From positions 1 through 53,886 of the forward strand of contig JAFSTO010000047.1 of the NCBI GenBank assembly GCA_017450435.1: DNA of 53,886 nt, in the 5' to 3' direction. The first letter of the stretch is position 1; every line of letters starts with the position of its first letter. Shown piece after piece: positions 1-53,886 of this stretch. Source of the DNA: Paludibacteraceae bacterium (lineage in GTDB: Bacteria > Bacteroidota > Bacteroidia > Bacteroidales > Paludibacteraceae). The notes below the pieces were generated by a model, which was not told the DNA's origin, did not search any database, and saw only the letters and a list, made by a program, of their open reading frames with translations. Position numbers and translations under genes: made by a program.

Positions 1-36
1 AATCTGCTTTATTCATGACAATTATGATTTTGACTG

Positions 37-68
37 CAAAATTACAAAATCAAATCGTCGCGGGCAAA
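37..68 (-). promoter_or_regulatory. Bacteroidetes-type promoter reading out of the left edge
   Basis: On the minus strand there is a TTTG (-33) at 68-65, a 20-bp spacer and TAATTTTG (-7) at 44-37, an exact match to the Bacteroidetes sigma-ABfr consensus. Transcription would start near 30 and run leftwards. An ATG at 16-14 on the minus strand (M-N-K-A-D) could begin the gene it drives, but only five codons are inside the window, so no CDS is called. Confidence 0.55.
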
Positions 69-191
69 TTTTTCTCGTAACTAACTAATTTTCAATAAGT
101 CAAAGAACAATTTCCAAATTTTTAGTGGACACTAATGATTTCCCATAACAAATCGTCGTGTTTGACTAAATGTTTGCCACAAGTGTCTGTC

Positions 192-3100
192 TTATAAATA
201 CTCTTTCAGCAGATCGTCAATGCCGAAGCGTTGTGCATTCTGTAGAACAAATCCGAGCACAGCCTCATTATGCTGCAGAGTACTTTGCATCTGTTTGCGG
301 TAAGCCGGCTTAAGAGTCTGTCCCCAGCGCACATAGTCACTTGTGTTACGGGCCACCTCACGAAGCATCGCCTCGCCTTTCTCGCGCTCGCCCATTTGCA
401 GATACAAACAACCCATCGAAGCCGAAGTATAGTCGTACGGGATGTTGTATAGCGGAAGCATCTGCTCAGCATAGTCAAGCACCTCAATTGCTTTTTCCTT
501 CTGCCCCTCACGATAGAGTGCATCTGCCAACTGCATAAACATCATCCTGTGAGTACGGCACATTCGCATCAAGTTCTCATCGATATAAATACCGGGTTTG
601 TTCATATTACCAAAACGGAACTTATGCATCATATTGTCGTACATCTTCTCGGTATTAACTCGCGGTTGTCCGTCACGACTTGCAACAGGTGTCACCTGAT
701 ATGCCAGGCCGGTCAGTTCGAAATAGCGCTCCAGACCCTGATAATAGTCGTTACCAACTGTCACTGCAAAATATATAGGACGCTTCCACTCGCTATTGGA
801 AATCATCTCCAGAACCATCATCTCCGATTTAGTCAGTCGCCTGCTTACTTTCACGTTTAGGCGATCGGCAAGCTGCTCATGAGTATAACATCCGGCAAAT
901 ACGCTTTGCTGAGCCATCACCTCGTCAGCGTTAACCGGTATATACAACTGGTCAGCCGGAATGAAACTCTCACCGTCACGCTTGGTACGCGGGTCGTCAG
1001 AACGGACAAACTTGAACGCAGATTGAACATCCAGTGCACCTTCAACCTTCTTGTCAACCCATACCACCTCGTTCTTACCGGTTATATAGTCTTTCGTTTC
1101 CCAAGAGATAGGTAAAGCCGGAGAGTCATAATACGGGCGCTTCATCTGCCCGATATACCAATCTGTCTGCAGATAAGAGAGATTACAAACACGAAGGTCA
1201 GTACCTACCTCTTCCACCTCCTGGTTATACCACAACGGGAAAGTATCGTTATCTCCGTTGGAGAAGATAATACCGTCTTTCTCACAACTCTTAAGATAAT
1301 TGGCGCCGAAGTCTCTGCATGAATATCTGTCACTTCTGTCATGGTCGTCCCAGTTCTGTTGCGCCATCAGTGCCGGCACACCCATACAAATCACAACCAC
1401 AGCCGTAGCAAGAGCAGCCTGCATGCCATTGTTCTCCCTTCTCACTAAGCTTGCGCACCATTCAGCCAGCGCCATTGCACCCAGTCCTATCCAGATACAG
1501 AACGCATAGAACGAACCGGCATACGCATAGTCACGCTCACGAGGCTGATAAGGAGTCTGGTTGAGGTAAACAACAATAGCCAGACCGGTGAGGAAGAACA
1601 ACAAAAACGTCAATGTAAAATTCTCCGCTCCGCGTTGCTTCTTTGTCAATTGGTAAACTATACCTACTATTCCGAGCAGAAGCGGCAAGAAATAATACAC
1701 GTTATGCCCCTTGTTGTTACGCAACTCCTGCGGCAACTCATCCTGGTTGCCAAGACGGGCGTTATCTATAAACGGAATACCGCTGATCCAGTTGCCTTTT
1801 GATATATCGCCATATCCCTGTATATCATTCTGTCGTCCGGCAAAGTTCCACATGAAGTAGCGCCAATACATCCAGTGCACCTGATACGAGAAGAAAAACC
1901 TCAGGTTCTCTCCAAAGGTCGGACAATACTCCGTCTTCTGCTGCCCGCAATATTCATACCTAACCTTTCGTCCTTTCACTTTCCCCCAGTCTTTATAAGC
2001 CTGCACATGACTGCCACTGCCCGAGTACATACGCGGGAAGAGCATCTTGAACTCGTCCATATACTCATAGCTGTTCTTATAGCCGGTGATTATGTAACGG
2101 TCCTTTCCTGTATTGGCTGACTCCGGGTCAGGAGAGTACTGCGCATGTCCCTTCTTCTCTACAGGGATACACATATTTCCCTTAACCTCCAGTTTCACGG
2201 GAGCATTGTAGGTATTACCGTATAACAAAGGTCTGTCACCATACTGCTCACGGTTGAGGTAATATTTCAGTGAGAACACATTATCCGGTGAGTTCTGGTC
2301 CATCGGCGTATCCGCAGCAGAGCGTATCACCAACGCTGCGTAACTGGAGTATCCTATCACTGCCACACCTACCATCAGTATTGCCGTGTTCAGCAGACGT
2401 GCACTCAGCTTGCCACGCATCATCACGAACAGCACAATAAGCGCAGCTATAAGCAACACTCCAATCCACGCACTTCCGGTCAAGAAAGGTACGCCGCTCA
2501 ACGAGAGTGCAAGAAGGAAAGACACATACATTCTAACCTCTGATTTAGCCGTATAAGTCTCCACTACCGCCCACACTAACGCTGCAAGCAACAGTGCTAT
2601 ATACACAAATAAACCGGTATTGAAACTACCGCCAAGCACATTCACGAAGAACAACTCAAACCAGCCTGCAAGAGTCGGAATGCCCGGAATAATACCGTAA
2701 AGTAGCGCAGCAAGTATGCCAACCGATGCAAGGAATGCCAAAATAACGCCTTTCCATGAGAACTCGTATCTGCGGAAATAATATACCAGCACAATAGCCG
2801 GAATAGTCAGCAGGTTCAAAAGGTGCACACCTATCGATAGTCCCATCAGATAAGCTATCAGCACAAGCCATTTATCAGACCCTTCCTCGTCAGCAACCTC
2901 GTCCCAGCGCAGTATAGCCCAGAACACGACAGCAGTAAATAGCGACGATGAGGCATACACCTCACCCTCCACGGCAGAGAACCAAAAGGTATCTGAGAAG
3001 GTATAAGCCAACGCCCCCACTACTCCGGCTCCCAAAATACCAATAGCCTCAGCTACCGTCATCCTATTGTCGTTAGCTAACGCCTGTCCACTGACAACAA

Positions 3101-3410
3101 GCTTCTTTCCCAAGGCTGTGATTGTCCAAAAAAGAAACAGTATTGTAAACGCAGAGGCTAACGCAGACAAGGCGTTAACACACATTGCCACATGGGAAAC
3201 ATCCTTTGCAAAAAGCGATGCAAAATGTCCCATTAGCATAAAGAACGGTGCTCCGGGCGGGTGACCGACGTCAAGCTTCCATGCCGAAGAAATAAACTCA
3301 CCACAGTCCCAAAACGAGGCTGTCGGCTCAATCGTCAACAGATATGTAGCGGCTGCAACAGCAAACACCAACCAGCCGCATAACCTGTTCCACAGATTAA
3401 ATCTTTTCAT
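192..3410 (-). CDS. DUF2723 family polytopic membrane protein (putative glycosyltransferase)
   Basis: This 1072-residue integral membrane protein belongs to the DUF2723 family, which resembles TMEM260 and protein O-mannosyltransferases. The diagnostic N-terminal stretch is present: a first membrane helix at about 9-26, FWDCGEF at 33-39 and GHPPGAP at 49-55, the latter in the first large loop where such enzymes carry an acidic catalytic residue. Many hydrophobic helices follow to about residue 690, then a soluble region and a C-terminal part that looks TPR-like (around 990-1040). Family knowledge suggests transfer of a sugar from a lipid carrier to an exported acceptor, but the Bacteroidota members have no fixed substrate as far as I know. 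It stands alone with its own promoter just upstream (3457-3488). Length is typical of the family. The family call is firm; the reaction is inference. Confidence 0.88.
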   Translation of the reverse strand: MKRFNLWNRLCGWLVFAVAAATYLLTIEPTASFWDCGEFISSAWKLDVGHPPGAPFFMLMGHFASLFAKDVSHVAMCVNALSALASAFTILFLFWTITALGKKLVVSGQALANDNRMTVAEAIGILGAGVVGALAYTFSDTFWFSAVEGEVYASSSLFTAVVFWAILRWDEVADEEGSDKWLVLIAYLMGLSIGVHLLNLLTIPAIVLVYYFRRYEFSWKGVILAFLASVGILAALLYGIIPGIPTLAGWFELFFVNVLGGSFNTGLFVYIALLLAALVWAVVETYTAKSEVRMYVSFLLALSLSGVPFLTGSAWIGVLLIAALIVLFVMMRGKLSARLLNTAILMVGVAVIGYSSYAALVIRSAADTPMDQNSPDNVFSLKYYLNREQYGDRPLLYGNTYNAPVKLEVKGNMCIPVEKKGHAQYSPDPESANTGKDRYIITGYKNSYEYMDEFKMLFPRMYSGSGSHVQAYKDWGKVKGRKVRYEYCGQQKTEYCPTFGENLRFFFSYQVHWMYWRYFMWNFAGRQNDIQGYGDISKGNWISGIPFIDNARLGNQDELPQELRNNKGHNVYYFLPLLLGIVGIVYQLTKKQRGAENFTLTFLLFFLTGLAIVVYLNQTPYQPRERDYAYAGSFYAFCIWIGLGAMALAEWCASLVRRENNGMQAALATAVVVICMGVPALMAQQNWDDHDRSDRYSCRDFGANYLKSCEKDGIIFSNGDNDTFPLWYNQEVEEVGTDLRVCNLSYLQTDWYIGQMKRPYYDSPALPISWETKDYITGKNEVVWVDKKVEGALDVQSAFKFVRSDDPRTKRDGESFIPADQLYIPVNADEVMAQQSVFAGCYTHEQLADRLNVKVSRRLTKSEMMVLEMISNSEWKRPIYFAVTVGNDYYQGLERYFELTGLAYQVTPVASRDGQPRVNTEKMYDNMMHKFRFGNMNKPGIYIDENLMRMCRTHRMMFMQLADALYREGQKEKAIEVLDYAEQMLPLYNIPYDYTSASMGCLYLQMGEREKGEAMLREVARNTSDYVRWGQTLKPAYRKQMQSTLQHNEAVLGFVLQNAQRFGIDDLLKEYL

Positions 3411-3456
3411 TTATATCAGTTTAGTTTTATTGCAAATTATTATGCACATTCTTGTG

Positions 3457-3488
3457 CAAAATTACTGCTTTTTTCCGACCTATACAAG
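3457..3488 (-). promoter_or_regulatory. Promoter of the DUF2723 gene
   Basis: On the minus strand CTTG at 3488-3485 is followed by a 20-bp spacer and TAATTTTG at 3464-3457. The predicted start of transcription is near 3450, leaving a short leader of about 40 nt before the ATG at 3410. The whole element, spacer included, closely resembles the promoters of parA and rpsA in this window. Confidence 0.6.
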
Positions 3489-3548
3489 ATAAATCGTAAA
3501 ATTCCGTTTAGTCACCGGCATAACACTGTTGCGGCAACAAAGATTTTT

Positions 3549-4820
3549 TTATAACACACAAGGTTCTTTAATCTCCACTCCGCGACAGAAACGATGCATT
3601 ATATATCTGTCGTCACCAAGGTAAATAAAGCGTTCTAAGCGGCTAAGCAGACTATAATCATCAAAATTAAGCTCTGAGTCGTCAATTACCAATGCATCAA
3701 ACTCATAGCCGGGCTCGAAACTGCCCACACGTCCGAAAAACGTCCCTGCTGATTTAGTGGCAATCCAAAAAACTTCAGACAATGTAAGGAACGGACGACT
3801 TTTATCGACTGAATAACGTATCTTACTCGTTTGGATGGCATATACCATCATCCTGAAAATACTTAGCTCATGCCCGCCGGAGATGTCACTTCCCAAACCT
3901 ATCCGGATATTGTTATCAAGGAACGAGCGTACCGGTGCCAGGCCCGATGCCAGGTTCATATTCGATGTAGGACAATGGGCGACCATCACATTGTTATTCT
4001 TTATCAACTCCAGCTCCTCACCCCGGGTCCACACACAATGTGCCATGATAGTCGGGGTCTGCCCAAACAAGCCGTACTTAAAATAAGCATCACCATAATT
4101 GCGGCTGTCCGGCTCCAACTCACGGACTAACGCCATCTCCTGTGTGTTTTCCGACAGGTGCGACTGCACCGGCAAACTGTGTTTTGCCGCCAACTTGCCA
4201 CAAGCCGACAACAATTCAGGCGTACATGAGGGAATGAAACGCGGGGTTATAATTGGTTTCACCAAAGCATTTTTCTCACCACCGAACTCTGCCACCAACG
4301 CCTCGTTTTCACGAATCGATTGTTCTATTGTTTCTTTAAGTGCATCCGGGCAATTGCGATTCATATCCACTTTTCCGACAAAGGCTCCCATACCTGACTT
4401 CTCAAACAGCTGCATTAGCAGGCGTGTGCTCTCACAATGCACCGTTGCAAACACCACTGAACGCATTGTTCCCTCGCGCCACATATCCCGCACAAAACGG
4501 CTGTAAACACGCTTCGCATAAGCAGGTTCAGCAAACTTGCTTTCCTCCGGAAACGTATAGTTGTTCAACCACGGCAGCAACTCAAGGTCCATTGCTATCC
4601 CTTGGTTACGATACTGCGGGGCATGTACGTGCATATCATTCATTGCCGGAATGATAAGTTTGCCCGTGTAATCAACCACCTCTATTGCATCGCCGCCATT
4701 GGGCAACTCACGAACAATAGATTGTACAACACCATTGTCAACAAGCAAAAAACTGTTCTCATATACCTCGAACTTGTCTTTCTGCTTAGTAAAGATTATA
4801 TTTCCCTTATAAGCTTTCAT
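3549..4820 (-). CDS. guaD: Guanine deaminase (amidohydrolase family)
   Basis: A 423-residue cytosolic zinc amidohydrolase that should deaminate guanine to xanthine in purine salvage. The metal and substrate motifs are all visible: HVHAPQ with H64 and H66, PRFIPSC at about 193-199, SHLSEN with H221 and E224, HCVW with H261, and the GLGSDISGG segment with the metal-binding D312. The HxHAPQ and PRFxxSC pair is what separates guanine deaminases from the related chlorohydrolases and SAH deaminases. Length is normal for the family. It stands alone, head-to-tail behind the NfeD/SPFH pair, and I could not find a convincing promoter of its own in the 184 bp upstream, which instead hold a strong hairpin (4888-4925). 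Other purine enzymes occur in the window (deoD at 30.7 kb, a Udp-type enzyme at 51.9 kb) but not in the same operon. Confidence 0.9.
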   Translation of the reverse strand: MKAYKGNIIFTKQKDKFEVYENSFLLVDNGVVQSIVRELPNGGDAIEVVDYTGKLIIPAMNDMHVHAPQYRNQGIAMDLELLPWLNNYTFPEESKFAEPAYAKRVYSRFVRDMWREGTMRSVVFATVHCESTRLLMQLFEKSGMGAFVGKVDMNRNCPDALKETIEQSIRENEALVAEFGGEKNALVKPIITPRFIPSCTPELLSACGKLAAKHSLPVQSHLSENTQEMALVRELEPDSRNYGDAYFKYGLFGQTPTIMAHCVWTRGEELELIKNNNVMVAHCPTSNMNLASGLAPVRSFLDNNIRIGLGSDISGGHELSIFRMMVYAIQTSKIRYSVDKSRPFLTLSEVFWIATKSAGTFFGRVGSFEPGYEFDALVIDDSELNFDDYSLLSRLERFIYLGDDRYIMHRFCRGVEIKEPCVL

Positions 4821-4887
4821 GCTAAATAAACTTGGAATAACCTGTGTTTATATCCTGTGTCATATACATTTCGACACTTATCTTCAC

Positions 4888-4925
4888 AACTTAAGCAGCG
4901 TCCTTTGCAGGACTCTGCTTAAGTT
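4888..4925. terminator. Hairpin downstream of the SPFH gene (possible terminator)
   Basis: AACTTAAGCAG (4888-4898) pairs with CTGCTTAAGTT (4915-4925), and inside it GTCC (4900-4903) pairs with GGAC (4910-4913) around a TTTGCA loop, giving 15 base pairs with one mismatch. It lies between the end of the SPFH gene and the start of guaD, both on the minus strand. No U-tract follows on either strand, so it may be a factor-assisted terminator, an mRNA 3' end stabiliser or a leader structure for guaD. Confidence 0.5.
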
Positions 4926-5004
4926 GATATTCCGCCCTTTTGCAGCTTGTTTATTTCACTGCAATAGGCTACGTAATAAATTTCAAACCTCGTTCAAAAT
5001 AGTC

Positions 5005-5985
5005 TTACTTTGTTTTGAACATCTCCTTGAAAGAGGCAACCGAACCAAGCATAGCAGACGCCTCGTACGGCATATACACAGTCTTGTTGTCCTTGCCTGT
5101 GGTCATTTCTTTCAGAGTGTCAATATACTTCTCTGCGAGCATGTAGTTAGCCGGTGACATGCCTGTACCCTTGATTGCCTCTGCAATCTTTCCGATAGCG
5201 TCAGCCTCAGCCTCAGCCTGAATACGTTTGGAGTTAGCCTCACCTTCGGCTGCAAGGATCTTTGTCTGCTTGTCAGCCTCAGCCTTATTGATAAGGGCGG
5301 CTTTCTTACCCTCAGACTCAAGAATGAGTGCTTCCTTATCTCCGGCAGCCTTCAGCACTTGAGCACGACGTTCACGCTCGGCCTGCATCTGACGCTCCAT
5401 TGCATCACGAACTGAATCAGGAGGAGTAATGTCCTGCAACTCAACTCGATTGACCTTTACGCCCCACTTATTGGAAGCCTCGTCAAGCACTGAACGTAAC
5501 TTACTATTGATAGTGTCGCGCGAAGTCAGCGTCTGATCAAGTTCCAACTCGCCGATAACGTTACGAAGGGTTGTTTGAGTCAGCTTCTCAATGGCGTTCG
5601 GAAGGTTGTCAATCTCATAAACAGCCTTTACAGGGTCAACGATTTGAAAATAGAGCAGCGCATTAATGGTGGTTGTTACATTATCCTTGGTAATAACACT
5701 CTGCTCCGGGAAATCATACACTTGCTCACGCAGGTCAATACAAGTGGTAGTGCGTGTGCGAACATGCATACGGCCGTCAACATCGCGATAAGCTACACGA
5801 GTACTAATCTCGCGAGCACGGTCAATAATAGGCCATATAATGTTGATGCCGGAGTCCAACGTACGATTGTACTTACCGAGACGCTCAACGATTTTAGTCT
5901 CTGCCTGCGGGATAATCTTAAAACCGCGGACAATGAGAATGACTACAAGCAGTGCCAAGGCACTAAAGATAATTGTTGCTGCCAT
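5005..5985 (-). CDS. SPFH/Band 7 (stomatin-like) membrane protein
   Basis: A 326-residue stomatin/prohibitin-family protein of the QmcA/paraslipin type. It has one N-terminal transmembrane helix (about 5-20), a Band 7 domain from about 22 to 190 with the typical start RGFKIIPQAE and the IVERLGKYNRTL segment, and a long Ala/Glu/Lys-rich coiled coil (about 190-270) that mediates ring-like oligomers in this family. Such proteins organise membrane microdomains and act with NfeD-type partners. That matches the context: the nfeD-like gene lies immediately upstream with a 23-bp gap, so the two are surely co-transcribed. There is no sign of truncation. The client proteins cannot be told from sequence. 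Confidence 0.9.
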   Translation of the reverse strand: MAATIIFSALALLVVILIVRGFKIIPQAETKIVERLGKYNRTLDSGINIIWPIIDRAREISTRVAYRDVDGRMHVRTRTTTCIDLREQVYDFPEQSVITKDNVTTTINALLYFQIVDPVKAVYEIDNLPNAIEKLTQTTLRNVIGELELDQTLTSRDTINSKLRSVLDEASNKWGVKVNRVELQDITPPDSVRDAMERQMQAERERRAQVLKAAGDKEALILESEGKKAALINKAEADKQTKILAAEGEANSKRIQAEAEADAIGKIAEAIKGTGMSPANYMLAEKYIDTLKEMTTGKDNKTVYMPYEASAMLGSVASFKEMFKTK

Positions 5986-6008
5986 AGCTATAGATTTTAA
6001 TTGGTTGA

Positions 6009-6503
6009 TTATTGTTCTTTGTCGGTATTTTCTCCTGCCGGCACATCTGCTTCAGCAGCCGGCTGCAGCATTGTGCGTACAGTCAGAACAATGCTGTCAC
6101 GCCCGACCACTTCCACCTTTGTTCCAACCTGTATCACCTCATCGTTAATTGCCACAGCCCTCCAATCATCTCCGTCAATAGCCACCCTACCCGTTCCGGC
6201 AGCGGCATCAATCAGCTCTGACACGCGCGCCGTTTTCCCAATCAAGGCATCTGCGTTGGTTTTCACATCCGTACCGGAGTAAAAACGCTTTAACACAAAC
6301 GGTCTGACAAGCAGAAACGCAAGAGCCGTAAACACCACAAAAGCCGCTATCTGCCAACCTAATGCGAGGCTGCAAGCGGCACATACGGACGCAGCGACTG
6401 CACCGAAGGCAAAACAAACAACGGCAAAACCGACTGTGAAGATTTCCACAATCACACATGCTATGGCAACTAATGCCCAAATAAGCCAAACAGAAATATT
6501 CAT
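6009..6503 (-). CDS. NfeD family membrane protein
   Basis: A 164-residue short-form NfeD protein without the ClpP-like protease domain. The first 75 or so residues form closely packed membrane helices (starting ISVWLIWALVAIACVIVEIF). Residues 80-150 form the soluble OB-fold NfeD domain, with the IGKTARV strand and the GDDWRAV segment that is typical of the family (usually GE.W.A). Short NfeD proteins pair with an SPFH partner, and the next gene is exactly that. The predicted role is assembly or stability of the SPFH ring in the inner membrane. The C-terminal tail (QPAAEADVPAGENTDKEQ) is acidic and probably disordered. The start at the ATG is the natural one because the first helix begins at once. 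Confidence 0.9.
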   Translation of the reverse strand: MNISVWLIWALVAIACVIVEIFTVGFAVVCFAFGAVAASVCAACSLALGWQIAAFVVFTALAFLLVRPFVLKRFYSGTDVKTNADALIGKTARVSELIDAAAGTGRVAIDGDDWRAVAINDEVIQVGTKVEVVGRDSIVLTVRTMLQPAAEADVPAGENTDKEQ

Positions 6504-6557
6504 AATGGTAAGTGTAATGATAACCTATTATTGCACACTGACTGGCGCGTATTCATT

Positions 6558-6950
6558 CTACTCCGACCTTTGTGGCATTCTTGCAGTCCGTAGAGTATCA
6601 TTCGGGCGCGGTGTACGCGGCACAGCATGCTTTGAGTGCCACGACATCTGCTTGTTGAGAAAAAGCTCACGCTGATGAGGGGTCAGCACACCAAGTATTT
6701 CCTCCGTCATCTTGTTAAGCCTGCTGAGCGCCTCCTGCCGGGTATTCGACCCTCTACGCAAGCGAGCATACTTGAGGTAAATAGTATAAATAGTGTCATG
6801 CTGCTCTTGTGAAAGCTCCAATTCCCTCTGCAGCAGTTCTGTCTGCTTCATAGCTTCCTCTTCCGGTGTACGCCGCGGCACGTCAGTCTCCTGCGCTCCT
6901 AATGAAGAGAACAGAAGAAGAAAAAAGCCGATTATCAGGTATCTTTTCAC
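6558..6950 (-). CDS. Small exported helical protein (Spy/CpxP-like in appearance)
   Basis: I call 130 residues from a GTG start at 6950, because V-K-R-Y-L-I-I-G-F-F begins a clean signal peptide (KR, then hydrophobic to about residue 14, then LGAQ as a likely cleavage site). An upstream ATG at 6983 would add an awkward polar extension. The mature protein is charged and helical, with repeated EL/LQRELELSQEQ and LTPHQRELF patterns. These recall the LTxxQ motifs of periplasmic Spy/CpxP-type chaperones and of the DUF4890-like proteins of Bacteroidetes. No enzyme motif is visible. It sits 54 bp upstream of the NfeD gene on the same strand and diverges from the patatin gene. The function is unknown; the chaperone resemblance is only suggestive. 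Confidence 0.6.
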   Translation of the reverse strand: MKRYLIIGFFLLLFSSLGAQETDVPRRTPEEEAMKQTELLQRELELSQEQHDTIYTIYLKYARLRRGSNTRQEALSRLNKMTEEILGVLTPHQRELFLNKQMSWHSKHAVPRTPRPNDTLRTARMPQRSE

Positions 6951-7000
6951 GCTGATAAATGAGCAAATTTCATGCCACAACATAGCTTATTACGAATTTA

Positions 7001-7032
7001 TTTGCCGTTTCAAAGAAAAAATATTACCTTTG
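7001..7032 (+). promoter_or_regulatory. Promoter of the patatin-thiL operon
   Basis: TTTG at 7001-7004, a 20-bp spacer and TACCTTTG at 7025-7032. Transcription should begin near 7039. This places the GTG at 7037 at or before the first base of the mRNA and makes the ATG at 7052 the likely start codon. Confidence 0.75.
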
Positions 7033-7051
7033 CAGAGTGAAAACTTCTCAA

Positions 7052-7993
7052 ATGAAAAAAAAGGTTGCCTTAACATTATCCTCAGGTGGTGCCCGCGGCA
7101 TGGCACACATTGGTGCAATCAATGCGCTGGAAGAACGGGGATATGAGATAACACACATATCCGGTTGCTCAATAGGCAGCTTGATAGGCGGGATATACGC
7201 TGCAGGAAAAATTGCCGAGGCACGCGAGTGGTTCAGTAGTCTTGACAAACAACAGGTTCTATCGCTAACCGACTTCTCCGTCGGACTATCACATCTCGTC
7301 AAAGGTGACAAGGTGCTGAAAGCCATACAGGAATGGGTACCGGACAGGAACATTGAAGACCTGGATATTCCTTCCGTGTTTGTTGCGACAGACCTCATCA
7401 ATTCATGTCCGGTTGTGTTCCGTAGCGGCAGTTTGTTTGAGGCGATAAGAGCATCTATCTCTATTCCCCTCTGCTTTGAACCTGTTCATCGGGACGGGAC
7501 TCTACTCGTGGACGGAGGATTGGTTGACCCATTTCCTTTAGACTTGGCTGTTCGTGACAATGACACCCTGCTCGCCGGCGTCAACATCTCGGGAAGATGC
7601 AAGATGAAGGGACTAAGTGACAAAGCACTAAGTGACAAAGCACAAAGTGACGAAGCACAAAATGAAGAAGATGATGGAAGCGGAATTCTGGACAAAATAA
7701 GCAATACGGCTGAGAAACTACGAAACAAACTTTCATTAGAGTTCGGCGACAATGACATTGACAGCGGGCTGAACTACCTCTCGCTTGTCAATCGCACCAT
7801 TGATATTCAGATACAGACAGCAAGCCGTATTGCCACTGAGCATTATTGTCCGGATATTCTTGTAGAGATGCCGCAAGACGCATACACCACATTCGATTTC
7901 TACAAAGCCGAGGAGATAATAAACAAAGGATATGAAATGATGACAAACGCAATAGACAGATATGAACAGAACAGAGATACAAACACTTGGTGA
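7052..7993 (+). CDS. Patatin-like phospholipase family protein
   Basis: A 313-residue serine lipase-fold protein. The Ser-Asp dyad is intact: oxyanion loop SGGARG (11-16), nucleophile elbow G-C-S-I-G with S40, and D154 in the DGGLVDP motif. It is of the RssA/YchK-like bacterial class and has no signal peptide, so it is probably cytosolic or peripheral to the inner membrane, hydrolysing acyl chains of phospholipids. Residues 188-207 are an unusual low-complexity linker built from a 15-bp tandem repeat. The start was set at 7052 because the promoter lies at 7001-7032; a GTG at 7037 would add five residues but falls at the expected transcription start. The 3' end overlaps thiL by 32 bp, so the two are translationally linked. 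The physiological substrate is unknown. Confidence 0.88.
   Translation: MKKKVALTLSSGGARGMAHIGAINALEERGYEITHISGCSIGSLIGGIYAAGKIAEAREWFSSLDKQQVLSLTDFSVGLSHLVKGDKVLKAIQEWVPDRNIEDLDIPSVFVATDLINSCPVVFRSGSLFEAIRASISIPLCFEPVHRDGTLLVDGGLVDPFPLDLAVRDNDTLLAGVNISGRCKMKGLSDKALSDKAQSDEAQNEEDDGSGILDKISNTAEKLRNKLSLEFGDNDIDSGLNYLSLVNRTIDIQIQTASRIATEHYCPDILVEMPQDAYTTFDFYKAEEIINKGYEMMTNAIDRYEQNRDTNTW
7613..7672 (+). repeat. 15-bp in-frame tandem repeat inside the patatin gene
   Basis: Four 15-bp units start at 7613, 7628, 7643 and 7658. The first two are identical (CTAAGTGACAAAGCA), the third differs at three positions, and the fourth is degenerate. They encode LSDKA, LSDKA, QSDEA and QNEED, a charged linker between the lipase core and the C-terminal helices. 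Being a multiple of three, gain or loss of units keeps the frame. Confidence 0.85.
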
Positions 7994-8993
7994 GTTTGGA
8001 TTGATTGACCGTCTCACCTCAGGCATAACGCCTAAAGACAGCACCACCATAAAAGGTATCGGTGACGATGCAGCCGTCCTTGACCACAAGAGTTACCGCA
8101 CCCTCGTCACCACCGATATTCTGCTGGAAGGCGTACACTTTAACCTTGAGTACGTTCCGTTGCGCCACCTCGGCTATAAGTCTGCCGTAGTTAATATATC
8201 AGATATTTGTGCCATGAACGGCAGGCCGACTCAGTTGGTCGTTGCCTTGGGAATATCCAAACGTTTTTCTGTAGAAGATATAGAGGAACTCTATAGCGGC
8301 ATACGCATTGCTTGTGAGCGCTACGGAGTGGACCTTGTCGGGGGTGACACCACGGCCTCACTAACAGGACTAACCATCAGTATAACATGCATAGGAGAAG
8401 CTAAGAAAGACGATGTTGTTTATCGAAGCGGTGCTCAAGTGAACGACATTATCTGCTGCACCGGTAACCTTGGTGCCGCATACATGGGATTGCAACTATT
8501 AGAGAGGGAAAGGATAGCGTCAGCAGGAGACAACGAACAAGCACAAAAAGCCTTTGAGGGAAAAGAGTACATCCTTGAACGCCAATTGAAACCCGAGGCA
8601 CGCAGAGACATCGTTCTAAAACTCGGCGAAGCGGGCATCCGTCCTACATCAATGATTGACATCAGCGATGGTTTGAGCAGCGAACTGCTACATATATGCA
8701 AAGCCTCCGGCGTCGGATGCTCGGTATATGCCGACAAACTGCCCATTGACTACGAAACGGCAGCTATGGCAGAAGAGCTGAATATGGACGTAGTAACATG
8801 CGCACTCAACGGAGGGGAAGACTATGAACTGCTCTTCACTATCAGCCAGAAAGACTACGACAAGATTCTTCCTTTGGAAGATGTCAGCCTGATAGGGTAT
8901 ATACAAAAAGCGGAATATGGTTGCAACCTTGTTACCCGCAGCGGTAATGAGATTAAACTGAAAGCACAGGGTTTTGACGCATACTCTGAGTAA
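7962..8993 (+). CDS. thiL: Thiamine-monophosphate kinase
   Basis: A 343-residue ThiL of the AIR-synthase/PurM fold, which phosphorylates thiamine monophosphate to the active cofactor thiamine pyrophosphate in the cytosol. All signature segments are present: GIGDDAAV (32-39), DILLEGVHF (52-60), NISDICAMNG (78-87), GGDTTAS (127-133), DISDGLSSEL (about 228-237) and GGEDYELLF (about 286-294). The ATG lies inside the end of the patatin gene (32-bp overlap), indicating co-transcription and probably coupled translation. No other thiamine gene or TPP riboswitch is visible nearby, so the placement is not a thi operon. A hairpin follows immediately at 9001-9030. Confidence 0.93.
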   Translation: MNRTEIQTLGEFGLIDRLTSGITPKDSTTIKGIGDDAAVLDHKSYRTLVTTDILLEGVHFNLEYVPLRHLGYKSAVVNISDICAMNGRPTQLVVALGISKRFSVEDIEELYSGIRIACERYGVDLVGGDTTASLTGLTISITCIGEAKKDDVVYRSGAQVNDIICCTGNLGAAYMGLQLLERERIASAGDNEQAQKAFEGKEYILERQLKPEARRDIVLKLGEAGIRPTSMIDISDGLSSELLHICKASGVGCSVYADKLPIDYETAAMAEELNMDVVTCALNGGEDYELLFTISQKDYDKILPLEDVSLIGYIQKAEYGCNLVTRSGNEIKLKAQGFDAYSE

Positions 8994-9000
8994 GAAACAA

Positions 9001-9030
9001 ACGTTCGGACATTTATAATGAACCGAACGT
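9001..9030. terminator. Terminator hairpin between convergent thiL and heptose operons
   Basis: ACGTTCGG (9001-9008) pairs perfectly with CCGAACGT (9023-9030) across a 14-nt loop. On the minus strand it is followed by a U-rich TTGTTTCTTA, so it best serves the heptose operon. The stop codon of that operon's last gene lies in the loop (9015-9013). Confidence 0.65.
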
Positions 9031-10239
9031 CTGCAAATCAGGAATAATAATATCGGTGTAATCCCGTACCTGCTCAGGTATGGGATTATTATTTGTCAGG
9101 AACACCGCTCTCATACCGGCATTAGCCGCGAACTGCATGTCCGTCAGGCTATCTCCCACCATTACCGCTCGCGAAAAATCCACCTCAGGGAAGTCACGCT
9201 TAGCCCTGAGTGCCATTCCTATAGCCGGTTTGCGGTCAGCACTGCCTGATGTAGCGAGATCGGCGCACACATATACGGCATCCACCCTGCCTCCGGCGGC
9301 TTGTATATCTGCGAGCATCAGTGCATGCACTGACTCCAAGTCAGCATTGCTCATCAAGCCTTTTCCGACCCCCTGCTGATTGCTGACCACAAAAATCCGC
9401 TTATACCGCTTAGCAAGCAGAGGCATAGTGTCCAACACACCGTGTATCCACTGCCATAAATCGGTATTTCGAACATAATCGCCCGGTAAGTGGCGGTTGA
9501 GCACACCGTCACGGTCAAGGAAAAGGAACTCATCAGAGGGAAAAAGACTAAGAAACTCTTTCTGCGCACGATAATAATCATCAGGCACGCCTATATCTAT
9601 GAAATAGCCCTCAGCACGAAGTGCGCAAAAGCCCTCTTGTCCCGCAAGAGGCTGCATCAAATCGTTTTCAAACGAGAACTTTTGCGGCAGCGCCAAAGTA
9701 AGCAGCCACTGCCTGTTGACCGCATACACCCCGCCATTGATAAGAGCCGGAACCGAATCGCCCATCTTCTCACAGAAAGAGACAACCTTATTCTGCCGGC
9801 ACTCCACCACACCATACCTGCTACCATCACTCACCTGCCTTAGAGCTACTGTAAGATTAGCATGACAAGACAAATGAAAATCACAAAAAAGGTGTAAGTC
9901 TATATCGAACAACGTATCGCCGTTCAGCACCAGAAAGTCATCACTTTTAAGCATCATCGCCGCTTGTCTCACCGCTCCGCCGGTAAAGAGAGGAGTCTGC
10001 TCTTGTGAGTAAGACAACTTCATACCCCTAAACGAATCTCCGAACCGCGCCGCTATGACCTCATGCTTATACCCTGTTGCCAACACTACATGTTTCAGTC
10101 CGGCATCAGCCAGCCGCATAAGAAGCCAGAACAAAAAAGGTCTGCCGGCGACAGGCGCAGCAGGTTTGGGTACATTGGCGACAACATGACTAAGACGTGT
10201 GCCAAATCCTCCGGCAAGAATAACAGCCTCCTCAATCAT
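9013..10239 (-). CDS. hddC: Fused heptose-1-phosphate guanylyltransferase / heptose-1,7-bisphosphate phosphatase
   Basis: A 408-residue bifunctional protein. Residues 1-226 are a sugar-1-phosphate nucleotidyltransferase of the HddC type (GGFGTR at 10-15, LNGD at 106-109). Residues 237-385 are a HAD-IIIA phosphatase of the GmhB type (DRDG at 242-245, SNQQGVGKG from 286, RKPAIGM at 336-342, GDSLTD at 362-367). Together they remove the C7 phosphate from D-glycero-D-manno-heptose 1,7-bisphosphate and activate the 1-phosphate with GTP. The zinc loop of classical GmhB (CxH...CxC) is largely missing: only C325 remains before RKP. The gene overlaps gmhA by 8 bp and ends a four-gene operon with GT4, hddA and gmhA. 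The domain calls are firm; the GDP rather than ADP product is inferred from pairing with HddA. Confidence 0.88.
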   Translation of the reverse strand: MIEEAVILAGGFGTRLSHVVANVPKPAAPVAGRPFLFWLLMRLADAGLKHVVLATGYKHEVIAARFGDSFRGMKLSYSQEQTPLFTGGAVRQAAMMLKSDDFLVLNGDTLFDIDLHLFCDFHLSCHANLTVALRQVSDGSRYGVVECRQNKVVSFCEKMGDSVPALINGGVYAVNRQWLLTLALPQKFSFENDLMQPLAGQEGFCALRAEGYFIDIGVPDDYYRAQKEFLSLFPSDEFLFLDRDGVLNRHLPGDYVRNTDLWQWIHGVLDTMPLLAKRYKRIFVVSNQQGVGKGLMSNADLESVHALMLADIQAAGGRVDAVYVCADLATSGSADRKPAIGMALRAKRDFPEVDFSRAVMVGDSLTDMQFAANAGMRAVFLTNNNPIPEQVRDYTDIIIPDLQTFGSL

Positions 10240-10810
10240 GCTTAAACATAACAGCCTCCACCATCTGACAAATAGCGTGTCCTACCAATATATGTGCCTC
10301 TTGAATACGCGGTGTATCAGTGGAGGGTATATTTATTAGATAGTCAGATAATTCCTTCATTTTTCCTCCTGTTTCTCCCGTGAAAGCTACAGTAATGACA
10401 CCTATTTCACGAGCCTTAACAAAAGCATTATATATATTAGCAGAGTTGCCTGACGTGGATATCCCGACAAGTACGTCCCCTTTTACACATGCTCCGTCAA
10501 TCATACGCGAATAGATAAGGTCGTATCCATAGTCGTTAGCAACAGCGGTCAGATAAGAGGTGTTGCAGTGCAATGCTTCTGAGTTAAGCGGCGGCCTGTC
10601 GAAGTAGAAACGTCCGGAAAGCTCGGCAGCAAGGTGTTGTGCATCGGCTGCACTACCTCCGTTGCCACACCACAAAACGCGATGCCCGTTCTGCAATGCA
10701 TCTATCAATACATCAGCAACACTGTTGATAGTGGCTATTAACTCTGTGTTCTCCAACAAACGAGTCTTGACAGCAATGCTGTCCTCTATAGATTGTCTTA
10801 TAACGTCCAT
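10232..10810 (-). CDS. gmhA: Phosphoheptose isomerase (sedoheptulose 7-phosphate isomerase)
   Basis: A 192-residue SIS-domain enzyme converting sedoheptulose 7-phosphate to D-glycero-D-manno-heptose 7-phosphate, the entry step to heptose precursors. The family motifs are clear: CGNGGSAADAQHLAAELSG (48-66) with the predicted catalytic E63, STSGNS phosphate loop (118-123) and IQEAHILVGH with the predicted catalytic H178. Length matches GmhA. It overlaps the upstream hddA by 13 bp and the downstream hddC fusion by 8 bp, so the three pathway steps are tightly coupled in one mRNA. Cytosolic. Confidence 0.94.
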   Translation of the reverse strand: MDVIRQSIEDSIAVKTRLLENTELIATINSVADVLIDALQNGHRVLWCGNGGSAADAQHLAAELSGRFYFDRPPLNSEALHCNTSYLTAVANDYGYDLIYSRMIDGACVKGDVLVGISTSGNSANIYNAFVKAREIGVITVAFTGETGGKMKELSDYLINIPSTDTPRIQEAHILVGHAICQMVEAVMFKHD

Positions 10811-11823
10811 GTCTTTAGTCCTTCCTGTGTAAATTCATATCTCTTAACTTGCCCTGCAAAACGGTTGCACAAAGCCTGTTCAACCGCATACCGGCTTGTG
10901 CCCGGGCAGTAGAAAAACATAAACCCTCCACCGCCGGCTCCACTCACTTTGCCGCCGGAGGCTCCGGCTGCGAGAGCGGTATTGTAGATATCATCCAGCA
11001 TCGGATTCGTTATCCCTTTTGCCGTTTGTTTCTTGTGTTCCCAGCCGAAAGCCAGAATCTTGCCTATAGCGTCTATATCTCCACGTAGTAAACACTCTTT
11101 CATCCACTCTGCCTGCCGTTTCAGTTGGTGCATTGCTTCGACTGAACGGTCGTTCTTAGCCGTTACATTGTCAATCTGACCACGGATAATCTCAGCGCTC
11201 ACCCTTGAAGTCTGTGTATAGTAGAGCAGAAGATTGTGCGCCAACTCATCCTGATAACGCTGGCGGATACGCAGAGGGTTAACAATAACCTTATCGTCCT
11301 TGAGAAACTGCATATAGTTAAATCCGCCGAAGGTGGCAGCATATTGGTCTTGCTTTCCGCCTGCCATATTGAGGTCAAGTCTCTCTATCTCGTATGCAAG
11401 TCTCGCCATATCATATTCGCCAAGCGGCAGTTTCAGCCATTCGGCAAAAGCACCGAGAATACTAACCACCAGAGTGCTGGACGTACCGAGTCCGCTACCT
11501 GCCGGCGAATCGACGTGGCTGGTGATGCGAAACGAAAGAGGGGCATGGGTAAACTCACGAACAACCCTGTTATACACTCCTCTTGCAAGAACGAAAAAAC
11601 CATCCGTCTCTATCTGCTCCTTCGCTTCACAGGTCTCTTCCAAACCGGCATCAGGGGATGAGAAGACTATACGTCCGTTGTCAAGAGGTTCGATAGTGGT
11701 GTAGGCGTATAGCGAAATAGTGGCATTCAGGATTGCCCCTCCATACAAATCAGAATAGGGGGACACATCCGTTCCCCCGCCTGCCAACCCGAGTCTTAAT
11801 GGTGCCTTACTGCGTATAAGCAT
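10798..11823 (-). CDS. hddA: D-glycero-alpha-D-manno-heptose-7-phosphate kinase
   Basis: A 341-residue GHMP kinase that phosphorylates heptose 7-phosphate at C1. It has the N-terminal APLRLGLAGGGTDV signature (about 7-20) typical of HddA, the ATP-binding loop PAGSGLGTSS (107-116) and the C-terminal glycine-rich GKVSGAGGGGF (291-301). HddA makes the alpha-1-phosphate that HddC turns into a GDP-heptose; this differs from the HldE route to ADP-beta-heptose. Fucokinase-like GHMP kinases look similar, but the operon with gmhA and an HddC/GmhB fusion settles the assignment. It lies 14 bp downstream of the GT4 gene. Confidence 0.92.
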   Translation of the reverse strand: MLIRSKAPLRLGLAGGGTDVSPYSDLYGGAILNATISLYAYTTIEPLDNGRIVFSSPDAGLEETCEAKEQIETDGFFVLARGVYNRVVREFTHAPLSFRITSHVDSPAGSGLGTSSTLVVSILGAFAEWLKLPLGEYDMARLAYEIERLDLNMAGGKQDQYAATFGGFNYMQFLKDDKVIVNPLRIRQRYQDELAHNLLLYYTQTSRVSAEIIRGQIDNVTAKNDRSVEAMHQLKRQAEWMKECLLRGDIDAIGKILAFGWEHKKQTAKGITNPMLDDIYNTALAAGASGGKVSGAGGGGFMFFYCPGTSRYAVEQALCNRFAGQVKRYEFTQEGLKTWTL

Positions 11824-11837
11824 ATTTAATCAATCAT

Positions 11838-12986
11838 TTACCATTTATCATTTACAGAACTTAAGCATGCCGCGGTCATACCAGACCACGCATATTTTTG
11901 CTTTTCATTCTTTATGTTTTCCGCAAAAACAGTCTTTCTCTTCTCAGGACTCATCTCTGCAAAATTGTTGAGTGCCTTAGCAATATCACCCTCGTCCACC
12001 TTGCACACATATCCCACTTTTCCGTCAGGCACTATCTCTGCCAGTCCTCCCACATCGGTTACCAGCATTGGTTTCTCGAAGTGGTAAGCAATCTGCGTCA
12101 CGCCGCTCTGCGTAGCCGTCTTATATGGCTGCACAACAAGGTCTGCTGCTGAGAAATACATACGAACCGTGTCATCAGGGATAAAATCCGAGCGCCAAAT
12201 AACTTTTCCTGTCAGCTTCAACTGCTCTTCAATGTCCTTATACTGCTGCGCATTGTTATAAAACTCACCTGCAACAACGAGACGCAAATCAGGATGCTTC
12301 TCTATTGAACGGGCGTATGCTTTGAGCAATATATCCAACCCCTTATAGTCACGAATAAAACCAAAGAAAAGCAGTATAGTCTTGTCAGCGGGCAGGTTCA
12401 GCACTCTGCACGCCTCATCGCGGTTCACCGGCTTCCCGAAATTGTCATATAGCGGGTGTGGCGACAAAAGTACTCTTTCGTGACAAGCAGCAGGAAGAAA
12501 AGCAAGACAATCTTGACGAACACTGTCAGACATCGCTACAAAACCGTCAACACTCCTAATGAAATATCTGACAAGCAGCTTGTCATAGAAATGTCTTTCA
12601 TGCGGAATCACATTGTCCAAAATTGACACAACCTTCACTCCGTGTCTTCTCGCCAATCGCGCAATAGAGCCCAGACATGGAGCCATCAGCGGCGTCCAGA
12701 ACTTGATAATCAGCACGTCTATTTTCAGGTCACATATCAGTCTGCCGGCTCTATGCCAAGAAATAGGCTCTATACTGTTCATCACACGGTAAATAGACAA
12801 GTCGTCAGGTTTCTGCGAATCAGAGTATTGCGTTTTTCCGGGGAAAAGAAAATCCGGATACTGCATTGTAAAAGTAAAGATACTTACCTCATGCCCTTCA
12901 GCCATAAACTGCCTTGCCAACCTCTCGTTAAAGGCCGACAACCCTCCCCTATAGGGCCACGATGTTCCTAAGAGTCCTATTCGCAT
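11838..12986 (-). CDS. Glycosyltransferase family 4 (GT-B), probable core or surface-glycan enzyme
   Basis: A 382-residue GT-B retaining glycosyltransferase. The N-terminal half starts MRIGLLGTSWPYRGGLSAFNERLARQ-like, giving the glycine-rich acceptor-side motif. The C-terminal GT4 nucleotide-sugar domain has ILLFFGFIRDYKGLDILLKA (about 210-229) and the terminal E-x7-E region (about 300-330, GVTQIAYHFEKPMLVTDVGGLAEIV). No membrane helix is present, so it acts on the cytosolic face. As first gene of the heptose operon it may transfer heptose or the next sugar of the core oligosaccharide, but donor and acceptor cannot be read from sequence. A promoter lies just upstream (13014-13045). Confidence 0.87.
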   Translation of the reverse strand: MRIGLLGTSWPYRGGLSAFNERLARQFMAEGHEVSIFTFTMQYPDFLFPGKTQYSDSQKPDDLSIYRVMNSIEPISWHRAGRLICDLKIDVLIIKFWTPLMAPCLGSIARLARRHGVKVVSILDNVIPHERHFYDKLLVRYFIRSVDGFVAMSDSVRQDCLAFLPAACHERVLLSPHPLYDNFGKPVNRDEACRVLNLPADKTILLFFGFIRDYKGLDILLKAYARSIEKHPDLRLVVAGEFYNNAQQYKDIEEQLKLTGKVIWRSDFIPDDTVRMYFSAADLVVQPYKTATQSGVTQIAYHFEKPMLVTDVGGLAEIVPDGKVGYVCKVDEGDIAKALNNFAEMSPEKRKTVFAENIKNEKQKYAWSGMTAACLSSVNDKW

Positions 12987-13013
12987 AGAGTTACGCTTTT
13001 ACAAAACGGACTA

Positions 13014-13045
13014 CAAAGATACTTTATTTTTTGCATAAATGCAAA
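13014..13045 (-). promoter_or_regulatory. Promoter of the GDP-heptose operon
   Basis: On the minus strand TTTG at 13045-13042, a 20-bp spacer and TATCTTTG at 13021-13014. Transcription should start near 13007, about 20 nt before the ATG at 12986. It is back-to-back with the kdsD promoter (13081-13112), leaving about 35 bp between the two -33 boxes. Confidence 0.75.
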
Positions 13046-13080
13046 TAATAGCATTTTTTTTATAGTTTTATTATCAAATT

Positions 13081-13112
13081 ATTGCGCATTCCTTTATTTT
13101 TTTGTACCTTTG
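13081..13112 (+). promoter_or_regulatory. Promoter of the kdsD / glycerophosphate operon
   Basis: ATTG at 13081-13084, a 20-bp spacer and TACCTTTG at 13105-13112. Transcription should start near 13119. A longer frame opening with TTG at 13102 would begin inside the promoter, so the ATG at 13147 is the start of kdsD. Confidence 0.7.
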
Positions 13113-13146
13113 TATTCCATTATCATGCTCTCAAAGCATTCGAAAC

Positions 13147-14115
13147 ATGATTAACCAAACAGCAATAGATTGTCTTAAAAACGAAGCCGATGCCATTCTT
13201 TCTCTCATTCCTCGTATCGACGACAATTTTGCACAAGCAGTGCAAATGATATTGGAGTGCAATGGAAAGGTTATTGTCACCGGTGTTGGAAAGTCCGGAC
13301 ATATAGCCACGAAGATAGCTGCCACGTTTGCCTCTATCGGCACACCGGCCTTTTTCCTCAACCCGTTAGATGCATACCACGGCGACCTCGGTATGCTTGG
13401 TGGTGACGACCTTGTGCTTGCCATATCCTATTCAGGAGCCACTGAAGAACTGCTGCGCTTTCTTCCGCTCATCAAGCAGAAAGGGCTGAAGGTGATAGGC
13501 TTATCCGGCAACCCCGACTCTTTGTTAGCACAACTCTCGGATATTCATCTAAACATCGCAGTGTCTCACGAAGCAGACCCTCTCAACCTTGTCCCGACCT
13601 CTTCCACGACAGTGACCTTAGCGTTAGGTGACGCTTTGGCTTGTGCACTCATTGAGGCACGTCATTTCCAGCCATCAGACTTTGCTATGCTTCACCCCGG
13701 AGGCGACCTGGGCAGACGACTGCTCGGCAAGGTGGAGGATATAATGGTCAAAGACAACCTACCCTTTGTTTCTCCATCGGACACCATGCAACACGCTATC
13801 GCCGTCATCACACGTGGCACACTCGGCGTAGCTGTAGTGACAGAGACCGACAACCGCCGATTGGTAGGCATACTGACCGATGGCGACGTACGACGGGCTA
13901 TGCAACGACTCGGACAAGCGTTTTTTTCCACACCGGTATGCGACATCATGTCGCGCAACCCCAAAACAATACTGCGCACCGCAAAGATTGTGGATGCCGG
14001 CGAAGAGATGAATCACTATTCGATTCACACACTTGTTGTTCTCAATCAAGACAATTCAGTCTGCGGCATAATAGACTCGTTCTCATGCCTACCGGGAACA
14101 CGGTTTTATCACTAA
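13147..14115 (+). CDS. kdsD: D-arabinose-5-phosphate isomerase (KpsF/GutQ family)
   Basis: A 322-residue cytosolic enzyme that interconverts ribulose 5-phosphate and arabinose 5-phosphate, the first committed step to Kdo for the LPS inner core. It has an N-terminal SIS domain (GVGKSGHIATKIAATFASIGTPAFF at about 43-67, split here only for description; the SYSGATEEL phosphate loop; the HPGGDLGRRLL motif) and two CBS domains (about 200-255 and 265-320). The very C-terminus, GIIDSFSCLPGTRFYH, departs from the usual GIIHLHDLLRAGI ending but is the right length, so I do not call it broken. It opens the plus-strand envelope operon and diverges from the heptose operon, which joins the two inner-core sugar precursors at one control point. 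Confidence 0.9.
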   Translation: MINQTAIDCLKNEADAILSLIPRIDDNFAQAVQMILECNGKVIVTGVGKSGHIATKIAATFASIGTPAFFLNPLDAYHGDLGMLGGDDLVLAISYSGATEELLRFLPLIKQKGLKVIGLSGNPDSLLAQLSDIHLNIAVSHEADPLNLVPTSSTTVTLALGDALACALIEARHFQPSDFAMLHPGGDLGRRLLGKVEDIMVKDNLPFVSPSDTMQHAIAVITRGTLGVAVVTETDNRRLVGILTDGDVRRAMQRLGQAFFSTPVCDIMSRNPKTILRTAKIVDAGEEMNHYSIHTLVVLNQDNSVCGIIDSFSCLPGTRFYH

Positions 14116-14180
14116 ATCTTTTTATCAAGGCATTTACTGCCATCGAATTAATTCACCTAAACATAATTTAGAAAAACACT

Positions 14181-15638
14181 ATGACCGACAAACAATTTTG
14201 CATGAGCTCTTATCTTGCCTTCCGCTATATAGAGCGTAGCGACAAAGATTTTTACGACGGCCTGAAACATGAAAATATACGCCCTATACCGCAAGAGGAA
14301 ACGATACCAGTACATACAACGGCAGACATTGACCGTGAAATACAGAAACAGTTTGACGCTCTTAGAGGCAAACGTCTCGGAATATTCCTGTCAGGCGGCA
14401 TGGACTCAGCATGCCTTGCGTCATATATGAAGGGCGCAGATGCCTACACTTTCCGTTTCTTAGGTGGAGAGTTTCAAAAAGAAGAACTGCGCAAGGCGGA
14501 ATATTACGCCAAATACTATGGTCTTAACCTGCACTATGTTGACATTGACTGGAGCATAGTCGAGAAATATCTTGCACCATGTATGGAGCACAAAGGTGCT
14601 CCGGTTCATTCTATTGAACCACAACTTCTTGCAGGAGCATTACAAGCCAAGGCAGACGGAATAGAACTAATGATTATCGGCGAGAGCAGTGACCTACTGT
14701 TCGGCGGTATGGACAAACTGCTTGCTAAAGACTGGGAATTCGATGAATTTTCCAAACGCTATACCTTTACTGAGCCCGCTGATATCCTACGCGAGCCGGT
14801 AGATATGAGTTATCTGTACGAACGCTATCGTCAAGGCAACAAGATTGACTTCATGCGTTTTATGGACGAGGTGTTTTCAATAGAAAGCAGCAGTTCGTAT
14901 CTTAATGCCTTTGCAGTAGCTGACATGCCTTACCTTGATCCCTATGCCAAACTACGCATGGCTGAGCCACTGGACCTCAATAGAGTACGCAACGGTGAAC
15001 CCAAATATCTTATTCGAGCACTTTTCCACTCTAAATATCCTGACATACCAATTCCTGACAAAACCCCGATGCCTCGCCCGGTTGACGAGTATTTCAAAGA
15101 ATGGAGCGGTCCTACACGTCCGGAGTTCCGCCGGGATATTGACATGACCCGACTAAGCGGAAACCAGAAATGGCAATTATATTGTCTTGAGCAATTTTTG
15201 AACATGCACGAACCTCTTCGCATCGGATATACAACAGGCGTGTATGACCTCTTTCATATAGGACATCTCAACCTGCTTCGCAAAGCAAAAGCACAATGTG
15301 ATTACCTGATAGTCGGTGTATCCACGGACGAGCTGGTCGGATATAAAAACAAACATGCAGTTATTCCCTTTGCCGAACGCAAAGAGATAGTGAAAGCCAT
15401 ACGCTACGTAGATGAAGTGGTCACACAGGCTGACATGGATAAATTGGCAGCATGGCGCAAATATCATTTCAACGTTATGTTTGTAGGCGATGACTGGAAA
15501 GGAACCGACAAGTGGAATAAAATCGAACAAGACATGAAGCAAGTCGGCGTTGAACTTGTATATTTCCCATATACCAAAGGAACATCATCAACGCTCATAA
15601 ACGAAACTCTAAACAAACTACGCGGAGAACATGCTTAA
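14181..15638 (+). CDS. Fusion of asparagine-synthase-like PP-loop domain with glycerol-3-phosphate-type cytidylyltransferase
   Basis: A 485-residue protein with two unrelated enzyme domains. Residues about 45-300 are an asparagine-synthase-type ATP pyrophosphatase with the PP-loop SGGMDS at 71-76 and GESSDLLFGG at about 167-176. The N-terminal Cys-glutaminase domain of true asparagine synthetase is absent. Residues about 346-480 are a nucleotidyltransferase of the TagD/TarD class: TTGVYDLFHIGH with the HxGH motif at 359-362, and the TKGTSST loop (465-471) equivalent to the RTEGISTT motif. The second half should make a CDP-activated polyol phosphate such as CDP-glycerol. The first half should adenylate a carboxylate or similar group and pass it to an amine. 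The next gene is a CDP-glycerol-type transferase whose ATG overlaps this stop region by 8 bp. The domain calls are firm; the joint product is unknown. Confidence 0.85.
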   Translation: MTDKQFCMSSYLAFRYIERSDKDFYDGLKHENIRPIPQEETIPVHTTADIDREIQKQFDALRGKRLGIFLSGGMDSACLASYMKGADAYTFRFLGGEFQKEELRKAEYYAKYYGLNLHYVDIDWSIVEKYLAPCMEHKGAPVHSIEPQLLAGALQAKADGIELMIIGESSDLLFGGMDKLLAKDWEFDEFSKRYTFTEPADILREPVDMSYLYERYRQGNKIDFMRFMDEVFSIESSSSYLNAFAVADMPYLDPYAKLRMAEPLDLNRVRNGEPKYLIRALFHSKYPDIPIPDKTPMPRPVDEYFKEWSGPTRPEFRRDIDMTRLSGNQKWQLYCLEQFLNMHEPLRIGYTTGVYDLFHIGHLNLLRKAKAQCDYLIVGVSTDELVGYKNKHAVIPFAERKEIVKAIRYVDEVVTQADMDKLAAWRKYHFNVMFVGDDWKGTDKWNKIEQDMKQVGVELVYFPYTKGTSSTLINETLNKLRGEHA

Positions 15639-16818
15639 ATTTATTGCCTATATACTCTGCTATATATTCTATCCTCTGTCTTTTATCTTTCCAAGAAGCA
15701 AAGACATCTATGTTTTCGGTGCCTTTCACGGCGCATTCATTGACAACCCGAAATATCTGTTTCTTTACTGCAACGAACACCTGCCCAATAAACACTGCAT
15801 TTGGCTAAGTACCTCAAAAGAAGCTGTTAACCAAGTGCGCCGTCTGGGATATGAAGCATACCACATGGGAACAATTAAAGGCTGGTGGTATGGACTGCGC
15901 GCCAAATATTGGTTTATCAACTGCTATACATCTGATATCCTTTTCTGCATTGCCGGCGGTGCTACTGTCGTTAATTTATGGCACGGTGTACCAATGAAAT
16001 GTATAGAATTCGGAATAACAAAAGGAGAATTGAAGAAAAGATATATTGACAAAGAGTTCCGGGAAGTATTTTACCACCCGGCCTCTTTTCGCCGGCCGGA
16101 CTATTTTGCCTCTACAACTCCTTTCTTTGACGAAGTATTCTCCACATCATTCAGAATCGACAAAAGCCGTTGTCTTCATATCGGGTGCGCACGCAACCAA
16201 CTATTGATACAACCAAAAGAGAACACACTTGCCCATATTAGGAAATACGAAAGTCCTGCTGCTAAAGAAATTATCGATAAAATATCACATTACCGGACCG
16301 TATATGTATATATGCCCACATGGCGAGATAGTCAGTTGGAAATATTTGCCAACGGCTTCGACCTTGAACAGTTCAACTCTGTTCTACAGCAAACAGACAG
16401 TATAGCACTGATGAAACCGCATATTAATACAAAGTACGACAACACTCAAACCTACTCGAACCTTATATTCATTGACGGCAGCGTGGATATTTATCCCATT
16501 CTTCCATTTACGGACGTATTGATAACCGACTACTCCGGAACCATTTATGACTACATTCTTATGCCCGAAAAAGGAATAATACTATTCCATTATGATTACG
16601 ATGAGTATGTACAAGAACGCGAATTTATTTTTGATATACGCGAAAATATAGCAGGCAAACAAGTATTCACCTTTGAAGAATTACTTGCAGCCATCAAAAC
16701 AAAAGACCATAACGTTGACAACGCCAAACGTCAATTTATAATAGATAAGTTTTGGGGTGACACCATGCAACACGATGTATGCGTAAATACTCTCAAACAA
16801 CTAAAAATCCTATCATGA
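15631..16818 (+). CDS. CDP-glycerol:glycerophosphotransferase family protein
   Basis: A 395-residue member of the TagB/TagF (Glyphos_transf) family. It has a hydrophobic N-terminus (about 3-20) that can dip into the inner membrane, NLWHGVPMK (115-123) with the family's catalytic-type His at 118, KPHINTKY in the second half and TDYSGTIYDY (299-308), the conserved nucleotide-binding segment. In Gram-positives such enzymes build teichoic acids. In a Gram-negative locus with Kdo and heptose genes, transfer of a glycerol phosphate or related group to a core or surface glycan is the likely role. It overlaps the cytidylyltransferase fusion by 8 bp and the next glycosyltransferase by 4 bp (ATGA), so donor synthesis and transfer are coupled. 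Confidence 0.9.
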   Translation: MLKFIAYILCYIFYPLSFIFPRSKDIYVFGAFHGAFIDNPKYLFLYCNEHLPNKHCIWLSTSKEAVNQVRRLGYEAYHMGTIKGWWYGLRAKYWFINCYTSDILFCIAGGATVVNLWHGVPMKCIEFGITKGELKKRYIDKEFREVFYHPASFRRPDYFASTTPFFDEVFSTSFRIDKSRCLHIGCARNQLLIQPKENTLAHIRKYESPAAKEIIDKISHYRTVYVYMPTWRDSQLEIFANGFDLEQFNSVLQQTDSIALMKPHINTKYDNTQTYSNLIFIDGSVDIYPILPFTDVLITDYSGTIYDYILMPEKGIILFHYDYDEYVQEREFIFDIRENIAGKQVFTFEELLAAIKTKDHNVDNAKRQFIIDKFWGDTMQHDVCVNTLKQLKILS

Positions 16819-17750
16819 GAAGCTTGCAAACATATCTTGAGATTCTGAAGAAGAAAGGCTTTTACGTGTGCTTTCAGGAGCTGCGCAAAGCAGTGCAACC
16901 AATATGGATTACCCGTCAACGCGGTGCTATTGAGCGCATCATGCAAGAACGCTCCTATCGCTATCTGCTTCGCCACTATTCTCAAGTAGCCGCCGAGCCG
17001 CTCAGAGAAAATAGTGACTTGCCACAACATGAACAAACGACCATTTCCAAGCATATTTGGATATGTTGGCTGCAAGGCGAAGACCAAATGCCGGACATTG
17101 TGAAAAAATGCTATAACTCTGTCAAAACGTTTGCCCCTGACTATACAGTCCACCTCATCACCAATGTCAACCTGTTTGAGTATGTCAGCCTGCCGGAGCA
17201 TATCGTTAGCAAGTATCGTAAAGGCATCATATCTTTCACTCACTTTTCTGATATTCTGCGCACCTGCCTTCTCTACGAACACGGCGGCTTATGGTTAGAC
17301 TCCACCGTTCTGCTGACCGGTCCACTTCCTACGTATGTTACATCCGAACCTATCTTCGTCTATCGTCCGTCATGGCTACAAGATACACGTTCGGCACTTA
17401 GCAGCTGGCTCATTGCTGCGATACCACACCACCCTCTTACTGCAAAACCACGGCAACTGCTCTTTGAATACTGGAAGCGTGAGAACAAACTGCGAGACTA
17501 CTACCTCTATCATCTTCTCTTCCGTATTGCGACAGAGAAAAACAGCGCGTGCCGCCAAGCATACATGCAAATGCCGTATATCTGCAACGCCGCACCTCAT
17601 ACGATGCAATACCGCATCTTTGAACCATATACCGACACATTGTGGCAACAGATAACCCGGCAAAGCAGTATTCACAAACTATCATGGAAATTCAAAGATG
17701 AGCAGAAAAACATACCTGACACCATATACCAACATGTCCTTTCGCTATGA
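16815..17750 (+). CDS. Glycosyltransferase with DXD-like motif (GT32/capsular polysaccharide type)
   Basis: A 311-residue GT-A-type glycosyltransferase resembling the Caps_synth/GT32 sugar transferases. It has the opening strand HIWICWLQGEDQMP (about 80-93), the FTHFSDILRTCLLYEHGGLWLD run with HGGLWLD at 156-162 in place of the usual YGGIYLD, and a following STVLL. The start at 16815 is chosen because its ATG overlaps the TGA of the preceding gene (ATGA). An ATG 36 bp further upstream is possible but would overlap more and adds polar residues. No signal peptide. The donor and acceptor are unknown; the locus suggests a step in the same surface glycan. Confidence 0.8.
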   Translation: MRSLQTYLEILKKKGFYVCFQELRKAVQPIWITRQRGAIERIMQERSYRYLLRHYSQVAAEPLRENSDLPQHEQTTISKHIWICWLQGEDQMPDIVKKCYNSVKTFAPDYTVHLITNVNLFEYVSLPEHIVSKYRKGIISFTHFSDILRTCLLYEHGGLWLDSTVLLTGPLPTYVTSEPIFVYRPSWLQDTRSALSSWLIAAIPHHPLTAKPRQLLFEYWKRENKLRDYYLYHLLFRIATEKNSACRQAYMQMPYICNAAPHTMQYRIFEPYTDTLWQQITRQSSIHKLSWKFKDEQKNIPDTIYQHVLSL

Positions 17751-18646
17751 TTTCCGTCATTGTCTGCACATATAACCGCGATAAATACATCTACGAATGT
17801 CTCTCTCGTCTTGCTGCCAACCGCAGCACTGAGCAATGGGAACTGCTGTTGATTGACAACAACTCCACCGACTCTACAGCGTCAGAGTGCCACCGCTTTG
17901 AGCAAGACTGCCATCCTATCAACTATCGCTATATCACAGAAGAGCGCCAAGGACTCAGTTATGCCCGCAACCGCGGTATGCAGGAGGCTAAAGGAGAGTG
18001 GTACATCTTTCTTGACGACGACGCCTTTGTACAACCTGATTATATACAGACGCTTGCCGAATATATATCATCCATGCCCGACATGCACGCCTTCGGCGGA
18101 CGTATCATACCGTTTTACGAAGCAGGTTCGGCACCCAAATGGCTCTGCAAATGGAACAGGTCATGGCTATCGGCTATTGACAAAGGCGATAACGTATGTC
18201 TCTTCAACGGAACGGAATACCCGATAGGTGCCAACATGGGTTTCAAAGCAGATATGGCACACAAATGCGGTATATTCAACACTACACTCGGACGAACCGG
18301 AAAAAACCTTATAGGAGGAGAGGAAAAAGACTATTTTAATCGGCTAAAGGCATTAGGTGCAAACATATATTATCTGCCGGCGCTGACAGTAGAACACTGC
18401 ATACCTCCAAGCCGCACCACCTACGAATACATCAGTCGTTTAGGTGCCGGAATCGGGAGCAGCGAGAAACTACGGACATTAGATATCGGCAAATCTGCGT
18501 ATGCCAAACGGCTCGCCTCAGAAGCGGTTAAGTGGGCGGGCACGATATGTCTTGCAGCCATATATACTCTGCAATGCCGGACCGAATGTGCCAAATCGCT
18601 TATCCTATTCAGGGCACAGGTTAGCAAACACCTTATTGAGGGATAA
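17747..18646 (+). CDS. Glycosyltransferase family 2
   Basis: A 299-residue inverting GT-A enzyme. MISVIVCTYNR at the very N-terminus, the LLLIDNNSTDST nucleotide-binding stretch (33-44), RQGLSYARNRG (68-77) and the metal-binding DDDA at 90-93 are all typical of GT2. The region FGGRIIPFYEAG and GGEEKDYFNRL are acceptor-side motifs of the WcaA-like subgroup. A hydrophobic stretch near the C-terminus (about 265-280) may contact the membrane. It is the last gene of the operon, joined to the previous one by ATGA, and ends 48 bp before a strong bidirectional terminator. Confidence 0.9.
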   Translation: MISVIVCTYNRDKYIYECLSRLAANRSTEQWELLLIDNNSTDSTASECHRFEQDCHPINYRYITEERQGLSYARNRGMQEAKGEWYIFLDDDAFVQPDYIQTLAEYISSMPDMHAFGGRIIPFYEAGSAPKWLCKWNRSWLSAIDKGDNVCLFNGTEYPIGANMGFKADMAHKCGIFNTTLGRTGKNLIGGEEKDYFNRLKALGANIYYLPALTVEHCIPPSRTTYEYISRLGAGIGSSEKLRTLDIGKSAYAKRLASEAVKWAGTICLAAIYTLQCRTECAKSLILFRAQVSKHLIEG

Positions 18647-18693
18647 CTGATAAAACACGGAAAAAGCTATTGAAATATACCCCACAAGATATG

Positions 18694-18724
18694 AAAAAAG
18701 CGAAAGTCACACTTTCGCTTTTTT
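18694..18724. terminator. Perfect bidirectional terminator
   Basis: AAAAAAGCGAAAGT (18694-18707) and ACTTTCGCTTTTTT (18711-18724) pair perfectly over 14 bp with a 3-nt CAC loop, giving a U-tract on either strand. It ends both the plus-strand glycan operon and the minus-strand GT10 gene, whose stop codon lies in the loop (18709-18707). Confidence 0.9.
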
Positions 18725-19735
18725 CATTAAAGTTTGAGTTATCGCCCACAACCATGGTGAACGACGAGTCAGCTGGTAGATATACTTGGTATAAAACGTT
18801 CTCAAAAACCCCATTATTGAGCGTTGATACGCTTTCACTTCCTGCTCGCGCCTGCGCTGCAATTTCAGTTGCCAGTAATCGCGCGAAAAACGTTTGGCTG
18901 CTTCCTTGTCCTGACTGAAAATATCAAACAAAAACTTATCCAACTGCCTATTATATTCTTCCACCCTCTTCTCATCATTCATCGCCGGTGCCCCTACCAT
19001 TTGACACCATAGAGCATCATTCTCATCTATCTGACGAACCCTTTCAACCACTTGTTCAAAACTGTCGTAGTCGGAACAGTTCAGGAAAGAAGCAGGATTG
19101 AAATCCGTCGTAACACATGGATCTCCCCAATAGATTGGTACAGCACATGCTCCGAATGCTTGAACAAGTTTTTCTGTAGTATAGCCGTTGTGACGGGCAT
19201 TCTCAAAAGCAATGACGAACTTATGCTTTAGCTGAAAAGCAAGTTTATCTTCTACAGCACCACCAACATTATTCCTGTATCTGCCCCCCGAGTTCACTTT
19301 CTTGTAAGCAGACAACGCATCATAAAAAACGTCTCTCAGCTTAGAGGCATTGGAATTGCTATAAACGAAGCTACAAAAGTCTGTCTTCGACTTGATATCC
19401 GCATTCAAATGCTTGTTCCGCATATTCTCCACATCCGCAGGATAGTTGAGCCATAGAGGGAATCGCAAATACCTGTCGCCGAAACTAAGATTTTCGAAGC
19501 CTATCGCATAGTCGCAGAAGTTAAAATCAGGTGCCTGGTTTTCTCCCGTCCAAAACAGCTTAACACAATTGCCGTACCTCAGGTGCTCGGAGCCAAACAC
19601 GGAATAAACCACCCAGTCAGGTTCGTCGGAGAGTTCCAAGTCAAAGAGCATATCCAGCCTCTGCTTGATATAGAAACGGTCAATGTTGTAACCCTGGGCA
19701 AAGTCAACAAACTTTATTTTCAGTTTCTTCTTCAT
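18707..19735 (-). CDS. Glycosyltransferase family 10 (fucosyltransferase-like)
   Basis: A 342-residue GT10-type enzyme; family members transfer L-fucose from GDP-fucose in alpha-1,3 or 1,4 linkage. The diagnostic segment FENARHNGYTTEKL is at 177-190, followed by AFGACAVPIYWGDP (193-206). This matches the fucosyltransferase signature FENS...GYVTEK...G.VPVY.G. The N-terminal half has WTGENQAPD in the position of the usual FTGEN motif. The C-terminal tail is rich in K and R with a possible amphipathic helix, as in Helicobacter fucosyltransferases. The last codons and stop run into the terminator at 18694-18724. It overlaps the upstream YfhO-like gene by ATGA. The acceptor is unknown; no GDP-fucose synthesis genes are in the window. 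Confidence 0.85.
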   Translation of the reverse strand: MKKKLKIKFVDFAQGYNIDRFYIKQRLDMLFDLELSDEPDWVVYSVFGSEHLRYGNCVKLFWTGENQAPDFNFCDYAIGFENLSFGDRYLRFPLWLNYPADVENMRNKHLNADIKSKTDFCSFVYSNSNASKLRDVFYDALSAYKKVNSGGRYRNNVGGAVEDKLAFQLKHKFVIAFENARHNGYTTEKLVQAFGACAVPIYWGDPCVTTDFNPASFLNCSDYDSFEQVVERVRQIDENDALWCQMVGAPAMNDEKRVEEYNRQLDKFLFDIFSQDKEAAKRFSRDYWQLKLQRRREQEVKAYQRSIMGFLRTFYTKYIYQLTRRSPWLWAITQTLMKKAKV

Positions 19736-22260
19736 TTCTGCTTTCTACGCCTTATAATCAGTATAACCACGTATGCAACTAAGACGGTTACAAATATGCC
19801 TAAACATACGAGACCGATAATATTTCCGAGTTCCACACTCTCCGGCATAAATACCATACGCACCGTATGTTTGCCGGCAGGTAAAACAATAGCCCGCAGC
19901 ATATAGTTAACACGATATACATCAACAAGTTTGTCGTCAACATACACATGCCACCCTTTAGGATAAAAAATCTCTGAGAACACTAAAATCTTGTCTGCAC
20001 CGCATTGCGCTTCATACTCCAGCACATCAGGTTTATACGAAAGCAGTTCCACCGTAGCCGCTTCATCCGTTTGTGTCACTCGGGGTAACTTGTCGTCAGC
20101 AAACTGCTTATCAATAACAGCCGCCTTCCTTAGGTCAAGCACAGCGAGAGCTTCTATCTCTTCATTAGGAGTAGCGACCACAACAAGAGAGTCCACGAAC
20201 CACGCATTGCCATAAGCATACGGATTACGCACTGCCGTCTGCGAACCATCCTGTAGCGGCACTATAGCATAACGCATATTAAGCATATTAAGCACAGGAA
20301 AATCATTGCCGCTGTATGGCATTCTAAATCCTCCTGTCTCTGAAATAACACGCATCAGAGGGTTCATCTCCTTGCTTATATGAACGTCTATCAAGTCTTG
20401 ATAACGTCTTAATTTTGCCGCAGAATAGCCACCTATAGACTTGAAATAATAACTGGTACGCGCCTCATTGAAGGTGTTGGTAGAAAGATTAAGTACGCGG
20501 AAATGGTCGGTATCACGCAGCAACTGCTCCTCATAAGGCAACATACGGAACGCTTTGTCACGGTCCTTGACGGTTACAAACATCGAATTGTTACAGAAAC
20601 GCTTGTCCACCGCCCACATATCCGCTACAATCACCAAGCAGAGGATGACACCGAAAGCAGTGGAGTAACGAACAGCTGTCTGTTGCTCTTTACCCTGTCG
20701 CAGGAAATCATAGACAAGCACCGTAGCCATACCCAGCAGAATGAAGACTAACGAGCGCCAAGCATCTGCACGCATCATTTGCCTACGCTGAGAAAGAATG
20801 GCGTCATAAATATCCTCACCTACTTGTCCTTTCCAAGCAGCGTCGTATGACGATGTAACGTCAAACCCACCGCCGAACAAAGCAATAAAAAGACATAAGC
20901 CTCCGGTCAGCCCACCCGCAATGAACAAGGCATTGCGTAATCGTTTACCAGAAACACGACCGCTAACCACCTCTCGTAAGGAGAGAAATGCAAGTAGCGG
21001 CACAGTGATTTCTGCCACAATAAGTATTGACTCTACTGCACGGAACTTATTGTACATAGGGAAATAGTTGAAGAACAACTCTGTCAACCACATGAAGTTT
21101 CTGCCCCAAGAAAGCAGTAACGAGAATAACGTTGCAACAAGTATAGCCCACTTATATGGTCCGGGCACAATAATCAGTCCCAAGACAAACAACATACACA
21201 CAATAGCTCCGAGATATACGGGTCCGCTTGTAAACGCCTTTTCTCCCCAATATGTAGGTGCCGAATGTGCGAACTGACGCGCCTGTTTCTTCTGTACACC
21301 CATGTGGCGCAGGTCACGCTCCAGTTGCGAGTCATCACCGAGGTTATACCCGCTGGCGCCGCCCATGTAATTCGGGACAATGAAAGTAAGCGTCTCCTCT
21401 ATACCTTCGCTCCAGGCTGTGGCATAGTCCAAGTCCAAACCCTCAGTCTTGTTGACGGCATCTGTTACCTTTTCAAGGTCAGAGTGCCCGCCACGCATCG
21501 TCTCACGAGCGTATTCTTGATTGGCAAGGATATTAGCCGAGCCCATGCCCATTCCAACACCAAATGAGGCGAAGAACACAAGGGTTGCAATACAGAAATG
21601 TTTCCACTCTTTCTCCCGCCATGCAATAGCCAGTTCCGCAAAAAAGAATATGCCTATCATCATGCAGATATAATACGACATCTGCGGATGTTGGAAGAAG
21701 CCTATATAAGTAAAGAATGCAGTAATTAGCGCACCCCACGCATATTTCTTCCTATAAATCAGCAAAAAGCCCACCACAGCCAGTGTCATCCATGTAATAG
21801 AATAACACTTGTTGTTGTGAGCAGCCCCTATGATTACGAAGAAATACGAAGAGAGCGAAATAGCAAATGCTCCCGCCATTGAGAGCCATCGGTCAATATC
21901 AAACGACCTGAGCAACAGAAAAAAAGCACAGAGATAAAACAGAAAAATGAAATACACATTTCTGTTTCCGAGCGATAACACATTCCTTATCGGTTTCATC
22001 ACTCTATCCACCGCATAGTCTGCTCTGCCGCCTATTTGTATATTCGGCATGCCCGAAAACATCGACCCTGTCCAAAACGAACCTGCCGGGTTGGTCTCCT
22101 TATAAACATTGCCTTCCCTACAAGCTGCTGTACCATTAACGTTATCACCGGCATAAATAATTTTCCCCTCCAGCGCCGGATAGAAATAAATAGCCGATGC
22201 TACGATAAATACAACCAGTATAATCAAGTCAGGAACGTACTTTTTTAAACTCTCTTTCAT
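19732..22260 (-). CDS. YfhO family polytopic membrane protein (putative glycosyltransferase)
   Basis: An 842-residue inner-membrane protein of the YfhO family, with a first helix at about 10-27, the extracytoplasmic GDNVNGTAACREGN loop near the N-terminus, more than ten further helices, a large non-membrane domain at about 560-800 and a last helix before a basic RRRKQK C-terminus. YfhO proteins share the topology of lipid-linked-sugar transferases (GT-C fold), and Bacillus YfhO is linked to glycosylation of lipoteichoic acid; that is family knowledge, not shown here. It overlaps GH53 upstream and GT10 downstream by 4 bp each, which suggests a shared glycan role with the GT10 enzyme. Confidence 0.87.
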   Translation of the reverse strand: MKESLKKYVPDLIILVVFIVASAIYFYPALEGKIIYAGDNVNGTAACREGNVYKETNPAGSFWTGSMFSGMPNIQIGGRADYAVDRVMKPIRNVLSLGNRNVYFIFLFYLCAFFLLLRSFDIDRWLSMAGAFAISLSSYFFVIIGAAHNNKCYSITWMTLAVVGFLLIYRKKYAWGALITAFFTYIGFFQHPQMSYYICMMIGIFFFAELAIAWREKEWKHFCIATLVFFASFGVGMGMGSANILANQEYARETMRGGHSDLEKVTDAVNKTEGLDLDYATAWSEGIEETLTFIVPNYMGGASGYNLGDDSQLERDLRHMGVQKKQARQFAHSAPTYWGEKAFTSGPVYLGAIVCMLFVLGLIIVPGPYKWAILVATLFSLLLSWGRNFMWLTELFFNYFPMYNKFRAVESILIVAEITVPLLAFLSLREVVSGRVSGKRLRNALFIAGGLTGGLCLFIALFGGGFDVTSSYDAAWKGQVGEDIYDAILSQRRQMMRADAWRSLVFILLGMATVLVYDFLRQGKEQQTAVRYSTAFGVILCLVIVADMWAVDKRFCNNSMFVTVKDRDKAFRMLPYEEQLLRDTDHFRVLNLSTNTFNEARTSYYFKSIGGYSAAKLRRYQDLIDVHISKEMNPLMRVISETGGFRMPYSGNDFPVLNMLNMRYAIVPLQDGSQTAVRNPYAYGNAWFVDSLVVVATPNEEIEALAVLDLRKAAVIDKQFADDKLPRVTQTDEAATVELLSYKPDVLEYEAQCGADKILVFSEIFYPKGWHVYVDDKLVDVYRVNYMLRAIVLPAGKHTVRMVFMPESVELGNIIGLVCLGIFVTVLVAYVVILIIRRRKQK

Positions 22261-23561
22261 TTTTTCACTTTTTTGCCATTTAGTATATATACACCCTGCG
22301 GAAGTTGCTCCAACGATGTTCCAACCGGCAATCCAAGGATTGAATATACTATTCCATCCTCAGTTTGTTTGATGGTCACCTCATCTACAGCCGTACCGTC
22401 AGACACGTAGTCTTTAAGCCTATACAATCCGCTCAAAGCCTTATGACTATTAGGATTGAACAATCCGCGATTGAGCCAATTGGTAATAACAATCTTGCTT
22501 GCATTATATGATGCACCTCCGTTACCATTTTCCTCAGGGAACCAATAGTACAGCCCATTCACATTATCGTGGTTCTTTAACTCACTGATAAGGGCTGCAA
22601 GATAAGCATCTTGTCCGGCTTCTGTACCCGGCCACACGGTGCTGGTATTGAACTTGGTACCGGAATCATTGACAGGAAAGTAATTGTTGTAGTAGGCAGT
22701 CTCCACAATCTGTATCGACTTGTCCGGAAAACCTTGCTCCAAAGCATTCAATGTTGATTTCAACTCACCGGTAATCCACCCGTGCCAGAACGGATAGAAC
22801 GATAGTCCGATAATATCATAATCAACATTATCATGCGCAAGGCAGTTGTAGAAGTTAACACAAGTGTTTGCTGATGTTGTACGCTCAATATGAACAATTA
22901 TTTTCGCCTGCGGCGTCACTTCTCGTACGGCTCTTGCCCCTGCATTAAGAAAAGCGTTAAAACGCTGCCATGCGGTGGCGTTGTTCTCGTATGCGCTGTT
23001 GGCCCACACCTTGTCATCGTTATTGCGCCATAACATTCCATAGCTCACTTCATTGCCTATCTGCACGTAGTCCGGCGTTGCACCGGCTGCAACCAGTGTA
23101 TCAAGGCAATTGCGGGTATAATGATACACGGTGTCAAGCAGTTGCTCTTCGGTAAGCGATTTCCACGCTGTAGGGATAGTCTGCTTAACAGGGTCTGCCC
23201 AAGTGTCAGAATAATGAAAATCAAGCATGAATGCCATGCCGGCGTCTTTTATTCTCTTACCGAGTGCCAATACGTATGGCAAGTCTTGCACCTCGCCCTG
23301 CTTTGTGCCGTCCTTGTTCACAATGACGGGATTAACGAACAAACGCACGCGGCACGCATTCCAACCGCAAGTCTCCTTGACGTATGTAACAAGGTCGCTG
23401 ATAGTCTGATTGTTTTTATCACGATACGGAGTGTTGACTGCCTCGTAGGATGGTAGTAATGAAATGTCACCACCGACAAGACGCACATCCTGACCAAAAG
23501 AAAAGACTGACGACAACAGCGCCATAAAAGAAATAAAAAATAAACGTGTTTTCATATCCAT
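22257..23561 (-). CDS. Exported GH53 endo-beta-1,4-galactanase with C-terminal sorting-type tail
   Basis: A 434-residue secreted enzyme for beta-1,4-galactan of pectin side chains. A signal peptide (about 1-23, ending SFG-Q) precedes a GH53 barrel: GGDISLL at 30-36, RVRLFVNP, LDFHYSDTWADP (113-124), acid/base E171 in QIGNEVSYG and nucleophile E287 in IVETAYY. The last 30 residues (GIVYSILGLPVGTSLEQLPQGVYILNGKKVKK region) form short beta strands ending in a KKVKK tail, typical of type IX secretion C-terminal domains or their relics in Bacteroidales. A second start (M3, ATG at 23555) is possible. Unusually, its stop overlaps the YfhO-like gene (ATGA), so a galactanase heads an operon of glycan-assembly genes. 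It differs from the lipoprotein GH53 at 33.7 kb. Confidence 0.9.
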   Translation of the reverse strand: MDMKTRLFFISFMALLSSVFSFGQDVRLVGGDISLLPSYEAVNTPYRDKNNQTISDLVTYVKETCGWNACRVRLFVNPVIVNKDGTKQGEVQDLPYVLALGKRIKDAGMAFMLDFHYSDTWADPVKQTIPTAWKSLTEEQLLDTVYHYTRNCLDTLVAAGATPDYVQIGNEVSYGMLWRNNDDKVWANSAYENNATAWQRFNAFLNAGARAVREVTPQAKIIVHIERTTSANTCVNFYNCLAHDNVDYDIIGLSFYPFWHGWITGELKSTLNALEQGFPDKSIQIVETAYYNNYFPVNDSGTKFNTSTVWPGTEAGQDAYLAALISELKNHDNVNGLYYWFPEENGNGGASYNASKIVITNWLNRGLFNPNSHKALSGLYRLKDYVSDGTAVDEVTIKQTEDGIVYSILGLPVGTSLEQLPQGVYILNGKKVKK

Positions 23562-23634
23562 TGATTTTATTATACTGATTTGTTAGCAATTATTGTCCTT
23601 GACCAAGTTGTTGTAAGAACTTATGTTCAATTGT

Positions 23635-23955
23635 TTATATCAAATTTCTCAACTCCACCAATTCTTCTCTCACTTGTTTCAACGCCTCATAGATAGCCTG
23701 CTGCTTATCTTGCGTTCCCTCTGCCCTTAACCGTCGTGACCAATCCTTTACAGGTACGTTCTGTTCCCTCAGATACATCAATCGTTGCAACAACTCAATA
23801 TCTTCCCGAGTGTAGAAACGTGAACGTCCCTCGTTAGTCTTAGGCTTCAGCTGTGTCACCTGCGATTCCCAGTAACGCAACGTCGGCAATGACAGTCCCA
23901 GCATCTCACTTACCTCACCAATGGAGTAATATAACTTATCTTCTAACGCTTTCAC
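23635..23955 (-). CDS. MerR family transcriptional regulator
   Basis: A 106-residue DNA-binding protein. The winged-helix MerR domain occupies residues 8-80: YYSIGEVSEMLGLSLPTLRYWES for the helix-turn-helix, then RFYTREDIELLQRLMYL for the wing and following helix. A short coiled coil (about 85-105) replaces any effector domain, so it is the small ligand-less type common in Bacteroidetes beside mltD/parB genes. It lies 31 bp downstream of mltD on the same strand and 73 bp upstream of the GH53 gene. It may control either neighbour or be a housekeeping member of the par cluster; the targets cannot be inferred. Confidence 0.9.
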   Translation of the reverse strand: MKALEDKLYYSIGEVSEMLGLSLPTLRYWESQVTQLKPKTNEGRSRFYTREDIELLQRLMYLREQNVPVKDWSRRLRAEGTQDKQQAIYEALKQVREELVELRNLI

Positions 23956-23986
23956 TTTACATCATTAGATTAAATAATCATTCAAA

Positions 23987-25336
23987 CTATTTGAGGATTT
24001 TCAGTTTTTGTCCAATCTGCAGATTCGTGTTTTTCATCCCGTTCCAGCGTTGCAGCTGTGATACGGTGCAACGAAACCGACGGGCTATGGCCCCAAGCGT
24101 ATCTCCTTTCTTCACTTTGTAGTAGGTCACTCCTCCTGCCGAATAGGTGCCGTCATACAGCACTTTTTGAGCATTATCAATACTTGCCTTCTGACTGTGA
24201 ATAAGCGAGTCTGCCTTATATGCAATTATACTGTCAGAATATTCGACGTATGGTCCGCTGTAGTTCAGTGGCAAGATCAGCGTGTAGTCTTTTCCCCCCG
24301 GTAGGACGTCTTTTATGTAAGCCGGATTGAGTGTTCTTAACTGCTGCAGCGAAAGTCCCAAAACCGACGCGGTCTGCAAAAGGTGCTGACGAGTGGATGT
24401 ATGGATTGTATCATTACAAAGAGAGAGTATATGGTCGCGATGAATGATTGTACCCTGCGGTCCTAAAGGTTCAGGACAGATGCCGTATCGCGAGGCATAA
24501 GTCATGGAATAGACAGCAGCAATAAACAGCGGCACGTATGCTCTTGTCTCACGTGGCAACCATGGATATATACTCCAGAAGTCACGCTTACCGCCACTAC
24601 GACGCATGGCTTTGTTGATATTACCCGGTCCGCAGTTGTAAGCAGCTAACACAAGATGCCAATCACCATACAAGGCATATAGCGACTTTAAGAAACGACA
24701 AGCCGCATCAGTGGATTTATATGGGTCAAGACGTTCGTCAACAAGCGAGTTGACCTCCAGTCCATATAGCCGTGCCGTGGATGGCATGAACTGCCACAAA
24801 CCTGCGGCACCGGCGTGTGAGCGCGCACTGCCATTGAGGGCAGACTCGATAACAGGCAAGTATTTCAGTTCGTATGGCAGTCCGTATTGACACAACTTGT
24901 CGTCAAATAACGGAAAATAATAGTCCCCCACCCTCTGCAAAGCCGCCACCTGACGCGGACGACGCAACAGATACATATTGATGTACATACGCACCACCGC
25001 ATTATACGTCATATCTATCGTCGTAGGCAACTCATATAACTGTTGCGCCACAGCAGAGTCACTCATCTCCGAGAACTCTGTCAAAGCATGACACTCTGTA
25101 GTATCAAGCCAAGCTAATGCCCAATCTAACAACTCATTGTCAACCGATAGCAACATGGCTGACTGTGATTGCTCACTGCTTGCTGTAACGGAATCAGCAA
25201 GATACTCCAACTCCTCAAGCAGCACCTGTTCCGACTCGTCGTCTGACAAAGTATCAACAGGTGCCACAACCGGCTCTACTGCACATATTGAAACACCACA
25301 TAGAAGTAGAGCTGATATGTATAATATCTTTTTCAA
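23987..25336 (-). CDS. mltD: Membrane-bound lytic murein transglycosylase, SLT plus LysM (MltD-like)
   Basis: A 449-residue exported peptidoglycan lyase that cleaves MurNAc-GlcNAc bonds with anhydro-MurNAc formation. A signal peptide (about 1-20) and an acidic linker precede the SLT domain: catalytic E164 in PVIESALN, GAAGLWQFMPSTA (176-188) and AAYNCGPGNI (231-240). A single LysM domain closes the protein (about 405-449, YKVKKGDTLGAIARRF). The N-terminus has no clear lipobox. It is the fourth gene in parA-parB-DUF5683-mltD, an order conserved across Bacteroidales, linking segregation with wall remodelling. In many relatives a RelA/SpoT gene comes next; here a MerR gene does. Confidence 0.9.
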   Translation of the reverse strand: MKKILYISALLLCGVSICAVEPVVAPVDTLSDDESEQVLLEELEYLADSVTASSEQSQSAMLLSVDNELLDWALAWLDTTECHALTEFSEMSDSAVAQQLYELPTTIDMTYNAVVRMYINMYLLRRPRQVAALQRVGDYYFPLFDDKLCQYGLPYELKYLPVIESALNGSARSHAGAAGLWQFMPSTARLYGLEVNSLVDERLDPYKSTDAACRFLKSLYALYGDWHLVLAAYNCGPGNINKAMRRSGGKRDFWSIYPWLPRETRAYVPLFIAAVYSMTYASRYGICPEPLGPQGTIIHRDHILSLCNDTIHTSTRQHLLQTASVLGLSLQQLRTLNPAYIKDVLPGGKDYTLILPLNYSGPYVEYSDSIIAYKADSLIHSQKASIDNAQKVLYDGTYSAGGVTYYKVKKGDTLGAIARRFRCTVSQLQRWNGMKNTNLQIGQKLKILK

Positions 25337-25365
25337 AATTATCTGTTCTTTATATCCCCCACGGC

Positions 25366-26013
25366 TCAGAAGGCTATAGCTACCCTTAGCTCCGCTGTTC
25401 TGTTATTCATAAAGTCATACTTGAAATCCGGCTGCACAGTCATTGTCAGATCCGGCGTTATATCGAAGTCGAAGAGTTGTGCATCAACGTATGCGTCAAC
25501 CAGCGACAACGCATAAACCAAGACTGTAGCCACAATTGAGATGTCCCTATAGCGCCTATAAGTATTCTGTCTGCTTTGCAGTGTCGTTTCCCACTTGGAT
25601 GCTCCGCCGACCCTTGACAATGTATAACCTTCCGGCAAGATAGCAATGTAAGAATTCGATGGGTCTTCTGTCACCACCTCCGCCGTGGCTATATCGCGAT
25701 ATGCTGTCTTATAGTCGTTGTACAACCCGTTAGTCCAGGTAATAGCATACGCACAACCGAAGAACGCACCATACACTACCGGCAGTTTCCAATAACTGCG
25801 GTTATATATCTGTCCGTATCCGGGAATGATTGCTCCCATCCATACAGCACGCAAAGCATCAGGCTTACGGTATAATCGGATAGAATCGCGTAAAGAAAGC
25901 GTTGGTTCCGGGTCAGGCTCAGGCAGGCGTGTATCAGACACCCAGCGGTCTGCCGATAGCGAGGAGCACCTGATACCAACCAAAACAAGCAATATGACCA
26001 CAACTCGCCGCAT
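25366..26013 (-). CDS. DUF5683 domain-containing protein
   Basis: A 215-residue membrane or exported protein of the DUF5683 family. It has a signal peptide or anchor (MRRVVVILLVLVGIRCSSLS), the conserved stretch PDALRAVWMGAIIPGYGQIYNRSYWKLPVVYG (in two parts: RAVWMGAIIPG and YGQIYNRSYWK) with a hydrophobic hairpin, a second hydrophobic stretch near 145-160 and a C-terminal beta-rich end. Function is unknown, but the gene is conserved between parB and mltD in Bacteroidales. The frame can also start at a GTG one codon upstream (26016). A possible lipobox (GIRC) is weak. Confidence 0.85.
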   Translation of the reverse strand: MRRVVVILLVLVGIRCSSLSADRWVSDTRLPEPDPEPTLSLRDSIRLYRKPDALRAVWMGAIIPGYGQIYNRSYWKLPVVYGAFFGCAYAITWTNGLYNDYKTAYRDIATAEVVTEDPSNSYIAILPEGYTLSRVGGASKWETTLQSRQNTYRRYRDISIVATVLVYALSLVDAYVDAQLFDFDITPDLTMTVQPDFKYDFMNNRTAELRVAIAF

Positions 26014-26028
26014 CACCGGTTAATACTT

Positions 26029-26892
26029 TTATAACTTGCTTAAAATGGCTGCCAACTCATTTTTATCTTTAAACGGTATAGTTATCTTCCCTTTACCGTC
26101 AGTTCCGACACTCACCTTTGCCTTAACGCCGAACAGCGATGAGAATTTGCTTTCAGCCTCTCTCTCAACCTTTGAGATTTTCTTGCGTCTCTCTTCATTC
26201 TGCTTAGTGTTATCGTTCTTTGCCCTGTCGGCTCCGTCTTGCACCAGTTGTTCTACTTTTCTTACCGACAATCCTTCCTGCAATATGCGCTTGAAGAGCT
26301 TGAGTTGCTCTTCTGCCGACGGTGAACCGAGAATAGCACGCGCATGCCCCATATCTATTCTCTTCTGCTGAAGCCCCATCTGTATCTCTGCCGGCAGTTT
26401 GAGCAGACGCAGGTAGTTAGCCACTGTCGCACGCTTCTTACCGACGCGCTCCGACATCTTCTCCTGCGTCAGACCATAATCGTCCATCAACCGCTGGTAC
26501 GCCAGAGCTATCTCTATCGCATCGAGGTCATCACGCTGGATATTCTCTATCAAAGCCCACTCCATCACTTGCTCGTCTTTAGCCGTGCGCACATAGGCGG
26601 GGATAGTGTTCAATCCTGCCATTTTACTTGCGCGATAACGACGCTCACCGGCGATAATCATATACGTATCGTCGTCGTTCTTTCTCAGTGTGATAGGAGA
26701 AATAACTCCATGCTCCTTTATTGAGCCGGCAAGTTCTTCCAACGCTTCCTCATCGAAGTTACGTCGTGGCTGATTAGGGTTGGCTATGATACGACTTAGC
26801 TCCACCTCACTGATGGAGCTACTGCCGTTAGTGTCAACATGTGACGTATCTATCAGCGCGTCCAAACCGCGCCCAAGACCCGTTCTTTTCAT
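26029..26892 (-). CDS. parB: Chromosome partitioning protein ParB
   Basis: A 287-residue ParB/Spo0J, the CTPase that binds parS sites and spreads as a DNA clamp to drive origin segregation. The N-terminal MKRTGLGRGLDALI is the ParA-interacting peptide. NQPRRNF (40-46) and GERRYRA (82-88) are the CTP-binding boxes. A helix-turn-helix for parS lies at about 120-165 (LTQEKMSERVGKKRATVANYLRLLKLP region). The basic linker and C-terminal dimer domain finish the protein. It follows parA by 59 bp. I looked for a TGTTCCACGTGGAACA-like parS by eye and found none in the window. Confidence 0.96.
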   Translation of the reverse strand: MKRTGLGRGLDALIDTSHVDTNGSSSISEVELSRIIANPNQPRRNFDEEALEELAGSIKEHGVISPITLRKNDDDTYMIIAGERRYRASKMAGLNTIPAYVRTAKDEQVMEWALIENIQRDDLDAIEIALAYQRLMDDYGLTQEKMSERVGKKRATVANYLRLLKLPAEIQMGLQQKRIDMGHARAILGSPSAEEQLKLFKRILQEGLSVRKVEQLVQDGADRAKNDNTKQNEERRKKISKVEREAESKFSSLFGVKAKVSVGTDGKGKITIPFKDKNELAAILSKL

Positions 26893-26951
26893 ACTTGAAA
26901 ACTATTTGAAAACAAATTTATGAATAATCCGACTCAAGAGCGGAGGCTGTC

Positions 26952-27713
26952 TCAGCCTCTCTTTATCAGCTCTTTTGCTAACGAGATATAATTCTGTGCT
27001 CCCTTCGATGACTTGTCATAATCGATAACAGACAGGCCATGAGACGGAGCTTCTGAGAGTCTGACATTACGGGTAATGACAGTATTGAAGACCAGTTTAC
27101 CAAAATGTTTCTTCACCTCATCATATACCTGCGAACTAAGACGCAGACGACTGTCGTACATCGTCACCAGAAAACCCTCTATTTGGAGAGCAGGGTTGAG
27201 TTGTGACTTGATAATCTTTATCGTATTCAGCAACTTAGCTATACCTTCCAATGCAAAGAACTCTGCCTGCACAGGGATTATAACCGAGTCACTTGCCGTA
27301 AGGGCATTCACCGTAATGAGTCCTAACGACGGAGAACAGTCAATTATGATATAATCATATTCACTTCTTACAGGCTGCAAGACACGCTTCATGATATTCT
27401 CTCTATCCTCAAGCCCAAGCATCTCAATCTCTGCCCCCACAAGGTCAATATGCGAAGGAATGATATCCAGTTTCTTTACACCTGTATGTAAGATTGCCGG
27501 CTTGGCATCCACTCCACTAATCAAGCACTCATACAATGTTGACTCTAAGTTTGATATATCAATTCCCAAACCCGATGAAGCATTTGCCTGAGGGTCTGCA
27601 TCGACAAGCAGCACCTTCTTACCCTCCCTTGCCAATGCTGCCGCAAGATTTATGGCACTGGTAGTCTTGCCCACGCCACCCTTTTGGTTTGCTATTGAAA
27701 TAATCTTAGCCAT
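26952..27713 (-). CDS. parA: Chromosome partitioning ATPase ParA (Soj)
   Basis: A 253-residue ParA/MinD-type ATPase that forms ATP-dependent dimers on DNA and is stimulated by ParB. The deviant Walker A motif KGGVGKTTSA (11-20), VDADPQAN (switch I, about 38-45) and IIDCSPSLG (Walker B region, about 122-130) are intact. The short N-terminus without an extra helix-turn-helix marks it as the chromosomal Soj type rather than a plasmid ParA. It heads the cluster parA-parB-DUF5683-mltD. Its leader carries a 16-bp palindrome at the predicted transcription start, a candidate autoregulatory site. Confidence 0.96.
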   Translation of the reverse strand: MAKIISIANQKGGVGKTTSAINLAAALAREGKKVLLVDADPQANASSGLGIDISNLESTLYECLISGVDAKPAILHTGVKKLDIIPSHIDLVGAEIEMLGLEDRENIMKRVLQPVRSEYDYIIIDCSPSLGLITVNALTASDSVIIPVQAEFFALEGIAKLLNTIKIIKSQLNPALQIEGFLVTMYDSRLRLSSQVYDEVKKHFGKLVFNTVITRNVRLSEAPSHGLSVIDYDKSSKGAQNYISLAKELIKRG

Positions 27714-27740
27714 ATTCTGTTGTTTGTTGTTTACAATGAC

Positions 27741-27756
27741 TATTATACGTATAATA
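27741..27756. promoter_or_regulatory. 16-bp perfect palindrome at the parA transcription start
   Basis: TATTATACGTATAATA reads the same on both strands and sits immediately downstream of the parA -7 box, covering the predicted first transcribed bases and 28 nt short of the ATG. The position is ideal for a repressor operator. It does not resemble the usual parS core. Confidence 0.5.
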
Positions 27757-27762
27757 TCATTG

Positions 27763-27794
27763 CAAAATTACAATAATTTTCCGACATACACAAG
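27763..27794 (-). promoter_or_regulatory. Promoter of parA-parB
   Basis: On the minus strand CTTG at 27794-27791, 20 bp, and TAATTTTG at 27770-27763. Transcription should start near 27757. The 35-bp block from TCTTG to TTTTGCA aligns without gaps to those of rpsA and the DUF2723 gene. Confidence 0.65.
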
Positions 27795-27914
27795 AATAAC
27801 AACAAAATTTCAAAGCTATTATCGATTATTATTGCAGTTGCCAAGCCTCAATTGCATGTTCCGGTGCATTATCGTCATCTTCAAACTGGGTTATTTGTGG
27901 TTGTTATTTGCTTG

Positions 27915-28541
27915 TCATCTCCTCCTTTGTCTGCAAATAAAGGGCTTCAAATCCCTCTCAAATAATTCAGATTTAACAATTCTGTAATGCGGGTTATACG
28001 CCATTCTATAATCGTCGGAATGGTGCACTGCCGCATTTTGCCTGCTGCACTCTACAAGCAATTTTTTTTCCGCTTCCCAATCAACAGGTTTGTGCTCGGT
28101 CTTTTCCAGCACGTCAATTACCTGTTGCCACCGCTGTTCCCATGTACCACCTATCGCTCCCTGAGGCTGCGCACTCTCAATGAAAGCCTGACAAAGTTGC
28201 TGCTCTGTTAACAATCCATCTGCTACACAACGAAGCGAGACCCGCACACACGTACCGCGCGAGCCGACTGTTTCAAAATAAGGACATGAAGAAGAGTCTT
28301 CAGCGAGTACCGACAATTCATACCGCAAATATCTTTGCACTGCCGAGGTGTCACTGATTAAGTGTTCAGAGCCGAAATACTCTTGGTAAAACGATTTATA
28401 CACATCCTGTAAATGTGACTGAGGATACTGCTCTAATTGCTGCTCTAACGCATAACGGATAGCACTTGTTTCTCTATTGCACGAAGCAAAAAACAATACT
28501 CCGCTACACACCGATAGTATTGCAACTAAATGACGTTTCAT
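27915..28541 (-). CDS. Hypothetical lipoprotein
   Basis: A 208-residue predicted lipoprotein of unknown function. The signal peptide ends in FASC with the lipidated cysteine at 21 (MKRHLVAILS...FFASCNRE). The mature protein is rich in aromatic and charged residues, with patterns such as DVYKSFYQEYFGSEHLISD and a C-terminal YNPHYRIVKSELFERDLKPF that give the impression of a single globular alpha/beta domain; I recognise no catalytic motif. It starts 5 bp after the wecB stop, so it belongs to that operon. Bacteroidetes carry similar small lipoproteins, but I cannot name a family. Confidence 0.75.
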   Translation of the reverse strand: MKRHLVAILSVCSGVLFFASCNRETSAIRYALEQQLEQYPQSHLQDVYKSFYQEYFGSEHLISDTSAVQRYLRYELSVLAEDSSSCPYFETVGSRGTCVRVSLRCVADGLLTEQQLCQAFIESAQPQGAIGGTWEQRWQQVIDVLEKTEHKPVDWEAEKKLLVECSRQNAAVHHSDDYRMAYNPHYRIVKSELFERDLKPFICRQRRR

Positions 28542-28546
28542 TCCTG

Positions 28547-29719
28547 CTACTGACCAAAACTATCGATGATACATGCAAGAATATGCTCTGCCGCATGCGC
28601 ATCACCGAATAACTTAGGAAAATGCACTGCCTTACCCATCAGTTCGTCTGCAGCCTTGACAATCATTTCCTCATCAGCATCAGCCAGAATCCCCGCACCT
28701 GCATTAACAATTTCCACCCACTCTGTTTCTGTCCGCAGAATAACCGATGGTGTCTCAAAGAAGAAAGCCTCCTTTTGCACCCCACCCGAATCTGTTAGGA
28801 CAAGCGAGGCATGTCGCTCAAGGCGGATAATGTCGAAGAACCCTGCAGGCTCGGTTATCAACATGTGTTCGCACGACCGCAAGCGCTGGTATATTTCCGG
28901 CAATAGGTTGACCGACAATAATTTACGTGTACGGGGATGAAGCGGCAAGACAATTGTCTGTCCCTTATCTGCAATACGTAGCAATGCACTGAATATTGCA
29001 GTTAACCGCTCCGGATTGTCGGTATTGGCAGGACGATGAATAGTAGCTAATACAAAGTGTTTAGGAGCAAGCGAATATTTCTGCAGAACTTCTGATTGTT
29101 GTTCCGCCATACTAAGGAAGTACATACTGTTATCGAACATCACATCTCCGCTCAACACTACTTTGCGCCTATTGCCATCAGCAAAACGCGCCGGCGAGTT
29201 GGTCAGTCCCTCACGCTGCAAGTTATCCACTCCCGTCTGAGTAGGAGAAAAGAGAATAGTGGAAAGCTGGTCACAAACTATACGGTTGATTTCCTCCGGC
29301 ATAGACATGTTATACGAACGGAGCCCGGCTTCTATATGAAAAACCGGCACGTGAATCTTACTTGCAGCCACAGCTCCTGCCAATGTAGAATTGGTATCAC
29401 CATATAGTACCACTCCGTCAAATGGTTCATCTCTTTGCAATGCATTCTGCAACACCTGCTCAATGCCTTCAATCATACGCGCTGTCTGCGTACCGTGAGA
29501 GCCGCTGCCTACATGCAGGTTGATATCCGGCTCGGGAATACTCAGTTCGCGAAAAAAAACCGCCGACATATTGTCGTCGTAATGCTGTCCGGTGTGAAGA
29601 ATAACCTCTTTCACCGGCTTGTCTATATGAGTGTTATTCCACTTCTGAATAGCTCTTGAGAACGCCGCTGCCTTGATAATCTGCGGACGGGCACCTATGA
29701 CGGTTAACAATCGTATCAT
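28547..29719 (-). CDS. wecB: UDP-N-acetylglucosamine 2-epimerase (non-hydrolysing)
   Basis: A 390-residue GT-B-fold epimerase interconverting UDP-GlcNAc and UDP-ManNAc, or the closely related 2,3-diacetamido sugar acid in WbpI-type enzymes. Motifs visible: VIGARPQ near the N-terminus, YGDTNSTLAG, HIEAGLRS, PEEINR, ATIHRPAN, LTDSGGVQKE and the RTETEW segment. All are conserved in the non-hydrolysing group. Length is at the usual 370-390. UDP-ManNAc feeds surface polysaccharides. It is followed closely by the unknown lipoprotein and preceded by a nucleotidyltransferase 131 bp away. No dehydrogenase (wecC) is seen in the window, so the final sugar is unclear. Confidence 0.92.
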   Translation of the reverse strand: MIRLLTVIGARPQIIKAAAFSRAIQKWNNTHIDKPVKEVILHTGQHYDDNMSAVFFRELSIPEPDINLHVGSGSHGTQTARMIEGIEQVLQNALQRDEPFDGVVLYGDTNSTLAGAVAASKIHVPVFHIEAGLRSYNMSMPEEINRIVCDQLSTILFSPTQTGVDNLQREGLTNSPARFADGNRRKVVLSGDVMFDNSMYFLSMAEQQSEVLQKYSLAPKHFVLATIHRPANTDNPERLTAIFSALLRIADKGQTIVLPLHPRTRKLLSVNLLPEIYQRLRSCEHMLITEPAGFFDIIRLERHASLVLTDSGGVQKEAFFFETPSVILRTETEWVEIVNAGAGILADADEEMIVKAADELMGKAVHFPKLFGDAHAAEHILACIIDSFGQ

Positions 29720-29849
29720 CTGTTCTACCTTGTTTTATTCGTTGATCGACAGTATAAATCTATATTACAGGTTTGTATTTAATGTATAGATTTGTATTCG
29801 ATACTGCAAATTGATATTCGTTGCTCATCATTATATCCTACAATAGATT

Positions 29850-30605
29850 TCAGTTTACGGCAAGTGACTCGGCAAACGCTTCCGCCTCTGCCAGATAATC
29901 AATCTTGCCGACATCCATCATTCGATAGTTGTGCGGGACAAACGCACGGATAGTCTCGGTTGCACATTGCTCAATGTAGAAGTCCGTAATAGAGAATTTC
30001 TCCGGCCACGACTGCATCAGCTTGAAAACACGCGGCGAAACAATATGCATACCGGAAAACGCCAGTTTTGTCAGTTGCTCCATTTGTAGCATTGACGAGG
30101 AAGACGAGGTGAGCAAGTGCCCTCGCACCTCACCTGTTTTGACATTCGTCCACCCGCGAAGACACGCCTCATGGTCAAATAAAAAATAACGTTGTGTGTC
30201 ACGCTGTGACACTACTAATGTAGCAAGGTCGTTCAAACTATGTGCTGTCATCAACGATGGGATATTGATATTACTGAGAATATCCACATTGCACACCAAC
30301 ACAGGCTGGTTGTCTCCAAGCAGTTCTGCTGCTTTCTTCAAGCCGCCTCCGGTCTCAAGCAACATATTGCTTTCGTCAGAGAAGACGATACTCATACCGA
30401 AATCATGCGTAGCACAAAAATGCCTGATTTGCTCAGGAAAATGGTGTATATTAACCACAACCTCTCTTATGCCGGCATCACGCAGTTTCAGCAACTGCCA
30501 TTCAAGCAAAGCCTTGCCACCAAGAGGCAGCAAAGCTTTGGGAACAGAGTCGGTTAACGGTTTAAGACGAGTACCAAGACCCGCCGCAAGAATCATTGCC
30601 TTCAC
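29850..30605 (-). CDS. Sugar-1-phosphate nucleotidyltransferase (MurU-like)
   Basis: A 251-residue GT-A nucleotidyltransferase. It has the pyrophosphorylase loop LAAGLGTRLKPLT (6-18), the PKAL lysine (23-26), GGGLKKA (88-94) in the base-binding region and NVDIL (106-110) with the metal-binding Asp. The short form without a left-handed beta-helix resembles MurU, which makes UDP-MurNAc from MurNAc-1-phosphate in wall recycling, and the similar mannose-1-P guanylyltransferases. In many Bacteroidetes a MurNAc kinase (AmgK-like) accompanies it; none is adjacent here (deoD upstream, wecB downstream). The fold is firm; the substrate is not. Confidence 0.82.
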   Translation of the reverse strand: MKAMILAAGLGTRLKPLTDSVPKALLPLGGKALLEWQLLKLRDAGIREVVVNIHHFPEQIRHFCATHDFGMSIVFSDESNMLLETGGGLKKAAELLGDNQPVLVCNVDILSNINIPSLMTAHSLNDLATLVVSQRDTQRYFLFDHEACLRGWTNVKTGEVRGHLLTSSSSSMLQMEQLTKLAFSGMHIVSPRVFKLMQSWPEKFSITDFYIEQCATETIRAFVPHNYRMMDVGKIDYLAEAEAFAESLAVN

Positions 30606-30690
30606 TAAAGAAAATCAAATTATTCAGCCGCATAACCGGCTAATAACAAACTAATAGTGCTAAAAAACGCACACATTAAAATGACACGAA

Positions 30691-31407
30691 TCAAATGATG
30701 CTGAATGCAACGTCCATCATTTGAGTAAATGTATTCTGCCGCTGTTCAGCCGTTGTAGCCTCACCGGTAAGTATATGGTCGCTAACCGTGCAAATAACAA
30801 GAGCCTTCTTTCCAAGACGCGCAGCGTTCATGTACAGCGCCGGAGCTTCCATCTCATCTGCAAGCACGCCCATCTTCGTCCAGTTTCCCTTACGCTTGTC
30901 TTCGCTATAAAAAGCGTCAGCAGAGAACACGTTTCCCACATGATAAGGGTAGCCGAATTTTTCACAAGCATCGGCAGCCTTACGGCAGAGGTCGAAGTCG
31001 GCAAGAGGAGCAAAGGTGCCCGGAAGGTCATACTGCATAGCATAATTGCTATCGGTGCAGCAACCCTGAGCAATAACCAAGTCACCAAGGTGAACATAGT
31101 GCTGACGAGCACCACACGAACCTACACGTATAATAGTTTTGACGTCATAGAAGTTAAACAACTCGTAGGTGTATATACCTATTGACGGGATACCCATTCC
31201 ATGCCCCATCACGCTGACACGCTTACCTTTATACGTGCCGGTAAAACCGAGCATGCTGCGAACATTATTAAACTGAACAGGGTTTTCAAGGAAACGGTCC
31301 GCCATCAATTTGGCACGCAAAGGATCGCCGGCCATAATGACGGTATCGGCTATCTCGCCGTACTGTGCCCCGATATGGGGTGTGGGGGTGTTGGGTTTCA
31401 TGGACAT
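30691..31407 (-). CDS. deoD: Purine-nucleoside phosphorylase, DeoD type
   Basis: A 238-residue hexameric-type PNP that cleaves purine (deoxy)ribonucleosides with phosphate. The segments PTPHIGAQYGEIADTVIMAGDPLRA (as TPHIGA and GDPLRA), MGHGMGIPS, RVGSCGA, DEMEAPALY and TVSDHI are family signatures, with the proton-donating Asp in TVSDH. Where E. coli has VEMEAAG, this has DEMEAPA. The enzyme acts in the cytosol in purine salvage. It has its own strong promoter (31450-31481) diverging from the carbohydrate operon. Confidence 0.95.
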   Translation of the reverse strand: MSMKPNTPTPHIGAQYGEIADTVIMAGDPLRAKLMADRFLENPVQFNNVRSMLGFTGTYKGKRVSVMGHGMGIPSIGIYTYELFNFYDVKTIIRVGSCGARQHYVHLGDLVIAQGCCTDSNYAMQYDLPGTFAPLADFDLCRKAADACEKFGYPYHVGNVFSADAFYSEDKRKGNWTKMGVLADEMEAPALYMNAARLGKKALVICTVSDHILTGEATTAEQRQNTFTQMMDVAFSII

Positions 31408-31449
31408 AAAAATTTAAAATTACTTACACTTTAAAACTATTCGATGTCG

Positions 31450-31481
31450 CAAAGGTACATCTTTTTTTCTAATTGTGCAAA
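31450..31481 (-). promoter_or_regulatory. Promoter of deoD
   Basis: On the minus strand TTTG at 31481-31478, a 20-bp spacer and TACCTTTG at 31457-31450. Transcription should start near 31443, leaving a leader of about 36 nt. Confidence 0.75.
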
Positions 31482-31537
31482 AATAAAATAAAAAATCCAC
31501 ACCACAAATCACAATCACACACGCACAAACACTATAA

Positions 31538-31555
31538 ATAAAATTGCAATTTTAT
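31538..31555. promoter_or_regulatory. 18-bp perfect palindrome upstream of the glycoside-hydrolase promoter
   Basis: ATAAAATTGCAATTTTAT is a perfect inverted repeat centred at 31546/31547, about 20 bp upstream of the -33 box. A direct repeat TATAAATAAA occurs at 31533-31542 and 31553-31562, exactly 20 bp (two helical turns) apart and overlapping both flanks. The arrangement fits an activator or repressor site for the operon that starts at 31644, but AT-richness makes chance a real alternative. Confidence 0.45.
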
Positions 31556-31573
31556 AAATAAATTGAATAATCC

Positions 31574-31604
31574 TTTGTCAAGTAGCATTTTTTTTGTATC
31601 TTTG
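31574..31604 (+). promoter_or_regulatory. Promoter of the GH13-GH53-GH2-GH13 operon
   Basis: TTTG at 31574-31577, a 19-bp spacer and TATCTTTG at 31597-31604. Transcription should start near 31611, about 33 nt before the ATG at 31644. Confidence 0.75.
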
Positions 31605-31643
31605 CAGAATTAAACACAACGTATTTACTCAAAAACTAATATC

Positions 31644-33695
31644 ATGAAACGAAATCTTCTTTTTTTCATTTCACTTATCGTTTTTAGCAGTTGCGTCAAG
31701 CATATTGACGTGCAAACCATTGCAGAAGGCACTCCTATTACCCCGGTGCAGTGTACAGGCGAGCAGACTATAGTGCAATGGACAGACTATCTGCCTGTAC
31801 TGTCGCCTCTATCGAAAAACCTTGAGGTTCACCTGAGCGGCGAATACAAGGTACAGAGTTTGAGTAAAGACAGCATCACCTTTTCCGGCAATGTCTGCAC
31901 ACCTGAGTTACTGCAGGTGTCTGAAGGTCATCACATATTGTCTATTCCCGTTCTACCGGCTTTGCCTTATAGCGACGGACTGACATCTTTTAGCGTTATC
32001 GATGACGAAGTAACGATTGGCTTCCACGGTTCTGCAGCCAAAGAGCTCGCCGGCAGCCCGGCGTTCATCATGCTCGTGCAGAACACAGCTCTTGACAAAG
32101 ACGTTCTCAGAGCTAACTCCGACGGCAGCTGGACCATACAACTGCGTTTCGCTCCCAAATATGCCGGTCGCTCATTCCTTCGCGTCTATGCATCCGACGA
32201 GCGTCATCGTTTCAACGATTTGCTTATCCCATTAGAAGACGGCAAACCCGTTGTCAAAACAACTCAACTGACACGCCACGATGACAACGCACAGATTCTC
32301 TACTCACTCATGGTGGACCGTTTTGCGGACGGCAATATACAGAACAACGCCCCACTCAACCGTGTAGACGTCTTACCGCAGGTTGATTACCAAGGCGGTG
32401 ACATTGCCGGCGTTACACAAAAGATTCGTGACGGCTTCTTCGACTCACTGCATATCAACACCATCTGGCTGTCACCTCTGAGCCAGAACCCCACCACACC
32501 ATGGGGGCTGAATAAAGAACCATTCACACGTTTTTCCGGTTATCACGGCTATTGGCCTGTATATAACACAGCCCTTGACACTCGTATGGGCACCGCAGAT
32601 GAACTGAACACGCTGCTCTGCACAGCACATGAACATGGTATAAACGTTATTCTTGACTATGTAGCCAACCATCTGCATATCGAGTCGCCCACACTGAAGG
32701 AACATCCTGATTGGATAACCGACTCCATACTTCCTGATGGCAGACGCAACTTCGAGTTATGGGATGAATGCCGTCTAACAACGTGGTTTGACGCACACAT
32801 CCCCACCCTCGACCTTGAACGTGAAGACGTATGCGACGCCATGACCGACACCGCACTCTACTGGATGCAGACATACGATTTCGACGGCTATCGGCATGAT
32901 GCATGTAAGCATATTCCACTTAACTACTGGCGTATGTTCACCCATAAACTAAAGACCCGTATGCCCGATCGCCACTTCTGGATGATAGGCGAGACGTACG
33001 GCTCACCGGAGTTGATAGCCTCATACGTTAAAAGCGGCATGCTCAATGCGCAATTCGACTTTACCATCTACCATACAGCGATAGAGGTATTGGGGCAGCA
33101 ACAGTCAATGCGCCGTCTTGCCGATGCTATAGACGAGGCTTGTGAATACTATGGTGCTCACCACACCATGGGTAACATATCCGGCAACCACGACAAGTGC
33201 CGATTCATTTCTCTTGCAGGAGGGGCTGTTGACTGGAATGAAGATGACAAACATGCCGGTTGGACTCGCAAAATAGGAATAACCGCCGATGGCGACACCG
33301 TCAAAGAGGAACGTGCCTTCAAAAAAGCACTGCTGCTTGAAGTAATCAATATGACCATACCCGGTGTACCTTGTATCTACCAAGGCGACGAGTATGGCCA
33401 AGCCGGAGCCAATGACCCCGACAACAGACGTATGATGCGCTTTAGCGGTTTGAACAAACGGGAACAACAGATGCGTCAGGAAGTGGAAAAACTGACTGCT
33501 CTAAGAAGAAACAGCATGCCGCTTATCTACGGCGACTACTGTCTGCTATTCTGCGATAGAGAAACAATAGTATTTTCAAGAACATACCTCGGAGATACGA
33601 TGATTATTGGTATCAATAACGGTGAGTCAGATAGAGACCTAAGCATCGAAGGCATGCCGATACATATAGACGCTAACGGATACACTATATTGTAG
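31644..33695 (+). CDS. GH13 alpha-amylase family lipoprotein
   Basis: A 683-residue lipoprotein (lipobox FSSC, C17) with an N-terminal beta-sandwich region (about 20-215) like those of neopullulanases and cyclomaltodextrinases, then the GH13 barrel. Catalytic regions are intact: ILDYVANH (region I), DGYRHDACKH with nucleophile D419, GETYG with acid/base E450, and SGNHDK with transition-state stabiliser D517. It should cleave alpha-1,4-glucosidic bonds of starch, pullulan or maltodextrins at the outer membrane or in the periplasm. It opens a plus-strand operon of four glycoside hydrolases. It is not clearly SusG, and no SusC/D genes adjoin it. Confidence 0.92.
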   Translation: MKRNLLFFISLIVFSSCVKHIDVQTIAEGTPITPVQCTGEQTIVQWTDYLPVLSPLSKNLEVHLSGEYKVQSLSKDSITFSGNVCTPELLQVSEGHHILSIPVLPALPYSDGLTSFSVIDDEVTIGFHGSAAKELAGSPAFIMLVQNTALDKDVLRANSDGSWTIQLRFAPKYAGRSFLRVYASDERHRFNDLLIPLEDGKPVVKTTQLTRHDDNAQILYSLMVDRFADGNIQNNAPLNRVDVLPQVDYQGGDIAGVTQKIRDGFFDSLHINTIWLSPLSQNPTTPWGLNKEPFTRFSGYHGYWPVYNTALDTRMGTADELNTLLCTAHEHGINVILDYVANHLHIESPTLKEHPDWITDSILPDGRRNFELWDECRLTTWFDAHIPTLDLEREDVCDAMTDTALYWMQTYDFDGYRHDACKHIPLNYWRMFTHKLKTRMPDRHFWMIGETYGSPELIASYVKSGMLNAQFDFTIYHTAIEVLGQQQSMRRLADAIDEACEYYGAHHTMGNISGNHDKCRFISLAGGAVDWNEDDKHAGWTRKIGITADGDTVKEERAFKKALLLEVINMTIPGVPCIYQGDEYGQAGANDPDNRRMMRFSGLNKREQQMRQEVEKLTALRRNSMPLIYGDYCLLFCDRETIVFSRTYLGDTMIIGINNGESDRDLSIEGMPIHIDANGYTIL

Positions 33696-33741
33696 TAACA
33701 AAATATTAAATGATTAAATGATTAAGTGATAAGATCGGACC

Positions 33742-34851
33742 ATGAGAAAAGAACTTATTATTGTTGTCATTACCGCAGCAATGTTGTGTATGAGTGCCTG
33801 CGGTGGGATGAGAAAAGAAACAGCAACGTCTGACGCCATCGTGCCGGTATGCGGTGCAGACCTTGGATGGTTATCAGAGATGGAGCATGATAGTATGTTG
33901 TTTTACAATGACGCAGCTCAGGCAGTTGACTGCATCAGTCTGTTCAAGAATGCCGGAATGAACGCCGTAAGACTACGCCTATGGGTGAATCACAAGACGG
34001 GATGGTCGAACATTGAGGACGTGAAACACCTTGCCGTGCGTGCTGACAAAGCCGGTCTGCCAGTGATGCTGGATTTCCACTACTCCGACTTCTTCGCTGA
34101 CCCACAGCGCCAAGACAAGCCACAAGCATGGCAGAATCTCAGCTTTGACAGCCTTGAGGTCATGGTTAGCCTGCACACACGCGAGGCATTGGAACAACTA
34201 CGCAAAGCCGGCGTCACACCACGATGGGTTCAGATAGGAAATGAGATAACATACGGAATGATGTGGAATGATGGCAAATTAGACAGAGCTCTGGTCAACA
34301 CGGAAGCATATCTTGACACATTGGATACTCCGGCAGGACAAGAATGGTATAACCTTGCACGCCTGAGCAACGCCGGATATGAAGCAGCAAAAGCCGTCTG
34401 CCCTGATGTAATTTGTATCACGCATGTTGACAACGGCTTCATTCCACGCAAAAACTGGTATAAGCGTTTCGCAGAAGCCGGTGGTAAATGGGATATGATA
34501 GGTCTGTCTCATTACCCGTTCACACAAGACACTCTCACTTGGCAACAAATGAACCTGCTCTGCGCTGCCAATGTCCGCGAACTTGGCGAGACATATCACT
34601 GCCCTGTCATGATAACAGAGATTGGTGTAGTAGCCGAGTTCGTACCGGATACATCGGCAATGTGCATCACCAACTTCAAACGACTTATGGCAGAAGAGCC
34701 GGCATACGCCGGAGTGTTCTATTGGGAACCGGAAGTATATGGCGAGTGGAGACCTGCCGAGTATATACCATTAGGCTGGGGGGCATACCACATGGGCTGT
34801 ATGACACCTGACGGCAGAATATCAGAAGCAGGAAAATTACTATTTCAATAA
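33742..34851 (+). CDS. GH53 endo-beta-1,4-galactanase lipoprotein
   Basis: A 369-residue predicted lipoprotein (MSAC, C20) with a complete GH53 barrel: GADLGWLSEME near the N-terminus, RLRLWVNHKTGW, LDFHYSDFFADP, acid/base E168 in QIGNEITYGM and nucleophile E293 in ITEIGVV. It should cut beta-1,4-galactan side chains of pectin at the cell surface, yielding oligosaccharides for the GH2 enzyme encoded next. Compared with the exported GH53 at 22.3-23.6 kb, it lacks the C-terminal sorting-type tail and is lipid-anchored instead. It follows the GH13 gene by 46 bp. Confidence 0.92.
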   Translation: MRKELIIVVITAAMLCMSACGGMRKETATSDAIVPVCGADLGWLSEMEHDSMLFYNDAAQAVDCISLFKNAGMNAVRLRLWVNHKTGWSNIEDVKHLAVRADKAGLPVMLDFHYSDFFADPQRQDKPQAWQNLSFDSLEVMVSLHTREALEQLRKAGVTPRWVQIGNEITYGMMWNDGKLDRALVNTEAYLDTLDTPAGQEWYNLARLSNAGYEAAKAVCPDVICITHVDNGFIPRKNWYKRFAEAGGKWDMIGLSHYPFTQDTLTWQQMNLLCAANVRELGETYHCPVMITEIGVVAEFVPDTSAMCITNFKRLMAEEPAYAGVFYWEPEVYGEWRPAEYIPLGWGAYHMGCMTPDGRISEAGKLLFQ

Positions 34852-34910
34852 ACACACCTGTGCTGAGTACAGAATAACAACCATATAAGAAGACCAAAGA
34901 CTATAACGAT

Positions 34911-37604
34911 ATGCGAAAGACATTGCTAATAATTGTCACACTGTTGGTCACTACAACGACCATGTTTGGCAGCGAGGTAACCGAGATTAAGAAGTGGCAG
35001 TTCGCCAAGGACCTATACAAGGACATACCACCCGACCGTGGTTGGACAGAGGTAACTATACCCCACGACTGGGCTATAGACGGCAATTTCGACCGTCAGA
35101 ACGACCTTCAGTTGGTAGCAGTAGCCCAGAACGGAGAACAGGACGCGTCATACAAGACGGGACGCTCCGGTGGTCTGCCATGGATTGGAGGCGGTTGGTA
35201 CAAGACCATTATCACAGCAGATGGCATAGAGGCACCTCAGCCTAAGAAAGGCGATAAAGGTCTGAGAGGCAAACAATACACACTGCTCTTTGATGGCGCA
35301 ATGGCTAACGCACAAGTTTATTTGGACGGCAACAAAGTGATGGAGTGGCCTTACGGTTATAATAGTTGGTATTTCGACCTGACACCTTACCTCAAAAATG
35401 GCGAGCACGAGCTGATGGTTCGTCTATGGAACGAGCCTCAGTCATCGCGCTGGTACCCTGGTGCCGGATTGTTCCGCAACGTACATCTAATAACCAGTAA
35501 CGTAATTCACGTACCGGTATGGGGTGTACAGGCAACAACACCGTACGTAAGCGATACATTAGCATTGGTCAACGTCAAAACCACAATAGAAAACGCAAAG
35601 AACAAAACAGTAACTCTCAGAACTGAGCTTATATATTTCACGGACGGGAACCCTAAAAACATGGATAGCCGTCAGGTAGTGGCAATAGCCGATAACATAT
35701 TCAATAACCTCGGAGACGAACTCCCTGCAGAGCAGTCGCTCTTTGTCAGCCAACCTAAACTATGGAGTCCCGAGCACCCGCACAGATATTTCATCCAAAC
35801 ATACGTCTATCACGACGATAAACTCGTTGACAGCCAATTAACCCCATTTGGCATTAGAAAAACAGAATTCATCCCCACTGTCGGTTTTATTTTGAACGGA
35901 CAGCTGCGGAAATTCAAAGGCGTTTGTCTGCACCACGACTTTGGTCCGCTTGGCACCGCTGTATATAAGGACGCCATCCGCCACCAGCTGACAATGCTGA
36001 AAGACATGGGCTGTGACGCTATCCGCACCACGCACAACATGCCTGCACCGGAGCTGGTAGAGTTATGCGACGAGATGGGTTTTATGCTGGTTGTTGAGGC
36101 ATTTGACGTGTGGGACCTGCAGAAAGGGGACAACGATTATCACAAATATTTTGCATACGTAGAGACCCACAAAACGCTTCGTAACCCTAATGTATCATAC
36201 ACTCTTTCTCCCAATCCTAAACTTTATACTTGGGCAGAGCGCGACATGATTAACATGGTTCGTCATTACCGCAATAACCCTTCGGTGATGATGTGGTCTG
36301 TAGGCAATGAGGTGTGGAACCAGACAAAAGACGACGGTTGGGTAACCCTACGCTTTTTACAAGACATTTGTCACCGCGAAGACCCGACCCGCCCGGTGAC
36401 ATGCGGCATGGACCAAGTGTTGTCGGTATTGGACAACCGCTTCGGTGCCACTGTGGATATCCCAGGCCTTAACTATCGTACAATGCGATATAAAGAAGCA
36501 TATAACAAACTGCCGCAAAAACTCATCCTCGGCTCTGAGACAGCCTCCACCGTTTCCAGCCGCGGCGTATATAAATTCCCTGTTGTACTTGGTCCTGACC
36601 GCTTGTACGAAGACCATCAGTCGTCAGGTTATGATGTGGAGTACTGTGCTTGGTCAGGCCTGCCTGACTATGACTTTGCTCTGCAAGATGACTATCCATG
36701 GACCATTGGTCAGTTTGTATGGACGGGCTTTGACTACTTAGGCGAGCCGTCACCCTACGACACCGATGCATGGCCCAGCCACTCGTCATACTTCGGCATT
36801 ATTGACCTTGCCTCCCTTCCCAAGGACCGCTATTGGCTTTATCGCTCACAATGGAACACCAGTTCCCCTACTCTGCATGCTCTGCCTCATTGGACATGGA
36901 CAGGTCGCGAAGGCGAGCGCACACCGGTGTTCGTTTACACCTCCTACCCTGAAGCAGAGGTGTTCGTCAACGGCGTGTCGCAAGGCAGACAATCGTTCCG
37001 TAATCGTTCCGACTGCGACACAGCCCGCACGGTGACTGTCGGCACATTCGAAGTGCCGGAATGGGGCAGCAAGCCCGAACCGCAACTACTGACACGTTAC
37101 CGTCTGATGTGGCACGATATCATTTACCAACCCGGGGAAATGAAAGTGTTTGCATACGCTCACAAGGGTGATAGTGTTGCAGCCGACAGCATAGTGTATA
37201 AGACAGCGCTCAAACCTCACCATCTGACACTTAGTTTAGCCAATGAGCAGGAGTTGCGTCAACAAGAAGAGGGATTGTATTACTTCACTGTCGGACTTGA
37301 GGACAACGATAGCACCGCCATTCCTACAGCCAACCAGCTTGTGACCTTCACCGTCAGCGGCGACGCCATCATCTTGGGGCAGGCTAACGGTGACGCAGCA
37401 TGCCTTGATAAACTGCAGGAAACAAGAAAAGCCGGCAGCAAGGACCCGCGCCAAAACGGCACAATGTCATCCATGCACTTGTTTGCCGGCAAATGTACCG
37501 TGATCGTGCGAGCCCACGGACCATTCTCCTTGAACGCAGCTACACCGCAAATTCGTCCGGCAACGTGGTCGAATATCCCGGATAAAAAGAGAAAACAGCA
37601 ATAA
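34911..37604 (+). CDS. GH2 beta-galactosidase
   Basis: An 897-residue exported GH2 enzyme with signal peptide (about 1-20, no lipobox). Order of domains: sugar-binding jelly roll (25-210), immunoglobulin-like domain (215-330), catalytic barrel (330-620) with acid/base E467 in SVGNEVWN and nucleophile E543 in LGSETAS, then DUF4982-type and Ig-like C-terminal domains (about 660-890). The sequence IPHDWAIDG at 44-52 and WYPGAGLFRNVHL are hallmarks. It should release galactose from galacto-oligosaccharides produced by the neighbouring galactanase in the periplasm; other beta-glycosides cannot be excluded. It lies 59 bp downstream of GH53. Confidence 0.93.
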   Translation: MRKTLLIIVTLLVTTTTMFGSEVTEIKKWQFAKDLYKDIPPDRGWTEVTIPHDWAIDGNFDRQNDLQLVAVAQNGEQDASYKTGRSGGLPWIGGGWYKTIITADGIEAPQPKKGDKGLRGKQYTLLFDGAMANAQVYLDGNKVMEWPYGYNSWYFDLTPYLKNGEHELMVRLWNEPQSSRWYPGAGLFRNVHLITSNVIHVPVWGVQATTPYVSDTLALVNVKTTIENAKNKTVTLRTELIYFTDGNPKNMDSRQVVAIADNIFNNLGDELPAEQSLFVSQPKLWSPEHPHRYFIQTYVYHDDKLVDSQLTPFGIRKTEFIPTVGFILNGQLRKFKGVCLHHDFGPLGTAVYKDAIRHQLTMLKDMGCDAIRTTHNMPAPELVELCDEMGFMLVVEAFDVWDLQKGDNDYHKYFAYVETHKTLRNPNVSYTLSPNPKLYTWAERDMINMVRHYRNNPSVMMWSVGNEVWNQTKDDGWVTLRFLQDICHREDPTRPVTCGMDQVLSVLDNRFGATVDIPGLNYRTMRYKEAYNKLPQKLILGSETASTVSSRGVYKFPVVLGPDRLYEDHQSSGYDVEYCAWSGLPDYDFALQDDYPWTIGQFVWTGFDYLGEPSPYDTDAWPSHSSYFGIIDLASLPKDRYWLYRSQWNTSSPTLHALPHWTWTGREGERTPVFVYTSYPEAEVFVNGVSQGRQSFRNRSDCDTARTVTVGTFEVPEWGSKPEPQLLTRYRLMWHDIIYQPGEMKVFAYAHKGDSVAADSIVYKTALKPHHLTLSLANEQELRQQEEGLYYFTVGLEDNDSTAIPTANQLVTFTVSGDAIILGQANGDAACLDKLQETRKAGSKDPRQNGTMSSMHLFAGKCTVIVRAHGPFSLNAATPQIRPATWSNIPDKKRKQQ

Positions 37605-37646
37605 ACTGACCTACCGATTGCGCAAACCAAATAAAACTCATACACA

Positions 37647-39047
37647 ATGAAAAAGACCTTGCAATTTATTCTTGCCCTACTTGCAATTACTTTAGTATCT
37701 TGCAATAAGCCTCAGCCGGCAGAAGAACGTATGGGCGTACACCCTAATTATTCCTACAATGGTGTAATTTACGAACTTAACACTCGTCAGTTCACTCCTG
37801 AGGGTACATTTCGTGCAGCAGAAGAGCACCTGCCGGAACTGAAGAACCTCGGTGTGGATATAATCTGGATGATGCCGCTGCAAGAGATTGGTGTAGAAGG
37901 CAGAAAAGGCAGTCTTGGCAGCTATTACGCCATCAAAGACTACTGCTCCTTCAACCACGAGTTCGGCACTCGTGAAGACTTTGAGCACTTTCTAAAAACG
38001 GCTCACGAAATGGGTTTCAAAGTTATTCTTGACTGGGTAGCCAATCACACTGCCCCCGACTCAGAGTGGACGAAAAACGATGGTTGGCACTACCGCGACT
38101 CGCTGACGGGCGAACTTATGGTACAATATGATTGGACCGACATTGCCAAGCTCAACTACAATAACCAAGACATGCGTAATGCAATGTTGCAGGCCATGCA
38201 TTTCTGGATGGACGAGATAGGCATCGACGGTTTCCGCTGCGATGTGGCAGGCGAGGTGCCGGTTGACTTCTGGGAATGGGCGATGGCAGACCTTAGGCTT
38301 ACCCACCCTGATATGTTTACCCTTGCGGAGGACGAAGATAAAGCAGACACGCTTACCGCCTCAGCCTTTGATATGTATTACGGCTGGACACTGCATAAAC
38401 ACATGAACCTTGTAGCCCAAGGCAAAGAACCAGTAGAAGCCCTATGGGAGTATTTTGCTAAAGCCGACACAACAGTACGTCCGGAAGCCATTCGCATGAA
38501 CTTTACATCCAATCACGATGAAAACTCCTGGTCAGGAACAGAGTTTGAGCGAATGGGCAAGGCGAGTGATGCCTTTGCGGCTTTCACCTACGTTATTCCC
38601 GGTATGCCGCTCATCTACACAGGACAAGAGTTTGCGCTGGACCACCGCCTGGAGTTCTTTGAGAAAGACTCGTTCCCGCGCCACCACGTACATCAGTTCA
38701 AACTATACCAAGACCTAAACGAGTTGCGCCATACCAATCCGGCACTTATGTCTAACGAATTGGGCTCTCCGCTCTACCGTATAGAGAACGACAATCCTGC
38801 TATTTTCAGTTGCGCTCGTCTGCTGACCATTATGGAGGAGAACGAAAAAGGAGAACTCATAGAGGGAAGCGAATATGACAATATCGTTCTCGGCATATTC
38901 AACTTCTCAGGAGAGGAACAGACCGTTACTCTCGAGACTGCAGGATTAGAAGGCGATTATACATGCATCTGCGGCATGCCTGTGACAGTAGGTACAGAAG
39001 ACATAATAACACTACGCCCATGGGAATGGCTTATCTATAGCAGATAA
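37647..39047 (+). CDS. GH13 alpha-amylase family lipoprotein, short form
   Basis: A 466-residue lipoprotein (LVSC, C19) with a GH13 barrel starting close to the N-terminus (GVIYELNTRQFTPEGTF at about 40-56) and without the extra N-terminal domain of the first GH13 protein. Catalytic regions: ILDWVANH, FRCDVAGEV with nucleophile D199, LAEDED with acid/base E228, and SNHDEN with D291. A C-terminal beta domain (about 380-466) closes it. Length and motifs match periplasmic or surface alpha-amylases and maltogenic enzymes of Bacteroidales. It follows GH2 by 42 bp and ends the operon. Confidence 0.92.
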   Translation: MKKTLQFILALLAITLVSCNKPQPAEERMGVHPNYSYNGVIYELNTRQFTPEGTFRAAEEHLPELKNLGVDIIWMMPLQEIGVEGRKGSLGSYYAIKDYCSFNHEFGTREDFEHFLKTAHEMGFKVILDWVANHTAPDSEWTKNDGWHYRDSLTGELMVQYDWTDIAKLNYNNQDMRNAMLQAMHFWMDEIGIDGFRCDVAGEVPVDFWEWAMADLRLTHPDMFTLAEDEDKADTLTASAFDMYYGWTLHKHMNLVAQGKEPVEALWEYFAKADTTVRPEAIRMNFTSNHDENSWSGTEFERMGKASDAFAAFTYVIPGMPLIYTGQEFALDHRLEFFEKDSFPRHHVHQFKLYQDLNELRHTNPALMSNELGSPLYRIENDNPAIFSCARLLTIMEENEKGELIEGSEYDNIVLGIFNFSGEEQTVTLETAGLEGDYTCICGMPVTVGTEDIITLRPWEWLIYSR

Positions 39048-39096
39048 AAGACCAACCCAAATAAGATATTGAAAAATTTGACGTATAGGTCAAAGA

Positions 39097-40080
39097 TTAT
39101 AGAAACTGACTGAGGAATCGCAACAACTCCATTCGTTGCAATGTTCCGAATAAATGGTCATCATCAAAGGCGGCAGCCCGAAACATCGTTTCGCTGCCGC
39201 TTTTCTTATAAGCAACAGCAATCTTATCCGCACATTGTTCCACAACCTCAGTTTGAAACAGATGGTCATGCGTTCCGTAGATAAGCAGGAAAGGGCGCGG
39301 AGCAATCAGCGCCGCTATATCAGGATAGTCGGTCCTATAAGGTTGCATAGGGCGGAACATCGCGTAGTCGGAAGGAGTACGAAGCACCCCGTTACTTTTC
39401 TTCGTTGTCATCCAGTTAGCAGCAACACATACCGCTACGCGCTCATCCTCAGCCGCTAATTGCCACGCACGATAGGCACCATAAGAAAACCCGAAACACC
39501 CCACTCTGTTCTTATCCACAAACGGCAGCGAAAGCAAGTAAGAGACGGAAGCTTTGTCATCAAGTAACACCTGTTCAAACCAAGCTCTGCCTAAGTCTCT
39601 CACACATGCGGAATAAAACGACGGTTGAAAGGCCTTTAAAGCCTTATTGAGCGCATTTTTCTCTTCTATATCCGCCTCGAATGCCACCTTTTCAGCACAA
39701 CGAGTTCCCCAATACAAGGCATCAATGCAGAGAACCACATACCCGTTAGCTGCAAGCGTATCACCGACAAACGCTCCGTTATAACAACGTTGAGCAAACC
39801 ACCGTGCCTCAGCAAACAAAGAATCATTTTGCTGCGGTGTGAGTCTGCTTTGAGGAAGCGGTGATACAACCTTCTCCTTACCGATGGAAAACCACGCTCC
39901 ATGGTCGTGAAGCAGCAATACGGCAGGACACGACACTGCACTATCAGGCACAAGCAGATATCCCTCTGCCGAACGGCCGTCTGACAGAGGTACATTGACA
40001 AGAAGTTTGCTGTATGAAGACGCAGTGACAGACATAACACACAGCAATAGTAGCAGCGGTATTAGCAGATATTTCTTCAT
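39097..40080 (-). CDS. Exported alpha/beta hydrolase (dienelactone-hydrolase/acetyl-xylan-esterase-like)
   Basis: A 327-residue protein with a signal peptide (about 1-20) and an alpha/beta hydrolase fold. LLLHDHGAW supplies the oxyanion strand, GFSYGA the nucleophile Ser, GTHDH the acid Asp, and DDDHLFG the catalytic His close to the C-terminus, so the triad appears complete. The large insert after the first strand is typical of the Abhydrolase_7-like esterases of Bacteroidetes. The substrate is unknown; removal of acyl groups from polysaccharide is a reasonable guess given the nearby glycoside hydrolases, though these are convergent and on the other strand. It overlaps the upstream unknown gene by ATGA. 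Confidence 0.83.
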   Translation of the reverse strand: MKKYLLIPLLLLLCVMSVTASSYSKLLVNVPLSDGRSAEGYLLVPDSAVSCPAVLLLHDHGAWFSIGKEKVVSPLPQSRLTPQQNDSLFAEARWFAQRCYNGAFVGDTLAANGYVVLCIDALYWGTRCAEKVAFEADIEEKNALNKALKAFQPSFYSACVRDLGRAWFEQVLLDDKASVSYLLSLPFVDKNRVGCFGFSYGAYRAWQLAAEDERVAVCVAANWMTTKKSNGVLRTPSDYAMFRPMQPYRTDYPDIAALIAPRPFLLIYGTHDHLFQTEVVEQCADKIAVAYKKSGSETMFRAAAFDDDHLFGTLQRMELLRFLSQFL

Positions 40081-40691
40081 TTGATTTTCTCCTCACACTG
40101 ATTTATCCACATTCTTATTGCAGCATACTCCCACGAGCAAATTGTATCGCCTCGTTCCTCATATATACTCGCAGCACGTCTGAAACATAGCAGAGCCTGC
40201 CTCTTGTTTCCACCTGCAATTGAAGGTGCAAAAAACAGCACATTGCCCCGAATAGTGAGTGCCGTAGTGTTCAACGAGTCCGCGTCATACGCTTTATTTG
40301 CGAAGTGAAATGCCTTGAAGGCATTGCTAACAACTGACTGTCCTGTTTTTACCTTATATGCCGCCAAGGCGCTCCTGTATGCCAATATCGTAGCCTGCGG
40401 CATGACCGGGGTCAATAAACCGATATGGTCTTCAAACCTGCAGAGAGACGACTGCGCGTCTTGTGTATCAGCATCAATCGCCGCAGCCACATAGCCGAAC
40501 TCGTAGCTAAGACAACGCTCTTGCTCCCGCAAAGAGACAGCGGCAAAGTCAACCGACTCAATATATCGTTTCCAAACCGACATATCCTCAGCTGTATATG
40601 CCGCATAAAGCGCACTATCGCTATACAGCGCTTGTGCACAAGCACAAACGCTGTATAACAAAAAAACGCAAATGTTTGAAAACTTTGACAT
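40077..40691 (-). CDS. Hypothetical exported protein, helical (TPR-like)
   Basis: A 204-residue protein with a signal peptide (MSKFSNICVFLLYSVCACAQ-type, cleavage near residue 19) and an all-helical mature part with repeated alanine/tyrosine positions. The two-helix pattern FKAFHFANKAYDADSLNTTALTIRG and QALLCFRRAASIYEERGD, spaced by about 40 residues, looks like degenerate TPR units. No enzymatic motif is seen. The gene follows pfp by 18 bp and overlaps the esterase-like gene by ATGA, so it is probably co-transcribed with both and may partner the hydrolase in the periplasm. No family name can be given. Confidence 0.75.
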   Translation of the reverse strand: MSKFSNICVFLLYSVCACAQALYSDSALYAAYTAEDMSVWKRYIESVDFAAVSLREQERCLSYEFGYVAAAIDADTQDAQSSLCRFEDHIGLLTPVMPQATILAYRSALAAYKVKTGQSVVSNAFKAFHFANKAYDADSLNTTALTIRGNVLFFAPSIAGGNKRQALLCFRRAASIYEERGDTICSWEYAAIRMWINQCEEKIK

Positions 40692-40709
40692 TAGCTGCCC
40701 GCGTTAATA

Positions 40710-42365
40710 TCAATCTTCAAAGGCGCCCTTCTCCAGTTTCAGAGTATGGGTAGGCTGGTCGCACACCTCGCTCGGTCCATAGTACTGTATTGGTCCCGGA
40801 TAGATATATGAAGTGTTGGCATCTGCCCATTCATCGCGGTGCTCCTCAAGATACTTGAACGGTGCACCGTCAAGGTCAACCAATGCCTTTTGAATAACAG
40901 GTTTCATCTTTCCGGAACGTTTCTCCATGTTCATCATCATGGTGATAGGCACACCACCGGCTTGCCACTCAGAGGCAGGTGAGGTAAGGTTCTGCACGAG
41001 GGCCATATATCCGGACTTACCGTTAGCAATCAGCCAAGTGGCTGTTATGCCAAGCGAGTAGCAGTAGTCAGCATCAAAGTTTGAAGGTATAGCGCAACGT
41101 CCTTCGTATCCGAAGAAGTGCCCAAGAGCAGAGAACTTACCCTTATACGCACCGGAAGCTTTCAATACAGCAAGTTTCTTAGCCACCATCTCAATGAGCA
41201 GTTTTTCCGTCTCGATTTGCGATACTTTTACGTTACCATGCGGGTCACGGTCAAGCATCAACTGACGTGCAATACCCTTAGGCAGGTCACGGAATAGAGC
41301 GCAAGACTCAGGCGAGAGACAAGCTTTAACAAACTGGCGTTTCTCGTCGTCCGACTCAAGTGCGTTGAACTCCTCGTTACTTGCCAACAGGTCGTTCAGC
41401 TCTGCGATAAGACGCTTCATAGCCGGAACAAACTCTATCAGACCTTCAGGAATAAGAATAGTACCGAAGTTAAGTCCCGCATCAGCACGTGCCACAATAA
41501 CGTTCACTATACCGTCCACAATCTCGCCAAGGGTCATGTTCTTTGCCTCTACTTCCTCAGAAATCAAGCATATATTAGGTTGGCTCTGCAGAGCACACTC
41601 AAGCGCGATATGAGAAGCCGAACGGCCCATAAGACGGATGAAGTGCCAGTATTTCTTAGCAGAATTAGCGTCTCTTTGGATATTTCCGATAAGCTCAGAA
41701 TAAGTCTTGCATGCAGTGTCAAAACCGAAAGAAGTCTCTATCTGCTCGTTTTTCAAGTCTCCGTCAATCGTCTTCGGGCAACCGATAACCTGAATGCCGC
41801 AGCCTTTCTGCAAATAATATTCAGCCAGCACACAAGCGTTGGTGTTGGAGTCATCGCCACCAATGATAACAATAGCACGAATGCCCAATTCCTTGCAAAT
41901 CTCAATACCTTTGTCAAACTGCCACGTCTCCTCTAATTTCGTTCTGCCCGAACCGATAATATCAAATCCGCCGGTGTTACGATATTCATTGATAACATTA
42001 CCGGTAAGCTCCACATACTTATGCTCGATCAGTCCGCTTGGTCCGCCAAGAAAACCGTATAGTTTATTAGCAGGATTCAGGTTCTTCAAGCCGTCGTATA
42101 ATCCGGAAATAACATTATGTCCGCCGGGTGCCTGACCACCAGACAAGATAACACCTACGTTAAACGGCTCAACAGCCTTCTTCTCACCCTTTGCCATTCG
42201 CAGAACAGGCATACCATAAGTATTAGGAAACAACTTTTTGATTTCCTCTTGGTCAGCAACAGACTGAGTAGGCTCGCCCTCTACGATAGAGACACTGCCT
42301 TTAAGAGCGGTCGGCAGCTTGGGTTGATAGCTGCTACGCGCAATTTGAAGTGGACTTTTCAGCAT
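40710..42365 (-). CDS. pfp: Pyrophosphate-dependent 6-phosphofructokinase
   Basis: A 551-residue long-form PPi-PFK catalysing reversible phosphorylation of fructose 6-phosphate with pyrophosphate in glycolysis. The donor-specific GGDDSN motif is at 169-174: the second Asp, where ATP-PFKs have Gly, marks PPi dependence. PKTIDGD (197-203) holds the catalytic base Asp; [11 protein letters not shown] (74-84) is the phosphate-binding loop. The roughly 550-residue size matches the plant-beta-subunit type common in Bacteroidetes. It has a promoter at 42402-42432 and leads a three-gene unit with two exported proteins of unknown role. Confidence 0.96.
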
Positions 42366-42401
42366 AATATTATTTGTTTTAAGTTATTGTTAATTTGTTT
42401 G

Positions 42402-42432
42402 CAAAGTTACAAAAAAAACTCGGTATTGCAAT
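42402..42432 (-). promoter_or_regulatory. Promoter of pfp
   Basis: On the minus strand ATTG at 42432-42429, a 19-bp spacer rich in T, and TAACTTTG at 42409-42402, followed by CA. Transcription should start near 42395, 30 nt before the ATG. Confidence 0.65.
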
Positions 42433-42474
42433 AATAAAAATAAAAAAAGAATGTATTTAGCAACAAGGCAGTTC

Positions 42475-43872
42475 TCATCCTCTACCGTCTTCTTTTATCA
42501 ATTGCAGCAGCGCCTCCACAGCTTTATCCTGCTCAATGTTCTTCACCACACACACCTTCCCTCTATACAATGATACTTTTCCGCGTGCTGCCCCTACATA
42601 GCCGTAATCAGCGTCCGACATCTCTCCCGGTCCGTTTACGATACAGCCCATGACGGCAATCTTCAGTCCGGCAAGATGTCCGGTTGCAGCCCTCACGTTA
42701 CGAATCACCTGTGGCAAATCGAACAAAGTCCGTCCGCATGAGGGGCACGACACATACTCTGTCTTATATCGCAACACGCCGGCCGCCTGACGGATATCTT
42801 TGCTTAGAACGTCAAGCTCCTCATCACTCATATTCGGACTGCAGAGTTTGAGCGCCTTGCTTTTTCCATCATTCCAAAGCAGCCTGCCACATTCCGCAGC
42901 ACTTTGCAATACAAAGAGCGAGCGGTCAGTTTGAGACGAAGTATAAGTGACTTGTTCGTCTGTCACATCCAGCATCACCCCGTGGTAACGAATGCTATCA
43001 CTGTCAACAAAATAGTCTCTCAGCTCTCTTGCCACCGGCAGCTCGTTTTCCGGTGGTTCACTCAGCGACACTCGTATCGTATCACCTATTCCCTCAGCAA
43101 GCAGTGCACCTATACCCACAGCGGAACGTATCCTGCCGTCGGAACCTTCACCTGCCTCTGTAACACCAAGATGAATAGGAAAGGCCATGTTTTCTTTGTC
43201 CATTGTATTGACCAGCAGTCTCACCGTTTCGACCATCACCCGTGTGTCGCTTGACTTCACGGATAGCACTACATTGGAGAACCGCTCGGCAACTGCCACC
43301 CGCAGAAACTCCATACACGACTCTACCATTCCTGCCGGTGTATCTCCGTAGCGTGACATGATTCTGTCAGACAACGAGCCGTGGTTTACACCTATTCTAA
43401 TGGCAGTACCATTCTTTTTGCAGATATCAAGTAATATACAGAACCGATTCTTGAGCCGATTCAGTTCAGCAGCATATTCCTCTTCAGTGTAATCAATATG
43501 TCTAAACTGCCGGGCAGGGTCAATATAATTTCCCGGGTTGATTCTGACCTTCTGCACAAATTGGGCGGCAAGGTCCGCTACGTTAGGATTAAAATGCACA
43601 TCAGCCACCAGCGGTACTTCACAACCATTCTTTTTTAGAATGTCGGCCACAACACGCAGGCTCTCCACTTCTTTTGTACCTTGTGTAGTGAAGCGCATCA
43701 GCTCTGCACCGGCGTTAGCACAACGCATCGTTTGCTCAACAGAACCAGGCACATCATTAGTGTCAGTGTTAGCCATCGTCTGAATACGGATAGGCGAACC
43801 ACCGCCTATATAGGTCTTGCCGACCTTGACAGCGCAAGACACACGACGCTGATATGTAAGTAGTACATTCAT
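42475..43872 (-). CDS. ispG: 4-hydroxy-3-methylbut-2-enyl diphosphate synthase
   Basis: A 465-residue IspG (GcpE), the [4Fe-4S] enzyme converting MEcPP to HMBPP in the non-mevalonate isoprenoid pathway. The N-terminal TIM barrel includes IGGGSPIRIQTM and PLVADVHFNP. The cluster-binding cysteines are C376 and C379 (CPSCGRTLFD) and C410 (GCIVNGPGE, with E417). Between the barrel and cluster domain there are about 105 residues (270-375) against some 30 in E. coli, and from memory well over 200 in many Bacteroidetes and plant enzymes, so the insert is of intermediate size. I start at the ATG at 43872 (MNVLLTYQRR); an 18-residue longer frame from 43926 would overlap the NUDIX gene and has no homologous look. 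Confidence 0.94.
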   Translation of the reverse strand: MNVLLTYQRRVSCAVKVGKTYIGGGSPIRIQTMANTDTNDVPGSVEQTMRCANAGAELMRFTTQGTKEVESLRVVADILKKNGCEVPLVADVHFNPNVADLAAQFVQKVRINPGNYIDPARQFRHIDYTEEEYAAELNRLKNRFCILLDICKKNGTAIRIGVNHGSLSDRIMSRYGDTPAGMVESCMEFLRVAVAERFSNVVLSVKSSDTRVMVETVRLLVNTMDKENMAFPIHLGVTEAGEGSDGRIRSAVGIGALLAEGIGDTIRVSLSEPPENELPVARELRDYFVDSDSIRYHGVMLDVTDEQVTYTSSQTDRSLFVLQSAAECGRLLWNDGKSKALKLCSPNMSDEELDVLSKDIRQAAGVLRYKTEYVSCPSCGRTLFDLPQVIRNVRAATGHLAGLKIAVMGCIVNGPGEMSDADYGYVGAARGKVSLYRGKVCVVKNIEQDKAVEALLQLIKEDGRG

Positions 43873-43910
43873 TGCAATATATATATCAATAAAATATTTT
43901 CTCGAACAAT

Positions 43911-44471
43911 TTAGTTTGAAGCACACTCTGCAAAATACTTCCAGAGCGGTGCAGCGTGAAGTGCCTGAATTATTCCTCCGCTTTGCAGCACCTCAAGCAC
44001 TTCATCCCGTGTCATCAGATAGACATCTATATCCTCTGTTTTCTCAAGATGTCGCTCCTCATTCTTTTCGACCCCCACAGCAAGAAAAGTGTGCGACAAA
44101 TTGCTATGGTTAGTCGGGTTAGGGCATAGCTTCATAAATGGAGTCCACACTCCGCCACTATATCCTGTTTCTTCAAGCAACTCTCTCTTTGCGGCCTGCA
44201 AAGGCGTTTCCCCTTCGTCGATTACGCCGGCACACAACTCATAAGCAGTAGTGCCCAGACCGTGACGGTACTGACTTTCCATAACAAAGTGCCCGTCACG
44301 TGTGACAGCAATCACATTTATCCAATCGGGGAAGTCATAAATATACCATGTCGGTATTTGTTGTCCGTTTGGCAGTTCCACACATTCCTGTCGGAGATTG
44401 AGCCACGGCAGGTTCTGCAGCAGTTTCTTGCTCCAAACTACTTTCCACGGACGATGTATAGGCTGTTTCAT
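43911..44471 (-). CDS. NUDIX hydrolase (ADP-ribose pyrophosphatase-like)
   Basis: A 186-residue NUDIX enzyme. The Nudix box GVIDEGETPLQAAKRELLEETGY carries the REL.EE.G core at about 108-118 (split: GVIDEGET, then AAKRELLEETGY). The following GGVWTPFMKLCPNPTNHSN segment is like the ADP-ribose pyrophosphatases. The likely reaction is hydrolysis of a nucleoside diphosphate sugar. The start at 44471 (MKQPIHRPW) is chosen because the longer frame from 44492 begins inside the terminator hairpin of rpsA. No promoter of its own is visible, so expression may depend on read-through from rpsA. It lies 38 bp upstream of ispG. Confidence 0.87.
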   Translation of the reverse strand: MKQPIHRPWKVVWSKKLLQNLPWLNLRQECVELPNGQQIPTWYIYDFPDWINVIAVTRDGHFVMESQYRHGLGTTAYELCAGVIDEGETPLQAAKRELLEETGYSGGVWTPFMKLCPNPTNHSNLSHTFLAVGVEKNEERHLEKTEDIDVYLMTRDEVLEVLQSGGIIQALHAAPLWKYFAECASN

Positions 44472-44483
44472 TGTAAAAACAAG

Positions 44484-44520
44484 AAGCGCCACGTATGCAA
44501 GTGGAGCATACGTAGCGCTT
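44484..44520 (-). terminator. rpsA terminator
   Basis: AAGCGC-C-ACGTATGC (44484-44498) pairs with GCATACGT-A-GCGCTT (44506-44520): 14 pairs with one mismatch and a 7-nt loop. On the minus strand the hairpin is followed by TTGTTTTTAC, a U-tract, so it ends the rpsA transcript 35 nt after the stop codon. Confidence 0.8.
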
Positions 44521-44554
44521 CAATGATAATTTAATTACTTTGTCACCTTGCTGA

Positions 44555-46324
44555 TTACTTTTTTGCTTCTGCGTCCATTTCAGCTTTAAGCTGTGCAAGA
44601 GCGGAAAGGTCACCAAGCGTTGTTTTCTCCATAGGTGCCTGTACAGGAGCCGCCTCTTTCTTCTGAGCTTTCTTAGCCTTAGGTGCTTCCTCTTCTTTCT
44701 GAGCCTCCCAAGTGCGGAGATGTGATAGAAGGATACGTTTAGCATCGCGGTTGAACTCAAGGATCTTGAATGGCAGAACTTGTCCGACAGCTACCGGAGC
44801 CTTGTCCTCTGTTTGGAGATGGCGTGCGGTGCAGAAGCCCTCAACACCCTCTTCGATACGAACGACAGCACCTTTGTCCGAGATGGAAACGATAGTTCCG
44901 TCATGAATGGTGTCAATAGGATATTTAGCCTCCAGAGCCTCCCACGGGTTGTCCTCAAGCTGCTTGTGACCAAGCGACAGACGACGGTTCTCCTTGTCTA
45001 TCTCGAGAACGATAACGTCAATATTAGCACCAATCTGAGTAAACTCATTCGGGTGTTTGATTTTCTTTGTCCAGCTCAGGTCGCTGATATGAATAAGACC
45101 ATCAACGCCTTCCTCCAGCTCTACGAACACACCGAAGTTAGTGAAGTTACGTACGCGAGCGGTATGCTTGGAACCTACAGGATATTTATCTTCGATAGTC
45201 TCCCAAGGATCCGGTTTGAGTTGCTTCAAGCCGAGCGACATCTTGCGGTCGTCGCGGTCAAGCGTCAGAATGACAGCCTCTACCTCCTGACCAACCTTCA
45301 GGTAGTCATTAGCGGAACGCAGGTGCTGGCTCCAACTCATCTCGCTGATGTGGATAAGACCCTCAACGCCGGGAGCTACCTCAACGAATGCGCCATAGTC
45401 AGCAATAACAGCCACAACACCCTTGATATGGTCACCAACCTTCAGGTTCGGGTCAAGTGTATCCCATGGGTGCGGAGTAAGCTGCTTCAAGCCGAGAGCG
45501 ATACGTTTTTTCTCCTCATCGAAATCAAGGATAACAACATTGATTTTCTGGTCAAGTTGCACAATAGTCTTCGGGTCGTTAACACGTCCCCAGCTGAGGT
45601 CGGTGATATGGATAAGACCATCCACGCCGCCAAGGTCGATGAACACTCCATAGGAAGTAATGTTCTTAACAGTACCCTCAAGTACCTGACCTTTCTCAAG
45701 CTTGCTAACTATCTCACGTTTCTGTGCCTCAAGTTCAGCCTCAATGAGAGCCTTGTGTGATACGACGACATTGCGGAACTCTTGGTTAATTTTAACAATC
45801 TTGAATTCCATTGTCTTGCCCACGAATACGTCATAGTCGCGGATGGGCTTAACATCAATCTGCGAGCCGGGCAGGAAAGCCTCAGTACCGAGTACGTCAA
45901 CAATCATGCCGCCTTTGGTCTTGCACTTGATATAACCTTTGACGATTTCGTCGTTAGCCATTGCCTCGTTAACACGCTCCCAGCTCTGTACAGCCATAGC
46001 TTGTTTGTGCGAGAGAATGAGCTGCCCCTTCTTGTCTTCGGGTGTCTCAACATACACCTCTACCTCGTCACCTACCTTGAGGTCCTCGTTGTAGCGGAAC
46101 TCAGAAGCGGGGACAACACCATCGCTTTTGAAGCCTACAGAAACGATTACTTCACGTTTGTTAATTGCCTTAACAATGCCTTTTACAACCTCACCTGCCT
46201 TCACGGCGTTCAAGGTGTTGTCATACATTGCGGTTAATTCTTCTTTTGTTTTGCCGGTGTTGGTAACATCACCATTCTCATAGGCATCCCAGTCGAAGTT
46301 CTGGAGTTCTAAGTTTTCTGCCAT
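44555..46324 (-). CDS. rpsA: 30S ribosomal protein S1
   Basis: A 589-residue S1 with six S1/OB-fold repeats at roughly 40-105, 125-190, 212-282, 297-367, 385-454 and 472-540. Repeats 3 to 5 carry the strong GVFIDLGGVDGLIHITDLSW-type consensus, and the last is more divergent. A Lys/Ala-Glu tail rich in KKAQKKE follows. S1 recruits mRNA to the 30S subunit; in Bacteroidetes, where Shine-Dalgarno sequences are rare, it is thought to be especially important for start selection. It has its own promoter at 46471-46502 and a clear terminator. Confidence 0.97.
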   Translation of the reverse strand: MAENLELQNFDWDAYENGDVTNTGKTKEELTAMYDNTLNAVKAGEVVKGIVKAINKREVIVSVGFKSDGVVPASEFRYNEDLKVGDEVEVYVETPEDKKGQLILSHKQAMAVQSWERVNEAMANDEIVKGYIKCKTKGGMIVDVLGTEAFLPGSQIDVKPIRDYDVFVGKTMEFKIVKINQEFRNVVVSHKALIEAELEAQKREIVSKLEKGQVLEGTVKNITSYGVFIDLGGVDGLIHITDLSWGRVNDPKTIVQLDQKINVVILDFDEEKKRIALGLKQLTPHPWDTLDPNLKVGDHIKGVVAVIADYGAFVEVAPGVEGLIHISEMSWSQHLRSANDYLKVGQEVEAVILTLDRDDRKMSLGLKQLKPDPWETIEDKYPVGSKHTARVRNFTNFGVFVELEEGVDGLIHISDLSWTKKIKHPNEFTQIGANIDVIVLEIDKENRRLSLGHKQLEDNPWEALEAKYPIDTIHDGTIVSISDKGAVVRIEEGVEGFCTARHLQTEDKAPVAVGQVLPFKILEFNRDAKRILLSHLRTWEAQKEEEAPKAKKAQKKEAAPVQAPMEKTTLGDLSALAQLKAEMDAEAKK

Positions 46325-46470
46325 AGCGGAAAATGTAGTTTAGCCGCAGTGACAAACAATCAGGCAAGATTAAACATAAGTTTTAACGCCATCCCGCCTT
46401 TCTGTCATCTGACGACTGATTTTTTAAGGGTTAAACAATTATTTTCAGTGCTTTTCTCATAAAAAGCTTG

Positions 46471-46502
46471 CAAAATTACTGATTTTTTATGAAATACACA
46501 AG
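46471..46502 (-). promoter_or_regulatory. Promoter of rpsA
   Basis: On the minus strand CTTG at 46502-46499, a 20-bp spacer and TAATTTTG at 46478-46471. Transcription should start near 46465, giving a leader of about 140 nt, long for this window and possibly a site of autogenous control by S1. Confidence 0.65.
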
Positions 46503-46547
46503 AATAATCACATTTTTTTTAATAAATATACATTTTTTTCGTCAAAC

Positions 46548-46566
46548 AACCCTCTTGAGGAGGGTT
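46548..46566. repeat. Short inverted repeat between divergent rpsA and nucleosidase promoters
   Basis: AACCCTC (46548-46554) pairs perfectly with GAGGGTT (46560-46566) around TTGAG. It lies upstream of both promoters, so it is not an ordinary terminator of either flanking gene; an operator or a relic is possible. Confidence 0.4.
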
Positions 46567-46569
46567 CGC

Positions 46570-46600
46570 TTGTGTGATTCGAAAAAAAAAAGTAACTTTG
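46570..46600 (+). promoter_or_regulatory. Promoter of the nucleosidase-like gene
   Basis: TTG at 46570-46572, a 20-bp spacer and TAACTTTG at 46593-46600. Transcription should begin near 46607, after a possible GTG at 46602, which makes the ATG at 46626 the start. Confidence 0.6.
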
Positions 46601-46625
46601 TGTGATAAAATTGTGTTTACCTGAA

Positions 46626-47099
46626 ATGTTAATTCTAATAGCAGAACAAGAAGAGCGCAAACTCATAGAGCAATACCTGCCGGAGTTTCGCAACGCAGAA
46701 GTGCTCATAACCGGTGTAGGGGCACTGAACATACTACGCTCCCTACGTGATGTTCCCGTTGATACGCCGATAGTCAATATAGGGTACGCCGGCAGTGCCA
46801 ACTTCGAAATAGGGACGCTCGTTGAGGTGACAGAGGCACGCCTCAACCACCCTAACGTCAGTTATCCCGAGCCCGAATACCGCTTGCCGGATACCGGAGA
46901 CATAACTTTTCCTGAAACAAAAAAGGCAGTATGCTACACGGGCGTGGATTTCTGCCTGCAATCCGACTACAAAGATTGTGTCTTCGACATGGAGCTTGCT
47001 TTCATCCTCGGCATGGGGTTCACCAACGTGCGGGCACTCAAGCTCGTTAGCGACAATTTGTCGCTACATGACTACCGCAAACTGGGGCAAGGCGTGTAA
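46626..47099 (+). CDS. Short nucleosidase-like protein (MTA/SAH nucleosidase fold)
   Basis: A 157-residue protein related to 5'-methylthioadenosine/S-adenosylhomocysteine nucleosidases and other PNP_UDP_1 enzymes. MLILIAEQEER starts the first strand, LITGVGALNILRSL is the family's glycine loop, NIGYAGSAN the central strand, FDMELAF the ribose-binding Met-Glu segment and LKLVSDNL the C-terminal Asp segment (normally ISD). It is much shorter than typical MTAN (about 230), chiefly between the second and third strands and at the C-terminus, so it may be a minimal or specialised form. A catalytic Asp is kept (SDN). The start was chosen from the promoter position. The substrate is unknown. Confidence 0.75.
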   Translation: MLILIAEQEERKLIEQYLPEFRNAEVLITGVGALNILRSLRDVPVDTPIVNIGYAGSANFEIGTLVEVTEARLNHPNVSYPEPEYRLPDTGDITFPETKKAVCYTGVDFCLQSDYKDCVFDMELAFILGMGFTNVRALKLVSDNLSLHDYRKLGQGV

Positions 47100-47197
47100 G
47101 ACCTATCATACCGGACAACGCGTCAGACGTTAGACAATCCTCATAAGAATCATTATGCATTTTTACAATAACAAATAATTATAACCAAATAACAATC

Positions 47198-49453
47198 ATG
47201 CAACTATTCAAAAAAACTGACTACAAGTGGACGTTTCAGAACATTGGCGGTGCCACTCGTGTAAAGATTCACAGCGGAGAAGACCTCCGTCATCTTGGTG
47301 AACTTGACAAAAAAATGTGGACAGTATTATCCTGCCCTGTAAGCGGTTTGGAGATTGACAGTAAGAGTCTCAATTATACAGATGCAGACGGCGACGGCAA
47401 GATTCATGTCAACGATGTCATTGCCACTGCCAATTGGTTGACCGATGTAGTAAACGATGCTAACAGCATACTGCTCTCAAAAGACGGCATTAAATTAGAT
47501 AATATCAACCGAGAGAGCGAAACCGGCAAAAAACTTTATGCTTCTGCCAAACAGATATTAAGCAACCTCGGCAAGGATGCGGACGAGATATGCGTTGCCG
47601 ACTCGTCAGACAGTATAGCCATCTTCGCCAAGACCCGTTTTAATGGTGATGGTATCATTACCGAAGGCTCCACCGATGACGAATCACTCAAGAGCGTCAT
47701 CGCGGCAGCTGTAGCAGCCACCGGTGGCACAGCCGACCGCAGCGGCGAACAAGGCGTTAGCGCAGAGCAGATAGAAGCGTTCTACACCGCTTTATCCGAA
47801 TATAAAACATGGTTAGACTCCAAGCCTGAGTTGCCTTTTGCTGACGACACTGCCAAAGCAGCAGAGCTATACAGTGCACTTGACGCCAAAGTTCGCGATT
47901 TCTTCCTCCGCAGCAAGCTGGCAGCGTTCAGCACCGGCAGCAGCGCCGCATTAGACGTACAGGTGAGCCGTATTGAGGCGATCTCTGCCGACAACCTTAC
48001 CGAGAAAAATGCCGAGATAGCTTCCTACCCTCTGCAGCATATCACCGGAAAAGCAGAACTTGACCTGACAGAACCTGTCAACCCCGCGTGGGCAGCACAG
48101 TTTGAGGCTCTGAAAGCCATTGCTTTTGACAAGAAAAAGACTCTGAGCGAAGCAGACTGGGACGCTCTTGGAACACGCTTTTCCGCATACTGCAGCTGGC
48201 TTGGTGCCAAAGCCGGAGCATCGGTTGAGAGTATGGGGGCCGACGCCGTTAACGCAACGCTGGCAGCAGACCAAAAAGCTGCACTGCTCGCCCTCGTGGA
48301 GCAGGACAAAGCATTGGAAGAAGAGGCTAACGGCATAGCCGCTGTTGATCGTCTCACGCACCTCTACCGCGATTTCTACGTACTACTCAAGAACTACATC
48401 ACTCTGCAAGACTTCTATGAGCCTTCGCAGGACGTGAAGGCTATCTTCCAAGCCGGTACATTGGTCATTGACCAACGCGCTTGCCACCTCTGTATGCGTG
48501 TCACAAACGCCGGAGCACACGGAGTTATGGCACCGGCAAGCGGCATGTATCTCATCTACTGCAACTGCACAAGCAAGCAAAAACCCGGCACACTTGAGAT
48601 AGTGGCAGCTATGACGGTAGGCGAGACCGGAGACCTTTTCGTGGGTAAGAATTGTATCTTCTACGACCGCGACGGACTGGACTACGACGCTGTTGTAACG
48701 AAGATTATTGACAATCCCATCTCTATCAAGCAAGCATTCTGGTCACCTTACCGCCGTATGGCTAAATGGGCAGAAGACCTCATCAACAAACGTGCTGCAG
48801 AGAAAGATGCGAAAATGATGTCAGAGACCACGGCAAAGATGGAAGCAACGACCACAGCCGAAAGTGCTGAGAAAAAAGATATGATGAAGTCTGTTACCCA
48901 GACATTCGACATTGCCAAGTTCGCCGGAATCTTCGCTGCGTTAGGCATGGCTTTAGGTATGATAGGCTCGGCACTGGTAGCAGTAGGCAAAGGTTTGCAG
49001 GGGTTCACATGGTGGCAGTATATTCTCATCTTCGCCGCCATACTTCTTATCATCTCCGGTCCGAGTATGATAATGGCCTGGCTCAAGCTTCGCAAGCGCA
49101 ACATCGCTCCGCTGCTGAACGCCAACGGCTGGGCTGTCAATGCCGCTTCGCTAATTAACATTGCCTTCGGTGCTACACTCACCGATGAGGCTAAGTTCCC
49201 CATCGTCAAAATTGCCGACCCGTTTGCTGACAAAGGAATGCCGGCATGGAAAAAATGGTGTATCAGCATAGTCTGCCTCATCGTTGTACTATGCGGCTTA
49301 TGGCTCGGCAACCTCTGCGCTTGGGCAGGCTTCAAATCACCCCTGCCCTACTTCAACCGGCCTGCAGAAGTAGAGGTAGTGGAAACTGCTGCTCCGGCTG
49401 AAGAGCCGGTGGCAGAAGAAGCCGCTGTAGCTGTAGAGGCTAACGCCGAGTAA
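47198..49453 (+). CDS. Large uncharacterised membrane protein with EF-hand-like loops
   Basis: A 751-residue protein of unknown function. It has no signal peptide. The N-terminal part contains a near-perfect EF-hand or dockerin-type calcium loop, DADGDGKIHVND at 62-73 (ligands D62, D64, D66, D73), and a second shorter one, NGDGIITEG, at 149-157. A long Ala/Asp/Glu-rich helical region follows. Two hydrophobic segments lie near the C-terminus (a long one with at least two helices at about 570-630 and one at about 690-715), then an acidic, alanine-rich tail (EEPVAEEAAVAVEANAE). This suggests a cytoplasmic calcium-sensing or structural domain tethered to the inner membrane by its C-terminal end. 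It lies between a nucleosidase-like gene and argR. I recognise no named family. Confidence 0.8.
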   Translation: MQLFKKTDYKWTFQNIGGATRVKIHSGEDLRHLGELDKKMWTVLSCPVSGLEIDSKSLNYTDADGDGKIHVNDVIATANWLTDVVNDANSILLSKDGIKLDNINRESETGKKLYASAKQILSNLGKDADEICVADSSDSIAIFAKTRFNGDGIITEGSTDDESLKSVIAAAVAATGGTADRSGEQGVSAEQIEAFYTALSEYKTWLDSKPELPFADDTAKAAELYSALDAKVRDFFLRSKLAAFSTGSSAALDVQVSRIEAISADNLTEKNAEIASYPLQHITGKAELDLTEPVNPAWAAQFEALKAIAFDKKKTLSEADWDALGTRFSAYCSWLGAKAGASVESMGADAVNATLAADQKAALLALVEQDKALEEEANGIAAVDRLTHLYRDFYVLLKNYITLQDFYEPSQDVKAIFQAGTLVIDQRACHLCMRVTNAGAHGVMAPASGMYLIYCNCTSKQKPGTLEIVAAMTVGETGDLFVGKNCIFYDRDGLDYDAVVTKIIDNPISIKQAFWSPYRRMAKWAEDLINKRAAEKDAKMMSETTAKMEATTTAESAEKKDMMKSVTQTFDIAKFAGIFAALGMALGMIGSALVAVGKGLQGFTWWQYILIFAAILLIISGPSMIMAWLKLRKRNIAPLLNANGWAVNAASLINIAFGATLTDEAKFPIVKIADPFADKGMPAWKKWCISIVCLIVVLCGLWLGNLCAWAGFKSPLPYFNRPAEVEVVETAAPAEEPVAEEAAVAVEANAE

Positions 49454-49516
49454 ACAACAGTCACTTAACACTTGTGCGCAACATAAACGCACACATGACA
49501 TAAAATCACAAATACT

Positions 49517-49972
49517 ATGACACGACAAGAACGCCTGCGCATCATCACACAGATACTTAATGCTCAGGTTATTACCAGTCAAGACCAGCTCACGTATGCC
49601 CTCAAGCAACAGGGCATCATCACCACGCAAGCCACGCTCTCGCGCGACTTGCGTGACTTGAGGGCTGAGAAGAAAGTGCTGCCTAACGGTTCAATCAAAT
49701 ACGTCATTCCCGCCAACCCCGTTGTGGAAAAACGCGTGCTTGGATTAGACTCCGACATCGCCCGGCTATCCATTCGCTCTATTGACTTTTGCGGACAGTT
49801 CGGAGTGGTGAAGACCAAACCCGGCTTTGCCAACGCCGTAGCGTATGACATAGACGACCGTGGCTCGGAATACATCCTCGGCACGATAGCCGGTGACGAC
49901 ACCATACTCGTCATCCCGCGTGAGAATGTTACCCGAGACACACTATTCTCTTTCCTATACGGCATCAACTAA
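49517..49972 (+). CDS. argR: Arginine repressor
   Basis: A 151-residue ArgR. The N-terminal winged helix has SQDQLTYALKQQGI and the recognition part ATLSRDLRDLRA (39-50). The C-terminal hexamerisation and arginine-binding domain has FANAVAYDID and the GDD motif at 126-128 (AGDDTILVIP). It should be a hexamer that represses arginine biosynthesis genes when arginine is bound. No arg genes are in the window, and I could not define an ARG box with confidence. It lies 63 bp after the 751-residue membrane protein and 18 bp before the CotH gene, so it may be co-transcribed with the latter. Confidence 0.95.
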   Translation: MTRQERLRIITQILNAQVITSQDQLTYALKQQGIITTQATLSRDLRDLRAEKKVLPNGSIKYVIPANPVVEKRVLGLDSDIARLSIRSIDFCGQFGVVKTKPGFANAVAYDIDDRGSEYILGTIAGDDTILVIPRENVTRDTLFSFLYGIN

Positions 49973-49990
49973 CAAACACTGACACACCCC

Positions 49991-51889
49991 ATGTCAACCA
50001 CATCAAAAAAAATCATCCATCACCGCCTACTTGTTATAGAGGTCCTGCTCCTGTATGGTTTGTTGGCACACGCAGAGGACCCACTATTGACGGGCACGCC
50101 CATCGGCTCATCGCCGTCGGTCACCTATCCCTCAGGCGCAGCCAGCACCACGCAGAACCTGCCTGCCGATGCCTTTGACGGCAATCTTGCGACATACTAC
50201 GCCTCCTACGACCGCAGCTACACTTGGGTTGGTTTGGACCTTGGTTCGGAGCACATCATCACTCGCGTCGGTTGGTCACCTCGCAACGACGGCGTTGGTC
50301 CGGCACGGACACGGCTCGCACTCTTTGAGGGTGCCAATCAGCCGGACTTTTCCGATGCCATGCCGCTCTACCTGACAGATGCATCGGGCACCATAGGGGT
50401 CATCTCTACAGCCACAGTCAACGTGAGCAAGGGTTTTCGCTACGTAAGGTACGTCGGTCCTTCGGACTCTCGGTGCAACGTGGCTGAAGTACAGTTCTTC
50501 GGGCACCCGGGAACAGGCGACTATTCAGAGTTGTATCTGCCTTCAGGGCTACCGGTTGTCACTATTCATATCGAGAACAACCGCGACCCTTACGACAAAG
50601 TGAACGACCTGCAGAGCGTTGTAACAATCATAGGCGCAGACGGCAGTCTGTTGCGCGACAGTGCCGGCATACGGCTACGCGGCAACGCTTCAATGCAGTT
50701 CGCAAAGAAGCCATATCGCATCAAGTTCCACAGCAAGCACAAGGTGCCGGGCTCACCTGCCAAAGCCAAGAAATGGACTCTTCTCAACAACTACGGTGAC
50801 AAGACCCTGATGCGCAACATGGTTGCTTTCGACTATAGCCGCCGCCTACGGATGACCTACACTCCGTTCTGCATACCGGTGGACGTCTTTGTCAACGGCG
50901 AGTATAAAGGCTGCTACCAGCTTGCTGACCAATTAGATATACGTCCGGGACGTGTTGATATTGACGAAATGACGCCGCGTGACGAGGCTGGATTGGCTCT
51001 AACCGGCGGCTATTTCATCGAGCTTGACGGTTACGCCGACAAAGAGCCGGAAAAGGCACGATTTTTCACCACACGCTATGGAATGGGAGTGACAATCAAA
51101 TCACCTGACCAAGACTCAATAACTGCTTTTCAAAAGACGTATATACAGTCGTATTACAACATGCTGGAGAACTTAGTGGCAGCAGCCAACCACACCGACC
51201 CTGTTACCGGCTGGAGAAGCATGCTGGACGAAGATAGTTTTCTCAAACACTTCCTCATAGGTGAGCTGACCGGCAACACCGACACCTACTGGAGTTGCCA
51301 CATGTACAAACGTCGCGGCGACGACTTGTTGTACACAGGTCCTGAATGGGACTTTGATATTGCTTTCGACAATGACTACCGCCACTACCCCACCTGCAAC
51401 AAGTCCGACTACGTATATGTCTATGCCGGCACTTACGCTTCTTTCGTCAACCGCATCATCAAGCAGGATGCCGGCACCACCATGTCACTCAAAAGGCTAT
51501 GGAGCACCGTACGACTGAGAGACGGACTGACAGCGGACAACATCTGCAACCTTATTGACAGCCTTGCCGCAGCGATGAACACATCCCAACGGCTGAACTT
51601 CCTACGCTGGCCAATACTATCAAAGAACGTTCACATGAACCCGCGTAATGCCGGCTCATACGACGGAGAGGTCACTTTTCTAAAGAACTACGTCCGCAGT
51701 AGGATTGCGTGGATGGACAACAAGATTGGGCTTGACCCCGACATGGTAGAGCAAGAGCAGCCGACAGACGCCGATGAGGTAATCAACACAAGACAAAGCA
51801 GACCACAAAAGATATTACGCGAAGGCACGTTATATATTATACTGCCCAACGGCACGACATACGACAGCACCGGCAACAGAATAGAATGA
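49991..51889 (+). CDS. Exported F5/8 type C plus CotH kinase family protein
   Basis: A 632-residue exported protein. Signal peptide about 1-32 (LLVIEVLLLYGLLAHAE). An F5/8 type C (discoidin) carbohydrate-binding domain spans about 45-175 (DAFDGNLATYY, WVGLDLGS, FRYVRYVGP, EVQFFG). A CotH domain follows at about 185-560: RLRGNASMQF..KKPYRIKF and the acidic E452-W-D-F-D456 motif that aligns with the metal-binding/catalytic part of the atypical CotH kinase fold. The C-terminal KILREGTLYIILPNGTTYDSTGNRIE-like tail (REGTLYIILPNG) resembles type IX sorting domains of Bacteroidales. It may act on, or bind to, a surface glycan or spore-coat-like protein; no substrate is known in this phylum to my knowledge. 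It lies 18 bp after argR. Confidence 0.88.
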   Translation: MSTTSKKIIHHRLLVIEVLLLYGLLAHAEDPLLTGTPIGSSPSVTYPSGAASTTQNLPADAFDGNLATYYASYDRSYTWVGLDLGSEHIITRVGWSPRNDGVGPARTRLALFEGANQPDFSDAMPLYLTDASGTIGVISTATVNVSKGFRYVRYVGPSDSRCNVAEVQFFGHPGTGDYSELYLPSGLPVVTIHIENNRDPYDKVNDLQSVVTIIGADGSLLRDSAGIRLRGNASMQFAKKPYRIKFHSKHKVPGSPAKAKKWTLLNNYGDKTLMRNMVAFDYSRRLRMTYTPFCIPVDVFVNGEYKGCYQLADQLDIRPGRVDIDEMTPRDEAGLALTGGYFIELDGYADKEPEKARFFTTRYGMGVTIKSPDQDSITAFQKTYIQSYYNMLENLVAAANHTDPVTGWRSMLDEDSFLKHFLIGELTGNTDTYWSCHMYKRRGDDLLYTGPEWDFDIAFDNDYRHYPTCNKSDYVYVYAGTYASFVNRIIKQDAGTTMSLKRLWSTVRLRDGLTADNICNLIDSLAAAMNTSQRLNFLRWPILSKNVHMNPRNAGSYDGEVTFLKNYVRSRIAWMDNKIGLDPDMVEQEQPTDADEVINTRQSRPQKILREGTLYIILPNGTTYDSTGNRIE

Positions 51890-51927
51890 ACACACTACTC
51901 AAAAAAAACTTATAAATTCTCAACGAT

Positions 51928-52803
51928 ATGAAACATTTTCCGGCATCCCAACTAATCATCAACGGTGATGGTTCAGCCTTCCACTTACACATACGTCCTG
52001 AACACTTGGCAGACAAAGTCATCCTTGTCGGCGACCAAGACCGCGTTAACATGGTAGCCTCGTTCTTCGACGAAGGAAGCATCGAGTGCGACATACAAAG
52101 CAGGGAATTCCATACAATAACCGGTAAGTACCACGGCAAACGCATCTCATGTGTATCCACCGGTATAGGCACTGACAACTGCGACATTGTGCTTAACGAG
52201 CTGGACGCGCTCGCCAACATTGACTTCGCAACACGAATGGAGAAAGAGGACAAACGCTCATTGGAGATTGTGCGTATCGGTACCTGCGGAGCGATGCAGG
52301 AAGATATTCCGCTCGGTTCGTTCCTTGTCTCGCAAAAAAGCATCGGTTTTGACGGTGTGCTTGCTTTCTATGATGGTCGTGACCGCATTGCCGACCTCGG
52401 TTTCGAGCAAGCATTGGTGGATTTTATCCATTATCCTGCCAAGGCTGCCCGTCCTTACGTTGTAGCAGCCAACCCTGCTCTTGTAGATAAGATAGCGAAG
52501 GACGACATGCTCCGCGGTTGCACCATTGCCGCTAACGGCTTCTATGGTCCGCAAGGGCGCGTACTCAGATGCGACATAGCAGTGCCCGATATCAACGAGC
52601 GCATCAGTGCTTTCCGATACGAAGGACAAAGAATAACCAACTACGAGATGGAAGGCTCCGCCATAGCAGGTCTGTCACTACTGATGGGACACAAAGCCAT
52701 GACCGTCTGCTGCGTGATAGCACAACGAAAAGCCGAAGCCGCTAACACCGACTATAAACCAAGAATCAAACAGCTTGTACAAACAGTGTTGGAGAGAATA
52801 TAA
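51928..52803 (+). CDS. udp: Uridine-phosphorylase-type nucleoside phosphorylase
   Basis: A 291-residue PNP_UDP_1 family enzyme. HLHIRPEHLADKVILVGDQDRV has the GDxxRV phosphate-binding start; STGIGTDN, RIGTCGAMQE, NYEMEGSAIAGL and the loop after VAAN are typical of the uridine phosphorylases, with Glu in the EMEG ribose site. It should split uridine or related pyrimidine nucleosides with phosphate in the cytosol. It is longer than E. coli Udp (253) mainly because of an insert in the first half (about 85-105). It lies 38 bp after the CotH gene and ends at a strong terminator (52906-52947). Confidence 0.87.
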   Translation: MKHFPASQLIINGDGSAFHLHIRPEHLADKVILVGDQDRVNMVASFFDEGSIECDIQSREFHTITGKYHGKRISCVSTGIGTDNCDIVLNELDALANIDFATRMEKEDKRSLEIVRIGTCGAMQEDIPLGSFLVSQKSIGFDGVLAFYDGRDRIADLGFEQALVDFIHYPAKAARPYVVAANPALVDKIAKDDMLRGCTIAANGFYGPQGRVLRCDIAVPDINERISAFRYEGQRITNYEMEGSAIAGLSLLMGHKAMTVCCVIAQRKAEAANTDYKPRIKQLVQTVLERI

Positions 52804-52905
52804 GTTAAACAACTTCTCAAATAATAAGTAAAAGACCGTATTGACAGCTTCATTCACAAACACGCAATCACACGGAATCTTATTACTTGAAATAAAATAA
52901 TAGAG

Positions 52906-52947
52906 AACGCCGTTCAAAAAGCTTTAGAAAGTTTTTTGAACGGCGTT
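52906..52947. terminator. Bidirectional terminator between udp and tcdA
   Basis: AACGCCGTTCAAAAA (52906-52920) and TTTTTGAACGGCGTT (52933-52947) pair perfectly over 15 bp across a 12-nt loop. A/T ends give a U-tract on either side, suited to the convergent genes that stop at 52803 and 52972. Confidence 0.85.
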
Positions 52948-52971
52948 TAAACAACATTTGAACGGGCCATC

Positions 52972-53679
52972 TCACTCTTTCGCGGCATCGCGTATCACCA
53001 TGGAGGCGAGGGTCAGACCAAAGACAGCAGTAATATGTATTAATGTGCCGTTGGCGCGTGGTTCGTCATGGTTAGTCAGACGGTTCTGCAACAGCTCGTC
53101 GCTATACACGCAACTAAACTTGGCTGACGGATAATTACCCGCTTTTCTAAAACGCCTTCTCAAGGCGGCAGCTAATGGGCATCCGTTCACCTTCCAGAAC
53201 TCCGCCACACGAATACGCGAAGGGTCGGACTTCAATGCTGCTCCCATCGACGAAAACAGCCGCACGTGTAGAGATGTGGCGTGCAGAATAAGGTTAGCCT
53301 TATCCTGCAGACTGTCAATAGCATCTATCACGTAGTCATACCCTTCAAGGTCGTAAGAAGCTGCTGTGTCGGCAGAATATCTCTGCTGACGCGCAACAAT
53401 TTCCGCCTCAGGATTGATTTCCATCAGGCGCCTGCGCATCACCTCCACCTTCGGCTGTCCTATAGTAGAAGATGTTGCCGGTAACTGACGGTTGATATTA
53501 GAGATAGCGACGAGGTCGTTATCAACCATAGTGAGGTGAGTGATACCGGACCTCACCAGCGCCTCAGCGCACCAGCTGCCCACGCCACCTACTCCGAAGA
53601 TGATGACACGCTTCTCTGCCAGACTATTCATTGCCTGACTGCCCAAGAGTAACTCTGTCCGACTGTATATTGGACTCAT
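52972..53679 (-). CDS. tcdA: tRNA threonylcarbamoyladenosine dehydratase
   Basis: A 235-residue E1/ThiF-type ATPase that cyclises N6-threonylcarbamoyladenosine at position 37 of ANN-decoding tRNAs (ct6A). The nucleotide-binding GVGGVGS (29-35), the DNDLVAISNINRQ segment (53-65; metal and ATP contacts) and VIDAIDSLQDKANL (about 111-124) are typical, as is the RVAEFWKVNGCPLA region. The start is set at 53679 because the promoter (53711-53742) lies inside the longer frame from 53763. Length is near the 260-270 of E. coli TcdA but lacks its C-terminal membrane-associated tail. Confidence 0.93.
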   Translation of the reverse strand: MSPIYSRTELLLGSQAMNSLAEKRVIIFGVGGVGSWCAEALVRSGITHLTMVDNDLVAISNINRQLPATSSTIGQPKVEVMRRRLMEINPEAEIVARQQRYSADTAASYDLEGYDYVIDAIDSLQDKANLILHATSLHVRLFSSMGAALKSDPSRIRVAEFWKVNGCPLAAALRRRFRKAGNYPSAKFSCVYSDELLQNRLTNHDEPRANGTLIHITAVFGLTLASMVIRDAAKE

Positions 53680-53710
53680 ATTTTGTAAATATTGAACATC
53701 GATTACAGTA

Positions 53711-53742
53711 CAAAGGTACGTCTTTTTACTGACATACGCAAA
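53711..53742 (-). promoter_or_regulatory. Promoter of tcdA
   Basis: On the minus strand TTTG at 53742-53739, a 20-bp spacer and TACCTTTG at 53718-53711, an exact consensus. Transcription should start near 53704, about 25 nt before the ATG at 53679. Confidence 0.75.
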
Positions 53743-53745
53743 CAA

Positions 53746-53784
53746 AAAGAGGCTGTCTAACAAGTTTTGTTAGGCAGTCTTTTT
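53746..53784. terminator. Terminator upstream of tcdA for a gene beyond the right edge
   Basis: Bases 53746-53763 pair with 53767-53784 over 18 bp including three G-U pairs, with a 3-nt loop. On the minus strand it ends in TTTTTGTTTG, suited to ending a transcript entering from the right, only a few bases before the tcdA -33 box. Confidence 0.7.
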
Positions 53785-53857
53785 ATGTATACGATCGGCG
53801 AATGGATGTCTGTAAGAATTTGTGAATGGTAGTCGTATTTTGATTAGAAAAAAATAG

Positions 53858-53886
53858 GCTTTCTTGCTTATTTTCAACAAGAAAGC
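53858..53886. repeat. Inverted repeat at the right edge of the window
   Basis: GCTTTCTTG (53858-53866) and CAAGAAAGC (53878-53886) form a perfect 9-bp stem with an 11-nt loop that touches the window end. It may be part of a longer structure continuing outside. No gene is visible between 53680 and the end. Confidence 0.45.

Follow-up and report, generated by a model that had tools for sequence, protein, structure and literature searches.

A 53,886-nucleotide contig of a Paludibacteraceae bacterium (JAFSTO010000047.1, the whole of which is referred to as the window) carries a gene whose product joins a PP-loop synthetase to a cytidylyltransferase and which overlaps the gene for a Glyphos_transf enzyme (Table 1). 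Domain content and gene linkage suggest that the fused protein probably amidates a phospho-acid and activates it with CTP. A more specific reading, which we favor but hold tentatively and with somewhat less than even confidence, is that it performs two steps in the synthesis of a CDP-activated carboxamide, most likely CDP-glyceramide, which the Glyphos_transf enzyme would use to decorate a glycan. In the proposed pathway, a small phosphorylated acid would be adenylated at its carboxylate and amidated with ammonia by the PP-loop half, and the cytidylyltransferase half would couple the phosphate to CTP, the order of the two steps being left free. With 2- or 3-phosphoglycerate as the most likely acid, the product would be CDP-glyceramide, from which the Glyphos_transf enzyme (LicD in many relatives) would move phospho-glyceramide onto a surface glycan, the acceptor being presumably built by the downstream glycosyltransferases. 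The observations consist of the domains, the kept motifs, the predicted fold, the linkage of the two halves, their correlated descent and the alternation of transferases. From these we infer the enzyme activity, the transfer to a glycan and the identity of that glycan.

Table 1. Positions, in the window, of the fused gene, its two halves and the genes that follow.
Feature	Position	Strand	Remarks
Fused synthetase/cytidylyltransferase open reading frame	14181-15638	+	485 aa, single protein
N-terminal PP-loop synthetase half, AsnB-like, without glutaminase	14181..15215	+	aa 1-345
C-terminal cytidylyltransferase half, TagD class	15216..15635	+	aa 346-485
Glyphos_transf (TarF-like) phosphotransferase, presumed user of the CDP-activated product	15631..16818	+	395 aa; PF04464
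Caps_synth/Gly_transf_sug glycosyltransferase	16815..17750	+	PF05704, 267.5 bits
GT2 glycosyltransferase	17747..18646	+	PF00535, 107.8 bits; ATGA overlap with Caps_synth gene

The fused protein contains an Asn_synthase domain (PF00733, residues 65-191; 50.3 bits against a cut-off of 21) and a CTP_transf_like domain (PF01467, residues 350-473; 66.5 bits against a cut-off of 21), together with the sequences SGGMDS, HIGH and PYTKGTSST, and no Pfam glutaminase (GATase) domain was matched in it at E 0.01. An AlphaFold2 model shows two domains, predicted with confidence (mean pLDDT 91.1, pTM 0.89). The original prediction of one protein composed of an asparagine-synthase-like PP-loop half, lacking a glutaminase, and a TagD-class cytidylyltransferase is borne out by these domains and motifs. 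It had also named no characterized enzyme with this domain pair as known, and we found no description of one in the open literature, outside which most subscription journals lie.

The Asn_synthase domain, the SGGxDS motif and the fold place the N-terminal half in the AsnB-type synthetase (PP-loop) superfamily. Its score against TIGR01536 (AsnB) is 39.7 bits, below the cut-off of 267.1, and when the PP-loop family was compared with two AsnBs using hhalign, only residues 63-174 aligned. The family has motifs of its own (KxPMPR, WxGPxRxEF and APVHSIE). Since SGG[MIL]DS is present in 83/83 close PP-loop relatives, this half does not look dead, and a catalytically dead PP-loop half, a finding that would have counted against the original prediction, is unsupported. 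The C-terminal half, with its CTP_transf_like domain and HxGH motif, is of the TagD class; the H[IV]GH signature is present in 71/71 relatives, an NTP_transferase-type Pfam match is absent from the fused protein, and the fold matches are of the TagD class. Against the TagD equivalog TIGR01518 this half scores 98.3 bits, below the cut-off of 165.4.

The product of the Glyphos_transf gene matches PF04464 at 180 bits (gathering cut-off 22.1) and TagF (3l7i) at E 2.4e-19, and scores 109.2 bits against TarF (NF041712), below the cut-off of 550. As had been predicted, the stop codon of the fused gene (TAA, 15636-15638) lies inside this gene, the ATG of which is at 15631, so that the two overlap by 8 bases in different frames. 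Four-base ATGA overlaps link the Glyphos_transf gene to the Caps_synth gene (listed as an open reading frame from 16779, with the overlapping ATG at 16815) and the Caps_synth gene to the GT2 gene. These successive overlaps from 14181 to 18646 indicate a unit arranged as an operon of at least four genes. A promoter and terminator scan of the locus returned sites about as numerous as in shuffled sequence, and no repeats of at least 20 bases were found around it. The lowest G+C of the contig is that of the 2-kb segment at 15001-17000 (0.418); because several other segments reach 0.44, this hints only weakly at a foreign origin. The source genome (2.65 Mb, 76 contigs, 96% complete) holds one copy of the fused gene, a single PF04464 gene, which is the one directly downstream, and one LicD gene on a different contig. 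Kdo and heptose genes neighbor the cassette in the window, and KdsC-, KdsD- and IspD-like clusters recur upstream of it in Paludibacteraceae. Membership of the Kdo and heptose genes in the cassette is unsupported, as the cassettes of relatives adjoin varied genes. LPS core, suggested as a possible acceptor in the original prediction, is one candidate, given these neighbors in the window and the EPS-type locus in which Lactiplantibacillus plasmids carry the corresponding functions.

A scan of species genomes returned 313 relatives, and the best 80 of these, together with one viral (phage) contig, provided 81 loci (designated L) for analysis. Counts on the best 80 of 313 are biased toward close relatives (at least 60% identity), some loci come from one genome (L112, L123), and 12/81 have less than 2.5 kb on one side. 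As counted by tblastn, a cytidylyltransferase lies within 1.5 kb of the PP-loop gene and on the same strand in 78/81 loci; of the three exceptions, one has it adjacent on the opposite strand (L128), one has it 5.2 kb away (L172) and one has none (L153). Fusion, with the cytidylyltransferase downstream of the PP-loop half, was found in 20 of the 74 loci tested. Thus the pair, originally put forward as a fused architecture, does recur, in linkage with transferases for CDP-activated alcohols, but the fusion itself occurs mainly in Paludibacteraceae, and elsewhere the halves are mostly separate adjacent genes. Between the two halves, distance matrices show a correlation (r 0.43, 74 loci) that is also present in the unfused loci alone (r 0.45, n = 54), in each case above 999/999 permutations, although correlated distances of linked genes are also expected from plain common descent. 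Both parts were present in 8/8 whole genomes behind 8 of the loci.

Genes for Glyphos_transf and LicD were counted with purpose-built profiles iterated at E 1e-5, with Pfam run on a few members. One or the other is located within 2.5 kb of the PP-loop gene in 65/81 loci (Glyphos_transf alone in 32, LicD alone in 32, both in 1 and neither in 16), and transferase matches have a density of 0.184 per kb within 2.5 kb, eleven times that of the remainder of these loci (0.017 per kb). In L103, one of the 16 loci with neither, a CDP-alcohol phosphatidyltransferase is found instead. The occurrence of these three by turns argues for a varying CDP-alcohol-type transferase beside a constant pair. A GT2 cluster is near the PP-loop gene in 23/81 loci and a flippase cluster in 14/81; these and the partner families aside, no further neighbor cluster within four genes is common to more than 14 of the 81 loci.

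Amidation by the PP-loop half is pointed to, with moderate strength, by two loci in which its place is taken by another synthetase. One, L179, comes from the same order as the source genome; the other, L215, comes from the family to which the Lachnospiraceae isolate with L137 belongs, and apparently from a different phylum. In each, next to a cytidylyltransferase 60-61% identical to that of the window, there is a complete AsnB-like enzyme that includes a glutaminase, and the cluster also contains a Glyphos_transf gene with a PF04464 match. The AsnBs of the two loci share 47% identity across 615 columns. Finding a glutamine-dependent enzyme where the PP-loop protein would otherwise stand implies that ammonia is the nucleophile. 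Glycan loci commonly contain AsnB-like genes, and L179 has two of them, which makes the two loci suggestive only. A search of the 81 relative loci with one AsnB glutaminase query at E 1e-6 gave no match. Free ammonia is plentiful in the rumen and gut, and it is this pool that the glutaminase-free PP-loop half would use.

The case for phosphoglycerate as the acid substrate is weaker and is an argument by analogy. Since no neighbor cluster beyond the named families occurs in more than 14/81 loci, a central metabolite with a phosphate and a carboxylate is to be expected as the acid. The substrate may be other than glycerol phosphate, since the C-terminal half scores 98.3 bits against a TagD equivalog cut-off of 165.4, and since a phospho-carboxylic acid offers the amidating half a target that glycerol phosphate lacks. 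The original prediction of an amidated or amino-acylated, glycerol-phosphate-like CDP unit is partly supported: the pair and its linkage to a transferase stand, while the unit itself may be a different one. No carrier found here is known to bear glyceramide. The phosphate-linked glyceramide on a sugar that is predicted here resembles the D-glyceramide 2-phosphate on O-3 of GalNAc in the O-polysaccharide of Providencia alcalifaciens O22, as described in the accessible part of PMC6222762, and a search of the open literature, with most subscription journals outside it, found no biosynthetic genes described for this group. CpgD, a CTP:phosphoglycerate cytidylyltransferase of Caulobacter, makes CDP-glycerate and prefers 2-phospho-D-glycerate, according to the accessible parts of two papers (PMC12275187; PMC13228409).

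Were the amidated acid phosphoserine, 4-phosphoerythronate or another C3-C4 phospho-acid of this sort, the product would be some other CDP-carboxamide, and the evidence for amidation and CTP activation would fit equally well. Varied small phospho-acids are suggested by PdxA-like genes (PF04166) beside cytidylyltransferase homologues in L231 and L233, and by an aminotransferase gene (PF00155) situated between the PP-loop and cytidylyltransferase genes in L223. We nevertheless consider such acids unlikely as the substrate, as no gene by which an unusual acid would be produced is common to most of the 81 loci; to our knowledge, no glycan groups derived from these or like acids are known. The PdxA-like neighbors belong to homologues without a PP-loop neighbor, others of which stand beside FrhB-like Fe-S proteins (L216, L217, L219 and L226) or, in L229, are fused to a methyltransferase-like domain. 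Among 20 extended loci, a PP-loop or AsnB gene is present in 7, an AsnB fragment at the edge in 1 and neither in 12. The varied partners of the PP-loop-free homologues suggest that the cytidylyltransferase family is broader than one substrate and probably handles several.

Slightly less probable is amino-acylation, in which the PP-loop half would form an amide between an amino acid, through its carboxylate, and the amine group of a phospho-amino-alcohol such as phosphoethanolamine, with the resulting amide then activated by CTP. Without a glutaminase, the synthetase half may use a nucleophile other than ammonia, and carbapenam synthetase and beta-lactam synthetase, the nucleophiles of which are amines, are among its fold matches. 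In addition, the best PDB sequence match is 3elb, an ethanolamine-phosphate cytidylyltransferase. The glutaminase-containing partners in L179 and L215, however, imply ammonia, as the CDP-glyceramide pathway would have it.

If instead the two halves had unrelated jobs, a possibility to which we give slightly less weight again, the Glyphos_transf enzyme would be supplied with ordinary CDP-glycerol by the C-terminal half, and amidation by the PP-loop half would fall on a uronic acid or on a different part of the same glycan. This would suit a C-terminal half whose nearest relatives by sequence are TagD and ethanolamine-phosphate cytidylyltransferase, as well as the TarF-like character of the adjoining transferase. 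In L054, moreover, a cytidylyltransferase homologue (60%) with no PP-loop gene overlaps a glycerophosphodiesterase (GDPD)-like gene, which would fit plain glycerol phosphate as a substrate. Such a division of labor is harder to reconcile with halves that form a single protein in one group, lie next to each other in nearly every other locus and are correlated in their distances, with LicD in place of Glyphos_transf in 32/81 loci, or with a C-terminal half that scores under the TagD equivalog cut-off. Phosphonate tailoring in the style of Fom1/PntC, with aminoethyl- or hydroxyethyl-phosphonate being activated, is highly improbable: the Fom1 cytidylyltransferase domain (5x3d) matches by sequence and by fold, but PEP mutase (TIGR02320) was found in just 1 of the 18 carrier genomes tested (from 38 carriers in the family), which makes phosphonates unlikely, and the source genome, with an assembly 96% complete, is among the 17 in which it was not found, which largely rules out this route there.

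Viewed against known systems, the gene is most likely an addition to CDP-activated glycan decoration, one that would add a synthetase half to known chemistry. TagD/TarD with TagF/TarF, of wall teichoic acid synthesis, have the same cytidylyltransferase fold and HxGH motif and an adjoining transferase of the same superfamily; the system described here differs in its fused or paired synthetase half, in scores under the TIGR01518 and TarF equivalog cut-offs, and in the frequent replacement of the transferase by LicD in relatives. AsnB-class enzymes (asparagine synthetase, TsnB9, carbapenam and beta-lactam synthetase) have the PP-loop fold and SGGxDS in common with the fused protein, which differs from them in lacking a glutaminase, scoring under the TIGR01536 cut-off, carrying its own family motifs and being joined to a cytidylyltransferase. 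The likeness to CpgD lies in the proposed chemistry, the reaction of phosphoglycerate with CTP for an envelope molecule. CpgD is of the COG1213 type and has an unrelated fold and a sphingolipid acceptor; the accessible part of its report states that it has no homology to TagD/TarD and describes no amidation step for it (PMC12275187). Fom1/PntC likewise activate a small phospho-compound with CTP and, in the accessible part of their report, have the cytidylyltransferase fused to another enzyme of its pathway (PMC6697681); the partner here is a synthetase, and no PEP mutase was found in the source genome. Teichoic-acid-type chemistry in a Gram-negative envelope locus, originally regarded as unusual, is less so in view of published Gram-negative TagF-like capsule polymerases (accessible parts of PMC8262930 and PMC5974469).

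The PP-loop half has matches in 38/358 genomes of the same family and in 2/395 genomes of a sample of the phylum, these being the source genome and one weak match. With the whole fused protein as query, 18/295 genomes of the same order matched, 16 of them through the cytidylyltransferase half alone. The best 80 of the 313 relatives come from Bacteroidales, Lachnospiraceae and other Clostridia, and Selenomonadales, and also include single MAGs labelled, for example, Kiritimatiellae, Synergistales, Myxococcales and Methanomethylophilaceae (archaeal), labels that may be wrong. Gene sets recognizable by their sequences as being of this kind occur in many gut and rumen microbes. Identities of 60-85% between such distant hosts, together with patchy presence, suggest lateral transfer of the cassette.

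A broader proposal, possible but more doubtful than the CDP-glyceramide reading of the fused protein itself, is that an undescribed, mobile pathway to CDP-glyceramide (or a close CDP-carboxamide) extends across Bacteroidota, Bacillota and further phyla as well as to an archaeal MAG and a phage, and uses free ammonia in gut and rumen. Were this so, it would provide the missing route to D-glyceramide 2-phosphate glycans, with candidate genes for a known group for which none were found described, and a general way to attach amide-bearing phosphodiesters. An amide-forming step would then join the small set of CDP-activated phospho-units that decorate bacterial glycans, and such groups would be predicted on glycans across many bacteria of the gut and rumen for which metagenomes are the main source.

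The phage contig that carries a PP-loop relative reads UGA as tryptophan. Among plasmid records, 6 of the 64 that match have a query coverage of 80% or more; these all come from Lactiplantibacillus plantarum and encode the Glyphos_transf enzyme, the cytidylyltransferase and the PP-loop protein in separate consecutive genes. An EPS-type locus holds the three genes on both records inspected (n = 2). Plasmid loci L056 and L057 contain cytidylyltransferase homologues without a PP-loop annotation. A DNA-similarity search of an E. coli collection gave no match, a result that is little informative at this divergence. The proposed pathway does not account for the additional PP-loop proteins and DUF362-type partners of some loci, or for the aminotransferase of L223. 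An IspD-like gene occurs in 18/81 loci, mostly from Paludibacteraceae. In L099 this gene and a short-chain dehydrogenase form a fusion directly upstream of the fused synthetase/cytidylyltransferase gene, a layout that we take to be reminiscent of CDP-ribitol synthesis, so the transferase in such loci may use CDP-ribitol instead; in the window, no IspD-dehydrogenase gene was found beside the cassette. A second, PP2-type PP-loop protein is encoded in six loci, others carry a second close PP-loop copy, and a DUF362-type neighbor cluster (Pfam on L101 only) is present in 5/81.

At one locus (L076:7743-10485; L156 is one and the same place), PP-loop genes were found in tandem, with an unfused copy, 63% identical, immediately 5′ of the fused gene. 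A second PP-loop subfamily, ∼38–40% identical to the PP-loop half of the window's fused protein, was partnered by a DUF362 protein (L101:9113-11378, L225, L230 and L092-L094). Some of these pairs adjoined a gene of the first PP-loop subfamily, and others stood alone with a cytidylyltransferase.

Homologues of the window's cytidylyltransferase half also had other partners. PdxA-like neighbours at two loci hint at a different CDP-activated small molecule. FrhB-like 4Fe-4S proteins were encoded immediately 3′ of the cytidylyltransferase gene at L216, L217 and L219, and one gene further downstream at L226.

On a 166.5 kb viral contig (L178; IMG/VR IMGVR_UViG_3300021399_000106), genes for a cytidylyltransferase, a PP-loop protein and a Stealth-type transferase were consecutive (L178:7557-10134), and full-length reading frames for this trio were obtained only when UGA was read as tryptophan. 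Phage-type NrdD and a helicase were among their gene neighbours.

Genes of GDP-heptose type and a fucosyltransferase gene also lie near the cassette in the window.

Genes neighbouring the window cassette and its relatives
Feature	Position	Strand	Remarks
IspD-like domain/short-chain dehydrogenase fusion	L099:5910-7271		immediately 5′ of fused PP-loop/cytidylyltransferase gene
PdxA-like gene	L231:6580-7629		PF04166; adjoins homologous cytidylyltransferase and LicD
PdxA-like gene	L233:6905-7945		PF04166; adjoins homologous cytidylyltransferase and LicD
HddC-like guanylyltransferase/GmhB-like phosphatase fusion	within window 9013-11823	-	first of the GDP-heptose type genes
GmhA and HddA homologues	within window 9013-11823	-	after the HddC-like/GmhB-like fusion
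FucT-type alpha-1,3-fucosyltransferase	window 18707-19735	-	PF18025, PF00852; adjoins cassette
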